Below, piece after piece: positions 1-64,000 of a stretch of DNA of 64,000 nucleotides (position 1 is its first letter; every line of letters starts with the position of its first letter). Under the pieces are notes generated by a model, which saw only the letters and a list, made by a program, of their open reading frames with translations, did no database searches and had not been told where the DNA came from. The stretch lies in NCBI GenBank assembly GCA_013368325.1, contig JAACJK010000007.1:434001-498000 (forward strand). Reading direction: 5' to 3'. The translations under genes and the position numbers were made by a program. The stretch comes from Ephemerocybe angulata. Lineage: Eukaryota > Basidiomycota > Agaricomycetes > Agaricales > Psathyrellaceae.

Positions 1-340
1 CCAAGGGATGGTTGAGCGAGGTTCTCCTATGTAAAGAGCATAGGCGAGGAGTCGTACCGTATCCCGGCGCTGGTCTGTCCGATCAACGCTTTTAGTATAT
101 GAAGACATTCGGGGAAGCAGCGGGGCTCACCCTTGCTTTTCCATCCGTTTTATCTACCACAAGAACGGTATGCCCGACCTCACGAAGAGCGTAGGCGGCT
201 GAGAGGCCTGGCATATTTCAGTCAATACTCGATCCTGCCTCCTGAGAGGAATCCTTCTTACCCGCAATTCCTCCTCCGACAACGATACAGTGGATGCTAG
301 TCCTGGCCTTGCATAGTCGGCCCTGGTCTCTGTCAAACAT
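1..340 (-). CDS. FAD-dependent monooxygenase, N-terminal part, cut by window edge
   Basis: The start ATG is at 340-338. The first exon leads into the dinucleotide-binding fingerprint IHCIVVGGGIAG, is interrupted by a GTAAGA...CCAG intron, and resumes as GLSAAYALREVGHTVLVVDK. This is the GxGxxG Rossmann FAD motif plus the acidic residue that ends beta-2, as in salicylate-hydroxylase-like class A flavoprotein monooxygenases. A second intron (GTGAGC...ACAG) follows DGKA. The reading frame then stays open to base 1, so the catalytic core lies outside the window. A TATA-like TATTTATA lies about 130 bp upstream (near 470). The substrate cannot be inferred. The N-terminal family call is firm; whether the gene is intact downstream is unknown. 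Confidence 0.75.
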
Positions 341-1306
341 TGCACAGGGGCTGTATGGTGTAGGTAGGTATGGGCGAGGTGAGTGGGATGTTTGATTCGC
401 GAGGACTGGTGGAAGGGAAGAGCGAGATCGGAGTGTTTAGACGCCTTCCAGTCTCGACGCCTATAAATATGCCCCCTATCTAGGCGAAACAAGTCGCCCA
501 TATCGCCTTCCGAGGAAGGTGGAACGACGAACAGACAAACGGCATAGGCTTGGCGAGTAAACTCCGCCAATTCGACAGAAGCTCATCTGAGGTGCTACAT
601 AAGCTATATTTGAACGTAAGCGAGCGGTTTTTGAGACCTGAAGTGCTGTTTATTGCCAGAGGTTCGGGGTGGTGGAGCACGAACTTTAGCTGTTTCGCTC
701 CCAGCAGCGAAATAAGACCACAGCTGTGGCTCACATACGTGAAAGTGCACGGGAAGCAATCCCCCGTTTGCGGAAGAACGCATGTTCGTTTGGCCCTGTG
801 AGAAGAGACTAGTGAGAAGAGCCCACAGGCGGAGGCTTTGGTGAGTTCTATCACCACTCGAGTCATGACAGCCTTCAAGGCTTTATATACCTCAGTTATC
901 CTCCTGGCATCTGTACTTCATAAATTGGGCGAGCAAAGCACACCTTTGGTAGCCTTAAACTGCCAAGTCATGCATATGCGCCTAGCCTGCCTTGTTAAAT
1001 TGCACATGCACTGAGACGCGTACCAATTAGCTGTTGACAGGAAAAGATATATACTCACCAGTTGATAGGTGCGATTGAGGTGTGAAGATGATATCTTGAA
1101 GAACCTCCGAGCGTGGTATACATATGGAGCTCGAAACGTTATCACCACGCGTTTTTACTTGCTTCCATGATCTCCGCAATCTATAGCCATGTCTTTTACT
1201 CCCTTGTTGTAAGTATTGTCTTGTGGAGTATTATTGTACAGGGTTTCGTCGTATGAGACGTCGGTAATGTGGGCGTCCTAGCCAAAGTTCTTTTAAGGCC
1301 CACACA
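341..1306. other. Intergenic, no supported gene
   Basis: About 1 kb between the divergent 5' side of the monooxygenase and the 3' end of the permease gene. Open frames here lack credible ATG starts, splice signals or recognisable motifs. I see only the TATA-like element near 470, which probably serves the monooxygenase. Confidence 0.6.
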
Positions 1307-3359
1307 TTAAACAGTTTTCTTGCCTCTTCGAGCCACCGAGGCCTTCCATACGGAGAGATGGCAGGCTGCACCCGCAAAAACGGCGATCTTTGTGCCACCG
1401 GGACCTGTGAGCCTATGCAAACATGAAGGCATACGAGTACTTACCGCAGCGAATGACAACGGTCGTTGCCAGTGGCGCTCGGATGTCAAGAGAGCACCTG
1501 CGATTGGGTTGCCGGTTAAAAGCGCAAATGCTAATGCAAAGGAAGTCATCCCGATTCGAATCCTAGTAGAAGATGGGCAGGGCATCAGCAGGTTTTGTAT
1601 AGACATGGGTAAAGCAACACGAACCCCAGGTCTGAAAGGTCGGGGTTAGTGACGAATGACCCAACTGCCGGAGCAGCAAGTGACACAACTGTTGGATAAC
1701 TTCGTAAATGCAAACGGGAAGACATTCTAAATACGCCACATACCTCCCCCGGAGAAGAACCCGTAGAACACACTGAAGGCCGCAACCCCCGCTAGGCTAG
1801 TCGCCCCGAACATCGCAAATATGAGAGATCCAGTGAAGATGGACGAGATAATCAAGACTAGACAGAAGGAAAGTCAGTTTCCTTGTGTGGACGCGGATCA
1901 GAGGATTGTGGGCGTACCATTTAGGGGACCATAACGATCAGCAACAATATTCGGAAGCGTACGCCCCAATAATGATCCTGCATTCATTATTGTAATCTAC
2001 GCCGAAAGTTAGTTAAGCTTAGCCTTTGAGGAGATTGAATAGAATGTACCGCGTATTTCGAGAACCTAACATCTACGCCGTGGAGAACGGCATAGAGCTG
2101 TAGATAGAAGACTGGCTTCGCGGTGAGCGCTCCTTTCAAAGCTTCGTTATTGGACAGGACATACACGGTACGAATACCCCCAAGAATAACTATAGAAAGC
2201 ACACAAGTCAGCTGCATGTATACTCTTGTGCGAAAATTCTGAACCTACAAGGAAGGCCCCAAGCATGAAGAACAAAAAAGGTACATCTTTGATGATCGTT
2301 CGCAACGATGCCTGGGCCGAGTTCCTTTTGGGTGGAAGCCGTGGTCGTAGTAAAAAGTTTGCTATAATCAAGAGACCGAGAGTGATGAATCCGACAGCTC
2401 TTGAGAGGAAGTTAACACATGCGCGGAAAGATATGTATAGCCGGCGCACCTTATCCCCCACCCATACCCAGCAGAGCTACTGAAAACGTTGTTTAGAAGC
2501 ACAGGGTATAAGTAACCTCCGATACTTCCGCCTGTGGAGAGTGATATCAGGGCCACTACGGACTGAGGGGAAGCCATCCACAATCCCACCTGATACAACA
2601 ACTCCCATAGCCAAAGACCTTCGTTTGCGGAAGTAATGGGATGTTATAGTCAGAGTTGGGAGGAAAAGCATTCCCATTCCCAAACCAACACCCACTCCCT
2701 GGGCGAGGAACGTTTGGTAGTAGTGATGCGGCTGAACGAGGGAGAGCATGAACATCCTGAAACGGATATTAGTTCGAATTGAAGTGGGGAGCGGTGTCGT
2801 CGAACGCACGATATGGAGTATATCAGAGTCCCTGCGATAGTCGTGTGTCGATAATAGCCCATTTCCATGAGCTTCCCAGCGGGGAGCCCAATAGCGAATA
2901 ATAGGAAAACTTGCGCAGATCCAATCCAACTGATTTCGGACGCTGTTTTCTCGGACAAGGATACACGCTGGGTTGACTGTAAATGCCACGAAGTTCTTCA
3001 AGACTCAGAAACTCGAACTCACCGTATAGTAGTCCTGGTAGACGCCGAACGATTGAACCACGCCGAAGGTGCAGAACGACATGATGGCCCTGCAAATGGT
3101 GCAAGGATTAAACAACCGATAGTGTACCGCCTGCGGCCACAGTTCAAACGTACCCTCCAAGCACCGACAACCATCCTTGAAGCCCGCCTTCAGAGAACTC
3201 TGGAGCGGGAGTCAGTTCTTGGGATGAAGGGCTATTGCAGCCAGATTCCAGGTCTGGCGCTGCAGCTGAGACCGTCACATTCTGAGATGACTCCTTTGTT
3301 TCAAGGCTCGAGCCTCCTTCGAACGAGGGCTTTTCGTTTGTGCTGCTGAGGGCGTCCAT
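1307..3359 (-). CDS. MFS transporter, monocarboxylate-permease-like
   Basis: The start ATG at 3359-3357 opens a hydrophilic N-terminus (MDALSSTNEKPSFEGG...) that ends GLQGWLSVLGG, the usual beginning of TM1 in fungal monocarboxylate (MCT/Mch-like) permeases. Successive exons give SFCTFGVVQSFGVYQDYYT, then SWIGSAQVFLLFAIGLPAGKL, then GVGVGLGMGMLFLPTLTIT. After these come SHYFRKRRSLAMGVVVS joined to GGSIGGYLYPVLLNNVFS, then MNAGSLLGRTLPNIVADRYG, LAGVAAFSVFYGFFSGGG and MTSFALAFALLTGNPIAGAL. These match the family in order, with 12 membrane segments expected in the plasma membrane. At least seven short introns are needed. Every join I tested keeps frame except the last one (donor near 1447), where the frame of the final 20-40 residues is uncertain. 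Substrate is unknown. Confidence 0.85.
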
Positions 3360-4889
3360 TGAGCATAGGAGTGGGGCAAGAAGCAGCCTGGGGATGAACC
3401 TCATGCATATCGATCTGGAAAGCGTGGTATTCCCATGTCCTCAAGAATTCGAGGAAGTTTACTGCCTTCTGAAGTCAAATATAGTACACGTCGTCTGCCG
3501 TGAGTTGCAGTCTTCGAATGGGCAGTTGCGAGGTGGTGATAAGATCAGACAACCCACGTCCTCGGCGACATGACAGGCTGGGCTCCAGATTCAACCTTGA
3601 AAGGTAAAACACCGAAGCATTGGGTGCGAATGGGGTAGCTATTCCAATGGGACGAAGGTGTTTCTGGCGTCTGATGCCATGAGTAGGTCCTGAGCTGCTC
3701 CCTTACATCGGGTTAGGATTCAGTCTTGGGAAGTATTCTCAAGACCTAAGGATTACTGGGCTCCATGGATGAGAAGCAAGCCGTACGTCGTCGGATTCCC
3801 ATCGGGGTTGAGGAGTCGATCATCAAAGGTGCAATGGCACCGGGATACGCTCGGGGGATAGAGTGGGATTGTGGGTTTCTTCAGCAACGTCTCAGGTACC
3901 CTCGAGCACCCTTTTATAAGAAATCCACCTAGAGGAAAGGAGGGGGTTTGTTGTCATTTGAGATATTGAATAGACCACAAACCCCAACGACTTCTGGACT
4001 TACCGTCGAGCACTCGTCTCCTTGAGGCTGAAGTCTTTCGGCTGAGGGCTCTTTTGGCAAGATTTTCGTATATTGCATGGGGTCAGTTGCCGCTCAGTAC
4101 GGTCATCGAGGACCGGAATCCAAACAGGTTGCGGGTCGACCCTGGTTGACAATGGTGGTTCGAAGCAAACCACCGTGAGAACAGGATTATGGAACCAGCT
4201 TGTTTGATGACGGGTCCGTTCCACTTCTCCTTCCTCCGACCTCACAACCTCTGGACATGGCTTTAACCAAATATTGAAGTCTAAGGCCTCCTGCGTGCTA
4301 CGCCTTATAGCGTATAAGTCTCATATAAACCTGTTTCCACGTAATTCAGTACTGGATAGCTTGGCAGCCCTCATCACCGAGCCCAGTTCACAATTTGGTA
4401 CGCTTGTCGTTTTACCTTTGCGCCACGTAACTTTCTGGATTGAAGCTGACCGTATTTCTCGGGCAGGAATCTGGTGATTGTGAAACGAGGATTATCCGTG
4501 ATATCGTGGCCTTGCGAAGTTGCTTTATGTTCCGCTTCGTGACGCTCGTCAGATCGGCTCGCTACCCAGGAAGGTTTGTATAATGAAGCCTTCGGAACCT
4601 GTCCAGATCTCTTTATCGCCTACAGATATCCACCTTCTTGAGCGTGTCCCACCTCCAAGCAAACCTTGGAAACACGCTCGAGCCTGTGATAGATGCGATT
4701 CCGAGACTCGATCTTGGACTTCTTACTATTTTTTCGAGTCCGGGGGCGCCGATGAATCTTCTTGACCCGATTTTCAGCAACTAGGTGCTCTACACACGCA
4801 AACGCACCTGCCGATTATAGGTCTCAGGAGACCCTATAAATGAAGCATGCAGGTTGTTCAGTTAGCCCAGAATCCCCAACCCTCACATC
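3360..4889. other. Intergenic, no recognised gene
   Basis: About 1.5 kb between divergently oriented genes. On the minus strand, 4000-4245 is open, contains a stretch ending TERQLTPCNI, and is followed by a plausible GTAAGT...CTCTAG intron, but no family is recognisable and the next exon soon stops. A TATA box (CTATAAATG, near 4833) lies 55 bp before the next ATG and belongs to the acyl-CoA oxidase gene. Confidence 0.5.
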
Positions 4890-6740
4890 ATGGTTAATGC
4901 ATTATATCGCCATCCCCTTTTTCTTCAACGCGCCGAGCTGCTAACTCCAGATGAGCGCGTATCTCTGTCGTATCAGCGTGCTAAACTCATGATGCAAACC
5001 TATCGTAAGTACTACTGCCCTTCGATGGTCCATTGGCGCTGACCCTTCGCTCAGGCTTAACTGCACGCGACGTGCAGTTCTGCTCTCCAAAATATTGGGA
5101 GATGATGATGGACCCCATTTGCGCATGGGATGTCGCCATGTTCACCATGCTGGCTGCTCACGTCGGCCTGACCATTGGAACCTTGTCGAGGCACCTTAAA
5201 CGACGGCCCGACTTTCGACCACTGGTGGACCGTCTACTCCGGTTTGACACCGTCGGGATCTATCTTCTGACAGAGAGAGGACACGGACTCGATGCCTTCA
5301 ACATAGAGACCACTGCAACGAAGACAACTGATGGGTTTATTCTTAACACGCCACGGGAAGAAGCTGCCAAGTACGTTGCATCTCGCGTCGTTGAGGGATC
5401 GTTATTGACATTTTCTGGTCAGGTTCATGCCAGCGTCCACGCCCTTGTTCGGCGTGGAAAAAGTTGCCCTCGTTATGGCGCGTCTTATCGTGGACAACGA
5501 AGACAGAGGATGCCGCTTTTTTATCGTGCCGATCTGCAACGAAACTGAGATGTATCGAGGCGTCACCTCGACGCGTCTTCCACCTCGAAGTGGCACATGT
5601 CCCCTCGACTTCTCCATCACGTCATTCGACCATGTTTTCCTCCCACCCACTGCCCTTGTTGCAGCCGATGTGTACGACCTTTCGACCCCTGTTCGCCAAC
5701 TGGAGTCCTGGTGGGACGAAATATGGAGGATTCAACTGGGGACGCTTTCTGTTCCAGCACCTTGGGTCTCCGCAACAAAAGCCGTTGCCTACATCGGCGG
5801 TCAATACTCGTCATGGCGGTGTATCCTTGGTAAACACAACAAGCCGACGCCAATCCTCACGTTTCGTACGCAGCAGTGGGCCGTTGCACACGCAACCTCT
5901 GTCGGAATGGTCCTGGACAACTGGTACCCGCTCGTGGTCAAAGAGGCTATCGGACAAAACGATCCACGCATGCGACACGCGCTATCTGTCGTTGTCAAAA
6001 CTACTATCTGCCGGCATTTCCAACGATGTGTATCTGAAGTGGCAGAACGGTGCGGAGCGCAGGGAACTTTCGACCAAAACTATATGGCCCGGATCGCGGT
6101 ATGCCGAGACTTATTTCATACTCAACCTACCGTCACTCATTGGATTTCAACCTAGAACGACGGCAAAGGAGTCATCATTGCTGAAGGCGACATCTTGACC
6201 TTGTGCATTCGCCTCTTCTCAGAGATGGTCCAGGGCCAATACCACCTCCCCATACCCGACTCCTCCGATTCGCTTCTCGCAGCTCATGCAAACTCTCTCC
6301 TCAACGAAAATATCGCCCTCTTCCGGTCCCTTGGGTGCACTCATCGAAGCGAAGCATTTAACTCCGTTATCCTTCCTCAATCCCAGCCTGTCATCGAGGC
6401 CATCGGGCATGCCCTGGCCTACTCCGCGGGCGTTAAAGCAGGCCTTCCTCAGCCTATTCTCGACGTGTACCAATGCGCAGTCGTGCGTCAAGACTCGGCT
6501 TGGTATTCGGAAGACGGCCATCTCTCACGGATGCGACAAAGGCTCCAGGAAGACGCCGCCCTCACGGCCTTCCTGCCTGGTCTGTCGAGCTACATGACCC
6601 AGCTCAATGTCGAAGATTATGTTACGGCCCCAATCGTGTCTGATGCTGCGTGGAAGGCGTATCTTCCAGAGTTACCATCATACACTGGGGGTGCTGATTA
6701 CTCCTGGGACGATGCTCCGCCTATCCATGCTATGTTGTAG
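4890..6740 (+). CDS. Acyl-CoA dehydrogenase/oxidase family protein
   Basis: The ATG at 4890 follows a TATA box (about 4833). There are four exons: 4890-5004, 5055-5370, 5423-6098 and 6156-6740; all introns are GT-AG and every join keeps frame. The product shows the flavoprotein acyl-CoA oxidase/dehydrogenase layout. It has an N-terminal helical domain, then YLLTERGHGLDAFNIETTAT (the FAD/substrate region), EDRGCRFFIVPICNE, FRTQQWAVAHATSVGMVL (the FAD-contacting RxQF-like region) and a C-terminal helical domain with RCGAQGTFDQNYMARIANDG and IAEGDILTLCIRLFSE. The predicted role is flavin-dependent alpha,beta-oxidation of an acyl-CoA, as in beta-oxidation. The C-terminus (IHAML) is not a canonical SKL-type peroxisomal signal, so location is open. 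No frame breaks were seen. Confidence 0.88.
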
Positions 6741-8116
6741 TGCGCCACGGTCTCCCTTCATCTCTTCCATTTCGCTGCCGTTCATTCTTTGCATAGGTTT
6801 CTTATCGCACGATTCGCATCCCCACTATAGACAGTCAATCAAGTGTAAAGTACTTACGCTGGTTATCGCATACACCCTCCAGATATTGCGATATGACCAT
6901 GCGATGAGCTATTCTCGGTCATAGATGAAGTGAAGAAGCTGCACCTTCTTCATCTTATTCAGCTATCCGTAATGAGAGCCCCAGTCAAACCCCAGAGTCG
7001 GTCAGCCTCTAGACTCGCGAACTCCATTGCTTCGCGACCACACACTACCACCGTTCTTGCCGATGAATAGTAAAGGTCGCCTGAACATTTCAGCCTTCCT
7101 GAGTGACCCCAGAGTGGAGAAGAACATCACTCCTATTTGGAGCGGTGAATGCTCATCCAAGTGACCGAGACATACAAGATCTGTGGGCCCGAAGACGGCC
7201 CTGCGATATATTTCTCACAGGGATGTGACGGTACCTGTAACCTTTATCAGACCATGGACCAATTCACTCACGCAGCTGCAGGTGTTTGAACAGATGCACG
7301 GCCCCCGGCGGGCTGATATACCAAGAGCTCGTTCGTCCCCAGTAGCTTTTCAGGGTGCCGAGCTCAAGCCCCCATTTTGTCCTCCATCCCAGAAGTTTTG
7401 AAGGCCCGAGGAGTTTGTGGGTCCACCGTCTACCCCTGATCTTTCAGGGTCGAATTCTCCCGAGTGTCGATCTACCTATAGCCACGGCGCCAAATTAAAC
7501 GGGCAAAAGTCTGCGCTCGTTTATCTCGGACTTAAGGTCTAAACTTACACTGTAGAATTTCTCTAGCTGCGCATTCATGCTAGTGCAGTGGTAAGTCTCG
7601 GATCTTCTTCGCCATTAATGGAACCTGACTGGAAAATTAATGGGAGTAGATTCCTCACAGAATATCACCAATCCTTAGGAACTTATCAAATGCTGAATAG
7701 GTTGCGAGCTGTCTGCCGTTTCCCTTGAGGTGTACATGAGATCGCAACAAATTCTATCAGAGAGATCTATCCCATGCATGAATATTTACCTTTCATTGTA
7801 CTGCATGTATTAGTCGGTCGAGGTCATGGTGGCCACTCCAAAGGCGCCGTAGATCAGAAGCGTCGGGACCTGTATGGGGAAGTCTCAAGGTCCCGATAAT
7901 TGAGGCGTGAAGTGTGGGCGGCAGCTGCCAAAGAAAAGGGGTTACCGAGGTAGGTAACACATCGAGAAGCAGCGACCACGTTCAAGGCAAGCGGAAAATA
8001 TCTGGATCAATTATATGTACATTGAACGAGAGGCATATTCACCAGACTTGCGTCGTCGCTATCGTGGGTGCACAGTCGTCGGTGTCAAAGCCAGAAGTGT
8101 AGCAGGGGCCCGGTGG
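6741..8116. other. Intergenic between convergent genes
   Basis: About 1.4 kb between the 3' ends of the acyl-CoA oxidase and UBR7 genes. I found no domain, no tRNA-like fold and no repeat here. Confidence 0.6.
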
Positions 8117-9670
8117 TCACATATCTCCTTTCTTTCTCGCTTCTGTGAGGGAAGCAAAGAATTCTTTCACATCACCTTCATTCACGACCTTCCCCTCCTG
8201 GGCAAAAGGTTGCAAGAAGGATTTCAGCCCATCCCTAAATCCAAGGAGCACAATTTCGTCATCAAGGACTCGAACAGGAAGGAAGGAACGCGAACCTCAT
8301 GGCGTTGAAGGCGTGAATGCCGTCGATGGCTCTATCCCGAGGAAGACGCTCAAGCGCTCTCATTCCCAGTTCTTCCAGCGACAAACCTGCAGTCAACGCT
8401 GATTAAATGAGAGGCAAAACTCGAAAGTTGCGGACACACCTGAATCGGGGTCTGGAGGTGGCTCATACGTGTCCTCTTCTTCAACCAGATACCGATGTTT
8501 CTCCAGGGAGGGTTCGCACTATGAGACATCGTATGAGAGCCAATATTATCGTTTTGGGGCGATTTACCTCATCGCAATGACACCAGCGCTCTCTAAAGCC
8601 GTCGGTCAGGAAGACGTCTCCAGTTCCCAACTCAGTCCCTGAATTCTGCTGGAAGACTTTCAGAGCCAAAGGATCAGCTGACGGCGATAAGCACTTCGTA
8701 CTACCTGATCCTCGAGCTCTTTTTGCTTCTGGAACATCAGTATCTGCCGAAGGTAAACGGCGTTTAGAGCCTGTGTTGAAGGCTTCCTCCGAGTCATCGA
8801 CTATGACGTGATCTTCCTGGGCTTTCTCGACACGACGCCATTTGTCGTCCGTGTTGTCGCGTGCTACCATGATAGCGCCAGTCGATCCTGCGTACTTCTT
8901 CAGAATGGGAATTTTTGAGACGCACCCACCGCAGACGAAGCTGTCGTAATCATCTGCAGAGATGAGAGAGGGTGGAAGGTCCGTCGAGGATGCATCTGAC
9001 GCAGCATCTGCATTTTCTGACGCGTCCTGCTGCACCTCCGGAGTAGGTTCTCTTGAGGGTGGACGCTCTCTGAGGTTGCAGCATGATTCATGAAACCAAT
9101 CCTACGTCCCGTTCATGACTAGGAATTGACCCCTAAAGGCGTGAGAACGTACCTCGCAAACTAAACATTGAATCATCGCCTCTCGCTCCTTCTTGGGATC
9201 GTAAGGCTTGCTGCATCTGCAGAAGACGCCCCGGAAGTTCTGACCGTAGTGGTTCAGTTCGTTTGCTGGGTGATGCGCTTTGTCAAGAGTACAACTATGA
9301 GCGATCACCGATGTCGGGCAATCGCAGCGAAACCCTCGCTTTGGGAATCTGGTGCGCATTGTCAAGGTTAAGTTACTCCGTGGTCTCAGCAAGATTCAAG
9401 GGCGCTTACAGCTCGACTTGCTCGTGATCGGTGTGGCAAGCAATGGAACACGCTGAACAGATCCCTCGTGGTTCAGGACACGTCAGACACAGGTATACAG
9501 CCTGCCTTCACTGTTTGTTAGTGACATTAGAGACGTTACTGGGAGATTTCGAACCTCATGTAGCCCAGTGGGTATGTGCATTGGGAGAATTGGTGAGGCA
9601 AAGCGAGTCCTGCTTCACGGACAAGTTCGTCTTGCGACTCCAAGTATTCCGACAGAGTTGATTCTGCCAT
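8117..9670 (-). CDS. UBR7: UBR7-type zinc-finger protein (putative E3 ubiquitin ligase)
   Basis: The ATG at 9670-9668 begins MAESTLSEYLESQDEL. The UBR box follows: QCTYPLGYMR, then (after an intron) AVYLCLTCPEPRGICSACS, IACHTDHEQVEL, and FPKRGFRCDCPTS. Next come NFRGVFCRCSKPYDP and REAMIQCLVCEDWFHESCC, a PHD-like Cys/His finger, and then YDSFVCGGCV. The middle is acidic with a basic, NLS-like KRRLP...EAKRARG. The C-terminus has the conserved LSLEELGMRALERLPRDRAI and FLQPFAQEGKVVNEGDVKEF before the stop at 8119-8117. Two small joins near the end (a GTTCGC...TTTAG intron inside FNAMR/DGLK) keep frame. In other eukaryotes UBR7/Mlo2 acts on chromatin; the histone substrate here is inferred, not seen. 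The gene looks complete. Confidence 0.9.
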
Positions 9671-10142
9671 GCTTGAAGACAGACTATTAAGGAGGGCTGG
9701 TATGGGTGTTCTCGGGTTTCTGGCGAGTACCGCAGGTGCTCTCGAGGTAGACTGATAGTAGAGAGCAGGTTTAAGCGCGCATCGTCGTGACCGTACGCTG
9801 TTTGTCAATGGCGGGCCGATTGAAGTTTGGGATAGAGTTAGGGGCATCATTACTGCTTTTAGACCCGCACTCCACTGTCAGCGTCACTGCCAAAGCTCCC
9901 GATGAACGACTTGCGCTCTGACCACCATCACAAGCTCTCAAGAGATCTATTAACCGGTGGGTCGTCTGTGTGGTGTACATCTCCTAAAAATTACTGTTGA
10001 ATGGTCTGCTCTTCTACCAGAAATCCGTGCTCATACCGAGAGGAATTTCGAAGGGGCTCGGAACGGTATCGGAAGTCGACATCTTCGAGCTATAAATCGT
10101 GGTTGTCTATCAGGCTAGATCCCTCATCATACCATCCCAGAA
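9671..10142. promoter_or_regulatory. Divergent promoter region, UBR7 / hydantoinase B
   Basis: 472 bp separate two divergent start codons. A TATA box (CTATAAATC, near 10090) sits about 53 bp upstream of the plus-strand ATG. No comparable box is evident for UBR7. Confidence 0.5.
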
Positions 10143-12501
10143 ATGTCTGAAGCATCAGATATTGTGAAGAAAAGGCTCGACAAAGGGCCTGACCCGATTC
10201 TCTTGACGTTGTTCGCGAACCGCTTTATGAGCGTCGCGGAGGCGATGGGACGGTCGCTTCAGCAGACTTCAATCAGCACAAACATTAAGGAACGGCTCGA
10301 CTTCTCATGTGCTCTCTTCGCACCTGACGGCGATCTCGTTGCGAATGCACCCTTTATCCCGATTCACCTTGGGTCCATGAGCTTGTACGTTTAATTATCT
10401 CTACTTGTTCGCTCGGTGCAACTAATCACAGCGCTACTTCCTTTGGTGTTAAAGTGCAGTGAAATACCAGATGAAACTGCATGGAGAAACCTTGAAAGAA
10501 GGAGACGTACTCATGACAAACTCACCCCACGCAGGAGGATCGTGCGTACTGACGATCTCATTGTGTCCCGCGCAGGGCTGACTGATCTACGTCCTCCGTG
10601 GCTAGCCACTTGCCTGACATCACAATCATCACCCCCGTTTTCGACACTGATACAAAGCAGATCATCTTTTCACAGCTTCCAGAGGCCACCATGCTGACAT
10701 TGGCGGTATCCTTCCCGGATCGATGCCCCCTACATCTGTCAACATCTTTGAAGAGGGGGCTAATATCGAAAGCTTCAAGATCGTCGACGGTGGAGTTTTC
10801 AACTCCAAGGGGTTGCATGAGCATATGGTCGATAAGCCAGCTCAGTACCCCGGCAGTTCTGGTTGTAGAAATATTCGAGACGTGGAAAGTGACCTGAAGG
10901 CTGTAAGTTCGTTTTAAGCACCCGATAATCGCATTTTACTGACTTCATCCGACTTATCACAGCAAATCGCGGCGAATCATAAGGGAATTCAGCTTATCCA
11001 TGCGAGTGCGTTCTCATCGATCCCCCGTGCTGGCTCTAAAGCTGAAATTGCACTCTCAGTTGTGAGCGACTATGGCCTCGAAACTGTACAAGAATACATG
11101 TACCACATCCGAGCAAATGCCGAAATGTCCGTTCGCAATCTATTGAAGGACGTCGTCAAAAGGGCGGGTACAAACATTCTCTCGGCCATCGACTACTTAG
11201 ACGATGGTTCACCGGTAAGTAAAGGCTCACTATATTTAATCGATGGCCGCCAACCACCGAGTATTATCCTTCTCTGTTCTCTAGATCCAGCTTCGCGTCG
11301 AGATCGACGAGAACGAGGGATCTGCGGTTCTAGATTTTGCGGGGACTGGGTTCGAAGTGAGGGGAAACCTTAACGCACCTATATCGGTTGTGCATTCAGC
11401 CGTCATATATTGCATGCGAGCCATGCTCGATCTTGATATACCGTTGAATGCGGGGTGCCTAGTCCCCCTAACTAGTGCGTTCCTGTGTCCTACCAAATTC
11501 ATGGCGCTGACGTTCGTTCCCTTCGGCCCTACCTTTATACAGTCCATATCCCGAAGAAGTCCCTGCTATCGCCATCCCGTACTGCGGCCGTTTGCGGTGG
11601 AAATGTCTTGACTTCACAGCGTATAGTGGATGTAGTTCTCAAGGCATTCCATGCGTGCGCCGCCAGCCAAGGATGTACCAAGTAGGCCCATATCAGCAAG
11701 GAGTCGACGGAATTGAAGTACTGACTAAATCATCCAGCAACCTCACGTTTGGTACTGGTGGGAAGGACAAAGATGGAAGAAACATCGCAGGCTGGGGCTA
11801 TTACGAGGTTCGTACCCCTTTTTCTTTGCCCTGTCTAATCTGACAAGAGCACCAGACTATTGCAGGAGGATCTGGAGCCGGCCCTGGCTGGCACGGAACA
11901 GATGGAGTCCATACGCACATAACTAACACCCGGATAGGCGATGTCGAGATCTTGGAACGCCGCTATCCTGTCATGGTCCACCAGTTTGGACTTCGTAGTG
12001 GATCTGCTGGTGTGGGCAAGTGGCACGGAGGAGAAGGCGTGGTGAGGGAATTGGAATTCTTGGAAGGGATGCAAGTGTCCATACTTTCAGAAGTGCGTCG
12101 CCCCTTCTTGTCGACACAGCGTTTCCGGTGGGTAATGAGTCCTTTTGCAGAGGCGGACGAGACAGCCCTATGGCAGCGAAGGTGGAGGTCCAGGTGGACT
12201 CGGGCGCAATACCTGGATCAAGCAGTGCCGCGGAGAAGACGGGGATGTCCCTGAAAGTGAAGCCGTACCCACCACTGAGGCCTTCCGCGAAATCAACATT
12301 GGCGGTAAGGCTACGATTTGGATGGGAAAGGGGGATAGGTTGCTCATCGAGACTCCTGGAGGGGGTGCGTGGGGAATATCCGACGAGGAGCTCGAAAATC
12401 GCGCTCGGAACTTGCGGAACCTGCACCACGGGGAACACGTTGGAGCATGGGAGCCTAGAGGATCTATTGCGGAGAGAGCTGCTGCTCAAGCAGCCTTCTG
12501 A
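10143..12501 (+). CDS. Hydantoinase B/oxoprolinase (HyuB) family protein, frame broken by one base
   Basis: The ATG at 10143 follows a TATA box, so the gene starts within HyuB sequence and lacks the HyuA half found in fused fungal 5-oxoprolinases. The HyuB signatures are all present: [66 protein letters not shown] and [17 protein letters not shown]. Also present are [54 protein letters not shown] and ETPGGGAWG. Eight or more introns join in frame. At 10667-10670 (CTTTTC), however, the frame changes by one base with no possible intron: upstream reads KQIIF and downstream reads TASRGHHAD. Either one T is missing from the run, or the assembly has an error. Predicted activity is ATP-dependent hydrolysis of oxoproline or a hydantoin, but without HyuA this is unproven. 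Confidence 0.85.
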
Positions 12502-13768
12502 TATTGAATGTCGTCCAAGCACGAGCTTACCTAGTCAACCAAGGAAGGAGAAGCATGTCTGGTACTATGTAGTAAGGTCTGAACCCGATGTGGTAGCCAC
12601 TTATCGATTTCTTGAACGAGCAAGGGTAACACGCAGTAGATGACATCCACCCCATGGGACGTTCTACACAGAGCACACCGCGCATCATGGACTCCATAGA
12701 AGAAGTCTGAGGGGTACACGTGTTTTCCCGGGAAGCCGTGCAACAACACTCTGCAACCGTGAAGCTTCGCGGCCGGATAGCAGCTGAGTACCGTCTCATC
12801 CAACTTGATATTCACGTCACAAGGATGAGGTGGGCCTTTCGAAAGAGTCCCAGACTTCGGCGTATCTGTGACAGATGAAGTTCTTCGACTGCTCGACAAC
12901 CTCACCTGGATGCCTAGATTAGCACGCGCCTCCCACAAACATTGCTTCGAATAGATTGAAAGTGGCGTTTGGAGATCCAGCATTCGTTCCCTTGTCTCCG
13001 GGAGAGGAGGCTTCTATTCCCCCACGCAACTTGAAGGACTTTCGAAATCCTGGATGCAACCTTTCAGAGAATCCTATGCGTTGGATTCAGATTCCACCGT
13101 GGTTCGAAATACAAGTTCGTTTTCTCCCTTGCGAAAGTGTCCTCATGGGCAAGCTAGCGAGCTAGCTGGCTCACCCCTTGGGACTCCGGATAGAGGATAG
13201 GACTGCTGATCCGAACTCCCTCGGAGGCGGCATAGGTGCTTCCAGTGATAAGTATAAGCAACAACCCCAAGACACGCCAGATTACATCATCTTCGATCGA
13301 ACTAACGACTCCGAGTCTCCAACGTTGTCGGAAGAAGTACTAGTACTACAGGCGCTCACTTAGGCGCCCATACTCCGTATTCTCGAACACTCAGCAGCTT
13401 CGACAGATACCATCCGACTCCCCTGCGGTGGACAGATCTACGCTTATGTGGAGCTATCTAGTGCAAGATCATTCCTGAGGGCTATCCCTCAAGCTAAATG
13501 TGAGTAACTTTGAAGCGACCACATGACAAGGGAAGTGGGAAATTTCTCCCTTTGTACGCGCAAGGAAGGAGGGGAGAGTTCTGAGTTGGAAGTTAAAGAC
13601 GAACCCACCGTCTGGAATATGGAGAGTTTACTAGGATCGTGGTTACAGCATCCTTAACCTGTCTTCTCAAGCAGCGATTCATATCAAGCAGGCCGAAATC
13701 GTGCCGATGGAAGCTTGCTCTGTATATTGGTGTCGCGCACAGGACCATCTTTAAAGAGCATACTTACT
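12502..13768. other. Intergenic between convergent genes, unresolved open frames
   Basis: About 1.3 kb between the 3' ends of the HyuB and RuvB-like genes. Open stretches exist on both strands (for example minus 12531-12983 and plus 12956-13165). None has a recognisable domain, a convincing start or a matching exon chain. Confidence 0.5.
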
Positions 13769-15110
13769 CTACACTCTGCCTTTGTCCTTCCAGCTATGTT
13801 TTTTCTCCAAGAAGTCGTCAAGTTTCATTGGCTTTGTTTCCCCCACAACCCGCTGTACAATCAACGCGGAAGCCTTCTGAACGCGCATCCTTGGGTTCGG
13901 ATACGTCAACATATGATGTGTAGAGAAGATATTTGGTTGGACCTACTGTAAGACAGCCAAGAGCCCAGCCTTTTCAGAGTCTTTGGGCTTTGGAATCCTC
14001 TCGAGGACAGTAGATCTAATCAGTGATGACCAAGAGGTTAGCCAGGACATACACGAACGCCGAATAGTGCTTACGCGTCGACAATATCAGTTGGTATGGC
14101 GTCAAATAAGTCGAGGCAGCTCAGGTCTGTAGCCTCCGATAGGTCTACGCACGTCACGCTAAGTACCACGGATGGAGACATCGGACTCTGGGCCAGTCGA
14201 ACAAGAGCAGCGAGACAATCGACATCCATTTCCTGGGCATCTTCAACCAATACGACACCGCAAACGACCTCCGTTGGACTCGGTTTGACCAACGTCTTGA
14301 GAATGTCCGAGTCCAAGGTAGCGAACTTGTCCCCGCATGTACTCTGATCGAGCTGCGTATTGGAGGCACAGAGTTCAGCAAGGGTCCGGTGGTGGGTGTG
14401 GCTCTCTGTCTTATAAACGCCTCCAACCGGTATTTGATCTTGCCCCCTTTCCGAATCGAGTTCCTCTTTGGTCTTAAAAGGATCCCGCCTCTATGTGGAG
14501 GAGCAGTCAGCATCACGCTAGTCTCCTATGATAAGAAGTGATCCATACTGTGAGCTCCAATACCTCACTCCTATCTGCTTTGCGCGTGATGCGAATCCTT
14601 TCTCCTACATTTATCCTTTTCTCTTCGGTGCCTACTAGATATCGGTGTGTACGGGGAGCCCAACTAGGATTGACTCGTAGCCATTGTGACTCCTCCTTAG
14701 ACGTGAGGATAATGTCAACAGGTGCAGACTTGTCCAAGGGGTCGGTTGCGGATATCATTGATACGACGCCTTCATAGATGTTATCTTTCTCGACAAACTG
14801 CAAGTCTGGGACTGGTGTGTGAGTGCAGGACGATTATGCAGTGGAGTGCAAAGTCAACATACTTATTGCTTCTCGAAAGAGCTGCGAGACGCCCTCTTTG
14901 CGTACTACTTCTGGCCCCCTTTTCAAGACAAAGGGAACATTGGCGCCCAGATCTTGCTTCACACTAGAGTGTAGAGACGTCTTCAGCTCTTCCGACGCAT
15001 TGATGAGCAGAATGGGACGTTTGGCTTCCAGTTCGATCAAGTTGAGAATAATTCTCAGTGCCTAGAGTAGTTCTGTCTGTAAGGGGCGTTTACAGAGGAA
15101 AATGTGGCGC
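13769..15110 (-). CDS. Highly divergent RuvB-like (RuvBL2-type) protein with degenerate ATPase motifs
   Basis: Exons read in order along the RuvBL2/Reptin fold. The order is ALRIILNLIELEAKRPILL, then NASEELKTSL where Walker A (GxxxTGKT) should be, then QDLGANVPFVLKRGPEVVRK and SQLFREAISM. Domain II starts NIYEGVVSMIS, then VGTEEKRINVGERIRIT. These are followed by KTESHTHHRTLAELCASNTQ, VVCGVVLVEDAQEMDVDCL where Walker B (FIDEVHMLD) should be, and IPTDIVDA matching IPIDLLDR. The C-terminus is QKASALIVQRVVGETKPMKL...DDFLEKK, with its stop at 13771-13769. Walker A keeps Lys-Thr but loses the glycines; the DEVH box reads EDAQ. The first 60 or so residues and the start codon were not found (sequence up to about 15240 may hold them). 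It looks like a paralog that lost ATP hydrolysis, or a decaying copy. Open frames over such divergence argue for some selection. Confidence 0.6.
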
Positions 15111-15249
15111 ACAATGGGTGGATCATCATCCCCAATTCTGCGAGTCGGATGGTCCTCGCCGTGCGTCGAGTTCGGGGTGGAAGTGTGCAAAAATGAAAAG
15201 CGCATATTGAGGTCTTGGCCTTACTGTGGCAGAAGGGAAGCAAATATGG

Positions 15250-16987
15250 GGGTGTGGCTACGAGTTCTTTTCACCCCGAATCACGGCTGTCTCGCACACA
15301 CAGAAAATGGTTGTGGGTAGCGCATCATACGTTAACTTACTAAAGCGAAGTACGTTGTGTGAGGCATTCCAAGTCAGGGGCGGTCAACTTTCTCCTTGGA
15401 AATCTCGCGCGAGACATCACCTCATACCAATCCTACAGGACCACACCTGAGGATCCGGGCGCTAAAATAAGCGCTGGCAAGATGGAACTAGGAAAGCAAG
15501 TCCATTCTATGGCCCACTAACTCACCTAACTTCCTACGTGTTTAAATATGGTGAGGAGGCTAGATTGTAATTGACCATCGGGTAGCATTTGATGCAGGGA
15601 CCTACATGAGGGCGCATGAGACGGGGCATGCATTTAAATTTGAAACGCAATGTCGTCGAACCCCGTCTGTCGGCTCTGATGTGGTTCACTCGCCATTCCA
15701 AAAATATTATCATGATCTCCTTGGCATTCCTTGGGCATCTCTCTTAGCTCTAGCCTCCATAACAATGCACCTTCACTGAGGATTGGAAACGGGCCTGGAT
15801 GAGAACACCAACTCACCGAGTCGGAGAATGCGCAAACGTCGCTCTTGTAAAAGACGAGCTGTTAGAACTTGAAGGAATTTTTCTTTGTGCTGGTCGTCTT
15901 CCTAAAAAGGGCCAGAAGCGCTTGTCTTAAATTGTTGTTGCCCCACCCGAGTAATATCCTATATTTTGCGCACTGACTCCGACAGTCGCTCTCCCTAGTA
16001 CTCTCGGCCGCCTGAAAGGCTTTCGACACAAATCCGGGCCCCGTGAGGTTATTGGGTATTGCCGCACTACCCATCTTCCTGCTTATACCGGTTCTCACTC
16101 TTCAAGTTCCAGGCCAATCGTTTCGGTCCCGGGCCATGCGCAGCAGTGCGCAGCTGGTGACAACACCGAAGACATTCCGACTTCCAACTTCTTTGCCACC
16201 GGGCGTCGACAAAAGAAGTGCCAGGGTATACCCCTATTCCCGGTGTTCACTAGTTGAAAAGTCTGCTATATTGTCCAGAACAGTATTGCGGTATAGGGGG
16301 CCAGGTAAGGGGTACCAGACTCACCACAGCGTGATGGTACAGGGCGTTTAACACTTTGATCCCAGGAGGTACCGGTCTTACGTGCGGACCAATGGCATGT
16401 CGACTATTGCCGCAAGAGAGGGAGCCAAGGAAATGTCGACATTTGGTCAAACCCGCAGAACCGTCATCTTCGAAGCTCTTCTCCGAATTCGGCGCCTATT
16501 TATTGGGAAATGAACTACTCACGAGTTCCAGCGCTCTGGACATTATCTTCTCAATAACCGGTAGTAGAACAAGGTCTACTAGAGGAAGTGGAGTACGGAT
16601 AATGTTATGGGAGAAGCCGCAAAGTGCTGACATTCTGGTCGCAATGGCTCTACAACAGTAACAACCGACGGGAGCGAAGATTGAAAGTCGTCGGGCTTGA
16701 GTACTACAGCCCGCCTTGACCGCTCTCCGGATCGACTTCGTTGCTTCGTTGATACGAGCCTGTCATGACCGACTGTTTGTGCTTGCCACTGACGACTGCG
16801 GAGTTCGACAGGCTTCTTCCCTCTCAGACGTAGTGCTTCTCTGATGTCGAAACCCACCGATTATATGAGTCCCTTCGCACAGGAAAGTCGGAAAAATTCA
16901 AGGTCGGGTTAGGTATATAACAGAGGATAATTATTAGCTGGTAGCTCACTTCCAGGAAGAAATATCCATTGGTCTATTCTGCAAACA
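15250..16987. other. Intergenic, no recognised gene; TATA box for the next gene
   Basis: About 1.7 kb with no recognisable protein motif in any frame. A TATATAA (about 16914-16920) lies 70 bp before the ATG at 16988 and is the likely core promoter of the dioxygenase gene. Confidence 0.5.
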
Positions 16988-18403
16988 ATGCGTCTTCCAT
17001 CTCTCCTTTCTTATCTGGCTCTTGCGGGACTTGTCTCCGGTACGTCCTCAAGAGCAGTTCTGACCCATTTGACCCAAAGAATAAACCGAAAAACTCACTT
17101 TCAGCCCACGGCGAGTTCGTTCCCGCAAACAATGATGATCTCGCCAAGTACAATGTACGTCTCCGAGCCGGTCTTCTCTGAGGCTTGTGGGTGGCAATAA
17201 TAAGGATGTTCGTGCAGAGGGAGATACAGGCGCGAAGTGTCGCAGCCCGCAAATGCTCCTCCACCATCTCCAACTCCAAGACCAGACGCATGGTGAGCCG
17301 AAGGGATCGCTTGGCCAGGAGGCAGGCACCTCCATTCCCCACTGGGCCATTCCCCACTGGACCGTTCCCCACCGAATTCCCACCTGGCTTCCCTACCGAT
17401 TTCCCTGGCTTTCCGGGAGGTCCTGGAGGAGCGAATCCGACAGGCACACCTGGTACCTACACGGGACCGACTGCAACCTATGCCCCTGAGGCTGCTCCCC
17501 ATTACAACGGTGGGCTAGACAACGTAGGTGCTTTCTTTTCAGACATCTACGGCGTTCACAGATCACCTCTGGGTCTAGGCTACCTGCGTGCTCCACCCAG
17601 AGACCGTAGAGGGACCCTACTACATCAGAGGCGAGCAAGTCCGTACCGACCTTCGTGAGGACCAAGGGTAAGTTTCTTATCTTTCCTCGGCTGGAAACGT
17701 ACTAACCTATGGCTACGCAACCAGTGGCATACCTCTTATCCTCGACATTGGTGTCCTCGATATTGAGACTTGCCAACCCATCTCCAACGCATTCGTCGAG
17801 CTCTGGAACTGCAACTCCACTGGCTTCTATGGTGGCTACAGCGGCATGTTCGGTGCCCCCGACGCCGTACACAAGGAGAGCTTCCTCCGTGGCGGTTACT
17901 TCACCAACGATGATGGTGTCGTCGAAATCACCACCTTGTACCCCGGCTTTTACCAAGGCCGCACCACTCACATCCACGCCATGGTCCATACTAACTGGGC
18001 TGCCCGTGACAACGGTACCCTCGTCTCCGATGCTGGGAGCGTGAACCATATTGGCCAATTCTTCTTCGAAGAGTCCTGGAACGACAAGGTCTTCGCCGAA
18101 GAACCTTACAAATCCAACACCCAGATTAGAACGTTGAACAGCCAGGACGGGATCCTTCAGGGAGCTGGCCCCAATGCTTTCGTCGAGTAAGTTTTTCCGT
18201 TCCAGTCTCAGCGATCGGTGTACTCACAAAGGCAATTAGGATTAACTATCTTGAGGACGAGAACCTTGCGGGCGGTGTCGTCGGCTACATTAGTGAGTAT
18301 TCTCCGACCCTCGCGTTCTGGACACTTCGGCTGACTGGTGCTAATAGCCGTCGTCGTCAACAAGACGGTCAGCTACGTGATCAACAACCAGAATCAGCTC
18401 TAA
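16988..18403 (+). CDS. Secreted intradiol ring-cleavage dioxygenase-like protein
   Basis: The ATG at 16988 gives a signal peptide (MRLPSLLSYLALAGLVS), then AHGEFVPANNDDLAKYN, a basic linker and a Pro-rich segment with GPFPT repeats. The catalytic core follows: CVLHPETVEGPYYIRGEQVR, NAFVELWNCNSTGFYGGYSG, GGYFTNDDGVVEITTLYPGF and TTHIHAMVH. The Tyr in GPYY, the Tyr near GFYGGY and the two His of HIH fit the usual 2-Tyr/2-His ferric iron site of intradiol dioxygenases. Short introns (after VS, KYN, GLDN, EDQG, FVE, GYI) all keep frame; the stop is at 18401-18403. Secreted fungal homologues act on catechol-type aromatics in lignin or humic breakdown; the precise substrate is inferred. Confidence 0.85.
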
Positions 18404-18524
18404 GAAGAAGCATTAAGAGAATAGGATTTCCATTGTTACGAAAGTAGTTGAACTACTCCGCAGAAGTTGCAAACCTCAATACATGATACTCGATACCCGT
18501 GGTTCTCAATTCGCCACAAAGCTT

Positions 18525-21500
18525 TCAGCCCACTTGAGGGTCGTACGAGAAACTCGGCGGAGCATCTGAGATACAGTTGAAGTCCTGAGGCACACCGTTG
18601 TCGTCGAACTGATATGCCGGAGCTGACGTGGGGTCCGTACCGACCAAGTCGAGCGTGATAGCATTGAGCGACTCCATAGCGATGTCGGAATCGAAGTAGT
18701 TAACTGGCGCGAGGAAGAAGCTGCGAACACGTTGAGAAGCGTGCTTCAAACCCGTAGGTATCCGGAAAACATACCTCGAAGCGGCGAGATTGGTCTTCGT
18801 TGTAGGCGCGTCCTCCGCGACAGGCTGGTGATGCGTGCCAACATTTATCCACAAAACCAGATCCTTCTGCGCGATATCCTCCCCATCGAAGAACTTGTCG
18901 AAGTCCACTGGAGGATCCCCGGGTAAGTGTATGTTCCACATACTGCTGGAAGAAGGCTCGGTATCCTTTCGGAGAGAAACAGCAAGGTTATGGGCTGCCC
19001 AATTAGCGTTCTTCAGCATGCGATTGGATTTCGTGATGGTCTGCCACATATATTATAGTAGGCGTTAGCCAATCAGTCATAACTTGCCAAGTACAACGAA
19101 ATGAGGAGACTCACATTATGTATTGGGGATAAACCAGGGCGCACAGCATACCTCTCTCACTTCCCCATGCGTTCTTCGCATCCCTGTTCACAATCGCGAA
19201 AACCTCATTAAAGTTAGCTGGATAACTGACCCGAGAAGCATCGCCCTCCTGGTCAACGTAAGTGAACGCGAGTTTATGTTGTAGAACTTCTCTGTTGTGC
19301 CCATCTACACGCCAGTCGTCATCATCAAGCCATGGCAATGAGACGGGTTCGACAACAGATGTGGTTTTGCGGAATGTGTTGTTCACACCAGCGATGTCCA
19401 GGTCAACTCTGAAGAAAACAAGTGTTAAGGTGACATGCCAGAGGTGATGTTAAGTGAAGCATACTTGAAGTTAATGACATGATCGTGTACGTTTCCCACT
19501 ACGGAGTGGACGCCGTTAGGTGGCGATGGCCGAGTAAAGAGAAAGCGGCTTACTATTGTTACGATTGATACGAGAGCCATACTCTGCCTGATCAGGAGTC
19601 CAGTAACCGCCTTGAAGATATCCTGAGGCAGAGACCTTGACTTCAATGGTGCCATCGAGGTGGAATATATAATCGAACTGTATGATTCAAGGCGACGCTG
19701 TCAGTGACTGTTTGTTACACATGCGTAATGGGACCTCATCCTTACCACTGAAAAAAAGCAGATGAACATAATAGACCGTTAATAATTGCTGCAAAATGAG
19801 GATCGAGTAGAACGCACAGTAATCGTAGCTGAAACAGTGAAATTCAGTTCGAAATCCTGGACGAGAATCTCGAATTCGTATAGCACTTACTTTCCCAATG
19901 TCGCTATACTCCTTACAGTCAAGACATACCCCTTCACAGCCCCCGACTCGCCTGGGAAATCACCATAATGCCTCGTCAACGGCCGGCCAGTATCCATTTC
20001 GAAGATACAGATTGCCCTCTCCCGCATGATTGGCCCTAGCAAAGGATGATAGAGGGTGGCTGGGAGGAATACGGCCTCGGCAGGGCAGTCGTAATTCGGG
20101 AAGAGGTCTTTCGTGAACATCCCCATCCCGAAGAACCGATCCATCCATGTGGTTATGCTTTGGACTGGGTCATGACCAGCTGAGGATGCAGTCGTATCAG
20201 GGACCATTTTAGATACAAGGGAGATGGCTGGAAAGCGACGCACTATACTGAACCAAGCATTCCTGGGGCGCAATCTGATAGGCGATTCTCTCCCCTCGAA
20301 ACCTCACATCCCAAAGGCTGAGGCCCATGTCACGATCAAAGCTTAGGTACATGCCCCATCCCAGCCAACTAACGTACCCCTGCTTTTTGTCCACTTTGAA
20401 CCTCAGTCCAGCAAAGGACACGGAGCGGGGACCAGGGAGGGTGTCGAGCTCTCGGGGCTTTCCGATGCGCTTGCGCGTGGCCCAAGTGTTGTTGTCGAAG
20501 GACGGTAATGGGAATCGAATCAGGGTGTTTTTGTGTAAGCGTCGAGGAAGGAGGATAGAGAGGTGAACGATTGGTTATGGTAGACGACCTGCATAGTTCC
20601 AAGTCAAGTCTGAAATGCAGAGAGACAGGTGTAGGATATACCTTTAGCACCGACCACTGCGATGGATCCGTGCCTGAGGAGTCGACATAGGTGTATAGAT
20701 TGCTGGGTAGGAGCCACGACCCCGGAGCATTGACTTTCCACGACACCCAGTACCTGCGCGAAGATCCATTGACTCCCCATCCGCCACTGGGACCTGCAGT
20801 GAAGGTATCAGCGAGGAGGTCCCCTTTGATAGTGCCGTTAAACAGATCCTGACATAGAAGCTGAGAATACGTAAACGTGGAAGGGACGTTCGACGAACCT
20901 TGAGAGCTGCTTCTAATGGTGCCATCGTCTTCCCAAGGGCTCCGAACATTGAAATGACGTCGGGAACCCCGCGCGCGTTGAAGGGTATGTCCTCCCGGTG
21001 GTATATCTCTGTCAACTGACGGATCGTCGTTGTGGATGAGGTTGGCAGTGGTCCAACGAGATAATCTCGGGTAACAGGAGACTCCACCCCTCCATGGTTT
21101 ATAGTCACCCTTGCGTAGCGCGGCGGAGGGGACTTGGAATCGTCGAGGAATCCCAGGGCGTCGCTCTTCGCTGGGTTGTAGTGTTCAATGAGAAAAACGA
21201 TGTTGTCCGAGTCCGTTGAGTTGGCTCCTTCTGTTAGGTTAAGGCCTTGGCTAGGTTTGAACAGCCATTCCTTCACGTCGAGAATCTCTGCTGAAGACAA
21301 TGGTGCCCAGACGTTCTTTGCAGCCGGCGGCGATGCGGCATGCAGCTCCCTCGATGGACATTTCTGGGGCGTATGGCCGTCGGATTGGGCGATAAATATG
21401 TCAGGAGAGGCGGGACGACGTGCGTCGAAGCAAACGTCAGAGACTCTGAATCGATCTCGGGCCCCAGCGATGAAGCCAAACCCCGCGGCTATGGCAAGGA

Positions 21501-21591
21501 GAAGTGCAAGAAATGCATAACTGCGAGTTCCAGAAGCCGCAATGGGGATGAGGCGCTTCGTATCGAGAGGGTGAAGGCGAGCCTGTCTCAT
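18525..21591 (-). CDS. Copper amine oxidase (primary-amine oxidase)
   Basis: The ATG at 21591-21589 opens a basic N-terminus with one hydrophobic anchor (YAFLALLLAIAAGFGFIAGA), suggesting a type II membrane or secreted protein. Family blocks follow: SSAEILDVKEWLF, FFGMGMFTKDLFPNYDCPAE, CIFEMDTGRPLTRHYGDFPG and IATLGNYDY, containing the Asn-Tyr-Asp/Glu topaquinone site. Then come FDYIFHLDGTIEVKVSASGY, VHDHVINFK (the His-x-His copper ligands), RKDTEPSSSSMWN and WINVGTHHQPVAEDAPTT (the third copper His region), ending NYFDSDIAMESLNAI. It oxidatively deaminates primary amines to aldehyde, NH3 and H2O2. The topaquinone Tyr codon is completed across an intron (GGAAA|C TAC), and the next join seems to need a 2-nt exon at 19746-19747. 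The gene appears complete. Confidence 0.88.
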
Positions 21592-22159
21592 AGTGCGAGC
21601 GCAGTGAAGGCCGACCGTCGCGGCTGTGGCCCATATTTATGTAGCCGTACCCAAGGGGCCATGGCCCATAGGCCGAGCAGCCCGAGGGTACCAGGAGTGT
21701 CGGACTCGACATGGACGTGGAAGAGGGAGATGTATTTCAAGCTCCGCTCGGCCGCGCTCGCCCTCTAACCCGAATTCCCCCTAGTCCCAGAGGATTGACT
21801 CGGAAGGAGCGAGAAAAGCACAGTAACTTTGGTGGCTACGATTCAGAACGGCAGTGAGCTTTTCGTTCTTTCTCGTCAACTTTGTTATCATTCAGGGTAT
21901 GGGTACATGTAACACGAAAAGTCTCTCCTTTCCCACTTTATGGGGTCGAGACTCGAGACAGAGGTATCACTGCCCCCTGCTCGAGTCCTGACTCGAAAGA
22001 TGGGCGGGATTTCCCAATACAGCATTTTGGCGGTGAAGCACAGCATTTCGCTTGCGGGCGCTGATGCGCCATGACTCGGGCTGTGCTTCCGTCGGGCTAT
22101 AAGTATGGTAACCTGGTTGGCTTTCGGTATTCATTCACTGGTATCCTACACTTCCATCA
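21592..22159. promoter_or_regulatory. Divergent promoter, amine oxidase / F-box gene
   Basis: 568 bp between divergent start codons. A TATA-like CTATAAG lies near 22097, 63 bp before the F-box ATG. On the other strand a TAAATAT-type element lies near 21633, about 45 bp before the amine oxidase ATG. Confidence 0.45.
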
Positions 22160-23307
22160 ATGCCACCCCGAGCCTCTAAGAAACCTCGCCGCTCTGCGCC
22201 CACCATCACCGCCGACCCCGCACCGAAAGTGCGCCTGGGGGAGGGCACCAGCATCGACCTCCCCACCGAACTTTACTTCGAAATACTCTCCTACTTCCCC
22301 GTCGTACCCTTCGAGACGACCGTGCACCACAGCTACGACTCTGGCTTTCATCTCAATGTCAAGACGCTCGAGCGCCAGGACGCGCTGAGGACGATGTCGC
22401 AGGTCTCGCGGAGCTGGAGGGCGTTCTTCTTGCCCATGCTCTGGGAGAATGTGGAGATGGCTGGGTGCAGGAGCGGCCCAGGGACCGGAGGGTGGTTTAA
22501 ACAGTGCGCAGACGCGCTCATACAGAAAGGAAATGGGTTGAGCAAGACGCCCGAGTTGGCGAAATATGTGAAGTACGCCCTTGCTTTTCTTGACGCGGAG
22601 CGTTCCTTAGTACTGACGCGCTCTGCAGGAGAATACGGCTGGTTATGAGCCAATCGTCTATCCATAAGACCCTTCCTGCTCTCAAGGCGCTCATGACATC
22701 GTGTTCGGGATTGAAAACCATCCACATACATTTCGCACACTCAGATACGGCAAAGCAGTTCAGCGCCGAGTTCAAGCCTGGGCAAGACAGCTTTCCTTCT
22801 GTCGAGACTTTGATCTTGCCAATCCAGGCACACGCCCTTCTGAGAGCATGCCCGAACGCCAAGCGGCTAACTTGCAACCGTGGAAGAGGCAGTCAACTCA
22901 TCACAGCGATGAGGGCTGGATGCAAGCATCTTGAGATGGTCGAAGGGTTCTATTTTTATCAAGAGGACAACATGTTCAAGAGTGAGTCGAAACGCCCTCC
23001 ATAATACCTGGCCAAACTACTAATATCACTTTTTATAGAACTCGTGAAAGCTGCGCCGAACCTTCGAGAAATCAAGCTCAGCTGCCTACCCTCAGAGGAC
23101 GTGCTGAAGAAACTACAGACCTCTTTCAAGGAACTCAAAGCCATCGAATTCCCTGGAGTGTATTTGGCCGATAATAACGAGGCAATGGAGCGCACTATGA
23201 CACTTCTTAAAAAGAACTTGCGGAACTGCAAGGTGACGTTCAAAGCAAACGCGTATGCGGTGGAGAAAGGGACCGCGACGACGAAGGTTGTACACATAGG
23301 TGCTTGA
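22160..23307 (+). CDS. F-box protein
   Basis: The ATG at 22160 gives a basic N-terminus (MPPRASKKPRRSAP), then the F-box core DLPTELYFEILSYFPVVPFE ... LRTMSQVSRSWRAFFLPMLW. The rest is a leucine-rich, irregular C-terminal domain (FPSVETLILPIQAHALLRAC, NLREIKLSCLPSEDVLKKL), as in the large mushroom F-box family. Three exons are joined by GTGAAG...TGCAG and GAGTCG-region introns; the end is KVVHIGA at 23307. It presumably binds Skp1 to recruit an unknown substrate to an SCF ubiquitin ligase. No breaks were seen. Confidence 0.8.
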
Positions 23308-24119
23308 ATTCCAAATACTTGGCTACTGTCTACATTGTTTTTCTCATACCTGGAGCACTATCTTACGGACTATTTCACGCTGCTTTTCTACGATATATTG
23401 AACGATACGTTGATAATACCGCATTGGCATGGCCCTTTTGAAGGCCTAAGGGACTGCTGTAGCGTAGCCCAAAATATCCATCCACCTATCGCGACCTCCT
23501 GCCTCATGAGAGTAGTCTCCGTTGCTGACCCAACAATAGTCAAGTATGTATACCCCAGGACCAACGGTGACGACTCCACACCCCATTGGACCACACCCTT
23601 CCAAGTGTCCATCCAATGGAGGCCAAGTCAGCAGTGGACTTAAGCAGGCAAGACTTCTGACTGACACAAGCGATGACAGCAAGGCATTGGTTGCAGTCTG
23701 CATTGGTATGTCGTCCACTTCTTCGAATCCCCCAAGCTCTCACGTCCCTGCCCGGGTACCCGTCTTCCGCTCCTTCGTCGCATTACCGCAGGAACACATC
23801 ACTACTGTCCTCCCGCGCCTATTTAAGCGCTCGTCCAAACATCGCATCCAAACAGCCCACGCGGGCCTCTTTTATTCCAGGGACTGTGTCCGCATGGACA
23901 GCAACAAGAAGCCGACAGCAATTGACAGCACATATCTAAGAGGGCGGCGGGTATGATAGGGTAGGGGAGGGAGGGAGAATGGCAAGGCAGGCAGGCAGGG
24001 GGTATTAAAAACGATACGTAGGCACATAAATGAATATAGATGGTATCAGGCTTCTAAGGTTCGTTGCATGTGTCGTAGCGATCGTGAGGCGTTTACTCGA
24101 TGAGACTACACAGCGGTTA
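23308..24119. other. Intergenic between convergent genes
   Basis: About 0.8 kb of 3' flank for the F-box and C9-methyltransferase genes. The segment near 23960-24000 is G/A-rich with short GGCA repeats. No gene is supported. Confidence 0.5.
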
Positions 24120-25780
24120 TTAGCATCTGTGAGAGAGCGAATGTGGAAGGACGTACGAGGGCTCCTTGTCAAGCTTGACGTGGATAGAAGCGTGGTTTTT
24201 AACACCGTTGATGCGGTGGTAGGCGTTCAAGTTCTTGTGCAGGGTAAGTTGGAACACAGAGGCACTTCCTTGTCTGCAGCACTTGTCAGCGAACGAAGGT
24301 AAACAGCCAAAGTAAAACACGCACCGGCTAGCAATGGTAGCCGACCCAAGGAAGTACGACCAGGTCCTGAACCACGTCTCGCCGTACTTCTCGAGGACCT
24401 TCTCCTTGTTGGCGAGCCAGTTCTTGTACCAGCGGTAGAGGGTGGCGGAGTAGTGGACGCCGAGGACATCGACGTTCTTGACCTCGAAGCCGGCGGACTC
24501 GAGCTGGTTGATGACCCAGCCGAGCGAGCACGAGGCGTCGGCACCGGGGAAGACGTACTTGTTCATGAAGAGACCCCAGATGAGGTCCTCGTACTGCCAG
24601 GAGGGGCGGAAACCGGCGACCTGGAAAACGAAGGTGCCATCGTCGTCCAAGAGGTCGTACACCTGCCTGAGGTACTCGCCGTAGCGACGAACACCGACGT
24701 GCTCAGCCATCTCGAGGGAAACGATCTTGTTGTAGGTGGTGCCAGCGGGGATTTCACGGTAGTCGCAGCAAAGGATGCGAGCCTGTTCGGCAGGGACACC
24801 GTTCTTCGCAATGCGCTCCGTACCGAACTTGGTCTGGTTCCTGCCGAGAGTGACACCGGTAGCGTCGACGCCGTAGTTCTTGGCAGCGTAGGCGACGAGA
24901 GTTCCCCATCCACATCCGATATCGAGGAGCCTGTCACCGGGTTGGAGGTCGAGCTTGTTGCAGACGATAGCGAGCTTGTTGTCCTGGAGCTCTTCGAGGG
25001 TCTCTTCGACATCAGGGTTGAGGATGACACCAGAGGTATAGATCATGCGCGGGCCGAGGAACCATTCGTAGAAGTCATCACCGCCTAAATGCCCCAAAGA
25101 AAGTTTTAGAAGTTGTGTGGAAGCGTGAAGAACCTTCGCCACGTACGGTCGTAGTGGCCCCGGACCTGCTCCTCATCCTGGCTCTGCGAGTGCACGATAA
25201 CCTCGGGAAGGAAGTTGCAGAAGACGTATTTGAAGAGCTCGAAGGTGAAGTTGAACTTGGCCCAGTCGTGACGTTGCTCGAGGATGTCAAGGATATCGCC
25301 TTAGAATAGAAATCGCCCGAGTTAGTTTTGACACGTCACCGAAAATGGAAATGGAAATAGGAAAGTGGGCGCACCTTTGACGTCAATCTTGCCCTCAAAG
25401 TACGCGTCGTGGAAGACCTGCATGGGGATCTTCTGCTTGCCAGAGTACAGTTTCTTGAGTTCAGGGTCGTTGATAGTGATGTATTCCTCGATGTCCTTCC
25501 CAGGCAGGATGACCTTCTCGTTCTTGCGCCCGCCATACGCGCTCATAAACGCCCAGTACGCGACGGTTGTTGGCACACCAGTGAGCAGCGCGACAAAGAG
25601 ATAGGTCTTGAAGCCGCCATTCTTGACGAAGGGGATGAGCGACTTGACGACATATGGCACGACGACGACGAGGAAGGCGAGATGGTAGTTGCTGAACGAC
25701 CCATTGCCCTCCGCGAGACCGACAAGCGGCGCGTTCTTAATGGCGGGATAGTTCGTCGGCTTCACCGTGGTCGATGACAT
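24120..25780 (-). CDS. Sphingolipid C9-methyltransferase
   Basis: The ATG at 25780-25778 leads to an N-terminal domain with two membrane segments (YHLAFLVVVVPYVVKSLIPF and TYLFVALLTGVPTTVAYWAF). A cyclopropane-synthase-like methyltransferase core follows: YEWFLGPRMIYTSGVI, LLDIGCGWGTLVAYAAKNYG (the SAM motif), DYREIPAGTTYNKIVSLEMA EHVG, and FVFQVAGFRPSWQYEDLIWG. Three introns (near 25310-25375, 25085-25145 and 24265-24330) keep frame; the C-terminus ends SYVLPHSLSHRC, stop at 24122-24120. Characterised fungal enzymes of this family add the C9 methyl to the sphingoid base of glucosylceramides in the ER. Length, topology and motifs agree with that family. The gene is complete. Confidence 0.92.
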
Positions 25781-26049
25781 GGCGGTCGTAGAGAAACAGT
25801 GACAGCGATTCAGGACTTTTTAGCTGTCGAAATCGCGTTTGGAACTGTTTGGCAGACGTGTCAAGTATTGATCGAAAGGGGAAATTCACGCCCCTATGTC
25901 TGGAGGGGTACCCAGTGCACTGAATTCGGGGACGGGGGAAGCGCTTTAACCAGTTGGATTTGCATGAATTATGCGGATCCATTCTTAAAACGCCAGTGGC
26001 TCATTTTTGGTAGGGTTACGGTCAAATTTATATCGAATTGTACAGAATT

Positions 26050-26420
26050 AGGTGATGATCAATGCCCCGAGTGCCATAACCCTCAGCAGGCCCCAAACTC
26101 TGCCCTGGAAGAGGGAAGTACAATCGGGTCTTCGCCCGTCTCTCCCTCGACATCTCTCCTCCCTTGAGGTAAATAAAACATCGCTTCAAACACACTCAAG
26201 AAGTTAGCGAACCCGTGCCTCGGGACGCGGCCTCGACCTAGATACACGACTGCGATCAACAGCCCTATTCGCGTGGCATTTCAAAGCGCTGGATCGATCC
26301 ACATACCAATGTAATCAGGCTCCATCGGTAGCCTCCGGTATGGTTTCGGAAGCGATCGTCCTTTTGTTGTCTTTGTCCATCGTTGGTTTTAGGCGCCCAC
26401 TCCTTTCAAGCTTGTAGGAC
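26050..26420 (-). pseudogene. Decayed duplicate of the adjacent BTB gene
   Basis: The DNA here is clearly similar to 27270-27560 of the BTB gene, in the same order and strand. Shared blocks include ATGGAAGTACGATCGG-like, TCAAACACACTC(A/G)AGAA and GGCTCCATCGGT. Frames are interrupted throughout and the C-terminal half is missing, so this is a tandem-duplicate relic lying just 3' of the intact copy. Confidence 0.65.
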
Positions 26421-26546
26421 TCATCTCCGATGTCGGCATACCGTCGCGACTGGCATAAGTTCAGTATATCAACCTCAAGAAGCAGCCCAGAAACCACAGC
26501 GGAATTCCATTGGACATGCAACTTTAGATTCCTACACCAAGACCAA

Positions 26547-27599
26547 CTAAACAATGCCATGTAACTCCATGGACTTCAACTCTTCTCCAAAGATTACCTT
26601 TATTTCCTCTGTCAGCTTATCTTCACCCATGGGGAAGGCGCTCGATATCTCGATATCAGCTACAGAAAAATGTTTGTTGCAGCCGCTGCAGATCCCTATG
26701 AGTCTTTGAAGGGGATTGGTTCCATCCCCTTTAAATTCGAAAGGGAATGAAGATAAGGAGTGCCGTTTGTTGCAAGTTTGTTCGGGGCATGTAGGTGCTG
26801 GAAGTCTTGCAGTCCCCTTCATTGGCTTGAACTGCACCGCAAGGTCAAGAAGACGAGCTGCGACCTCCCATCCCAGCTCTCTGCCGAGCTCATCAAGAGT
26901 CGTAGAAGTGCCCCAAGTCCGTACGATGCCCGCGAGCCCCTCGACTAGCCACTTGGAAACCCGGTACTCCTTCGCAAGGCGTATCTTTTCCATCTGCCCC
27001 AGATCAAGCCCCTCCAACTCGGTCATGGCGGTCTCCTGTATCTGTTAAAAACCTGGGATTAGCCCCAGCCCACGACTCGGACTCTAATGATCGTCAACCT
27101 CAGGACAACCCACTTCTTGCATATCCCAGAGAGTAGCCAGCTTCAACACATCCAGCCAATGCTCCTTTGAAAGGTCTACCTGACGAACGCGACTGTACCG
27201 GCCCATACAGTGAGTACGATGTTGGGATGCTTTCACCGGCTTGCAGGAGATGAGGTACTCACGGTGCGGTGGGGTACATGACCCTCAACAAGCTCTCAAA
27301 CTCGACCTTGGTGCACGATGGAAGTACGATCGGAGCTTCGTCGGTATCTCCTTCCTGGGTAGTATCCGCCTGAGGGAGCGAGAACATCGTCTCAAACACA
27401 CTCGAGAAATCTGTGAACCCATGTCTTGGCACGCGATACAGCTTATCCTCGACCTGGATGTGTGATCAACACCGCAGTCGTCGATGGAACCAGCGATGCT
27501 ACATGCACAAACCTTGAAGGTCACGAGGCTCCATCGGTGGTCCTCAGGTAAAGTCTTCGGGCTCAGCTTCGCTTCAGAGGTGGTGGGCGAAGGCATCAT
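26547..27599 (-). CDS. BTB/POZ domain protein
   Basis: The start is one of two adjacent ATGs (27599 or 27596). Exons read PEDHRWSLVTFK | VEDKLYRVPRHGFTDFSSVF ETMFSLPQ...EAPIVLPSCTKVEFESLLRVMYPTAP | SKEHWLDVLKLATLWDMQE | IQETAMTELEGLDLGQMEKI RLAKEYRVSKWLVEG. This is the BTB fold layout typical of the expanded basidiomycete BTB family, with a C-terminal extension containing a CxxC pair (CPEQTC...CSGC). Introns are GT-AG and keep frame. These proteins are thought to mediate protein-protein contacts or act as Cul3 adaptors; the function here is unknown. A decayed copy lies directly downstream. Confidence 0.78.
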
Positions 27600-29146
27600 C
27601 TTGCCCTCAACGTTCCCAGTCAAAACGCGCTCCTAAGAGCCGAGAATATCCGAAAATATCTGAGCAATTGCGAGGCTGGGCGAGGGAAGCGAATTCTCGG
27701 AGTTCTGGCGATTTTGAGCGAAGAGACCTTTGTCGATTGTGCGTAAGTTGCTTCTTCGATCAATGGCGACGCCTGCCCACTTGACGTTGCACACGAATCT
27801 GTGTTGTCGCAGAGTTGGCCACTGGCGCCCAGGCACACCAGGTCCGTCGGAGTTGCAAAACAACGCGCGCGAACTTCAGAATCGCCGGGTGGTCTGAATG
27901 TGTCGACGCGCCTCTTCTTACACCTCCATCTCCTTCAGCACTGCTGCAATGTCAGTGTCCCGCCCTATCCTTTTTCTGCACGAATCGCTACTGTGGGCCT
28001 CACAGGACTGGCTCAGACTTCCTTTAGGCAGGTGCATGTCAGACGTTGTTCCAGAATATGGGTTCGAGGGATGGTTGGCTGGCGGGGCATGTCGGTGCGA
28101 TTTCCACCCTATATTCTTCGCATACGAACTCACGCCGCCTTTACTCGCCCACAACACCCCATATTCACGCTTGCGTAGGTTGATAGCACCTTTAAGGCCG
28201 CATATATGCGCATCACAGGAGCTCTGAGGCTCATATTTGTCGAGTATGTCCCAATACTGTATCAACTTGTTTGAGACCTGCCTATGCCGAAGGGATGGGA
28301 AAAGTATGTCCTTTTATGCCTCGTAAAGATAGCAGCTCCCGTGCTCATTCATCTTGACAGTATTTTTTCGAAGCGCTCATTCTCGTAGAGGTCCCTCCTA
28401 ACTTCATTTTTGGTACAGAGTGCAGTCAACTAGTCCCCCACCAGCACGCACTGGCGTAGCCTACTTGGTATGTAGTTGCACCTCATTTTACTGCCCCGAC
28501 CTCGATATCTCCTATTGTTTCTCTGGTTACTTCCCCACTGCTCCATAATATGTAGTATCCTGTACATAGACTAGCCTGCTTGCAATATCAGAATTTTTCG
28601 GACATTCTCGCATATGCTCGGAGCAAATGGATTCCCTGTCAAATACATCGAAAACACGCTCCGTGACGCTCGCTTGGGCTCCGAGAGAGATCGGAGCGCC
28701 TGCCAAAAATCTGAGAAATTCGGAGCATCCGAGCGTTAGACAAATCTCCGACCAGCTCGCTTATTTTCGCTCATTCTCGGTGCACGTTTTGACTGGGCCT
28801 CAACTTCTGCTGTCCCTTCAATTAAACTACCAGACCGCGTGTTTAACGCGTGGCACGCCCCAGTTGTCCTTGTTTGTTCGATGAGGTTGTCATGTATTAA
28901 GCGCCCGGGTAACCAAAGGCGAAGTATGTAATAGGGTGAGTCAATCTACCGCGGTCACAAATCTAATGTCGTGCTCCATCCTCCAATCCCTGCTCCTGAA
29001 AGAGTGTCCGGCTCTATCGCCAAGCTAGCCCATATTGATCCAAGAACGGTCTTTGAGGAAGTTGGACAGCTGCCCCGTCTTAAAAAACGTCGATGAGCAT
29101 GAAAATGTACGGGAGGTAAGCCCAGATACTCTTACAATGTTCTTCT
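27600..29146. other. Intergenic with a weak inverted-repeat pair
   Basis: About 1.5 kb without a supported gene. The stretch near 27633-27720 and the reverse complement of 28660-28790 share the start CCGAGAAT..nCGAAAATA, and both are rich in TCTCGG/CCGAGA. This may be an old MITE with eroded ends; I could not define target duplications. Confidence 0.35.
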
Positions 29147-29651
29147 CTAATGAAAAAACACGACTGGCATGGTGCCCGGCCAAAACATTCGTTGAAAATA
29201 TCCTGGTACTGGTCGCACTGTGCCAGCAAGGTAAATGAGGTGTCGACCCACACGATTCAAGTTCGAATGCGAGCTCACCTCATGGCATTGCCCAACCCGA
29301 GCCCAGCAGACGCGGCTCCTATAAGTATCATAGTCAAGAAGAGAAAAGGTCAATGGATAAGTAAATGTAGCCAGCGCACCACTACTCACACTTGCCCCTC
29401 TGCGTCTAACTTCGGTTCCTCTTCCTCTTTCTGTCTGGTGGGCACGGTAGCACGAGCCAGAGCCCGCTCTATCTGCTGCATCCGGATGCCCATTGCCATG
29501 AATCTCCTCGTTTTATTGGAGATGTGGCACAATTCCGTTCCATTGCCAGCACGCCGTGACCTGATATTAGGACTGTCGTGTGCAGTCCGGAGGAAGGATG
29601 TAAGTAAGCAGGGCGGCAAGGAGATAATCCATGGGTTGCTACTCACTTCAT
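29147..29651 (-). CDS. Possible small Cys-rich protein gene, unknown function
   Basis: A candidate three- to four-exon gene. ATGAA|GTGAGT at 29651, then an exon FMAMGIRMQQIERALARATV PTRQKEEEEPKLDAEGQ, a third exon bounded by TTATAG and |GTGAGC, and a last exon reading CDQYQDIFNECFGRAPCQSC F. Donors and acceptors are good, but the phase through exon 3 can be read two ways (GAASAGLGLGNAMR or VSRVCWARVGQCHE), which changes the C-terminus. I recognise no family. The charged first half and clustered Cys argue for a real protein. Confidence 0.35.
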
Positions 29652-30313
29652 TCTGTAGATGGGTGGTAAAACTGTGGTCTCTTAAGTCTGATCAGAGGGG
29701 TGTACGAAGACGAGGTCACGGTGAAGGAAAGGAAGGGAAAACTCTGGGGGCGCCACTGCGCCAGCGGTACCGGGTCATTAAATAAAGCCTCTGATGGTCA
29801 ATTCAGCAGTTAAGGTTTTCGGCAGCATGAATGGAGCTGTCTGACAGCGGGAGGGTATGTGGTAATTGTGGATTCGAATATCTCGGCGTCTACTCCGGTA
29901 TGTACTTACTTGGTAGCAGGCGCCCGCAGAAGTCGGAAAGATACTCAGTATCGGTTCTGAAGTCGTTCACAAGTTTACTTCCTCGACCCAAGGTGCTATG
30001 CTGCTGTCTCAACGACCGGATTACTTCCAATGAACTTATTCGAACCGTACGACTCGACCGAGCATCGGTGCTCAAGTATCATGGGCTTTTCGCTTTCCTG
30101 GGACAGCGGTAGAAGAACAGTCTCTCTGCACATATCCGGTCCTGCTACCGTGCGGCCACAACGGCCTGAGGGACCAGTTCTATGATTGTCGGTGTTTACC
30201 CTTAATAAGCGCCCAACTCAAGCGCAGCATATCCAAATTTCCAAAGTCCCTTGGATGATTCAAGCAATACATAGTTTACACACACACACCACTATCGTAC
30301 TGTACACTCCCCT
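29652..30313. other. Intergenic, nothing recognised
   Basis: About 0.66 kb between the small Cys-rich candidate and the VHS-GAT gene. A CA-rich tract (ACACACACAC) lies at about 30279-30288. No gene, tRNA or longer repeat is evident. Confidence 0.5.
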
Positions 30314-30352
30314 CTAGAACAATCCTGCCAGATCTGCAAACGGATCTTTCTG

Positions 30353-30391
<39 letters not shown>

Positions 30392-32068
30392 CGGCGCCGG
30401 AGCCGCAGCGGGCGCTTGCTGCTGAGGCGTACCAAATGACGGCTGGTGCTGGAACATCGGAGGCGGAGCCGCATGTCCCAGCGTCCCCAACGCACCGGTA
30501 TTCGCAACGGGACCTTTCGAGTACGTAGGATTACTGAAATAGTTGGGCGCAGGCGATCCGGTGTTCGAGCTTCCAAGACGTATGGCCGCAGGCGGCGTCG
30601 CGGTCGACTGCGGAGGGCTGGAAGAGCCAAACAGGTTTCCAGGCGGTCCGTTGTTGTATCCAGCAAGCTGCGGCTGAGGAGCAAATGGCTGTGCACCGAA
30701 CGCGCCGAAAGAGGGCGCACCGCTTGCAGCCCCGAATGCAGCCGTAAACGGCGAAACCACTGAGGGCTGCTGTGGAGCGGGTGGGGAGGAGGACGAGCTG
30801 GCGCCGCCGCCGAAAAGGCCGGCGAGGTCGTTGGCCGGGTTTGCGTTGGCGGCAGCTGGGGCGGGTTCGCTGTCGTCGAAATCGATGAGCGAGATGGGTT
30901 GTGCGCTTGGGGCGAACTCCGCCGGTATTGTCGCTGCAATCGAGTAGTCGCCCTTCTTGAACGCCTCGTAGCGGTTCACCACGCTGTTGATCTGATCGTT
31001 GATTTGGAGGAAGGTGTCCAGCGACTCGGGGTCGTCGTTCTGCGCATCCGAAATCCACTTCTGAATTTTCGGGCGTGCCGCTTTCAGAATCGAAGACACT
31101 TGCTGCAGGATAGTCAATACGAGAAACCCCGTTCACGAACACCACACTCACATCGTACGCATCCCCCGTCGTGAACTTCTCTCCCCGGCTCGTGTCGACG
31201 TTATCCAGCATCTCGTTCAGCAGGATGACCTTCTGCTCGAGCTTGTTTAGCTCCGTCAGCGACTGCGCACGGTAATCGGGCTTCGCCTCGGGATTGGCAC
31301 CAGCCAGCGATTTCATCAGCTCCTGAGCAGCGGCCAGATCCCGCGGTGTGCCCCGTCGGATGAGCTCCTGCAGCTTCGCCGACTGAGCCTGGCGATCCTC
31401 CTCCTCCAGCTCCTCAGCGCTCTTGAGATTCTGCCAGCAGACGCATTAATATATCCCCGGATCAATCAACACGATTGTGACCACGTACTGCTGCAGCAGC
31501 CACCGCGGGCTGTTGACGAGGAATGTCCCGGAAGCGGTAGCCCTTGAAGGTCAAGAGCCTGTGCATGTCTCTGATGTTGCCCAGATCCTCCTTCCATCTG
31601 GATTCTGCGCAGATCCCCTCCTTCCAGGTGTGGATAAGTTCGAGGATCCTGGACATCACTGGGCCGGGGAAAGGTGGTGGGCGTTCGGGGAAGCGGCGAA
31701 CAAGTTCATTGAGGAATTCCTTGGTAGATATTTGTAGATGAAATGGGTATCCGCAGGATTGAACAAGGGTATCGAGAAGAGCAAGGGCGAGGATGGCGAC
31801 ATGGGGGTTGCGGTGGTTTCCCAATCGTGCGATGGTCATGGCTGCTTCTCGTGGACTATTCGAATACGTTCTATCGTTAGCTTCCGAGATCCTATAATAT
31901 GAAGACCTCTATAACGTACTTATTGGCCTTTTTGCTGTTAATATATTCCGCAACTTCGAGATGGCTGGCATAATTGGGCTCTGGAAGTGAAGGATCACAG
32001 GCCCTGGTCACCAGCACCTCTATGGGCGAAGCTTTGGTCCAACTGACACCAGCTGGACTCTGGAGCAT
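30314..32068 (-). CDS. VHS-GAT adaptor (GGA-like) protein with polyglutamine tract
   Basis: The ATG at 32068-32066 starts the VHS domain: ASPIEVLVTRACDPSLPEPN, YASHLEVAEYINSKKANPRE, AAMTIARLGNHRNPHVAILA, SCGYPFHLQISTKEFLNELV and GNIRDMHRLLTFKGYRF. A GAT three-helix region follows (NLKSAEELEEEDRQAQ..., RDLAAAQELMKSLAG, LNEMLDNVD, FLQINDQINSVVNRYEAFK). Yeast Gga proteins have the same VHS-GAT order and sort ubiquitinated or TGN cargo into clathrin carriers. The tail is Ala/Pro/Phe/Asn-rich with LIDFDD (an acidic clathrin-box-like site), NPF-like pieces and 13 Gln codons, and it ends DPFADLAGLF. No gamma-ear domain follows, unlike GGA. Introns keep frame. The product is probably a GGA/TOM1-type sorting adaptor. 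Confidence 0.82.
30350..30388 (-). repeat. CAG/CAA microsatellite coding 13 glutamines
   Basis: Thirteen consecutive CAG or CAA codons (nine CAG, three CAA, one CAG in coding order) near the C-terminus of the VHS-GAT adaptor. The uninterrupted CAG run is likely length-polymorphic. Confidence 0.9.
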
Positions 32069-32358
32069 GATAGAAGCCGTGAAGACCGCTAGGCAGAGAT
32101 GAACAATGAGGGGTGTACGCTGAGTCTGTGATATCTCCCCGTCACTGCGATTCGACTTGTTCGTGGGAATCAGTGTATTTGGCCGAGCTTGGATTACCCG
32201 GCATTGAGCTTGGAAGACTGGAAGTGGAGAGAGAACTTCAACTCAGAGAAGGCTCTTGCTTCTGACCACAGTTGGTCAATGGAAGTGTAATTGCAGAATA
32301 TCTGGAATACTGGAGACGACCCGACTCTTGGACTGTATAATTTTGCTGCACCGCACTC

Positions 32359-33551
32359 TCAACTTATCCAAGATGTCCATCGATTCTCTTTGCCTTCGAT
32401 CACCTCCGCAATCTCTCTGGCAACAATCCTGTCGGCCTGTTCGCTTGGATGGAGCTCGTCGTACCTGCAGCAACCAAGTCAATCCTCGGAGAAACATCAA
32501 CAGTTAGACAGGAACGTACCACAAGTAACTGTCGCGATTCGCATCTCCCTCGACCTTCACACAACTCCTGGGACTCGTCGCACCAACCTCGTAGTAGCAG
32601 GTATCGATTGCACCTGTGACATTGACAGGCGCCGTTCCATTCAAGTACGATCCGGGATTGGAGTACATATCGGCGAAAAGGGAGTGTGAGTCGAATAGCG
32701 CTGTTGAAAACGGGATGCGAGGTGAGCAAAAGCTTCGAGTTGCGTCATTACTCGTGGTGCTTACCGATGTGCGCACCAGGTAACTTTGGCGCTAATGCCT
32801 CAAGCTTGAGTTTGGTGAGCTCATTTCCTGACAAGACAAGCTCGCGCATGAATACACTCCATTCTGTGCTGTTCCGTTCCGCGGTCCAGAACTTGTTGGG
32901 CCACGACACTGGGGCGTAAATAGGAACCGTTTCTAGCGGGATCATCTGAAGGACGTCACGATTGCAGCGCACGCAAAAAGCCAAACCAAATTAGCCTCTT
33001 TCATTCGCCAACAAGGATTCAAGGTCAGCGAAGCCCTTACTCACGTTCTGAAAGATGAAATTACGGACGTCACTCTCATAGAGCACCTTGACCCAATTGA
33101 CCATGCAGTCCGTTACGGCGACCAACGAGGCCTTGGTTCCTGGGTTACCCGTAAGCAAGGCATTCGATCCCACGTCATTCGTCCCAATCCAAAGCGTGTA
33201 GATGGTTTCCTCTGGTTGAAGGTCCAACGATCCTTTCTCTTCAAAGTACTTGGGAAGTTGGCTTCCGAAGAGTGGAGGGAAGGGTCGGTAAGTGAGCTCA
33301 TTGGAGCAAGTTGCCCCACCTTTAGCATATGGAAAGAGTTTGACACCGGCGTAGCCTGCAGTGTAAATCGGCCAGGGCGTGCCTCCATTGGAAGAGTAGC
33401 CTGGGCCAACGTCCGTGTAGCTGTCACCGAAGGTCACCAAGTTCTTGATCTGCTTGAGGCGGATCCCGACGCCGCTCTGGGCATTCGACAGAGAAGACAG
33501 GCTGGCCACGAGAAGAGCGAGTGTGGAAAACGGGGAGCAAAGGAAGCGCAT
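32359..33551 (-). CDS. Secreted GDSL/SGNH carbohydrate esterase (CE16-like)
   Basis: The ATG at 33551-33549 encodes a signal peptide (MRFLCSPFSTLALLVASLSS LSNAQ). Block I follows as LVTFGDSYTDVG with the nucleophile Ser, then an oxyanion Gly in YAKGGATCSNE, IGTNDVG with the oxyanion Asn, and near the C-terminus YDELHPSEQADRIVAREIAE with the catalytic Asp and His (DxxH). The order and length (about 350 residues) fit CE16 acetylesterases, which remove acetyl groups from hemicellulose oligomers outside the cell. Introns after FIFQN, LPGAHI and near SYLWY keep frame; the stop is at 32361-32359. A TATA-like AATAAAAG lies about 40 bp upstream of the ATG. Confidence 0.87.
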
Positions 33552-35832
33552 TGTCAGAAAGGCGTTTTGGTCCGGTGAATCCTTGTGCGCTTTTATTCAC
33601 ATATTGTTCTGTTCCAGCCTCTTCCCTAGGGAGATAGGAGGGTTCAGATTATTTCTCTTTCCCCGAGACATGGGTGCGATAATGGTTGAGCCTGCTCTAA
33701 ATTTGGTTTTTTGCTAGACTTTCGTCGATCACAGGTTTGGGAAGGGCGGTAAGGAATCAGAATGGCGGCGCGCCGATTGGATTCTTTCCTACTTGTCCCC
33801 GAACATCGCCCGAAGTTGTATAACACCCTCTCTTCCTCCCTCACGACACCCGTGCGTCCTTCTCTGCGACCTAGAAACAAATTGGACATTTCTAACAGGG
33901 ATGTCGGGGGCAATCGCTCTGTGTTAGTCGCTTCAGTTCGCCCTTCCTGTGTGGACTTCGAAACTCTGTTGCGCGCTGTCCAATGTGCCACACTTTGATG
34001 TCTTTGCAGGTCAGGCGCGAATATTGTCACACCCGAACTACATACACATCACCCGATGGCCCCCGCAGGTTCTATGGAATAAGTACGCGAGCCTTCGATT
34101 TTGATGACCGTTATCTCCATGCTCGGAAGGTTTCGAAGATGCTTCTGACTACTACACAAACTCACCTAGCTTCCTTCCTTCTCAAGGACCACCACCACTC
34201 ACAGAGGGTTGCGATTGGTAAGGGCTGGTGTTACTCAATAGACCCTTGTGTGACGCCCAACGATAAATCCTCGGTGTGAGGCGTGCCAGGGATGAATTCA
34301 AGACTCAGCGTCGCGAGGCAACTTGCCAAGTTTGCGGTCTTTTGGGACACGAATCTATGGTCGCTCGCTGTTTAGGCCCATGATAGCAAATGAAGCTCGA
34401 TTTGCTTCAAAGCTCCTCCTGATAAACTTTGCTTAGAGATATCCGCCGAGCGAATAGCTGCGATGCTCAGTTGGAATTACGAACGAATGGGCTGAATGAC
34501 AATCAAGGTTAGTCCGAAAACTTGATATTCAATGCATTTGCTCATCGGACTGAGGGTTTCAGTGAGGCGTCATCGGAAGGGCCATTTATACGCTATGAAT
34601 CCTTCGCTTCTTGATTCTCGATTGGTGCAGGTAAACGTTCCCTAGGCCCCAGTTGGAGATATTGCTGGTTCGAATTCGTGATGTATCGATGGCCTGTGCC
34701 AGCCGCACCCACCAGCGGACTGCCAGCTGGTCTACCAGCCCGGCCTGCTGGCTAATGACACCTGGGTTCTAATGCATGCTGTGGCACCCTTACCAGGAGG
34801 CCTTCCACAGTTCTGTCTAATGAACGGTTCAGAACATCGCGGTGTGGTCTGGCCTTTCACGACTCGGACTATCGACAATTTGGCTCTATGCGAGGAGGAC
34901 ACTCGCGGCGCTTGGTTCTCCGAGGCTGGGTGGTGCTCTTGGATGTACATACGCCGGATTGGATTTAGGCCAAATTCAATCGAATCCCAACTAGGCTGTG
35001 CGCCCTGAACGGATACGCATAAATGCGTTCAGGTGTGCTTCTCGAAGAAAATGGAAAGGTCGAAACCCGGGCTTCTTCTGGTTCGAGCGCAGGCACACAG
35101 ACACTGCGATTGCTTGCGCGGGGCTTCAACTGAAAGCATGTATGGCAAGACGTACTCTTACTCCGCAACGTAAGTGCATCCGCTTGTGGATTGGTAGTGC
35201 TGCTGCTGGCTGTGACCTCGACGAGAGGTGATGTTGACTATCGGTCAGAGTCCTCGTTGTGATGATGATACACCATATGGTATTGACTAACTTTTCTTCG
35301 GGCATCTATGCATGCTTAAGGAGGGAGGCCATCTGCGTTCATCTGTCCGCCCGTCCATTTAGATTCTATTGGGTGATGATGCATCTACGTAGACGTCCGT
35401 CCTTCTGTGCTGAATTCTCGGTTCTTCTCCAGGTTCCTTCAGACGGTGCTTCCTTCCTCGTCCCAGACTTCTTCTTCCCCGGTCTGCCTTCCGATGGATG
35501 TGTCGAGGAATTTAAATAGGCACGGCCGCTAACTCGCGGTCGTGAATACAGTACCAGACCCTGCATGCTTTGACTATCTTTTGGAATTCAGCGGCACGGT
35601 CAGTATCCAATCGACAAACTAGATAACAAACTAATTGACTAACTCCTCCAATTCATCAGTGACCAGGTACTCATACTCTTGCTTGTTGAACGCCCCGCTT
35701 CCAGCCCATTTCAAGATCCTTGGGGCGAGCCCCACTCAACTTTTCCCCTCTCCTTTCCCTTCCTCCACCCCAACCTCAAACGAACTCGAAGTTTACCCAA
35801 ATTCATTTTTATACCCGGAAATATTATCGACA
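33552..35832. other. Intergenic, no supported gene
   Basis: About 2.3 kb between divergent genes. Several open frames exist on both strands, but I found no splice-linked exon chain or known motif. Two short palindromic CCAGC/GCTGG blocks lie at 34716-34750. The sequence just before 35833 is CT-rich and likely promoter or 5'UTR of the methyltransferase gene. Confidence 0.5.
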
Positions 35833-36719
35833 ATGGACGACGGCATAGTACAAGCCATGGCAAAAGCATCATCTCTGCTCATATCAGCCATCTACGTCCA
35901 CCTATCGCTATCCCCGCCGAACCCGCCAGTCAGGAAAGAAGAATGCTACTGTCAAAAGGAAAATGTCAACACCCTCTTCGAAACATTTGTCCAATACATC
36001 ACATTTTGTAGCAAGGTGTGTGGCTTTTCTGTTCTTCGCTTTGAAGGGACCTCATGAAGGATTGAATATTTGCCAGACGATGGTGTCGCTAGCAGTCGCT
36101 GTGGAGCTCTCGGTCTCGGGGTTATACTATCTCCTCCACTCCACTTCCCTCCGCTCCTACGACCTTCTAAGCACAAGGCTTGGATTCAGCGAGAGTTTCA
36201 CGAGCGATATCTCTCCACCATGGGCTTACCGGTGCTCTCCATTCATCCTCCTTGGCGCCGCGCTCACCGTTCTGGGTGCTCTCTTGAGGCTATGGTGCGT
36301 CATAAAATCATTTATCTGGAAAAAGACGAATTGATAAGACTCACTTACACAAAAGGTGCTTCCGTACCCTCGGCCCATTCTTTACCTTTGAAATTACCAT
36401 CCGTCCCAAACACGAGCTCATCACAACGGGGCCCTACGCATGGGTGCGGCACCCATCATACGCGGGCGTCTACATCACCCTCACGGGCGCCTCCCTCGTC
36501 TTCCTCGTCCCCTCCGCGACCTGGGTCAACGCCGTGGGGCTCTGGACGAATTTCGGGATGGCCCTCGGGGCGTTGTGGGTGGTGAAATGTGTGTTCGCGT
36601 TCCGAGGGACTTGTTTGAGGTTGAGCGCGGAGGATAGGGTGTTGAAGGAGACGTTTGGGCCGGAGTGGGAGGAGTATACGGAGAGGGTGCCGTGGAGGCT
36701 TGTTCCTTGGGTGTTTTGA
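35833..36719 (+). CDS. ICMT-like isoprenylcysteine/phospholipid methyltransferase family protein
   Basis: The first in-frame ATG is at 35833 (MDDGIVQAMAKASSLLISAI). There are three exons: the first ends FVQYITFCSK, and the second starts TMVSLAVAVELSVSGLYYLL. The third contains the diagnostic ICMT core: LRLWCFRTLGPFFTFEITIR, HELITTGPYAWVRHPSYAGV, and RVLKETFGPEWEEYTERVPW RLVPWVF at the C-terminus. Four to five membrane helices are visible. The RHPxYxG and E-E-xY motifs bind SAM in this family. Ste14/ICMT methylates prenylated Cys of CaaX proteins, but mushrooms have several paralogs and the substrate here is uncertain. Introns near 36016-36077 and 36296-36356 keep frame. Confidence 0.85.
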
Positions 36720-37099
36720 GTCCGGATTGACGATTATATGAGCATAATTGGACGTTTTAAACCGAGAAAAATAGTGTTGTTGGGGTTCTTTTCCTTACTG
36801 TGTCGTATGCCTCCTGTTGGCATTCCCCAACGTTGTACATGTACCATTCGCCTCCGACTAACATTTGATACTTAGAGGATCGTGACAGTCATATAGCAAC
36901 AACAGAAGCAAGCCCGAATTTAAGTTAGACTTCCGTCTACGCGACGCAGCAACGCAGACACGCTAAACCTGTTTGGCACATAAATGAGGGCCTAGCGTTT
37001 AACTCAATCCAACGCCATGGGAACGCCAGGCAAGCTTGTAAGTAGAAGGGCAAGGGGAGATGGCTCCCCTGGCCGAGCAGCCAGAGTAATTCAAGGCAC
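36720..37099. other. Intergenic, nothing recognised
   Basis: About 0.38 kb between the 3' end of the methyltransferase gene and the GMC remnant. No gene, repeat or structured element is evident. Confidence 0.5.
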
Positions 37100-37640
37100 G
37101 TATTACATGTATGGCGAGCGATTTACGACCAAGTGGCTTTGATCAAATCGCTCGCGCGCTCCGCGATAGCGTAAACGGGCGCCATCGTATGCGCAGTAGG
37201 GATGAACGGCTAGTACACATCAAGGTCAAAGAAACATTCAGCGCTTTCACCTTCAAGTCAGGATCCACAACACCCCAGTTCGTCCCCATCTTCGACATAG
37301 CAAGCGTCCCGATCGGATGCCACACTGTGCTCGTGATATTCTTCAACACCCTCAAAACCTCCTCGTCGTCATCTATCGTCTCCGGAGTAGTGCAGAGGCA
37401 ACTTCGACGGTCTTGAATTCAGTCTTGGAGGAGCCGCTTGGCAAGACACGAATAACGTCCGTGTTGATGACGACGTACAAATTCTTACGATTTAGATACT
37501 TCGAAGCAAGATAGGATGTAGCAGAACTATCCCTGGTACCGTTCCCAATGGTGAGCTGAGTCCAAGCTACGCAACTCATAAGTACCCGGTCACTCAGGTT
37601 CGTCAGGTTCAACGGAAGAACTCGCTAACAGCAAGCGGCC
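37100..37640 (-). pseudogene. GMC oxidoreductase remnant with internal deletion
   Basis: Two family blocks survive. TIGNGTRDSSATSYLASKYL...NLYVVINTDVIRVL is the mid-protein FAD/substrate region. It is followed after only a short junk stretch by VLKNITSTVWHPIGTLAMSK MGTNWGVVDPDLKVK, the C-terminal block with the catalytic-region His, and then by FIPTAHTMAPVYAIAERASD in a shifted frame. In intact GMC enzymes, 150 or more residues separate the first two blocks, and a GLRVVDAS segment precedes the third. The 5' half is absent. This is a decayed aryl-alcohol/alcohol oxidase-type gene. Confidence 0.75.
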
Positions 37641-37753
37641 TTCCGTTATTCATATCCAAGTTCTACTCAAATTTGAAACGGGGTACAAGTCCGTCTATGG
37701 GTTCAGGACCGGAGAGAAGTAGAAGTATCGAGAAGCAAGAGAGGGAAATACAA

Positions 37754-38040
37754 TTTTTGAACGTGCTCTTGGTTACTTCCGAAGAAGCGTAAGCCCAAAG
37801 TCCCGCGGCAAGGGGGCACGAGGAAAGAGCCGGGCGCAGGCCCCGGCTCCCACCCACTTCGAGAGAAAGAGAAAGAAACACCCCGAGTACGACTCTCCAA
37901 CGCTTAGGAATCGTACTCGGCCCGCGGGGCTTTGTGCGCCCACTCATCGTCGCAGTACTGTTAAGTAGATGCGACGACTTGCGAGTGGGACGCGGCGTCG
38001 CGGGACTGTGCGCCCCCTTTGGGGGCGCGGGTGTGTGGGG
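37754..38040 (+). repeat. Direct repeat R1 (copy 1) with conserved hairpin
   Basis: Nearly identical to 38286-38605. The two copies begin 532 bp apart, and single-base differences are few until about 38020. Both contain the inverted repeat CCGAGTACGA / TCGTACTCGG (here 37883-37892 and 37911-37920). Function is unknown. Confidence 0.85.
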
Positions 38041-38109
38041 GTTGGGGTGCGGTGAGTTTGAGTGGGTCCTTCGGCTGTTTGATTGGGCTTGAGGCCGCTT
38101 GGGGGGCAT

Positions 38110-39210
38110 GGTTGTAGCTGGGCGCGGGTCAGAGGGGGTTGTGCGAGGAGGGTGAGACGTACTTTATGAAATATTGTGACATTTGCGTATATTTGGGGTT
38201 CTTCGTGTCTGGGAAACGGGTTAGAGGGAGTTGACGCGAGGAGGGTGAGACGAACTTCATGAAAATTTAGAGAAAGAAAGAGAATTTTTGAACGTGCTCT
38301 TGGTTACTTCCGAAGAAGCGTAAGCCCAAAGTCCCGCGGCAAGGGGGCACGAGGAAAGAACCGGGCGCAGGCCCCGGCTCCCACCCACTTCGAGAGAAAG
38401 AGAAAGAAACACCCCGAGTACGACTCTCCAACGCTTAGGAATCGTACTCGGCCCGCGGGGCTTTAATGCGCCCACTCATCGCCGCAGTACTGGTAAGTAG
38501 ATGCGACGACTTGCGAGTGGGACGCGGCGTCGCGGGACTTGTGCGCCCCCAGTGTGCAGCCGCTTTGGGCGGCTGCAGTGAGGGCACGGGTGTGTGGGGG
38601 TGTGTGGGGGAGATAGCGGAGAGCCTTGGGTATTTTGTGGCGGTTTGGTTTAAATTTCTTCTTCGGATGTTTGGTTTGCGGCTTGAGGGAATTCATCGGG
38701 GCATGTTTATCTGGGGCGCGGGTTAGAGGAGGTTTGGGCGAGGAGGGTGAGACGAACTTCGAGTTTGGCAGTGCCTATCAGGGTCGCTCACCCCAGATGC
38801 CATGTAGCGCTTGTGCCACATTCGGGCACGAAAAACTGGGGCATAGGTTAGACTCGGGGGTTTACGCGAGGAGGGAGAGACGCACTTTATAAAAGTTTTA
38901 AAAATCCACGGTCGCCTTTCAGGTCCATGACTGGGGAACATGTTAGAGGCGATCAACGCGAAGAGGGTGAGACGAACTTCGAGTTTAGCAGTGCCTATCA
39001 GGGTCGCTCGCCCCAGATGCCATGTAGCGTTTGCGCCACATTCGGGCACGAAAAACTGGGGAAAAGGTTAGAGGAGGTTAACGCCAGGAAGGCAAGACGG
39101 ACTTTATAAAAGTTTTAGAAATCCCCGGTCGCCTTTCGAGTCCATGGCTGGAGAACATGTTAGAGGGGGTTAACGTGAGGAGGGTGAGACGAACTATCAA
39201 AATTTGGAGG
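38110..39210 (+). repeat. Tandem array of ~217-220 bp units, plus direct-repeat copy 2
   Basis: A recurring block GAGGAGGGTGAGACGAACTT heads units starting near 38750 and 38970, about 220 bp apart, with a related partial unit near 39180 and diverged units near 38140 and 38240. Each full unit carries CCCAGATGCCATGTAGCG and CATTCGGGCACGAAAAACTG. The second copy of direct repeat R1 (38286-38605, hairpin at 38414-38451) lies between diverged units. Confidence 0.75.
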
Positions 39211-39319
39211 GTACCCTGCGAGCTTAAATTTCTTGAGCAGTCGAGATGTAGCATTCCTTGAGCCACATTCGAGTGTGTTGCGGTACCGGGGGGGTTGCTT
39301 GACTGCCGGTGGAGGCTGA

Positions 39320-39467
39320 CAGTAGACATGAAGTTGACCAATGACGACGGACATCCTAGATGGAAGGGATTAGTGAGGAGAGATAGCTTAAGGCGGGTAT
39401 CGGACGGACTGTGGGGAGGCGTAGCATCGCTGTCCTTGGGAGGCGCAACCAGTTGAGCGTTCGCCAT
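39320..39467 (-). other. Short ORF start truncated by the repeat array
   Basis: An ATG at 39467-39465 opens MANAQLVAPPKDSDATPPHS and stays open into the tandem repeats. No family was recognised. It may be the 5' end of a gene cut off by the repeat array, or chance. Confidence 0.25.
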
Positions 39468-40107
39468 TTGGAGGGCAGGAGATGGTCGTTAAGTGGCGAG
39501 TGGAGAAGCTGAGCTGTCATCAATAACATGTAGGTCAAGAGCGAGATGAGGACGACTCGCCATGGAGTGCCGCCAGAGGAAGCGAATGTAAAGGAAAGAC
39601 CTGCGATGGGGGGAAAGAAAGGAAAGGCTCGCCATTATGAGTGGCGAGTGGCGCGGCTGACGCATGGGCGATCGAGTTAGTCCGAGTCAGTGGCTACCAG
39701 TCTGCGCTTGAACAGCACGGCCTCCTCAGGCTCCCTCCGAGGCATCGAAGCGCATCCTTATTTCATGGAACGGAAATACATACCAGAACCCCAAGTCGGG
39801 AGTGCTATTCAAAGACAATGAAATCCCAAATAAGGAACGTGCGTTGACCAAACCTCCGTTTCTCCGAAGGCCCGACATCACGAAATGATACGCGGAACTG
39901 ACGATAATCCTAACAAGCGCCGCCCCTGACAGCTCGACAAAGTTCAACGATTCACATGCCCGCAAGCGGGGTCGGCCCTGCCAAGGGCAGATCAAAGCAT
40001 TTCCGCAGTCACCTCGAGGGTCCTCACCTGCTTCCTCATACATAGGGGCATACAAAAACAGGAAAATATGGTAGTGCTATACAGACATGAACGACTCTAA
40101 AGCGTCT

Positions 40108-41616
40108 TTACCCAAGAAGGCCCCCTTCACTCTCCGAATAACTCGAATACGCACTCGACAGCTCATTGTACCTCGCGATCTTCAGCCTCTGACTCGGCGG
40201 CACGACCTTTTCATCCAGCCCATGTGGCATCCCGCCATGCAGGACCCCAACGCGCTTCATCGCCAGCAAGTTGTGCGCAGCGTTCGAATGGTCGTAGACG
40301 CCGCCAAAGAACGCGGTGGTCGCGTCTTTCCCGATGAACTTGATGATCAAGTGCGATCCACCGGGGTGCTCGTGGATGAACGTGCTAACGTCGTGAATGA
40401 AGCCGCTGATGAGGACAAGAGGCCTGTTCTTCGCCTGTTCCTGGTCTAAAGGGCACAAAGTCACAAAGTCAAACAGTAAGCATCGATCACCGAGAGAGAG
40501 GAAGGGGAGCACGACGTACAACTATCCCAAGAAATGACAGGCAAGTCATTGCTATCCGACGGCCACTCCAATTTCTCCTGCGTCTGGTGCAACTTCTTCA
40601 ACTCCATCGTCAGCTGGCCTTTTCGGACTTCATTGTCGGGGAAGGTCTTCAAATGGCTCGCGAGACCAAGCATCTTCATCGTCGCGATGAACCACTTCGT
40701 CGGGTCGTACTGGTACCACTTAATCGCATTCCGGTAGTCCATCGGGAACTGGTGGTGGAAGTTGTGGTATCCCTCTCCAACAGTAACAAGTGCGGTGATG
40801 AAATGGTCGCGGGGCGTATGCTTGTCGTCGAACGGCGTCTCCCCCAACCAATGCGCAAGTGAGTTCACACAGAACGTCGACTAAACGAAAAGTCAGTCCT
40901 CCCATTCGCAAAGATACAAAGAACATACGCACATGGTGAACAAAGACCAATCTCAGAACCCCAGCGTAGATATACCCGCCCCTCGCATCTCCCCAGCACA
41001 ACCACGGAATAAGCGTAGGCAGAATAAACGCCATAAAGATGACCATCTGCAGATACCACCGATGCTGGAATCTCACAACCGGATCCTTCCCCAAATCGCT
41101 AACGTCTGCAACACCTGGCTTGCGCCTAGGCTTCACAAGCATCCACCCAATATGACTGTAAAAGAACCCCTTATGCGCGTTATACGGGTCCAGGTCGGTG
41201 TCGGTGTAGCGATGGTGCGCGCGGTGCCCCCGACTCCACCACTTGATGCTCCCCTGCGCAGCCCCAGCTCCAGCGAAAGACAGAACATACTGCAGGGGCA
41301 ACGACGCATTGTAGCTCCGGTGCGCCCAGAGCCGGTGGTACCCCGCCGTGATCCCGAGCCCAGTGACGAAGTAGTAAAGGACGGAGAACAGTGCTGTCTT
41401 CCAGACGAGGGGCGTGTAGCAGGCACCGATAAGGCCGATGACTGGGGGGAGGAGGACGAAGGTGCAGCTGATGTAGTTGAGCTCTCCGAGGAGGTTGTTG
41501 AGGGTAACGGGTGGGCGGAGTTTCTGCGTCCGGAGCGTGTGTTGGACGTAGTTGTCGGGGATGTTAAGGTCAGAGGGGACGATGTCGTCGATGGCGACGG
41601 ATGATGGGGACCCCAT
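40108..41616 (-). CDS. OLE1: Delta-9 acyl-CoA (stearoyl) desaturase with cytochrome b5 domain
   Basis: The likely start is the ATG at 41616-41614 ([20 protein letters not shown]); two upstream in-frame ATGs (41676, 41718) would add a weakly conserved extension. All three His boxes are present: [15 protein letters not shown] and [20 protein letters not shown], with four hydrophobic helices between them. A C-terminal cytochrome b5 domain follows, with the heme motif [10 protein letters not shown]. The layout matches fungal Ole1, the ER enzyme that makes oleate and palmitoleate and carries its own electron donor. Introns near 40865-40935 and 40450-40520 keep frame; the stop is TAA at 40110-40108. 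The gene is complete. Confidence 0.93.
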
Positions 41617-42229
41617 GACGTCGACAGAGGAGGCGCAAATGAATAGATGACTGGGCAACGAACGAGAGGGAGTCATTTTATTGCAATTGCAAAGATTTGG
41701 GGTAATTGCGAATCTCATGCAGATGCATTACCATTACCAAACCCCAACAGCCGCTGCCCCTGCGCAGTTCGACAGACCTAGCCCGGCCAGGGCTCTCCGG
41801 CGCGTATTATTCCGCGTAGCCAGACCACCCTACATTTCAGAGTCAACTATCCAATGTACACACAGCCGACGAAGACACATACCATCCACATTCCAAAGTC
41901 GTCTCCCGCCAACCCCAACCCCAAACGCAATCGAGCTCAGAGTCACAATTCGGCATCAATGCATCAGACCCGACTTTCACGAGCCAAGAACCACCATGGT
42001 AGACCATGGTCCTTCTCCAACGGCTTCCACCTTTCCGTCCCCAAAGAGTCCCAGGGCGCTCCAACTTGAGCTGCATAATGGGCGCAGCAGAGGACTTCCG
42101 CACCCCAGGCATCACAGCCTCGGCCAGAACCCGGCCAGGCCAGTTTCACCTGGTTCTGAAGCCCAGGCGCTCCACACTTACCCCCAGATCCCGAGACCAG
42201 ATAAATCTTAACCGCGCCTCTGTGTATCG

Positions 42230-42330
42230 CGTCCGTCCGTACTTCTCTCGGGATTCGGACGGTCCCGTCACGCTGATGTGACATCAACCGTCCGTCTGTG
42301 ACGCGGGACCGTCCGCTTCCCGATTTGGAC
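42230..42330. repeat. GGAC(C/T)GTCC motif cluster, left flank of the Crypton pair
   Basis: Several copies of the near-palindrome GGGACCGTCCG occur in both orientations, including GGACGGTCCCG, ACCGTCCGTC and GGGACCGTCCGC. A matching cluster lies at 46390-46475 on the other side of the gene pair. Confidence 0.55.
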
Positions 42331-42646
42331 GACGGCACGTGACTTCGCCGCGGGCGCCTGTGGCCTGGGGGGCTTGGGGCATTTCTCGGATGGGCCTCCC
42401 GGGCCTCCCAGTGGACGGATTGGGCTGGCGTTTTTTGCGTTTTGGATGTACTGTAGCACTCGAAATATATTTGCCTACTCAGAATTTCTTGAAACGCCCA
42501 CTGGGGGCCATAAAAACGTGTTTCGCACCAAATCAGCTGGGGATTTGTCTGACAGCTGGCCTGGTTTCACCGGAATTGGGGCAGGCAATCAGACCTGATC
42601 CCCCCCAGACATTCTTTCTTCCCTTTCCCCACCATCCTCCTCTCAA

Positions 42647-44023
42647 ATGGCCTCATCTCCCATGGTTGTGGATGCTACTGAGTTCATTGCCCTCCCTGGT
42701 CCTACCTATGCTGAGGGAAACCTGGAGGATGTACAGCACATTGAACTGTGTGTATATCTGCCTTTAGGGGGGGCTTGTCTGACTAACTCTTCATTTGTGC
42801 AGCCTTTCCTTGAAGAAGGACGCCCTTTCCAAGCTGTGCAAAGACGTCCGTCTTCCGTACAGTGGCACGAAAGGTGTTTTGCATGACCGGCTCCGTGAAT
42901 ACAGCAAGGATAGGAGCAGATGGACAATGTGAGTACTGTTCTTTATTCTTCGGTACAGCTCTGTGCTCATATACTGCATAGGCTCCTTTCACGGCCTTCG
43001 AATATGCATCTAGGGCCTAGCGAAGGGCGTGTTATTAAGCACAAAAAGCAGTCGCACAAGCGCTGGGAAGGTATCCAGCTTGCTGATGCGGCTGCTTCGT
43101 CTTCAGTGACATTGGCCAATGCTGCCCTGGTTACACATGTGGATAAGCATGAGGCAACATTGGCATGGGCAGAGCGTGTTGAGGCGAGGCTTCCCTATAA
43201 GCCTCGTGCTGAGCGTCTGGCACAGGATGGTCCTGCACCACCTCTTTCCAACCTCGTGGATGGATCTTCGCTCATTTTACCATCCTTCCCAATCCCGTCT
43301 TCGCTTTCTCCCCCACTTCCCATTTCTGTCAGTGCTCCTGTGATCTCTTCGTCGGCAAAGGCTGAGCAGGCTGAAAAGCCAGTCGAAAAGCCAGCCATGC
43401 GTAAGCTGATGCTGGCATCCGGGCAGCAGCTCATCTTCACCTCTGCTGATATCCCCCCACCTTTTTCTGCCACATTCTTCAACGACATTCCCAACCTCGC
43501 TGCTATGTGGGATGACCACTGGCCAGAGTGGAAGGGAGAATCCTACCTTCGCATCCGTGGAGTCGCTATTCCCTTGGTGTACTGCAAGGAAATCTACACC
43601 GCTCATCAAAAGGGAGGTGACACTGCTCATTGGAAGTCAATGAAAGCTCGCTGGTGCGAATGGAAGGTGCGTGGCAGTAAACCTTCTGTTGTTTATGCTT
43701 TGAAGCTCATTTAGCTCTCATGATAGCAAATTGCTGTGCGGTTCCACCAGGACACCCCTCAACAATTCTGGTCGACATTTTTGAAGGCCGATGGCTCACA
43801 CATGGACTGGACTCAAATTTTGGGTGTCATGCGTAAGCAGAAGGCTGCTGATGATAAAAGGGTTGCTGATCGAGCAAGGAGGGAGTACGGTGCATCCTTT
43901 CCTGACCATTTTGCATACAAGAAGAATGGTGTCCAATATGTGTTCCAGAAGGATGCTGATATAGCTAAGCGCTACAAAGACATCCAGGGACAGGGTAGCC
44001 AGAATAGGGATGAGTCTGATTGA
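42647..44023 (+). CDS. SAP-domain protein encoded beside a Crypton recombinase
   Basis: The ATG at 42647 (MASSPMVVDATEFIALPG) is followed by an intron. The next exon reads SLKKDALSKLCKDVRLPYSG TKGVLHDRLREYSKDRSRW, which fits the SAP fold, a small helical DNA-binding module. Then come a basic segment (KHKKQSHKRWEGIQ), a Pro/Ser-rich linker, and a conserved C-terminal part (LASGQQLIFTSADIPPPFSA, WKGESYLRIRGVAIPLVYCK and QIAVRFHQDTPQQFWSTFLK). Three introns keep frame; the stop is at 44021-44023. It faces the recombinase gene with only 35 bp between stop codons, so it is probably the second gene of the same element. A role in DNA binding or target choice is inferred. Confidence 0.65.
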
Positions 44024-44058
44024 ACATTGGGTATCATGTAGTTACATAGCTACATTAT

Positions 44059-45717
44059 TCATGCACAGTTGCATGTGCGCCCGCATACGAAGCACTTCTG
44101 GGTGACCTGTCGATTAGGGTGGAAAAAGTCTTCGCGCCTCTCGGTTGGAGTATCATTCCAGTTGATGAGGTATTTGACGATAGTCATATTGGAGAACTCA
44201 ACGCTCCATCCACCCCATTCACACAGTCGTCACAAGCTCCAACGACGATGGGAAGACAGATATTGGCATCCACCACGCCGAAACGAGTGCGTGCCATAGC
44301 AGTTGGGGTCAAGGCCAATGTCAACAAGGTTGTTTCGGAACATCTCGAGGAAGTTCTCCGATGTCTGCAAGAATAAGAAGGTGAGTTTGAAAATCATAAA
44401 TATCCAAAAGCACATACCAAAGCCACGTCGTTTGCAGAAAGCTTGTCACCAGAGCCTGTTTGGCGGAACAGATAGCCTGATGTAATCTTCGAAGCCTTGA
44501 TGTATGCTGCAAATGCACGAACTGGGCATATGTGTGCCTCGGATTCGTGCAACTCCCAGATAACGAAAGGCTTGATGTCTAGGTGAACAAGTCAGCAAAG
44601 GATGAAGTCAGAACTATTGAACAATATACCTCCAAACTTGTGGGTCTTTCGGAATGGAAGTGTCAACGACAGATACGATACCCCCTTTTCTTCGCCCAGT
44701 GTGATATTCTCGAACCTGAGTTTGAGGACCTCATCTGAGCGAAGAAGACAAAGAAACGCAAGGCAATAGATAAGATGAAGTTCTTTCCGCTTCAATGAAC
44801 CTCCCCAGTTATCTTTGCCATCTGTAGCCCAATGTGAGGGATTGTTGTTGTAGTCGTATAAGTCCATGAGGACCTCCTACGTAAGGATAGTAAGAAAAAA
44901 GCAGAGAGCGAAAGTTTAAAAAAAACTCGCACCCAGGTTACAGCTCTTGCGCTCTGCGGGGTTTCCCCTGCTGCTACCTTGCGCCTGCACAGGGACATCA
45001 TATATGTTGAAACATTGTTCGAGATCGAGGGATTGCCACGCATGACAACACCATCTCCAGTAGCATTCCACGCGGTCATACCAAGCTCAAAGACAATGCC
45101 AAACATGTACGTCATTGATGCTCGCATTTTCTGAGCCCATGCGTACGAGGCTGGCTTACTGTGAACGGGCCGTGTGCTTCCATCCAAGAGGATGTAGTCG
45201 GCACTGAAGTTAAAAATAGGTCAGAAAAGATGGCTGAGAGGTAGAGGCCATAACTTACGCATTCATAATCCACGCACATATGAATTTGTCGGCATCCTTA
45301 GGAGGCGTAGTGCAGAAAAACTTGTCGGCATCAGCGATGAGACCCTTTCCCACCAGAAAGGTAGCACACTGCTTCGCCAGGCTAAATGTAAATTAGAAGA
45401 AAAGCCTTAGTGAGTACCTAAACTGTCGATACGTACTTTAAATACTCCTGGTGTGTTCGGTCAGTTACCCCGCGGGACGCCTGCGACAGGACATCCTTCC
45501 AGTGCGGGGCTACGTTCTCCAACTCTCCTTCACTGTCTGACTCATCCTCATCATACTCCTTGATGTCGTGCTTCTGCACAGCATCCATTTCCAAGAACTG
45601 TGCCTCGATATCCTCATGGACATCTTTATCTGTACCTGATGGCTTATCACTAAAGCTGATAGCCTTTTCAAGGCCTTTAAAGGGTGCACTGGTCAGGGTG
45701 GTGGTCAGGGTGGCCAT
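44059..45717 (-). pseudogene. Crypton-type tyrosine recombinase with one nonsense codon
   Basis: The ATG at 45717-45715 (MATLTTTLTSAPFKGLEKAI) begins an acidic N-terminus. A core-binding region follows (WKDVLSQASRGVTDRTHQEY LK ... LAKQCATFLVGKGLI). Then comes the catalytic domain: FLCLLRSDEVLKLRFENITL (first Arg), YGTHSFRRGGCQYLSSHRR (His-x-x-Arg), and NMTIVKYLINWNDTPTERRE with the presumed nucleophile Tyr. These are the R-HxxR-Y residues of tyrosine recombinases that move Cryptons. Many introns keep frame. In the last exon an in-frame TGA (44232-44230) splits RRWSL from RLCEWGGWS; homologous spacing suggests it replaced an Arg CGA. The copy is recent but probably dead, unless the stop is read through. 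Confidence 0.75.
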
Positions 45718-46389
45718 TGTAGAGGTGAGGAAGTGCTGGGATGGTGGTGGTAAGTGGTAAAGAGGAGCAGGAGTGACGAGCACTGCCCCGGCTGATGCAA
45801 CCAGCCAGGATTGATGGCTGGTGTCTCAGGTGACGGATGCCACATCCCTTGCCAATCCAGGGAGCCCAGAGCCTCAAATTTTGTGCAAAAGCATTTGAAT
45901 TTAAAAACGCTACACGGTGTGCTTTATTTCGTAAAAATCGGCCTGGAATTGGCTACATGAAGTTGCCAGTGGGGCTCGTTCATTTTCCGGGCATTGCGAG
46001 GCATCGCATTTCATCTATTCCGCGTCTTTCGGCGCGGTTTTGGTATCGAAATGTAGCTATGTTCAGTCGCTGCTCGGATCACCTCACATTTTTGCCCTAC
46101 GCTCAGAATTGGGCTCACAATATGCCATATATTCTCTGGCACAGTGCGCTTTCTCGATTTTTGATGAGAAAACCCACCCAGATACTCACCAAAACATTAC
46201 CATTCGAAAGCCAACGTAAGCGCGTTTCCAACGCGCTTTTAAGCGTAGAAATCGGAGCAGTAAGGCCCGAGCAACGAAGGTATCTATTCCAGGTACAAGC
46301 AGGAGCAGGTTCCCGGTCTGCCGGCAACTGCTTGGGACCATCAAAAGGCCAGTCCGGCACATGTCAAAACTCCCGGGACTGTCATTTTG

Positions 46390-46475
46390 GCATGGGACCA
46401 TCCGTTTTCTCATGGGGACTGTCCGTTTGATGGATTGGACCGTCCGTTTTCACGGTTGGACTGTCCGTTTGGGGC
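46390..46475 (+). repeat. GGAC(C/T)GTCC motif cluster, right flank of the Crypton pair
   Basis: Four near-tandem copies: GGGACCATCCGTTTTC, GGGACTGTCCGTTTG, GGACCGTCCGTTTTC and GGACTGTCCGTTTGG, spaced about 20-25 bp. See the left cluster at 42230-42330. Confidence 0.7.
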
Positions 46476-47087
46476 CTCACCTAAATTTCTGAGGCCCCAT
46501 CAATCTGTCATTGATGGCCTAACCCGGCATCCTGTCTGCCAATGCCAAAGGCGATGGGAACACAGACTGGAGTCCCCTTGCATGGGACCTCTGGTATAGA
46601 TCCTCCCCCTTGCCCCTCCTCCTCCTCCCTCTCCCTCCCACCTTTGGCCTGCCTTCACATGTATTAGTGTACACATTAGATCCACTGTAATGTACTATCC
46701 TAATATATGCTTTCTATAAGCTCCCTTCCCTTAAGATGGCTCAAAGGCAGCCAAGATTTCCATCTCCCTGAATATTTTCGACGATTTTCGCCCGATTTTC
46801 GGTGAATTTCCGGCCTCCCATTGCTCAGGGGACATTAAAAACTTTATAATACATTTCATTGGTTCTATCTACACTCATTCTGCGCAAAAATCCGCGCATT
46901 CCTGGCTTTCCCTGGCTGCTGGGGGGCCCGGGAGGTCCCAGTGGGGAGGTTCCCTGGGCCCAAACCGGAAATGGCCGGCAATCGCCGTTGTCACAGGGTG
47001 CTCGGCACGCGGCACGTGACACGGCAGCGACCGTCCGGTTGCGGGGGCGCAGCTACACTTCCGCCTGATATGCGTCTTGACTCTTTA

Positions 47088-47390
47088 GTGATCACCACGG
47101 GTTTCCCGCGGCTCCCGTGGCAGTGACCCGGACCCGGACCCGGGCATGACCCTTACCCGCGGTGCGCGGGCTTTCCCGTCAAAACGAGCCCAAAAACGGC
47201 CAAATCAGCCAGTCTTTGGGCGAGATATGAGTCTTTTAGTAAAAGACTCATATCTCGCCCAGTTTCTGCCCGATTGGGCCGTTCTTGGGCTCTTTTTGAA
47301 GGGGACGGGTCTGGGAATGATGACCCGGACCCGGCCCGCACCCGCAACCCGGCCTGCGGGTCGCGGGTTTCCAAAACCCGTGGTGAACAC
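47088..47390. mobile_element. 303-bp foldback MITE flanked by TA
   Basis: The ends are GTG(A/T)TCACCACGGGTTT in inverted orientation, flanked on both sides by TA (47086-47087 and 47391-47392). The whole element is a long imperfect palindrome. The centre is perfect over 20 bp per arm (47218-47237 and 47241-47260), separated by AGT. It carries no coding capacity. A TA duplication suggests a Tc1/mariner-type transposase in trans; the repeated ACCCGG/CCGGGT content resembles other fungal foldback elements. Confidence 0.8.
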
Positions 47391-47392
47391 TA

Positions 47393-48012
47393 TGCGTCTT
47401 TAATGGTTGCGATACGAGTACTTGCGTGCTCAACGCCCTAAGCCATGAGGCAGAGCTTGCAATAAGCTATACTCGTGAACTTGAAGGTCCTGTCACAGGA
47501 CACCAAGAGATGGAGGCGGACGAGATGCAAGGCAGAATCAACCAACACAATTGCAACCGGGGCGGCCCGGCAATTGGCATTGCCCGCCAGCGAAGTCGGA
47601 TTCACCAGCTCGAGCAGAGGTCGGTCAAAGGTGTGGAAGATGTTGGAAGTTACTCCGGGTGTTCTACTTTGGCCTCATATTCCCAGGTACACTGAATGTT
47701 AGTAAAGCAAATTTTGGGCGCTATAGAGATGGCACATGCATACAGCTCGCAAGCGAGTCGTGACGACACTTCGAGTTGGACCTTGGTGGGCCGGGGGCCG
47801 GGCGCTTAGCAGGGACGTGGCGGCGCTTATCCAGAGGGAACACCGTATTGTAGATCCCAGAACGATAACTGAGTGCTAAGAGGTCGGCCATGGGAGGAAT
47901 CGCGGTTCTAAGAAATCCAGCTTGTTTTATTCACCAAGGTTGAGAAATTAATGACATAAATAATGTTAAACGAAGTCCGTGAAAGAGTCCCGCAAGCACT
48001 TTAGATTTCATA
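47393..48012. other. Intergenic, nothing recognised
   Basis: About 0.6 kb between the foldback MITE and the 3' end of the phosphotransferase pseudogene. No gene or repeat is supported. Confidence 0.5.
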
Positions 48013-49511
48013 CTAAGTCTCCTCTGGTGTATCCTCAAACAAACCCAAATCAACCACTGCAGGCTCTATAGTGGATCGATACACATCTGGCCCGACGACA
48101 AGTCGTTCGCCTGACGCGGAGTTTCCAGTTGGCATCATCCGTAGTCGCCAGTACATCTCGGAAATCCAGTGGCGGTGGACGATCCACCCAAGAAAGCTCC
48201 CCATCATAACTTCGTGGAACTTCAGGTAGTACTGAGCGTCCAAATAGACCGTGGCACGGGGTAGGTCGCTACCTTGATGCAGCTTTACTATCTGCTGCCC
48301 GTAATGGGCACCAAAGAGCCCGCGCAGATAGAAGAGTCGGATTTCGCACCGGATTCGTTTGGCCTCCGCCTCGCTCAAAGAATCGCCCTCCCGGACGATT
48401 GTCTTATCTGGATCTCCAAAATAAGTCCAGTCGTAAGGAACATCGTCCCAAGCCGTTTCAGCTGGCCCTTTGAGGGCGATAGGGCTTGTGAAGGTGGTCA
48501 TCATGTCCAGTGGGAAGGAGGAAGCGAGCATCAATGGCAGGATCTGGGCGCCACTCCAGTCAATAACACAGGCAACCTTTGGATCGTCCGATAAGAGGGA
48601 CTCCTCATCAAAGAATATGTTGCGGAGTGCGAGGTCAGGGTGGTGTAGGACAAGAGGAGTATATGGTTTGGGGATCTTGAAGTAGGGGATCAAGGCAGAT
48701 AGCTTCTGGTATCTATCCATCAAATCGTGGGGTGTATAGCGTTCAAATTCAAGGGGCGGAAGGTATTTCTCATCCTGTAGCAGCATTCCTCAATTCCTCC
48801 CAGGAGACACTCCTCATGAGATTCACGCCACATGTCCTCGACCGACTTGTAAGGGCCGCCCAGGCTTTCGCCGTTGATCGCCATTAATGGCCCAACGGAA
48901 AACGTCCCCGAGGAGTCGACTACAAGACTTCCAATTTTGCTGAATGGAACCGGCTTGGAAAGAGAAGCCTTCAGTCTAGCCATCGCTTTCACAAGCGCGA
49001 CTTGCTGAGACTCTGGCACGGCGCGGAGGCCATGGAACCATCCCGGGTCGTCGTCGCGAACGGCCAAATTGAATGCCTTCCCCTTGATGAATTCCATTAG
49101 GACATACGGCGCCCCAGCAGGATTTTCGAAGTTTGTATTCCATGCGTAGACTTGGGGCACTGATACACCGGGGTACAGTCCGGATTCGCGGACAAATCAC
49201 ATCGTCGCGATCTCGGATTCCTTCGCGGCTGGGGAATAGTCTGGTTCGAAGGCCCCGGAGGGCCTGGAAACGCTGGCAGCCAGCTGCGTCCCGTCGCTAA
49301 ACTCTAAGCGATAGACATAGTTGTATTCGCCTCTTCCGAGGAAAGATATGGATAGGCAGACAAGGGAAGAAATATCCCCCCCGACTTTTGATTGTCGCTC
49401 AGAAAGGTGGCCTGTGCTGCAGTCGATCAAGCCTCGGAGATTGAACCGTTTTGCTTGGGGGAGAGAGGAGAGGTGCTGCTCGTCTAAAGGAAGAGGGAGG
49501 GGGACGGTCAT
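48013..49511 (-). pseudogene. Aminoglycoside-phosphotransferase-like (APH) gene with stop and frameshift
   Basis: The ATG at 49511-49509 starts MTVPLPLPLDEQHLSSLPQA, with GRGEYNYVYRLEFSDGTQLA as the nucleotide-binding loop. At 49199-49197 an in-frame TGA interrupts SEIATM|FVRESGLYPGVSVP QVYAW where family members usually have Arg. Further on, YVLMEFIKGKAFNLAV is intact. At about 48783-48790 the frame shifts by one base (EECLLGGIEE to MLLQDEKYLPPLEFERY) with no room for an intron. The C-terminal half keeps LVLHHPDLALRNIFFDE (HxDxxxxN) and CVIDWSGA (the metal-binding Asp). The family phosphorylates small molecules; the substrate in fungi is mostly unknown. Two lesions in an otherwise well-kept gene suggest recent inactivation. 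Confidence 0.82.
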
Positions 49512-49771
49512 TCTGTGAACCAGAGAATGCGGGTGGTAAGTCGCAAGGTCAGCCTGAGTTTGAACGTCTTATCAGCAATCCAGAAAGCACCGCAGATCTC
49601 GTTCGTACTCAGCTCCGTTGCTGACCTACGTAACGATCACAAAATCCGATGTGACATTTTGAAATATATTGAGAATATGAGACATTTTATCGTCGAATTA
49701 CGCAGAACCCGCCGAATGTCTCGATTATGGGTTATCTCGTTCCGTCCCTCCACATTCTCAGATCTTGCAGT

Positions 49772-49998
49772 ATGACCCTCCCTCTCACTGACCAAATCAC
49801 ATCCCTCCCCAAGGAAGAACGGTTCAATCTCCAGGGCTTGATCGAATGCACCACACACCATGTTTCCGAGTGATTATCAAAAGCTGGGGTAGACATCGCC
49901 GCCCTTGCCTGCACATCCATCTCCTTCCTCGGGAGTGGCGAATACAACTACGCCTATCATCTGGAATTTAGTGGCGGAACCCAACTGGTCGCCAACGT
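49772..49998 (+). pseudogene. Second APH-like gene fragment, head-to-head with the first
   Basis: On the plus strand an ATG at 49772 reads MTLPLTDQITSLPKEERFNL QGLIECTTHHVSE, then TGA (49871-49873), then LSKAGVDIAALACTSISFLG and SGEYNYAYHLEFSGGTQLVA. This is a clear copy of the first 75 or so residues of the APH gene at 48013-49511. The stop again falls at an Arg position. Similarity ends abruptly near 49998, where the 3' end of the next gene begins, so the rest of this copy was cut off by a rearrangement or insertion. Confidence 0.8.
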
Positions 49999-51507
49999 TT
50001 TCAGGGTCACAGCAGGCATTGAAGTAGTCGCGGACGTGTTCTTCGCTGTCTGTCGGGAATCGAGTGTCTTCATGCCAGAGAGGCATCCATCTGCGGGGGA
50101 GGCGAAGCCAGCGTCGATAAAAGTTGTTCCAGTACAATGTAACATCGTTGACCCAAGCGAACGGGAAGTCTCGTTCAAATCCCTCCAGCACCTCAATCAA
50201 AGGCATGAAACCCATCTTGCAGTTCCTGTTCATGCCAGGGACTCCGGGCACCTTCATCGTCATCATGGCCCACACTCGGCCCTGTGGGATCAGCCCGAAG
50301 TGGGGTGTGATAGCGGTAGCCGGGGTGGCGGAAGGGCGAGGGGGCTGAGGGTCGGGATCGAACTCCTCATCGTCGGACTCCATGTTGCCTTCGCCTTCGC
50401 CTTCGTCCCCAGTATCAGCCTGCCCAGTGTTGCGTTCGTCTTCATCGTCACCTTCGGCCATCGCTTCATTGCCCTCGCTCCCCTCACCTTCCCGGTCCTC
50501 GTCCATCGCTTCATCGCTCTTTCTCCCATCGCCTTCACCGTCCTCATCCATAGGCTCGTCGCCATCACCCTGCTCCTTCTCGTTCGCCTCTTGAGCCTCT
50601 GGGTTGTCCCTCATCCTAATCACGAAAGTCAGCATAGATACATGTATTCGAAAAGTTAAATACACTTACTCAGATGGCTCCCCGAGGGGCCGGGTGAGCG
50701 CCTTCAAGCGTTTGGTAGCGAGGTTGGCCTTGGTGATAAGCGCGAGGGTGGAGCTCGAGGTGGTCGTCCGGTTCAAGGTGGAACGAGATGAAGCGGAAGA
50801 CAAAGGCGCTTGCTGTGCTGCGTCCTCGGCGGGAACATGGCGAGGCTGCGGTATCCCAATGCCAAAGGGGATGAGGCTCAGGTTACGAGGCCTACCACCC
50901 CCTGAAACGACAGGGGTTGACTGTGCTGTTGAGTCGTCGGCCGCGATAGTACCAAACGATCTCCTACGGGGCGTGAAGAGAGGGCTAACCCCAGGTCCCA
51001 AGTCAGATTGTGGACACACGAGCGAGGTAGAGATAGACATGTACCTGGTCTGAGGGGGAGTCGCTTCAGGTGGGGCCTGAGGAGCAACTTGACTGTCGCC
51101 AGTATCCTGAGCTACCTGCGCACCAGAGGCAGAGACCTCACTGGAAAGAGGTCAGTCACATAGTCCCGCACGAAAGAGCAGACCCTCCTCGCTCAGCGAC
51201 CATGAGAGTCTAGCTGACGACGCCCGACGACCATGAGAGTCTAGTCGGAAGTCAGGTGACCATGAGAGTCTAGCCTGACAACGTCTAAACAATAGAAGAA
51301 CACAAAATGGGGGTGGGGTGGGGTGGTAGGAGGAGAAAGGTACGAGGAAGCACGGGCGCGGACGACTTACGGGTCAGGGGTAGCAGCGGCACCACGTCGA
51401 CCACCTCGAGCTGGGGCAACAGGTTTTGAGGCACGTTTACGAGATTTAGGCAGCTGAGATAGGCATTAGATTTGCGGTGTACGGCATGAAAGGATCGGAC
51501 GTACCAT
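49877..51507 (-). CDS. Mobile-region gene A: acidic protein of unknown function, chimeric 3' end
   Basis: The start appears to be ATG|GTACGT at 51507, followed by an exon LPKSRKRASKPVAPARGGRR G (51454-51371). A 230-bp intron (51370-51141) holding three hairpins comes next. Then exons read EVSASGAQVAQDTGDSQVAP Q... and RYMSISTSLVCPQSDLGPGV SPLF. The next exon carries a long Glu/Asp-rich repeat tract (DEDGEGDG, DEAMDEDREGEG). The conserved end is GRVWAMMTMKVPGVPGMNRN, FAWVNDVTLYWNNFYRRWLR LP and DYFNACCDPEN. The family recurs in mushroom repeat regions, but I know of no function. The last 40 or so codons are antisense to the APH fragment, so the natural C-terminus is probably lost. Confidence 0.6.
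51193..51279 (-). ncRNA. Cluster 1 of three covarying hairpins (intronic)
   Basis: Three copies of the motif, in transcript sense TAGACTCTCATGGTC, each enclosed by a different complementary stem. Hairpin 1: TCAGC/GCTGA (51193-51197 with 51213-51217). Hairpin 2: CCGAC/GTCGG (51224-51228 with 51244-51248). Hairpin 3: GTCAGG/CCTGAC (51251-51256 with 51274-51279). The inner GAC/GTC pair gives a 7-nt loop and a 2-nt bulge. The cluster lies inside the 51141-51370 intron of gene A, about 90 nt after its donor. Confidence 0.7.
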
Positions 51508-51565
51508 TTTGTATAGAGTATTCCTTTTTGGGGGATCGCAGAGAGATGTGGTGGTAGGAGAGAAA

Positions 51566-52040
51566 TAAGGCTGAGCACGAGTCCGGGTTGCCGGTGGGTA
51601 CCCGTGACTTGAACCGTGGGAAACCCGCCAAAACCCGGACCCGTGAGCTCGGGTCATCCGTGGGAAAATACCCATACGGGTCCGGGTATTGGATTTGAAA
51701 TGTGGTCAACCTGTGGGTAAGGCTGGTTTTGTCTACGATCTCTATAATTTATCAGTATTTAGTATCTGTGTGACAATTATGTTCGTATTGTCTAAAGAAA
51801 CATGGTTAAAGTATAGTAAATAAGCAATATACCCAGTATGTCTACACTCAGGATAAGCTATAGGCAAAATGCCATGGGTACTTGCAGGTAAACTCGTGGG
51901 AATACCCGCTGTGACCTGGATCCGCAGGTCGCCGGTGATCCGTGGGAAATACCCGTCTGAGTCTGGGTATTAAAAATTTCGTCATGGGTACCCGCCGGTG
52001 GATCCGGGTAAACCCACGGGTGCACTCGTGCTCAGCCTTA
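51566..52040. mobile_element. 475-bp hAT-type MITE
   Basis: A perfect 17-bp terminal inverted repeat, TAAGGCTGAGCACGAGT, lies at both ends, flanked by an exact 8-bp target duplication GAGAGAAA (51558-51565 and 52041-52048). Subterminal GGGTACCC/CGTGGG-type repeats follow. It has no coding capacity. The 8-bp duplication points to a hAT transposase. Confidence 0.9.
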
Positions 52041-52362
52041 GAGAGAAAAGAACAAACCGGGATCGAACGAGAGTTCTGTTTTTTATGGAGTTCGGGGGTC
52101 GGTCGGCCTTGCCACCCGTCCTGCCGCCGTTCGCACCAGTCTGTAGTACTAATGAACTATGGTATTTCAAATAAACGATAGGATTCTGAGATACTGTGTA
52201 GGAACGTATCGTAGGCTACCGGCGCCCGCATCACCGAGGGCCTTTGCCGCGGCGCGCTCCATGTGCAACCAGCCTGCGCCACAAGGTTCTGAAACAGAGA
52301 GAAAAACATAGGAGGTATCAGAATCAGCCTGAGAGGGAGGACGAATGAAAGGAAAGACTCAC

Positions 52363-53364
52363 CTAAGAGGCCCTTTGGAAAGCGAGAGTCTTGCGCCGAA
52401 ACTCAACAACGAGCTGCCCAGGACCTAGGATAGCCTCGCATTCCAGTTCGGATAGCTCGTGCAGGTACAAATCCACCCTGGCACGCAGCGTATCCCATTC
52501 CCGCCACACCCTCGTACAACCCTCCAGGTTAAGGGCCTTAGACTGGTACCTGAGGATCAGCTCCCTAACCTGGTATAGCTTCTCCTGCTCGTCTTCGAAC
52601 AACGTCCGTGTGCTCTCGAGATCCTCCTCTTGGAGTTGGGCGAACCTCTCGCAGATATTCGTGAGGTACTCCTTCAGAGGCCTGTTCGATACGACCTCGC
52701 CAAATTGCTCCCACATGATTGGAATCCGGTCTGCCAATACAGCCATCTTGGATCGAGGTGGGGCGCTATGAGTTCAAGTTAGCATCGTCAACATCAGCGA
52801 CAAAATCCAAGAGCCCCATCGGTCGAACTTACGCAGAGGGAGGGAGAGCTGTGGCCGGGGCTTTTCTCGCAGGGGCAGATGTAGTCCCAGGTGAAGGGGG
52901 AGTACATGAGCTGCTAGCCGTGGTACCACTAATGATTCCTTTGAGCGGTGTAGCAGCTATAATTCGATTAGACTCACGTTGCTCTGCCACGGTCGACGTT
53001 GCTACTGCCTTTGAGGGGGGGTTCCTGGGGCTTCTGTTTGCGCGACGAGATGCGTTCTGCTCTACCTACGGTCGTGAAAACAGAGCGCCGGGTCCTGGAG
53101 ATGCGTTTCGCTTTGTTGATCTCTGTCTTGTTTCTGCAACACTTTATCAGGGGAGTCACAAGAAAGGTACGACTGGACTCACATATCGTAGTACTTGCTG
53201 CTTTTCGCTCGATTCGCCGCCTTCTTCGCCTCGAGGCTGTGATAAAGCTTGGGTCGACCGCCTGGCATTGATGTGGTAGTCTTGAAAGAAGGAAAGTTGG
53301 CTAACCGGGGACTTATCAGCGCGGCTGATCAAACGGCTGGAGGGGAACTTACAGACTCTGCCAT
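52363..53364 (-). CDS. Mobile-region gene B: unknown protein with basic KxANRAKSSKYYD motif
   Basis: The ATG at 53364-53362 gives MAES, then an intron, then TTTSMPGGRPKLYHSLEAKK AANRAKSSKYYD, a basic N-terminus often seen in proteins of mushroom repeat regions. Further exons read KTEINKAKRISRTRRSVFTT, GRAERISSRKQKPQEPPLKG and a Pro/Ala linker. The last exon reads MAVLADRIPIMWEQFGEVVS NRPLKEYLTNICERF ... LYQVRELILRYQSKALNLEG C, which is probably coiled-coil. It stops TAG at 52365-52363, directly before a GTGAGT. A TATA-like CATAAAAA lies near 53445. DNA binding through the basic motif is a guess. Confidence 0.55.
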
Positions 53365-53899
53365 GGAACTTCTGCCAGTACCTGCACTCTGGGTCTAGCA
53401 CCGTTCGGTAGAGGACAGATACCGCTTTCTTGTGATATAATTTTTATGGGGGGCGGGGCGACAAAACATCCTCGCCAATGTTTAGACAACCTGAAATGAC
53501 AGAATCAACATGAGACTTAAGTTCAATCATTGTGCCAACGGTGCATGGTCTGACCTTAACTCAAATCTTGAGGATACCCAGCCGAGTGTAGGGTCGTTCG
53601 GAAGCTAATTATTTTCTGCATTTTATGAGATTTTTTTTCATGGGCGAGAATGGAGGGAAGTGCTTACAATATGGAGTCGAAGGTGGGGCGCGGATCAGGA
53701 AAGGTTCCCTCATAGAATGGACCCCTGCCCGGCCCTACGGTGCTGAAAACCAGTCCTGACCACGCCCAGTGCTTTTACTTCAGTACTGAAAGTGCTTTGA
53801 GTGAGGTACCTGACCATTGCACAATGTTAGCTGGGATTTTCGAAAACATCAGCTATGGGCGCTTAATATCCGAAAGGCCATTCTCTTCCCAGCTACAGG

Positions 53900-54412
53900 T
53901 AGTGCCTTACAGGCTCGGGCTCAAAGCCGCGAGCCGGGCCAAGCCGGGCCTTTACAGGCCAAGCCGAGCCGGGCCTTACCCAATATGGCAGTGGGGCCCG
54001 GCTGGGCTCAAGGCCCGGCTCAAAAATCCGCGCCCGAAAAAGCCGCGGCCTAAGCCTTGACCGGCTCAAAGATACCAAATGGCACTTTGGTGCAGCGGTT
54101 ATGGCTCTGAAAATGTGTCCGCAAGGTTGCCGGTTCAATTCTCACTCATGGTATAGTAGTATTTTGGACCCGGATGGCCCGCAGAACTCAACTGACAACC
54201 TGTATATACATTGAATACAAAAAATTACTGACCATGACAGAGATTCAATAGAAAAAATTTGTAGTGGAGGGCCGCGGCCTAAGCCGTGAGCCGAGCCGGG
54301 CCTGACCACTTTGGGGGCTCAAGGCTGGGCCCACGATTTCGGTGGGCCTTGGCCGCCCAAAGCCGGGCCTTAGCCGCGGCTTTTGGGCCGGGCCTGGGCC
54401 TGTAAGGCACTA
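53900..54412. mobile_element. 513-bp hAT-type MITE containing a tRNA-like segment
   Basis: The terminal inverted repeats TAGTGCCTTACAGGC are flanked by an exact 8-bp duplication GCTACAGG (53892-53899 and 54413-54420). The arms are rich in GGGCC/GGCCC/GCCGCGGC inverted blocks. The central part holds a tRNA-like stretch, listed separately. Confidence 0.9.
54079..54155 (+). other. tRNA-like (Pol III A/B-box) segment inside the MITE
   Basis: TTGGTGCAGCGGTTATGGC resembles a tRNA A-box/D-arm, and GCCGGTTCAATTCTC resembles a B-box/T-arm, about 35 bp further on. The acceptor stem does not pair well, so it is a tRNA relic or a SINE-like promoter captured in the MITE, not a working tRNA. Confidence 0.5.
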
Positions 54413-54423
54413 GCTACAGGCTT

Positions 54424-54507
54424 GGGCGACCATGAGAGTCGAGCCCTAGAGCCGACCATGAGAGTCTAGGCTCCATACAAGCTACGGCGACCATGAGAGT
54501 CCAGCCG
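54424..54507 (-). ncRNA. Cluster 2 of three covarying hairpins
   Basis: Three copies with stems GGGC/GCCC (54424-54427 with 54443-54446), GAGCC/GGCTC (54449-54453 with 54469-54473) and CGGC/GCCG (54485-54488 with 54504-54507). The core GACCATGAGAGTC is identical in all, and the bulge is GA, TA or CA on this strand. In minus-strand sense the cluster starts about 55 nt after a GTAAGT donor at 54562. The MITE target site directly abuts it. Confidence 0.7.
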
Positions 54508-54559
54508 CAGGTTGATATCCTATAGCGAGGGAGGGAGGGAACCGAAGTGGAAGTGAACT

Positions 54560-54720
54560 TACGGAGGAAGGGCTTTTTGAGTGTACGTCGGTCTACGCTA
54601 ATTGAGGTCAGTGACTAATATGTTCGTCAAAATAAAGGCTTACCTTGTCGACGTCTGAGCGCGCGAGGGTTGGAAGTCGAGGGTGGTGGTTGAGAGTTGA
54701 CCTTCTCGAGTCCCAGGCCC
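54560..54720 (-). other. Putative short exons upstream of hairpin cluster 2
   Basis: Two exon-like blocks on the minus strand are bounded by good signals. One ends at GTCGACAAG|GTAAGC near 54647. The next runs from ACCTCAATTAG| to CTTCCTCC|GTAAGT (54563-54597). No ATG in frame is evident. They may be 5'UTR exons of gene B, or the start of a lost gene. Confidence 0.35.
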
Positions 54721-55037
54721 AGGTGTACAGCCCCTAAGCCTTGTGTCGCGTCTAGGTTAGGGTCCCATTTAGGGTCCCATCAATTACCCTTTCTCTCCGG
54801 TTCTCCCATCTCCCAACGCGTCTTCCGCTAATGCGTCTTCCGCTACAACCATACCCTCCGACCTCTCCAACCAGCCGCTATCCTGTAAGTTCCCATTAGC
54901 CGGCTCAAAGTGACTCGTACGCTGATACAGATATCTAGTTCGTTTCTCAGTATCGGAACATATATCTACTCGCCCAGCATCCCAGTGAGTCTCTCCCCCG
55001 ATTCCCTTCTCTTTTACTATCGTTCTCTTCTACGGTT

Positions 55038-55134
55038 GGGAGGCTCGACTCTCATGGTCGCTTCCCTGAGCCCTCGGACTAGACTCTCATGGTCGTCCGC
55101 CGTAGGTGCTGGGCTAGACTCTCATGGTCGCCCA
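55038..55134 (+). ncRNA. Cluster 3 of three covarying hairpins (5'UTR intron)
   Basis: Three copies in plus-strand sense with stems GGGAGGC/GCTTCCC (55038-55044 with 55060-55066, one G-T pair), CGGAC/GTCCG (55075-55079 with 55095-55099) and TGGGC/GCCCA (55110-55114 with 55130-55134). The core GACTCTCATGGTC is invariant; the bulge is TC, TA, TA. They lie in a probable 192-bp intron (54985-55176) just before the gene C start codon. Confidence 0.7.
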
Positions 55135-55178
55135 CTTTACCTTTTACCGCTGAAGGTTTATTGATCCACCGTCCAGTA

Positions 55179-58100
55179 ATGTCCGGTACGATGACTACTA
55201 AGGCTGAACGCGTCGAGCCTTCGGCGGGGAGTAGCATTCTCGACCGCCTACCCAACACTGGAATCACCCTGAAGGTTTATACGCATCCTGGATGCGAATC
55301 AGTTGGTGAGTTCCCCCCTGTCCCGTGTGCATGAGGTTGATAACTGACCTACGAAAGACGACTATGCGGTCACCGACGTCCTCGCCTACTTCGCCACAAA
55401 GCTCCCTGTTCGTGCGGAGGAGGTGTTAGACGACACCGGCCTTCGACGATATATCCCCGATGGAACGTTCTGGGTCATCACGAGTCCCAACCAGCGGTAC
55501 ATTGTGTGGCCTCCCCTTGGCCATCGAGTGGTTCGCGCATTGGCAGACGGACATTACGGCTACGACGATCGATCGCGTTACCCTCAGTTCTACACCTCCA
55601 AGGCCGAATACATGATGTGCATCCCCCGGTACTGCGCTGAACTCGAACCTCTCTGGACCCGCCTCCTGCCGTCCAATACCTTACACATCCCGGGCGTCAC
55701 TTGCGACAGTATCCGCATCCTCAATTCAATGGTCCTTGGCCGCCTTAGGCCCTTCAAGGAATGGTACACGAAGGGGGTCCTCGAGCTGCTGAAGACGCGC
55801 CAAGCGAGCCTAGCCGCGCTCCTCGTTACACACATGTCCCAGTGCTTCGACCGCCTTCAGATGGGAATGACCTTCCGTTCGATCCTCCAGACGTATGCGG
55901 ATTTCCAAAGGACATGTCTCGAGATTCGCAGCTACCTCAACTACGTCAAGATCTTCCTGCCTCGCGCTGAGACTCTACCCCTCAAAAAGTATCCGGTCGA
56001 CCACTCAGTAATGGGGGCCTTCACTCATGACCTCTCGGACGCTCAGAAGATTGTGCAGATGGGTATTCCGGTGTGGCTGGTCCGCCCGTCCTGCGATATA
56101 CTTCCCGATACAACTGTTCACGCTGATGCGCCTTCAGCGCATCTACCCACTAAAAATCGTGATTTACCTTAATAAATACGTGATTCCCACTGCATATCAT
56201 CTATCAAAAGACCTGCACCAACGTAAAGGGGAACGAGAGTCAGAGCCGAGCCCAGAGCTGCTGACTTAGCCTCTCTGACCTACGCGCGGGACTACGAGAA
56301 GTGACGAGTAGCCTCAAGCGGGTAAGACCTACCTTTGCGAGACACTTGCTACTTTAAGGAGACACGAGCGGGACAACTATGGGATCGACTTGGCAAGTAA
56401 CGAACATAGGCAGAGTAGTGCGTATCAATGGGAAGCCCCCTACCCATCCCTTCGTATCTCGCGAGAACACTCTCGCCACAACCAGAGTCGAGAGATCACC
56501 GTGACATCAGTAGTCGAGAGGGATTGCACCCGAGCCCCTGATAAGCGCCGGAGTATAGCTCCCGCGCGACTTGATCTTCACGAGAGGTGGCACGTCGAGA
56601 GGTCGATCACACCTCGAGATGTTCGCAATCAAAACCACGTCTCGGGAAAGTTCTGGGATCGCCATCGGCTGAGGGGAGAACTCAGTACAGGCACCCGCGT
56701 GTAACACAGGAGAGGCGGAACCGGCACATCTTAGGCGCCCACACGGTCTCCCAGCCCGGGTATCGGAATGATCACCCCCGGCTCCACTTCCTCAGGGGAG
56801 AACCACAATCAGAGATAAAGATAGATCGTACCACACGAGACGGGTGGCGCGGCGTGTACGGAGAAGTCGGTTGGTGGCAACGGCACAGTCTTGGGTATTT
56901 ACCCGGGCGCTAATTGGCCTTGAGTTCAACCTCGAGAGGTCTTCCCTCCTATCTCTATGTTTCACTTGGACTGTTTTGGAATGTATCGCGATCGCATGTG
57001 TTTTTCATCTGTTTGTCTTTGAGCTTGTTTGTAAATATTCGGCATGTACTTAAGTCTCGCGAGTAGTTTAGAGAAAATCAGTTACCCCCCAGTTTTCATC
57101 TTTCAAGTCTCTAAGTCAAAGTCCAAGTCTAGCCGTCGCGCTATCTGTCTGTCTGTCTGTCTGTCTGGTCGTCGTGCCAATTGTCTTTAAGTTTTCTGTT
57201 CCTTTCGCGAAGCTCTCGAGCCTAGTGAAAGCCCTCTCGTGGTAGCGACCTCGTCCTCCCGAGACCCCACCTTCTCCCCGAGAACCTATATCACCCCGAA
57301 GCGCGGTCGAGTCTAGAACTCCCCTTCAAACTTGCTAGTTGCGAGTACCTTAGAGTCGACCTAGTCCTCTAGTCCAATACATTACTTTGCCCGCTCTACC
57401 TCGAGCGAGTTGCCCCTCAGCTACCCTAGTGTGGTTGTGTGTGTGTTGTGTGTTGTGTTTGTTGTTTTGGTTAGAGGCGTGTTTGGCTCTTAGCCCCGTA
57501 GCCACACATCAACGCCGACGCCAACGTCAAGATGATGCTCAAGAACGCTGCGCGCCACGACCCAACCATAGTGACGGAGGACTATTCAGAACCATCGCAG
57601 ACACCCCCATACCCGGAAACCCCCTTCCCCTTTCCAGTTCTCTATCACGGAGCTCCTGGGACGGACATGCAGTTGGCGCTCCAGAGGATTGGATGTCGGG
57701 TGTCTGGACGAGAGCAGGCGTCGGCGATTGGCGTTTCCCAACAAGAAGAAGGCAACGGTTCTGGTCGCCACTACCGCATCGCCCAGCTCATGCCATGTGA
57801 GTCCTGCCGAGCCCTAACGGTTGTATATTATCTAACTCTAATATCTAGATGTCGTCTATCAACTTCCTTCGGGACCGGGAACGAGTGGGTCGTCCAATCT
57901 CCTCCCATCCCAGGGAGCGACGGTCGTCTTTGACCTGGCTTGGATACCGGCGTGGAGCGAAGCGGTTGGCGCCCTCCCAGCACAAATTGAGGCGAAGAAG
58001 GAACTCCGGCGCGGTTCTCTGTTTCCGCCCCCTCATATCCTGATCAACTCGAGCAACATCAAGCTTTACCTGGCAGCGTGGCTAGCAGTTCGGCCTGCTT

Positions 58101-58945
58101 ACATCACCGAGATCTTGGAGAGGCTGGAAAGTTCACCGGTGGCGCTGAATACTCAACAATGGCGACACTACCTCGATAAGCTCCGGTGTCATTTATCTGC
58201 GAACGACCCAACTAGCTCTGGAGAGCCGTCTGCTAAGCGTCCCCATGTCGAACAGAAGGGAAAGCAGGGGAAGAAGAAGAAGGAGAAGGGGAAGAATGTA
58301 AAGCCGGGATCTCGGGTGGATAAGGGGCGACAGGAGCATGAGTTCTTTGCCTCCCTCCCTCTTAGGACTGAAAGGGTGAATCACATCGCCTGGCTCGATA
58401 AGGAGATCAGGTTGAACACTCTGGAGGACGTCGAACGCGAGGTGACACAGGAAGTCCGGAACAAGGTCGTGTGGGAGCTTCACGAGCTCAACTTCAGGCT
58501 TGAGCTGCTCTTGCTTGATCAAGCGCTAAGCCCGGAGGAGTGGAAGCATCTGGCTGGGTCCGAGGTGCGGATGCAGCGGGAGCAGGTGCTACGGCGTGTC
58601 TTTCCTGTCGTCGAGGGACAACATAGCGGGTTCTTCGTCACGGCGATTCCTAATGTCGATGGGGGCCTGGCATCTCAGGACTGGCAGGAGCGTGCAGCAC
58701 ATGTTCTGGCGCTGCGTACAGTGGTGCTGAGCTGGCCCAACTGTCCCTCATCAATCGTCAACGCCTGCCTCGAGATGGAGGAGAGGACAATGAGGGATGT
58801 TGAACGGCTTGTGGTTAGGCATTACTGCCGTACCTTCCAATCTGTCTTTGGACGGCCCCCTACCGCACCTGTCCGACTTCCTTCTGTATCGCTGAGCCGG
58901 ATTTCGCCCGCGCCTTTCTATGGGGGAGTGGGCGCAGGTGTTTGA
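55179..58945 (+). CDS. Mobile-region gene C: large protein of unknown function, interrupted by 1.4-kb insertion
   Basis: The ATG at 55179 lies 2 nt after a likely splice acceptor. Exon 1 ends LKVYTHPGCESV; exon 2 (from 55358) reads DDYAVTDVLAYFATKLPV ... YIPDGTFWVITSPNQRYIVW PPLGHRVV ... YPVDHSVMGAFTHDLSDAQK ... MGIPVWLVRPSCDILPDTT. After a 1.4-kb interruption the protein resumes: NAARHDPTIVTEDY, PPYPETPFPFPVLYHGAPGT, and then (after an intron) AWIPAWSEAVGALPAQIEAK KELRR. Next come a Lys-rich tract (KGKQGKKKKEKGKNVK) and HIAWLDKEIRLNTLEDVERE V..., ending PAPFYGGVGAGV. This two-part architecture recurs in Agaricomycete repeat regions; no function is known to me. The frame across the interruption cannot be restored by simple excision, so the gene may be dead. 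Confidence 0.6.
56115..57508. mobile_element. Candidate solo LTR (TG...CA) within gene C
   Basis: A 1,394-bp non-coding block splits gene C. It begins TGTTCAC and ends CACACA (TGT...ACA termini). It is flanked by ACAAC on the left and TCAAC on the right, a 5-bp target duplication with one mismatch. It includes a (GTCT)n microsatellite (about 57145-57167) and a TG-rich tract near 57437. No internal retrotransposon genes are present. A very long intron is the alternative. Confidence 0.4.
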
Positions 58946-59254
58946 CGCGTTGGTACGTCCATCTCTCCCTATGATCGAATGTTTGTTTATTCATTTATAA
59001 CTTCTAGGAATAATTGAACGATTTCGCTGGACCTTCGGACTCTCATTTATAGGTGCGTACATAGTTCTCAAGATCTCACATCTCTCACCGTTTCTAACGT
59101 CTTTACCCTTTGTAGAATGCATCTTTACAAGTACTTCAGTCTGTAGCAAACGAATTTCTATTTTGGGCGTTGCTTAGTCAGATGGCGAACGATTTTACTG
59201 AGAAAGATAAGATGGTAGGCCCCAAGCCGTTCGTTTCTATTAATCCTTTTTCCT

Positions 59255-61024
59255 ATGTTCAGGCTCCCTTCAAGCATAAGACGCAAGAAGGCCAGGCCAG
59301 AGACAGGATCACGACCCCGATGGTCAGCGGCGACGAGCTCCCCAATCCGAAAACCCTACGGTTCATCGCGCATCTCGATCTTCCCTCCTGTCGACGTTCG
59401 GACTCCATCCGGCCCCTTTGTTCAACTCGACGGTTCATCGCCTTCAAGACCTGTCAACGCGCACTCCCCGACACGTATCGTATCTCTCCACCCCCCTAGT
59501 CCTCCCCAGAGTCAACGAGATCCACGACGCGCGCAATGGCAACGATGGACAAGGGACATCATACCCTCCCTCGTGCCAGTGTTCTTGGAAGTGCTTCGCT
59601 CATCGGATGACCTCCGAAACGTGTCTCGGGACCCTTCAACATGCGGCTGTATGCCGACAGTCCGAAAATTGACCATAGTTCTGGTGTCTTGGGAAGGTGA
59701 GCGGCATTGAATGTCCTGGTGCGACGCGACTGACCGGATCCTAGGCCTATCGTCCACCACTGTTTGTTCGTGCAAACCGGTCGCTCTACTTCTACGGATG
59801 GGCTACCTAGCATCGGCTCCTCTACGGCCGACGTATGCCTTCGACATCCAGATGCTGGACTTCGTGCGACTTCTACACCTTCGTTCTCCCCCCAATAAGA
59901 GCGCGTGGACTTCTACCTTGGAGGCTTTCTTGTTAGCCAGAGGCTATACTATCAATGGGGCGGATGTCATTCGGAGGAAGTTCACGGCGGCGTTGAAATG
60001 GTATACATTGCTCCATGTCGAGAGCGACGTCTACGTTCGTAAGGCGATCGTGCGCTTGTCTTCAAGTGGCGGTACGGTGTCTGAGGAGGGGAGGGATGGA
60101 GTCGATTCAGGGGATTGGGAGGACGTGGAGGACGTGGAAGAGGGTCTGGGAGAGGACGGGATGGCCTACCTCGCTCGTTGTTGCCCGTGTTGCTTTGGTG
60201 GGGATGTTATCGACGAGGACGAGAGTGATGAGGACGAGGAGGGTCGTTCCGACACCGGGATCGGCGATTCAGAGTGAGCATTTTCCTTTACAGTGATCTG
60301 TGGGTAGGTCTAATGCAAGGCCTTCAGCCCAGACGTGGTTGTCTGCCTCGATGCTTGCTTCACTCAGAAGAGACGCACCCCTGTCCGCGGTGTCGGTACC
60401 GATCCGCCACTGCGACAACCACGAAGCGTTGTCCTGACTGAGGAGGAGGTGCTAAAGGCAGAGGAGGAGGTTGAACGGCGTCGTCCTAGTCGACAACCCC
60501 CGCCGATCGGGAACCCGACTACCACTGCTGACAAGATCGAAAGGGGGATGAAAGTGCCGGCATCTGTCCTGGATGCGTGTAACGATTCTTTCAAGGCGGC
60601 GGACGAGAAACACACGAAGGCGAGCACGAAGTACTTTGCAGATACTGGCTTGATGGCCCTTCTGTGTAGACACGACCGTGTTCTCTGGATAGCCAACATG
60701 AAGACTGCCGGGGAGCGTCAATATTTCGCTATCGCTCTAATCACGAAGCTGTTCGAGCATCTTCCGAAGTCAACAACGGTCGGTATCATGTACGATATCG
60801 GCTGTCAATTGGAACGAAGCTGCAACAAATGGGGGCTCATGCCGACGCTGTTACCGAGAATAGCGTGGGCTGTCTCTATCTTCCATGCCTATGGGCATCA
60901 ATGGCCCTGTCAGCTAGTTTATCACCCTCGGAAGCGCAAGGGCTTCGGGCTGTCGGACGGTGAGGGCTGTGAACGATTTTGGAGCGCAATCGAGTTCATG
61001 ATCCCGACTCAATGGGTTTCTGGG
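59255..61024 (+). pseudogene. KDZ (Kyakuja-Dileera-Zisupton) transposase, 3'-truncated
   Basis: The ATG at 59255 gives a basic start (MFRLPSSIRRKKARPE), then RDPRRAQWQRWTRDIIPSLV P and a Cys cluster (CGCMPTVRK ... VCSCKPVALLLRMGYLASAP). After an intron come FDIQMLDFVRLLHLRSPPNK, FRRKFTAALKWYTLL-like sequence and YLARCCPCCFGG. A further exon carries the catalytic-type blocks VVCLDACFTQKRR, CNDSFKAADEKHTKASTKYF, GLMALLCRHDRVLW, GIMYDIGCQLERS, FHAYGHQWPCQLVYHPRKRK GF and LSDGEGCERFWSAIE. These are family hallmarks: the acidic pair, and the CRHD and HPRKRxGFGLSDGEGCER segments. Similarity ends at WVSG|GTACGT (61024-61030). The several hundred residues that normally follow were not found downstream, so the copy is truncated. 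Confidence 0.8.
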
Positions 61025-61030
61025 GTACGT

Positions 61031-61440
61031 TGATACGACCGTGGACTATTTTCGCGGTTTTACGGTCGTATGTGTAAGGTCGTAGCACCGACTCGAGCAC
61101 TAAGCACTACACCGCTTACATTGGCCTCCAAGATCAGAACCTGGGTTGAGACAAAAGGGAGCACTTCAGACGCCGCTTGAGTAGGGGACACTGGTGATCA
61201 CTAGTAAGACGGATTAGTACTGAAACCGCCTCAGGGTGACTGAGCAGTTTGACAAGTCGTGTACGAAAGGTCTTAGAGTCCTGGTGCGAGCGAAACACTT
61301 AGGGCGCCAGCAACAACAACCCCTCCTCGTCATCCAAGGGTACCACACCTGGCGAGTCGGTTAGCGAGTCAGGCCGTCTGAGTTACGAGTCCGTTTAGGA
61401 GTCGTTCTGTTGCCATCGTTTTTTCAGTCGCTGGTGATCC
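61031..61440 (+). other. Non-coding junction with 10-bp inverted repeat
   Basis: It starts as a possible intron (GTACGT) of the KDZ gene but leads to no further transposase exon. It contains a perfect inverted repeat ATACGACCGT / ACGGTCGTAT (about 61032-61070), then about 350 bp of unrecognised sequence. Confidence 0.5.
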
Positions 61441-61960
61441 CATCTTTTGATGGTGATCGCCCCGCGGACCTCTCCCAACCACCTTTCATTCAGCCCCTTC
61501 ACTCTGCTCTGCTATCATTCCGACGCTTGTCCTCCCCATCGTGGGATTTATGATGGCCGCACGGACCTTCTCTCCACCACCTTTCATTCAGCCCCTTCAC
61601 TCTGCTCTGCCCCGCTATCGTTCCGACGCTTGTCCTCCCCATCATGGGATTATGATGGCCGCACGGACCTTCTCACCACCGCCCTTAATTCAGCCTCTTC
61701 ACTCTGTTTTGTTGCCCATCGATCAGCCTGTTGTTCCCCTCCCTATCGTTCCGACGCTTGTCCTCCCCATCATGGGATTATGATGGCCGCACGGACCTTC
61801 TCACCACCGCCCTTAATTCAGCCTCTTCACTCTGTTTTGTTGCCCATCGATCAGCCTGTTGTTCCCCTCCCTATCCTTCCGACGCTTGTCCTCCCATCCT
61901 TTCACTGATGATGGCCGCACGGACCTTCCTATTACGACCCTTAATTCAGCCTTTTCATTG
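61440..61960 (+). repeat. Minisatellite, five units of about 103 to 128 bp
   Basis: The block GATGGCCGCACGGACCTTCT recurs at 61552, 61654, 61782 and 61909, and a diverged copy lies at 61448. Spacing changes from about 103 bp to about 127 bp when a 25-bp block containing CCCATCGATCAGCCTGTTG is gained in the last two units. Confidence 0.85.
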
Positions 61961-63259
61961 CTAGTTCACTCTGCTGCTAGCCGTTGATCACCCTCAAATG
62001 GGTATGACTATCGTTTCGACCCTTGTCCTGTCGCTATCCCCCCTTTACGCACACCACGCCTTTCCACATCGCCGATGTTCTTAGCGTCGTCTTCCTTTTG
62101 AGAGTTTATTGTTTGCGCAGGGTCGTCTGTTCCGCTCCACTGTTTATTTCGGGATCTCCCGCCCGCCCCTTTAACTCGCTTTCTACCCTTCTACCTTCCG
62201 TATGTCCTCCTCCGCTCGTTTGCTTTTCCTTTCTCCCTTTCACAGGCTGAAATCCGCTGCGTATCCTCTATTTCCCCCTACTTACTCTTATCTTTTCTTT
62301 GGGAGGGGAAAGCACTGTCGTTTACCCGTTTTTGTCCTATGATGTTTTCACGCTCCTTCTTTTTGTCATATCTAGTTCGCATGCCCTTATATTGCCCTCT
62401 CATGTCACCTCTTCTGCTCTTTGCCGGTTGGTGATACCCATCGCTGGTTTGCCACTGCCTCGTACGCTTCCTTCCTCCATCGCTCGTGTCGTTTCACTGC
62501 TGGTTTTACTTTGCCTTCCCTTCTTCTCTCCGTTCTTAACAAGCCTTGCGTGCCGGGATTCCTTGAACCGTCGCGGATGCTGTCTATCTCACCTATTCTG
62601 GCCTGCTTTCTCGGCTTTGCGCCCAGGTCCCCAACTGTGCGTCCGTCTCCCAACTTGTTATGGTTGCGTCGTCCTCGGAGCACCGGGCTTTACCTCGGGA
62701 TCGAGCTGTTGGTGTCGGGTCGCCTCCTCGCTCCGTGCCTTGTGACTCCGGAACCCTTCCATCTCCCCTTTGCTTGAGGTACGTGTTTCTTTGTTCGCGT
62801 TTTACACGTTGTAATTTCCTTGGTTGTTTTTATCATTCCCTGTTGCGCTCCTTACGCGTCGTCGCTTGTTCTCGTTACAGCTGCAAGGAGGGTCCTACCG
62901 GGGTGTCGATTGCTTCACCTACTGGAGTGTCGATTGCTTCACGGCGTTCCAGAAGTTCCTGTAGAATTTTGGGACTAATTTACGCGCTCGAAGACGTCCG
63001 CAAGTGACGTGCCGCCGGCGTCTTCCCTATAATGTCGTTGACTTCTATTCGGTCTTCCTTGATGAGGTCCTCGGCAGTCCAGTTCATTTCTCTCAGTTCC
63101 TCCATCCCGTCTGTGCCGTGACTTTGCGTTGTTGATGCCGGAGTCGGGGGGGTGAAGGTTCCCTATATAAACGTCCTCTTTCCTCTTTCGTCCTCAGTCT
63201 TTCTTTTCTTTTACCACCTCTGAGGTCCGCAACCTTCTAGCTCCAAAACAGTATACGAG
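61961..63259. other. Pyrimidine-rich non-coding stretch with promoter
   Basis: About 1.3 kb, strongly C/T-rich on the plus strand. Open frames are compositional and show no motif. A TATATAA box at about 63164-63170 followed by a CT-rich start region lies 90 bp before the next ATG. Confidence 0.5.
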
Positions 63260-64000
63260 ATGAGTGTTTCTAATAGCGATGGTGCTCATTCCGTGCTCTT
63301 TTATCCTCGTCGGCCTTGTTTGATGTCGTGTGCTTCCGTTTTAGACGACGTGTTCCACCCTGCAAACGAGCCTCCTCAACATTTATTGTCAAACGAGTTG
63401 CCTTCTGCTCGCTCAGTTTCCGCCCCTTCGCCGCCGCCCTCTCCAATCGGACGCTCTCCTCCGCGACGTGAGTCTCTGCGTGTCGTCGTCACGAGTATTT
63501 CGTTGACTGCGTTACCTCTCCCTGTTTAGCCGCTTCCGGCGAGAGGTCCGTTGAATACACCGTGAACTCCTTGATGCCTTTGGGTATCGACCGGCTTTAC
63601 CAGCTTTGTGACGACTGGCATATTGCCCGTGCGGACATTGGGACTGTCCTCCACCATCGTGTCCTGGACATACTCGAGTCCTTTGGTCTCCCTCCCTCCC
63701 GGTTCCTGCAAATGCTTGACCTGTGTGAGAGCGTTGTCTCCGGTTCCTCCGTGTTGGCAGCCCTCTTCCCCGGCACCTTTGCGCCCGGCGACATCGACAT
63801 TTATGTCTCGGATGAATTCAAGAAATCAGTCATGAGTTTTCTTTACAAGCATGGCTACTCGCAGGCTAAGATGGTGTCTCCTTGGGTCCAGCGCAGCGAC
63901 GAACTGTGTCGCCGATCCCGTGGAGAAATGCGGGTTCTACGTCTGCAACGAGAAAAGTCGTGGTCAGTCTTTTTTAAATCTCCATGGGTTGTCGTCGTTC
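63260..64000 (+). CDS. Unknown mushroom-specific protein, 5' part, cut by window edge
   Basis: The ATG at 63260 follows a TATA box. Exon 1 is Ser/Pro-rich (SAPSPPPSPIGRSPPR). After a GTGAGT...GTTTAG intron comes ASGERSVEYTVNSLMPLGID RLY... and CESVVSGSSVLAALFPGTFA PGDIDIYVSDEFKKSVMSFL. The GSxVLxxLFP...PxDIDxYV pattern resembles the nucleotidyltransferase-like fold (G-S, then D-x-D) seen in many uncharacterised Agaricomycete proteins. Catalysis is not proven. The gene continues past the right edge. Confidence 0.55.

Follow-up and report, generated by a model that had tools for sequence, protein, structure and literature searches.

Covarying hairpin triplets in predicted introns of one group of KDZ DNA transposons in Ephemerocybe angulata

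The window, by which the whole stretch of 64,000 nucleotides of Ephemerocybe angulata DNA analysed here is meant, contains nine small hairpins in three triplets, which share position, orientation, adjoining splice signals and conserved features with triplets in further elements and whose stems covary. They probably represent a pre-mRNA module of one group of KDZ DNA transposons, placed in predicted introns in the leaders of the accessory genes B and C and, in gene A, apparently interrupting the coding sequence behind its basic N-terminus. The preferred reading, held with evenly balanced confidence, is a recognition array in the pre-mRNA, at which a trans-acting protein, probably the element's own, would bind the hairpins and gate the splicing of the accessory genes. 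Each hairpin would constitute a putative site for one trans-acting protein, which is probably element-encoded, and the three putative sites per intron may allow cooperative binding. Binding would choose between splicing and retention of the triplet introns, and by this choice the accessory genes would be switched together.

An earlier note on this DNA had reported nine exact copies of a core, GACTCTCATGGTC, always preceded by T plus one variable base. Both observations were reproduced: the core occurs nine times in the window, three times each at 51198-51270 and 54428-54501 on the minus strand and at 55047-55129 on the plus strand, and the two preceding positions are as described at all nine copies. 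With up to two mismatches, 11 matches to GACTCTCATGGTC were found versus 2.0 ± 1.3 in shuffles, and none of 100 shuffles contained 11 or more. The hairpins are situated as follows.

51251..51279, minus strand: hairpin A1, first of triplet A, with C.A at the first pair, then 6 bp
51222..51250, minus strand: hairpin A2
51191..51219, minus strand: hairpin A3
54482..54510, minus strand: hairpin B1
54447..54475, minus strand: hairpin B2
54421..54449, minus strand: hairpin B3
55038..55066, plus strand: hairpin C1
55073..55101, plus strand: hairpin C2
55108..55136, plus strand: hairpin C3

The statement that all nine stems are complementary holds for eight of them, which feature 4-7 contiguous pairs by the bulge (G.U included), while the ninth (A1, with its core at 51258-51270) starts with a C.A mismatch, after which six pairs follow; this first pair is C-G in the copies of elements C134 and C115. 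Compared with the same two elements, hairpin A2 displays a compensatory change from A-T to G-C, and hairpin C3 one from C-G to T-A against C115. Unlike the fold originally drawn, a 3-bp GAC/GUC helix with a 7-nt loop, the RNA energy minimum pairs GACU with GGUC, so that U.G closes a loop of 5 nt. Chance or a simple repeat was ruled out by shuffles, register shifts, arm swaps and the solitary cores described next. The core alone does not bring a stem with it, because chance or solitary cores almost never have at least 4 pairs: this applies to 0/68 chance matches to TNGACTCTCATGGTC in IMG/VR, to 0/6 solitary cores elsewhere in the E. angulata genome and to 2/23 cores in nine prokaryote contigs, the two being taken as chance. 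When cores without complementary flanks were sought among the relatives within this genome, the structural claim of the note stood.

The window originates from a 58.7 Mb fungal genome that is rich in KDZ transposase genes, and the element in the window is itself identified as a KDZ transposon by its transposase domain (PF18758 at 60335-61030), which is preceded by a cysteine cluster.

59711..60274, plus strand: CxC1 cysteine cluster (PF18802), KDZ-transposase-associated, E 1.8e-7
60335..61030, plus strand: KDZ transposase domain (PF18758), E 1.5e-58

KDZ matches also adjoin the triplets on C134, C115, C47, C67, C117, C147, C16 and C217; a KDZ match beside the triplet is absent from C37, whose copy sits at a contig end. 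Inverted end regions with a minisatellite are common to C134 and C115. In a KDZ tree the class I elements group together (92/94, below the starred threshold) and the hairpin-free C146 groups with C147 of class III (88/95); the deep order and class II as a single group are not resolved. In Kojima 2025 (PMC12730594), Kyakuja / KDZ elements are described as DNA transposons of Agaricomycetes, with TET/JBP genes, termini and target sites as topics and with CA..TG termini and a 7-bp target duplication for Kyakuja; a word search of the main text returned 'hairpin' and 'stem-loop' 0 times each. The elements described here resemble Kyakuja / KDZ in possessing the KDZ transposase together with the CxC1 cluster but differ in that the eight window ORFs scanned with Pfam gave 0 TET/JBP family matches.

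The module recurs in six further elements, which were read in part, so that 26 triplets with 78 hairpins are available including those of the window. Excluded from the 78 are three near-copies seen by pattern, of which C16 and C37 are pattern matches only and C217 is seen as pattern matches plus model matches in locus L115. Every hairpin is built from a lower stem, a U-N bulge, a GAC/GUC inner helix and a short loop. Three loop classes exist, each limited to its own group of elements, and loops are near-constant within a class of the 78-hairpin set. Since the hairpins were collected by regular expressions requiring GACT..GTC, the invariance of these letters is partly by construction. On the other hand, neither the bulge U nor the lower stems were demanded when hairpins were gathered for the pairing counts (69 and 78), and the bulge U is invariant in 78/78. 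The genome-wide pair-pattern searches did demand the bulge TN; for the three loop classes 18/18, 45/47 and 10/10 matches fall in these elements, the only two outside the element group being stray loop-4 matches, and reversed-pattern controls gave 0 matches. No relatives were found in IMG/VR, neither by pair patterns nor by the gene C protein. The motif had been called undescribed, in agreement with the lack of a match in Rfam 15 or open-access text: the window yielded 0 matches at the Rfam gathering cut-off, and the seven triplet loci gave a single match at E<=1, mir-2941, which reaches 24.6 bits versus a cut-off of 60 and is not located at a triplet.

Within the elements, triplets are internal and sense-oriented, and their positions in the genes agree from one element to another, on which grounds a MITE or a terminal or subterminal repeat was rejected. 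In class II the gene C leader is duplicated as exon-intron units, and each duplicated intron carries a triplet. A degenerate fourth core-like stretch beside one triplet of C147 stands against a strict rule of three. Genes A and B are present without any hairpin in C146, and no hairpin occurs in the 4.5 kb read of C214. A role as upstream start for the AUG that occurs in class I loops was considered and rejected, because AUG is missing from class II and III loops as well as from several of class I.

At least 4 contiguous base pairs next to the U-N bulge are formed by 72/78 hairpins versus 15.8% of swapped arms, and after a register shift by 1 or 2 a contiguous 4 bp is kept by 0/69; in 63/69 cases the hairpin forms in the energy minimum of its own triplet. 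Controls on 69 hairpins and 23 triplets predate the last nine hairpins (locus L149), which are included in the 78-hairpin and 26-triplet counts and in the enclosing-helix tests described below. With identical rows taken once, both sides are changed at 7/11 pairs of class I (27 hairpins, 24 distinct), amounting to 52 such cells, and the 69 hairpins (64 distinct) comprise 164; either number was reached by 0/500 shuffles. The covariation score of the 69 hairpins is 0.53 versus at most 0.14 with slid partners. Two other measures, namely how many pairs are changed on both sides and how many pair types occur, are not outstanding for the 69 hairpins, being reached by 149 and 125 of 500 shuffles, and for the 27 of class I they are reached by 16 and 13 of 500. 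When the same hairpin is followed across elements over the inner five pairs, 12 changes are compensated (both sides changed, pairing still kept), 7 one-sided and 8 broken in class I, and 35, 8 and 28, respectively, in class II. The stems thus covary also between equal hairpins of different element copies, which upholds the initial view that structure is selected. In addition, an enclosing helix forms around hairpins 1 and 2 in the 15 gene A and gene C triplets of classes I and II, with a mean of -8.0 versus -3.9 kcal/mol in mismatched combinations and 0/20000 permutations as low; it is absent from class III and is not seen in the gene B triplets when these are taken together.

To judge from the surrounding signals, the triplets apparently sit in spliceosomal introns. 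On the sense strand, a donor-like site is located 37-102 nt upstream of 25/26 triplets, the sole triplet without an upstream donor being that of the C115 gene B leader. The strict donor GTRAGT occurs within 110 nt upstream of 22/26 triplets versus 9.2% of random positions, and the looser GTRNG(T/C) within 150 nt upstream of 25/26 versus 41%, the random rates stemming from controls on the 23-triplet set and the triplet counts from all 26. Downstream, a branch point plus AG was assigned by an automatic rule to 18/23 triplets, a loose test that 47.5% of random positions pass. The accessory genes of the window and their predicted introns are arranged as follows.

51371..51507, minus strand: gene A start, comprising ATG exon, 51-nt intron 1 and exon 2
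51141..51370, minus strand: predicted gene A intron 2, 230 nt, with triplet A (GTAAGT, branch CTGAC, acceptor CAG)
53810..54562, minus strand: predicted gene B leader intron, 753 nt, with triplet B (donor GTAAGT at 54562)
52366..53268, minus strand: gene B, with basic N-terminal exon from ATG 53268 and C-terminal exon 52366-52773
54985..55176, plus strand: predicted gene C leader intron, 192 nt, with triplet C
55179..56169, plus strand: gene C, from ATG to about the insertion point

The module is a structured insert of ~140-180 nt inside one predicted intron. Predicted triplet introns of gene A measure 190-230 nt versus 51-55 nt for ordinary introns, and the reading frame continues over the predicted gene A intron in the window, C134 and C47; in the gene A-like gene of C147, predicted triplet introns of 225 and 210 nt flank an ordinary one of 54 nt. 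The predicted gene B leader intron, for which the candidate acceptor at 53810 is uncertain, is lengthened by a MITE-like insertion at ~53897-54415. The predicted gene C leader intron stops 2 nt before the ATG, and this layout is equal in C134 and C115. None of the E. angulata gene models found covers the gene A start or the hairpin intron.

Exon 2 of gene A codes for an Arg/Lys-rich N-terminus, and a basic gene A N-terminus is also present in the hairpin-free C146. Past exon 2, the frame runs on for a single codon of the hairpin intron before it reaches a stop; hence, upon retention of this intron, translation would halt one codon past the Arg-rich N-terminus in the window and C134. Gene C is broken by a 1.38-kb insertion at about 56169. 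Pfam returned nothing above cut-off for gene A (first 363 residues plus ORF pieces), gene B or gene C; within the stretches scanned, an RNA-binding domain was likewise not found. An AlphaFold2 model of gene C from five sequences has a mean pLDDT of 32, too low to be of use.

The first option of the earlier note, an RNA to which a mobile-block protein binds, is consistent with these data and is preferred to several other explanations. Passive intron folding, which would bring donor and branch point closer together or maintain splice competence without a specific binder, agrees with triplets lying behind donors and, where readable, ahead of acceptors, and with triplet introns that are long for the genes concerned. 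It is nonetheless an unlikely account, as it leaves unexplained the bulge U in 78/78, the GAC/GUC helix, the near-constant class loops and the number of three per intron; moreover, the homologous intron of C146 is predicted at 51 nt without hairpins. A signal at the DNA level, i.e. extruded hairpins or cruciforms recognised by the transposase or by some other DNA-binding protein that the element encodes, would suit DNA transposons as hosts and would require predominantly Watson-Crick stems, such as the 262/276 cells observed in the inner four lower-stem pairs. The cruciform transposase site that the note had offered as its other option is disfavoured by the internal, sense-oriented placement of the triplets behind splice donors: donor-like sites precede 25/26, and the sense placement recurs at three shared gene positions and in the duplicates, though it amounts to only about three independent events. 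In a wobble comparison aimed at sense-strand RNA, G.U also exceeds A.C, though not significantly: counts over the inner four pairs of the lower stem are 7 versus 1 (p = 0.07, suggestive only), and over the inner five 12 versus 8. Altogether, a DNA-level signal appears improbable.

Another mode of recognition would be a switch of elongation on the nascent transcript, in which an element protein acts on the hairpins soon after initiation and alters elongation or termination, as N does with boxB and Tat with TAR. The leader position of the gene B and gene C triplets, the repetition of sites and the bulged shape of the hairpins with their short upper helix are all in keeping with it; the coupling to introns, including two within the coding region of C147, is unexpected, and such a switch is considered quite improbable. 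Excised introns might instead persist as decoys or small structured RNAs acting in trans, or the hairpins might be cut by an endonuclease. An intron could be protected by a compact insert of several hairpins that includes an enclosing helix, but no Rfam family reaches its cut-off, and this fate is regarded as very improbable. Lastly, a palindrome that merely spread inside the elements without function would be compatible with the internal duplication seen in the gene C leader units. This neutral reading is largely refuted, and hardly credible, in view of compensatory changes at the equal hairpin of different elements, register-specific pairing and the near absence of pair-pattern matches beyond the element group.

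Several known systems bear comparison with the recognition array preferred here. The MAT2A transcript likewise contains several similar hairpins, which METTL16 reportedly binds, promoting splicing of a detained intron; these are said to be six in number, of another motif and in the 3' UTR of a host gene, whereas the present ones come as three per intron in transposon genes. In lambda boxB-N, HIV TAR-Tat and RRE-Rev, a basic peptide of a mobile agent reads short hairpins and controls the agent's own expression. The short bulged or looped hairpins are a shared trait; however, boxB, TAR and RRE are not grouped in threes inside the spliceosomal introns of multiple genes, and we know of no sequence relation between them and the transposon hairpins. 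Introner-like elements are fungal introns with predicted secondary structure that occur near-identically in many unrelated genes, whereas the module is limited to one transposon group and the whole introns diverge; they were rejected as an explanation, the pair patterns matching only the KDZ element group apart from the 2 stray loop-4 matches. In open-access text, no report was found of a eukaryotic DNA transposon that repeats a structured RNA signal across introns belonging to several of its own genes.

A bolder and rather doubtful extension would be a transposon with its own splicing code, in which an element-encoded RNA-binding protein would read the triplets in at least one intron per accessory gene, turn these genes on jointly and have diverged along with the hairpin loops into no fewer than three distinct specificities inside a single fungal genome. 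If the binder is element-encoded, this would be a mobile element with post-transcriptional coordination of its own genes, and its loop classes would constitute natural hairpin-protein pairs with separate specificities. The hairpin module moreover provides a means to recognise this group of KDZ elements and opens the question by what means transposons hold large accessory genes in a silent or an active state.

The earlier note had described nine hairpin cores grouped by threes in the window, and a recount bore this out: nine copies of the core GACTCTCATGGTC make up three triplets (three hairpins in one predicted intron), which are located in a predicted intron of gene A and in the leaders of genes B and C, accessory genes of the host element. 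At about 50-61 kb lies a copy of a KDZ-type DNA transposon, with two profile matches:

Profile matches in the host element
Window 59711-60274: CxC1 cysteine cluster
Window 60335-61030: KDZ transposase domain

All evidence on the module stems from this one genome (58.7 Mb, 232 contigs), across which the KDZ family yields at least 170 matches, each exon being counted. The exact core was found 23 times: nine copies belong to the window, seven fall into one cluster group of the C134 element (elements are named after their contigs), one lies in C115 next to diverged neighbours, and six are solitary and devoid of stems. With up to four mismatches allowed, a scan revealed three triplets in C134 and three in C115, which take up the three gene positions known from the window. 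Further elements were reached through homologs of genes C and B, and 4.3-4.5 kb were fetched from each of C47, C67 and C117. These possess triplets at the same gene positions, but with another core of 12 nt (GACTCNTTGGTC and variants), and their gene C leader has two predicted introns, which come after a duplicated exon and hold one triplet apiece. A seventh element, C147, has five triplets built on a core of 11 nt (GACTCYYTGTC); after one of these triplets comes a degenerate, fourth stretch that resembles a core. The gene of C147 that contains two triplet introns is termed gene A-like by place and basic start only. No hairpins were present in the 4.5 kb read of each of the C146 and C214 elements. 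The set analysed thus comprises 26 triplets with 78 hairpins from seven elements (window, C134, C115, C47, C67, C117 and C147), and every one of the 26 holds three hairpins, with a core spacing of 26-44 nt.

The cores of 13, 12 and 11 nt define classes I, II and III, and each was searched genome-wide by a pattern spanning two neighbouring hairpins. The 13-nt pattern gave 18 matches, none of them outside the elements C28 (window), C115 and C134; the 12-nt pattern gave 47, of which 45 lie in the C16, C37, C47, C67, C117 and C217 elements and two are stray; all ten matches of the 11-nt pattern fall in C147. Reversed control patterns found nothing genome-wide in any of the three forms. Since the matches fall almost only there, the module is assigned to ten elements with one class per element group, each loop class being restricted to its own elements; the C37 copy reaches the contig end and is devoid of an adjoining KDZ match.

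While the inner letters of the hairpins were fixed by the collecting patterns, the bulge begins with U in 78/78 hairpins, and 72 of the 78 form an uninterrupted run of four or more pairs (G.U counted) immediately beneath it, compared to 15.8% of 5850 arm combinations across triplets. With the register shifted by 1 or 2, 0/69 hairpins retain such a run. Most of the six hairpins below four pairs show, by eye, one mismatch or bulged base and then more pairs. Among the 27 class I hairpins, two-sided changes affect 7/11 pairs, four being invariant; the 52 two-sided cells were reached in 0/500 shuffles, the count of two-sided pairs in 16/500 and the further pair types in 13/500. For 69 hairpins, 164 two-sided cells were counted vs 62 in shuffles (reached in 0/500), and neither the two-sided pair count nor the further pair types exceeded shuffles (149/500 and 125/500 reach them). 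Kinship among the element copies inflates these counts, and hence the same hairpin compared between elements carries more weight. Over the inner five pairs, such comparisons, which are pairwise and therefore count single events more than once, gave 12 compensated, 7 one-sided, 8 broken and 107 unchanged pairs in class I, and 35, 8, 28 and 105, respectively, in class II. The stem of hairpin A2, for instance, reads CCGAC/GTCGG in the window, CCGGC/GCCGG in C134 and CTGGC/GCCAG in C115.

In addition, in the 15 class I and II triplets of genes A and C, the sequence ahead of hairpin 1 forms a helix with that between hairpins 2 and 3; this enclosing helix would create a three-way junction, behind which hairpin 3 comes. 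Its mean duplex energy amounts to -8.0 kcal/mol vs -3.9 for mismatched triplets (0/20000 permutations as low), and its sequence varies by element (CTACGG/CCGTAG, CTATGG/CCATAG, CATACG/CGTATG, CTGGGCG/CGCCCAG), comprising just 4 bp in class I gene A. The helix is not seen in class III, nor in the gene B triplets taken as a group, although in two class II members of that group a strong helix encloses hairpins 2 and 3.

Upstream of 22/26 triplets, a strict GTRAGT donor lies on the same strand at a distance of at most 110 nt (random positions: 9.2%), and a looser GTRNG(T/C) is present 37-102 nt upstream in 25/26 (random positions: 41% within 150 nt), leaving one triplet without an upstream donor. 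An automatic rule found a branch point plus AG for 18/23 triplets (random positions 47.5%), the acceptors being partly uncertain. The predicted splicing keeps the gene A frame in the window, C134 and C47. Ordinary introns measure 51-55 nt (seven measured, including that of C146, whose hairpin-free 51-nt predicted intron occupies the homologous place). The triplets are sense-oriented at all three shared gene positions, which represent only about three independent events.

Predicted triplet introns and associated duplications
Gene A: 230 nt (window), 213 nt (C134), 190 nt (C47)
Gene A-like gene of C147: 225 and 210 nt
Gene C leader, window 54985-55176: 192 nt, ending two bases before ATG
Gene B leader, window: 753 nt by one reading, lengthened by a MITE-like insertion
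Gene C leader, class II, tandem duplication of an exon and its hairpin intron: 720-1010 (locus L143), 3400-3830 (L144), 480-840 (L145)

The MITE-like insertion (window about 53897-54415) directly adjoins hairpin B3 and has 24-nt inverted ends, 88% complementary. In gene B leaders (e.g. locus L077 5220-5560, L146 560-1610), short motifs also recur in several copies, putative leader signals that read T(T/A)(A/G)GCGCCC, AAGGTCAGA and CTTTCGAA(C/T)GA, the first two of which are repeated in hairpin-free C146 too. Gene C of the window copy is split by a 1.38-kb insertion (56130-57511), the C134 sequence being uninterrupted. The gene C protein of the window matches a partial hypothetical protein of Ephemerocybe angulata, an ink-cap mushroom, at 98% identity across 94% of its own length, which points to that species or a close one. 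Outside the triplets, the window copy shares mostly about 67-78% identity with the C134 and C115 copies. Two stretches (window 55022-56129 and 57512-58999) are closer to C134 at 92-96%, other long aligned stretches showing about 70-77%, a mosaic which suggests that elements have recombined or undergone gene conversion with each other. C134 (693.5-694.7 and 708.7-710.6 kb) and C115 (547.9-550 kb) have inverted end regions in common, which contain a repeat with a period of about 146 bp and are probably the element ends. Elsewhere in the window, a direct-repeat cluster of up to 96% identity lies outside the hairpin module (37738-39209), and a weak sub-cut-off phosphotransferase match (APH, PF01636; 48016-48789) near the end of a gene A remnant.

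No Rfam 15 family reached cut-off in the window or in seven triplet-bearing loci. Fungal transposons, Kyakuja among them, are the subject of a 2025 paper (PMC12730594) whose main text contains 'hairpin' and 'stem-loop' 0 times. Full-text searches of open-access papers turned up nothing recognised as the triplet module, whether for KDZ elements, for basidiomycete transposons with hairpins and introns, for intronic hairpins linked to transposases or for hairpins in tandem combined with intron retention. Among the nearest functional parallels is METTL16 with the MAT2A hairpins; others are boxB-N, TAR-Tat and RRE-Rev. The module is rated a categorically new anatomical unit; among 'structured cis-acting RNA', taken most broadly, it has known company.

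The constant parts, namely the bulge U, the GAC/GUC helix and the class-specific loop, are what a binding protein would be expected to recognise, while the covarying parts of the stem would need only to pair. Judged by composition only, the basic N-termini of genes A and B are candidate readers; gene A of hairpin-free C146 is also basic, and Pfam scans of the parts of genes A, B and C covered detected no RNA-binding family. The presence of three hairpins per intron, even after duplication of the exon-intron unit, suggests that the number of sites matters. Since the triplets sit in predicted introns, the arrangement points to a role in splicing or intron retention; if the window copy of gene A retained its triplet intron, translation would stop one codon in, after the peptide MLPKSRKRASKPVAPARGGRRGAAATPD. 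Moreover, the restriction of each loop class to certain elements suggests that the element itself carries whatever reads the signal.
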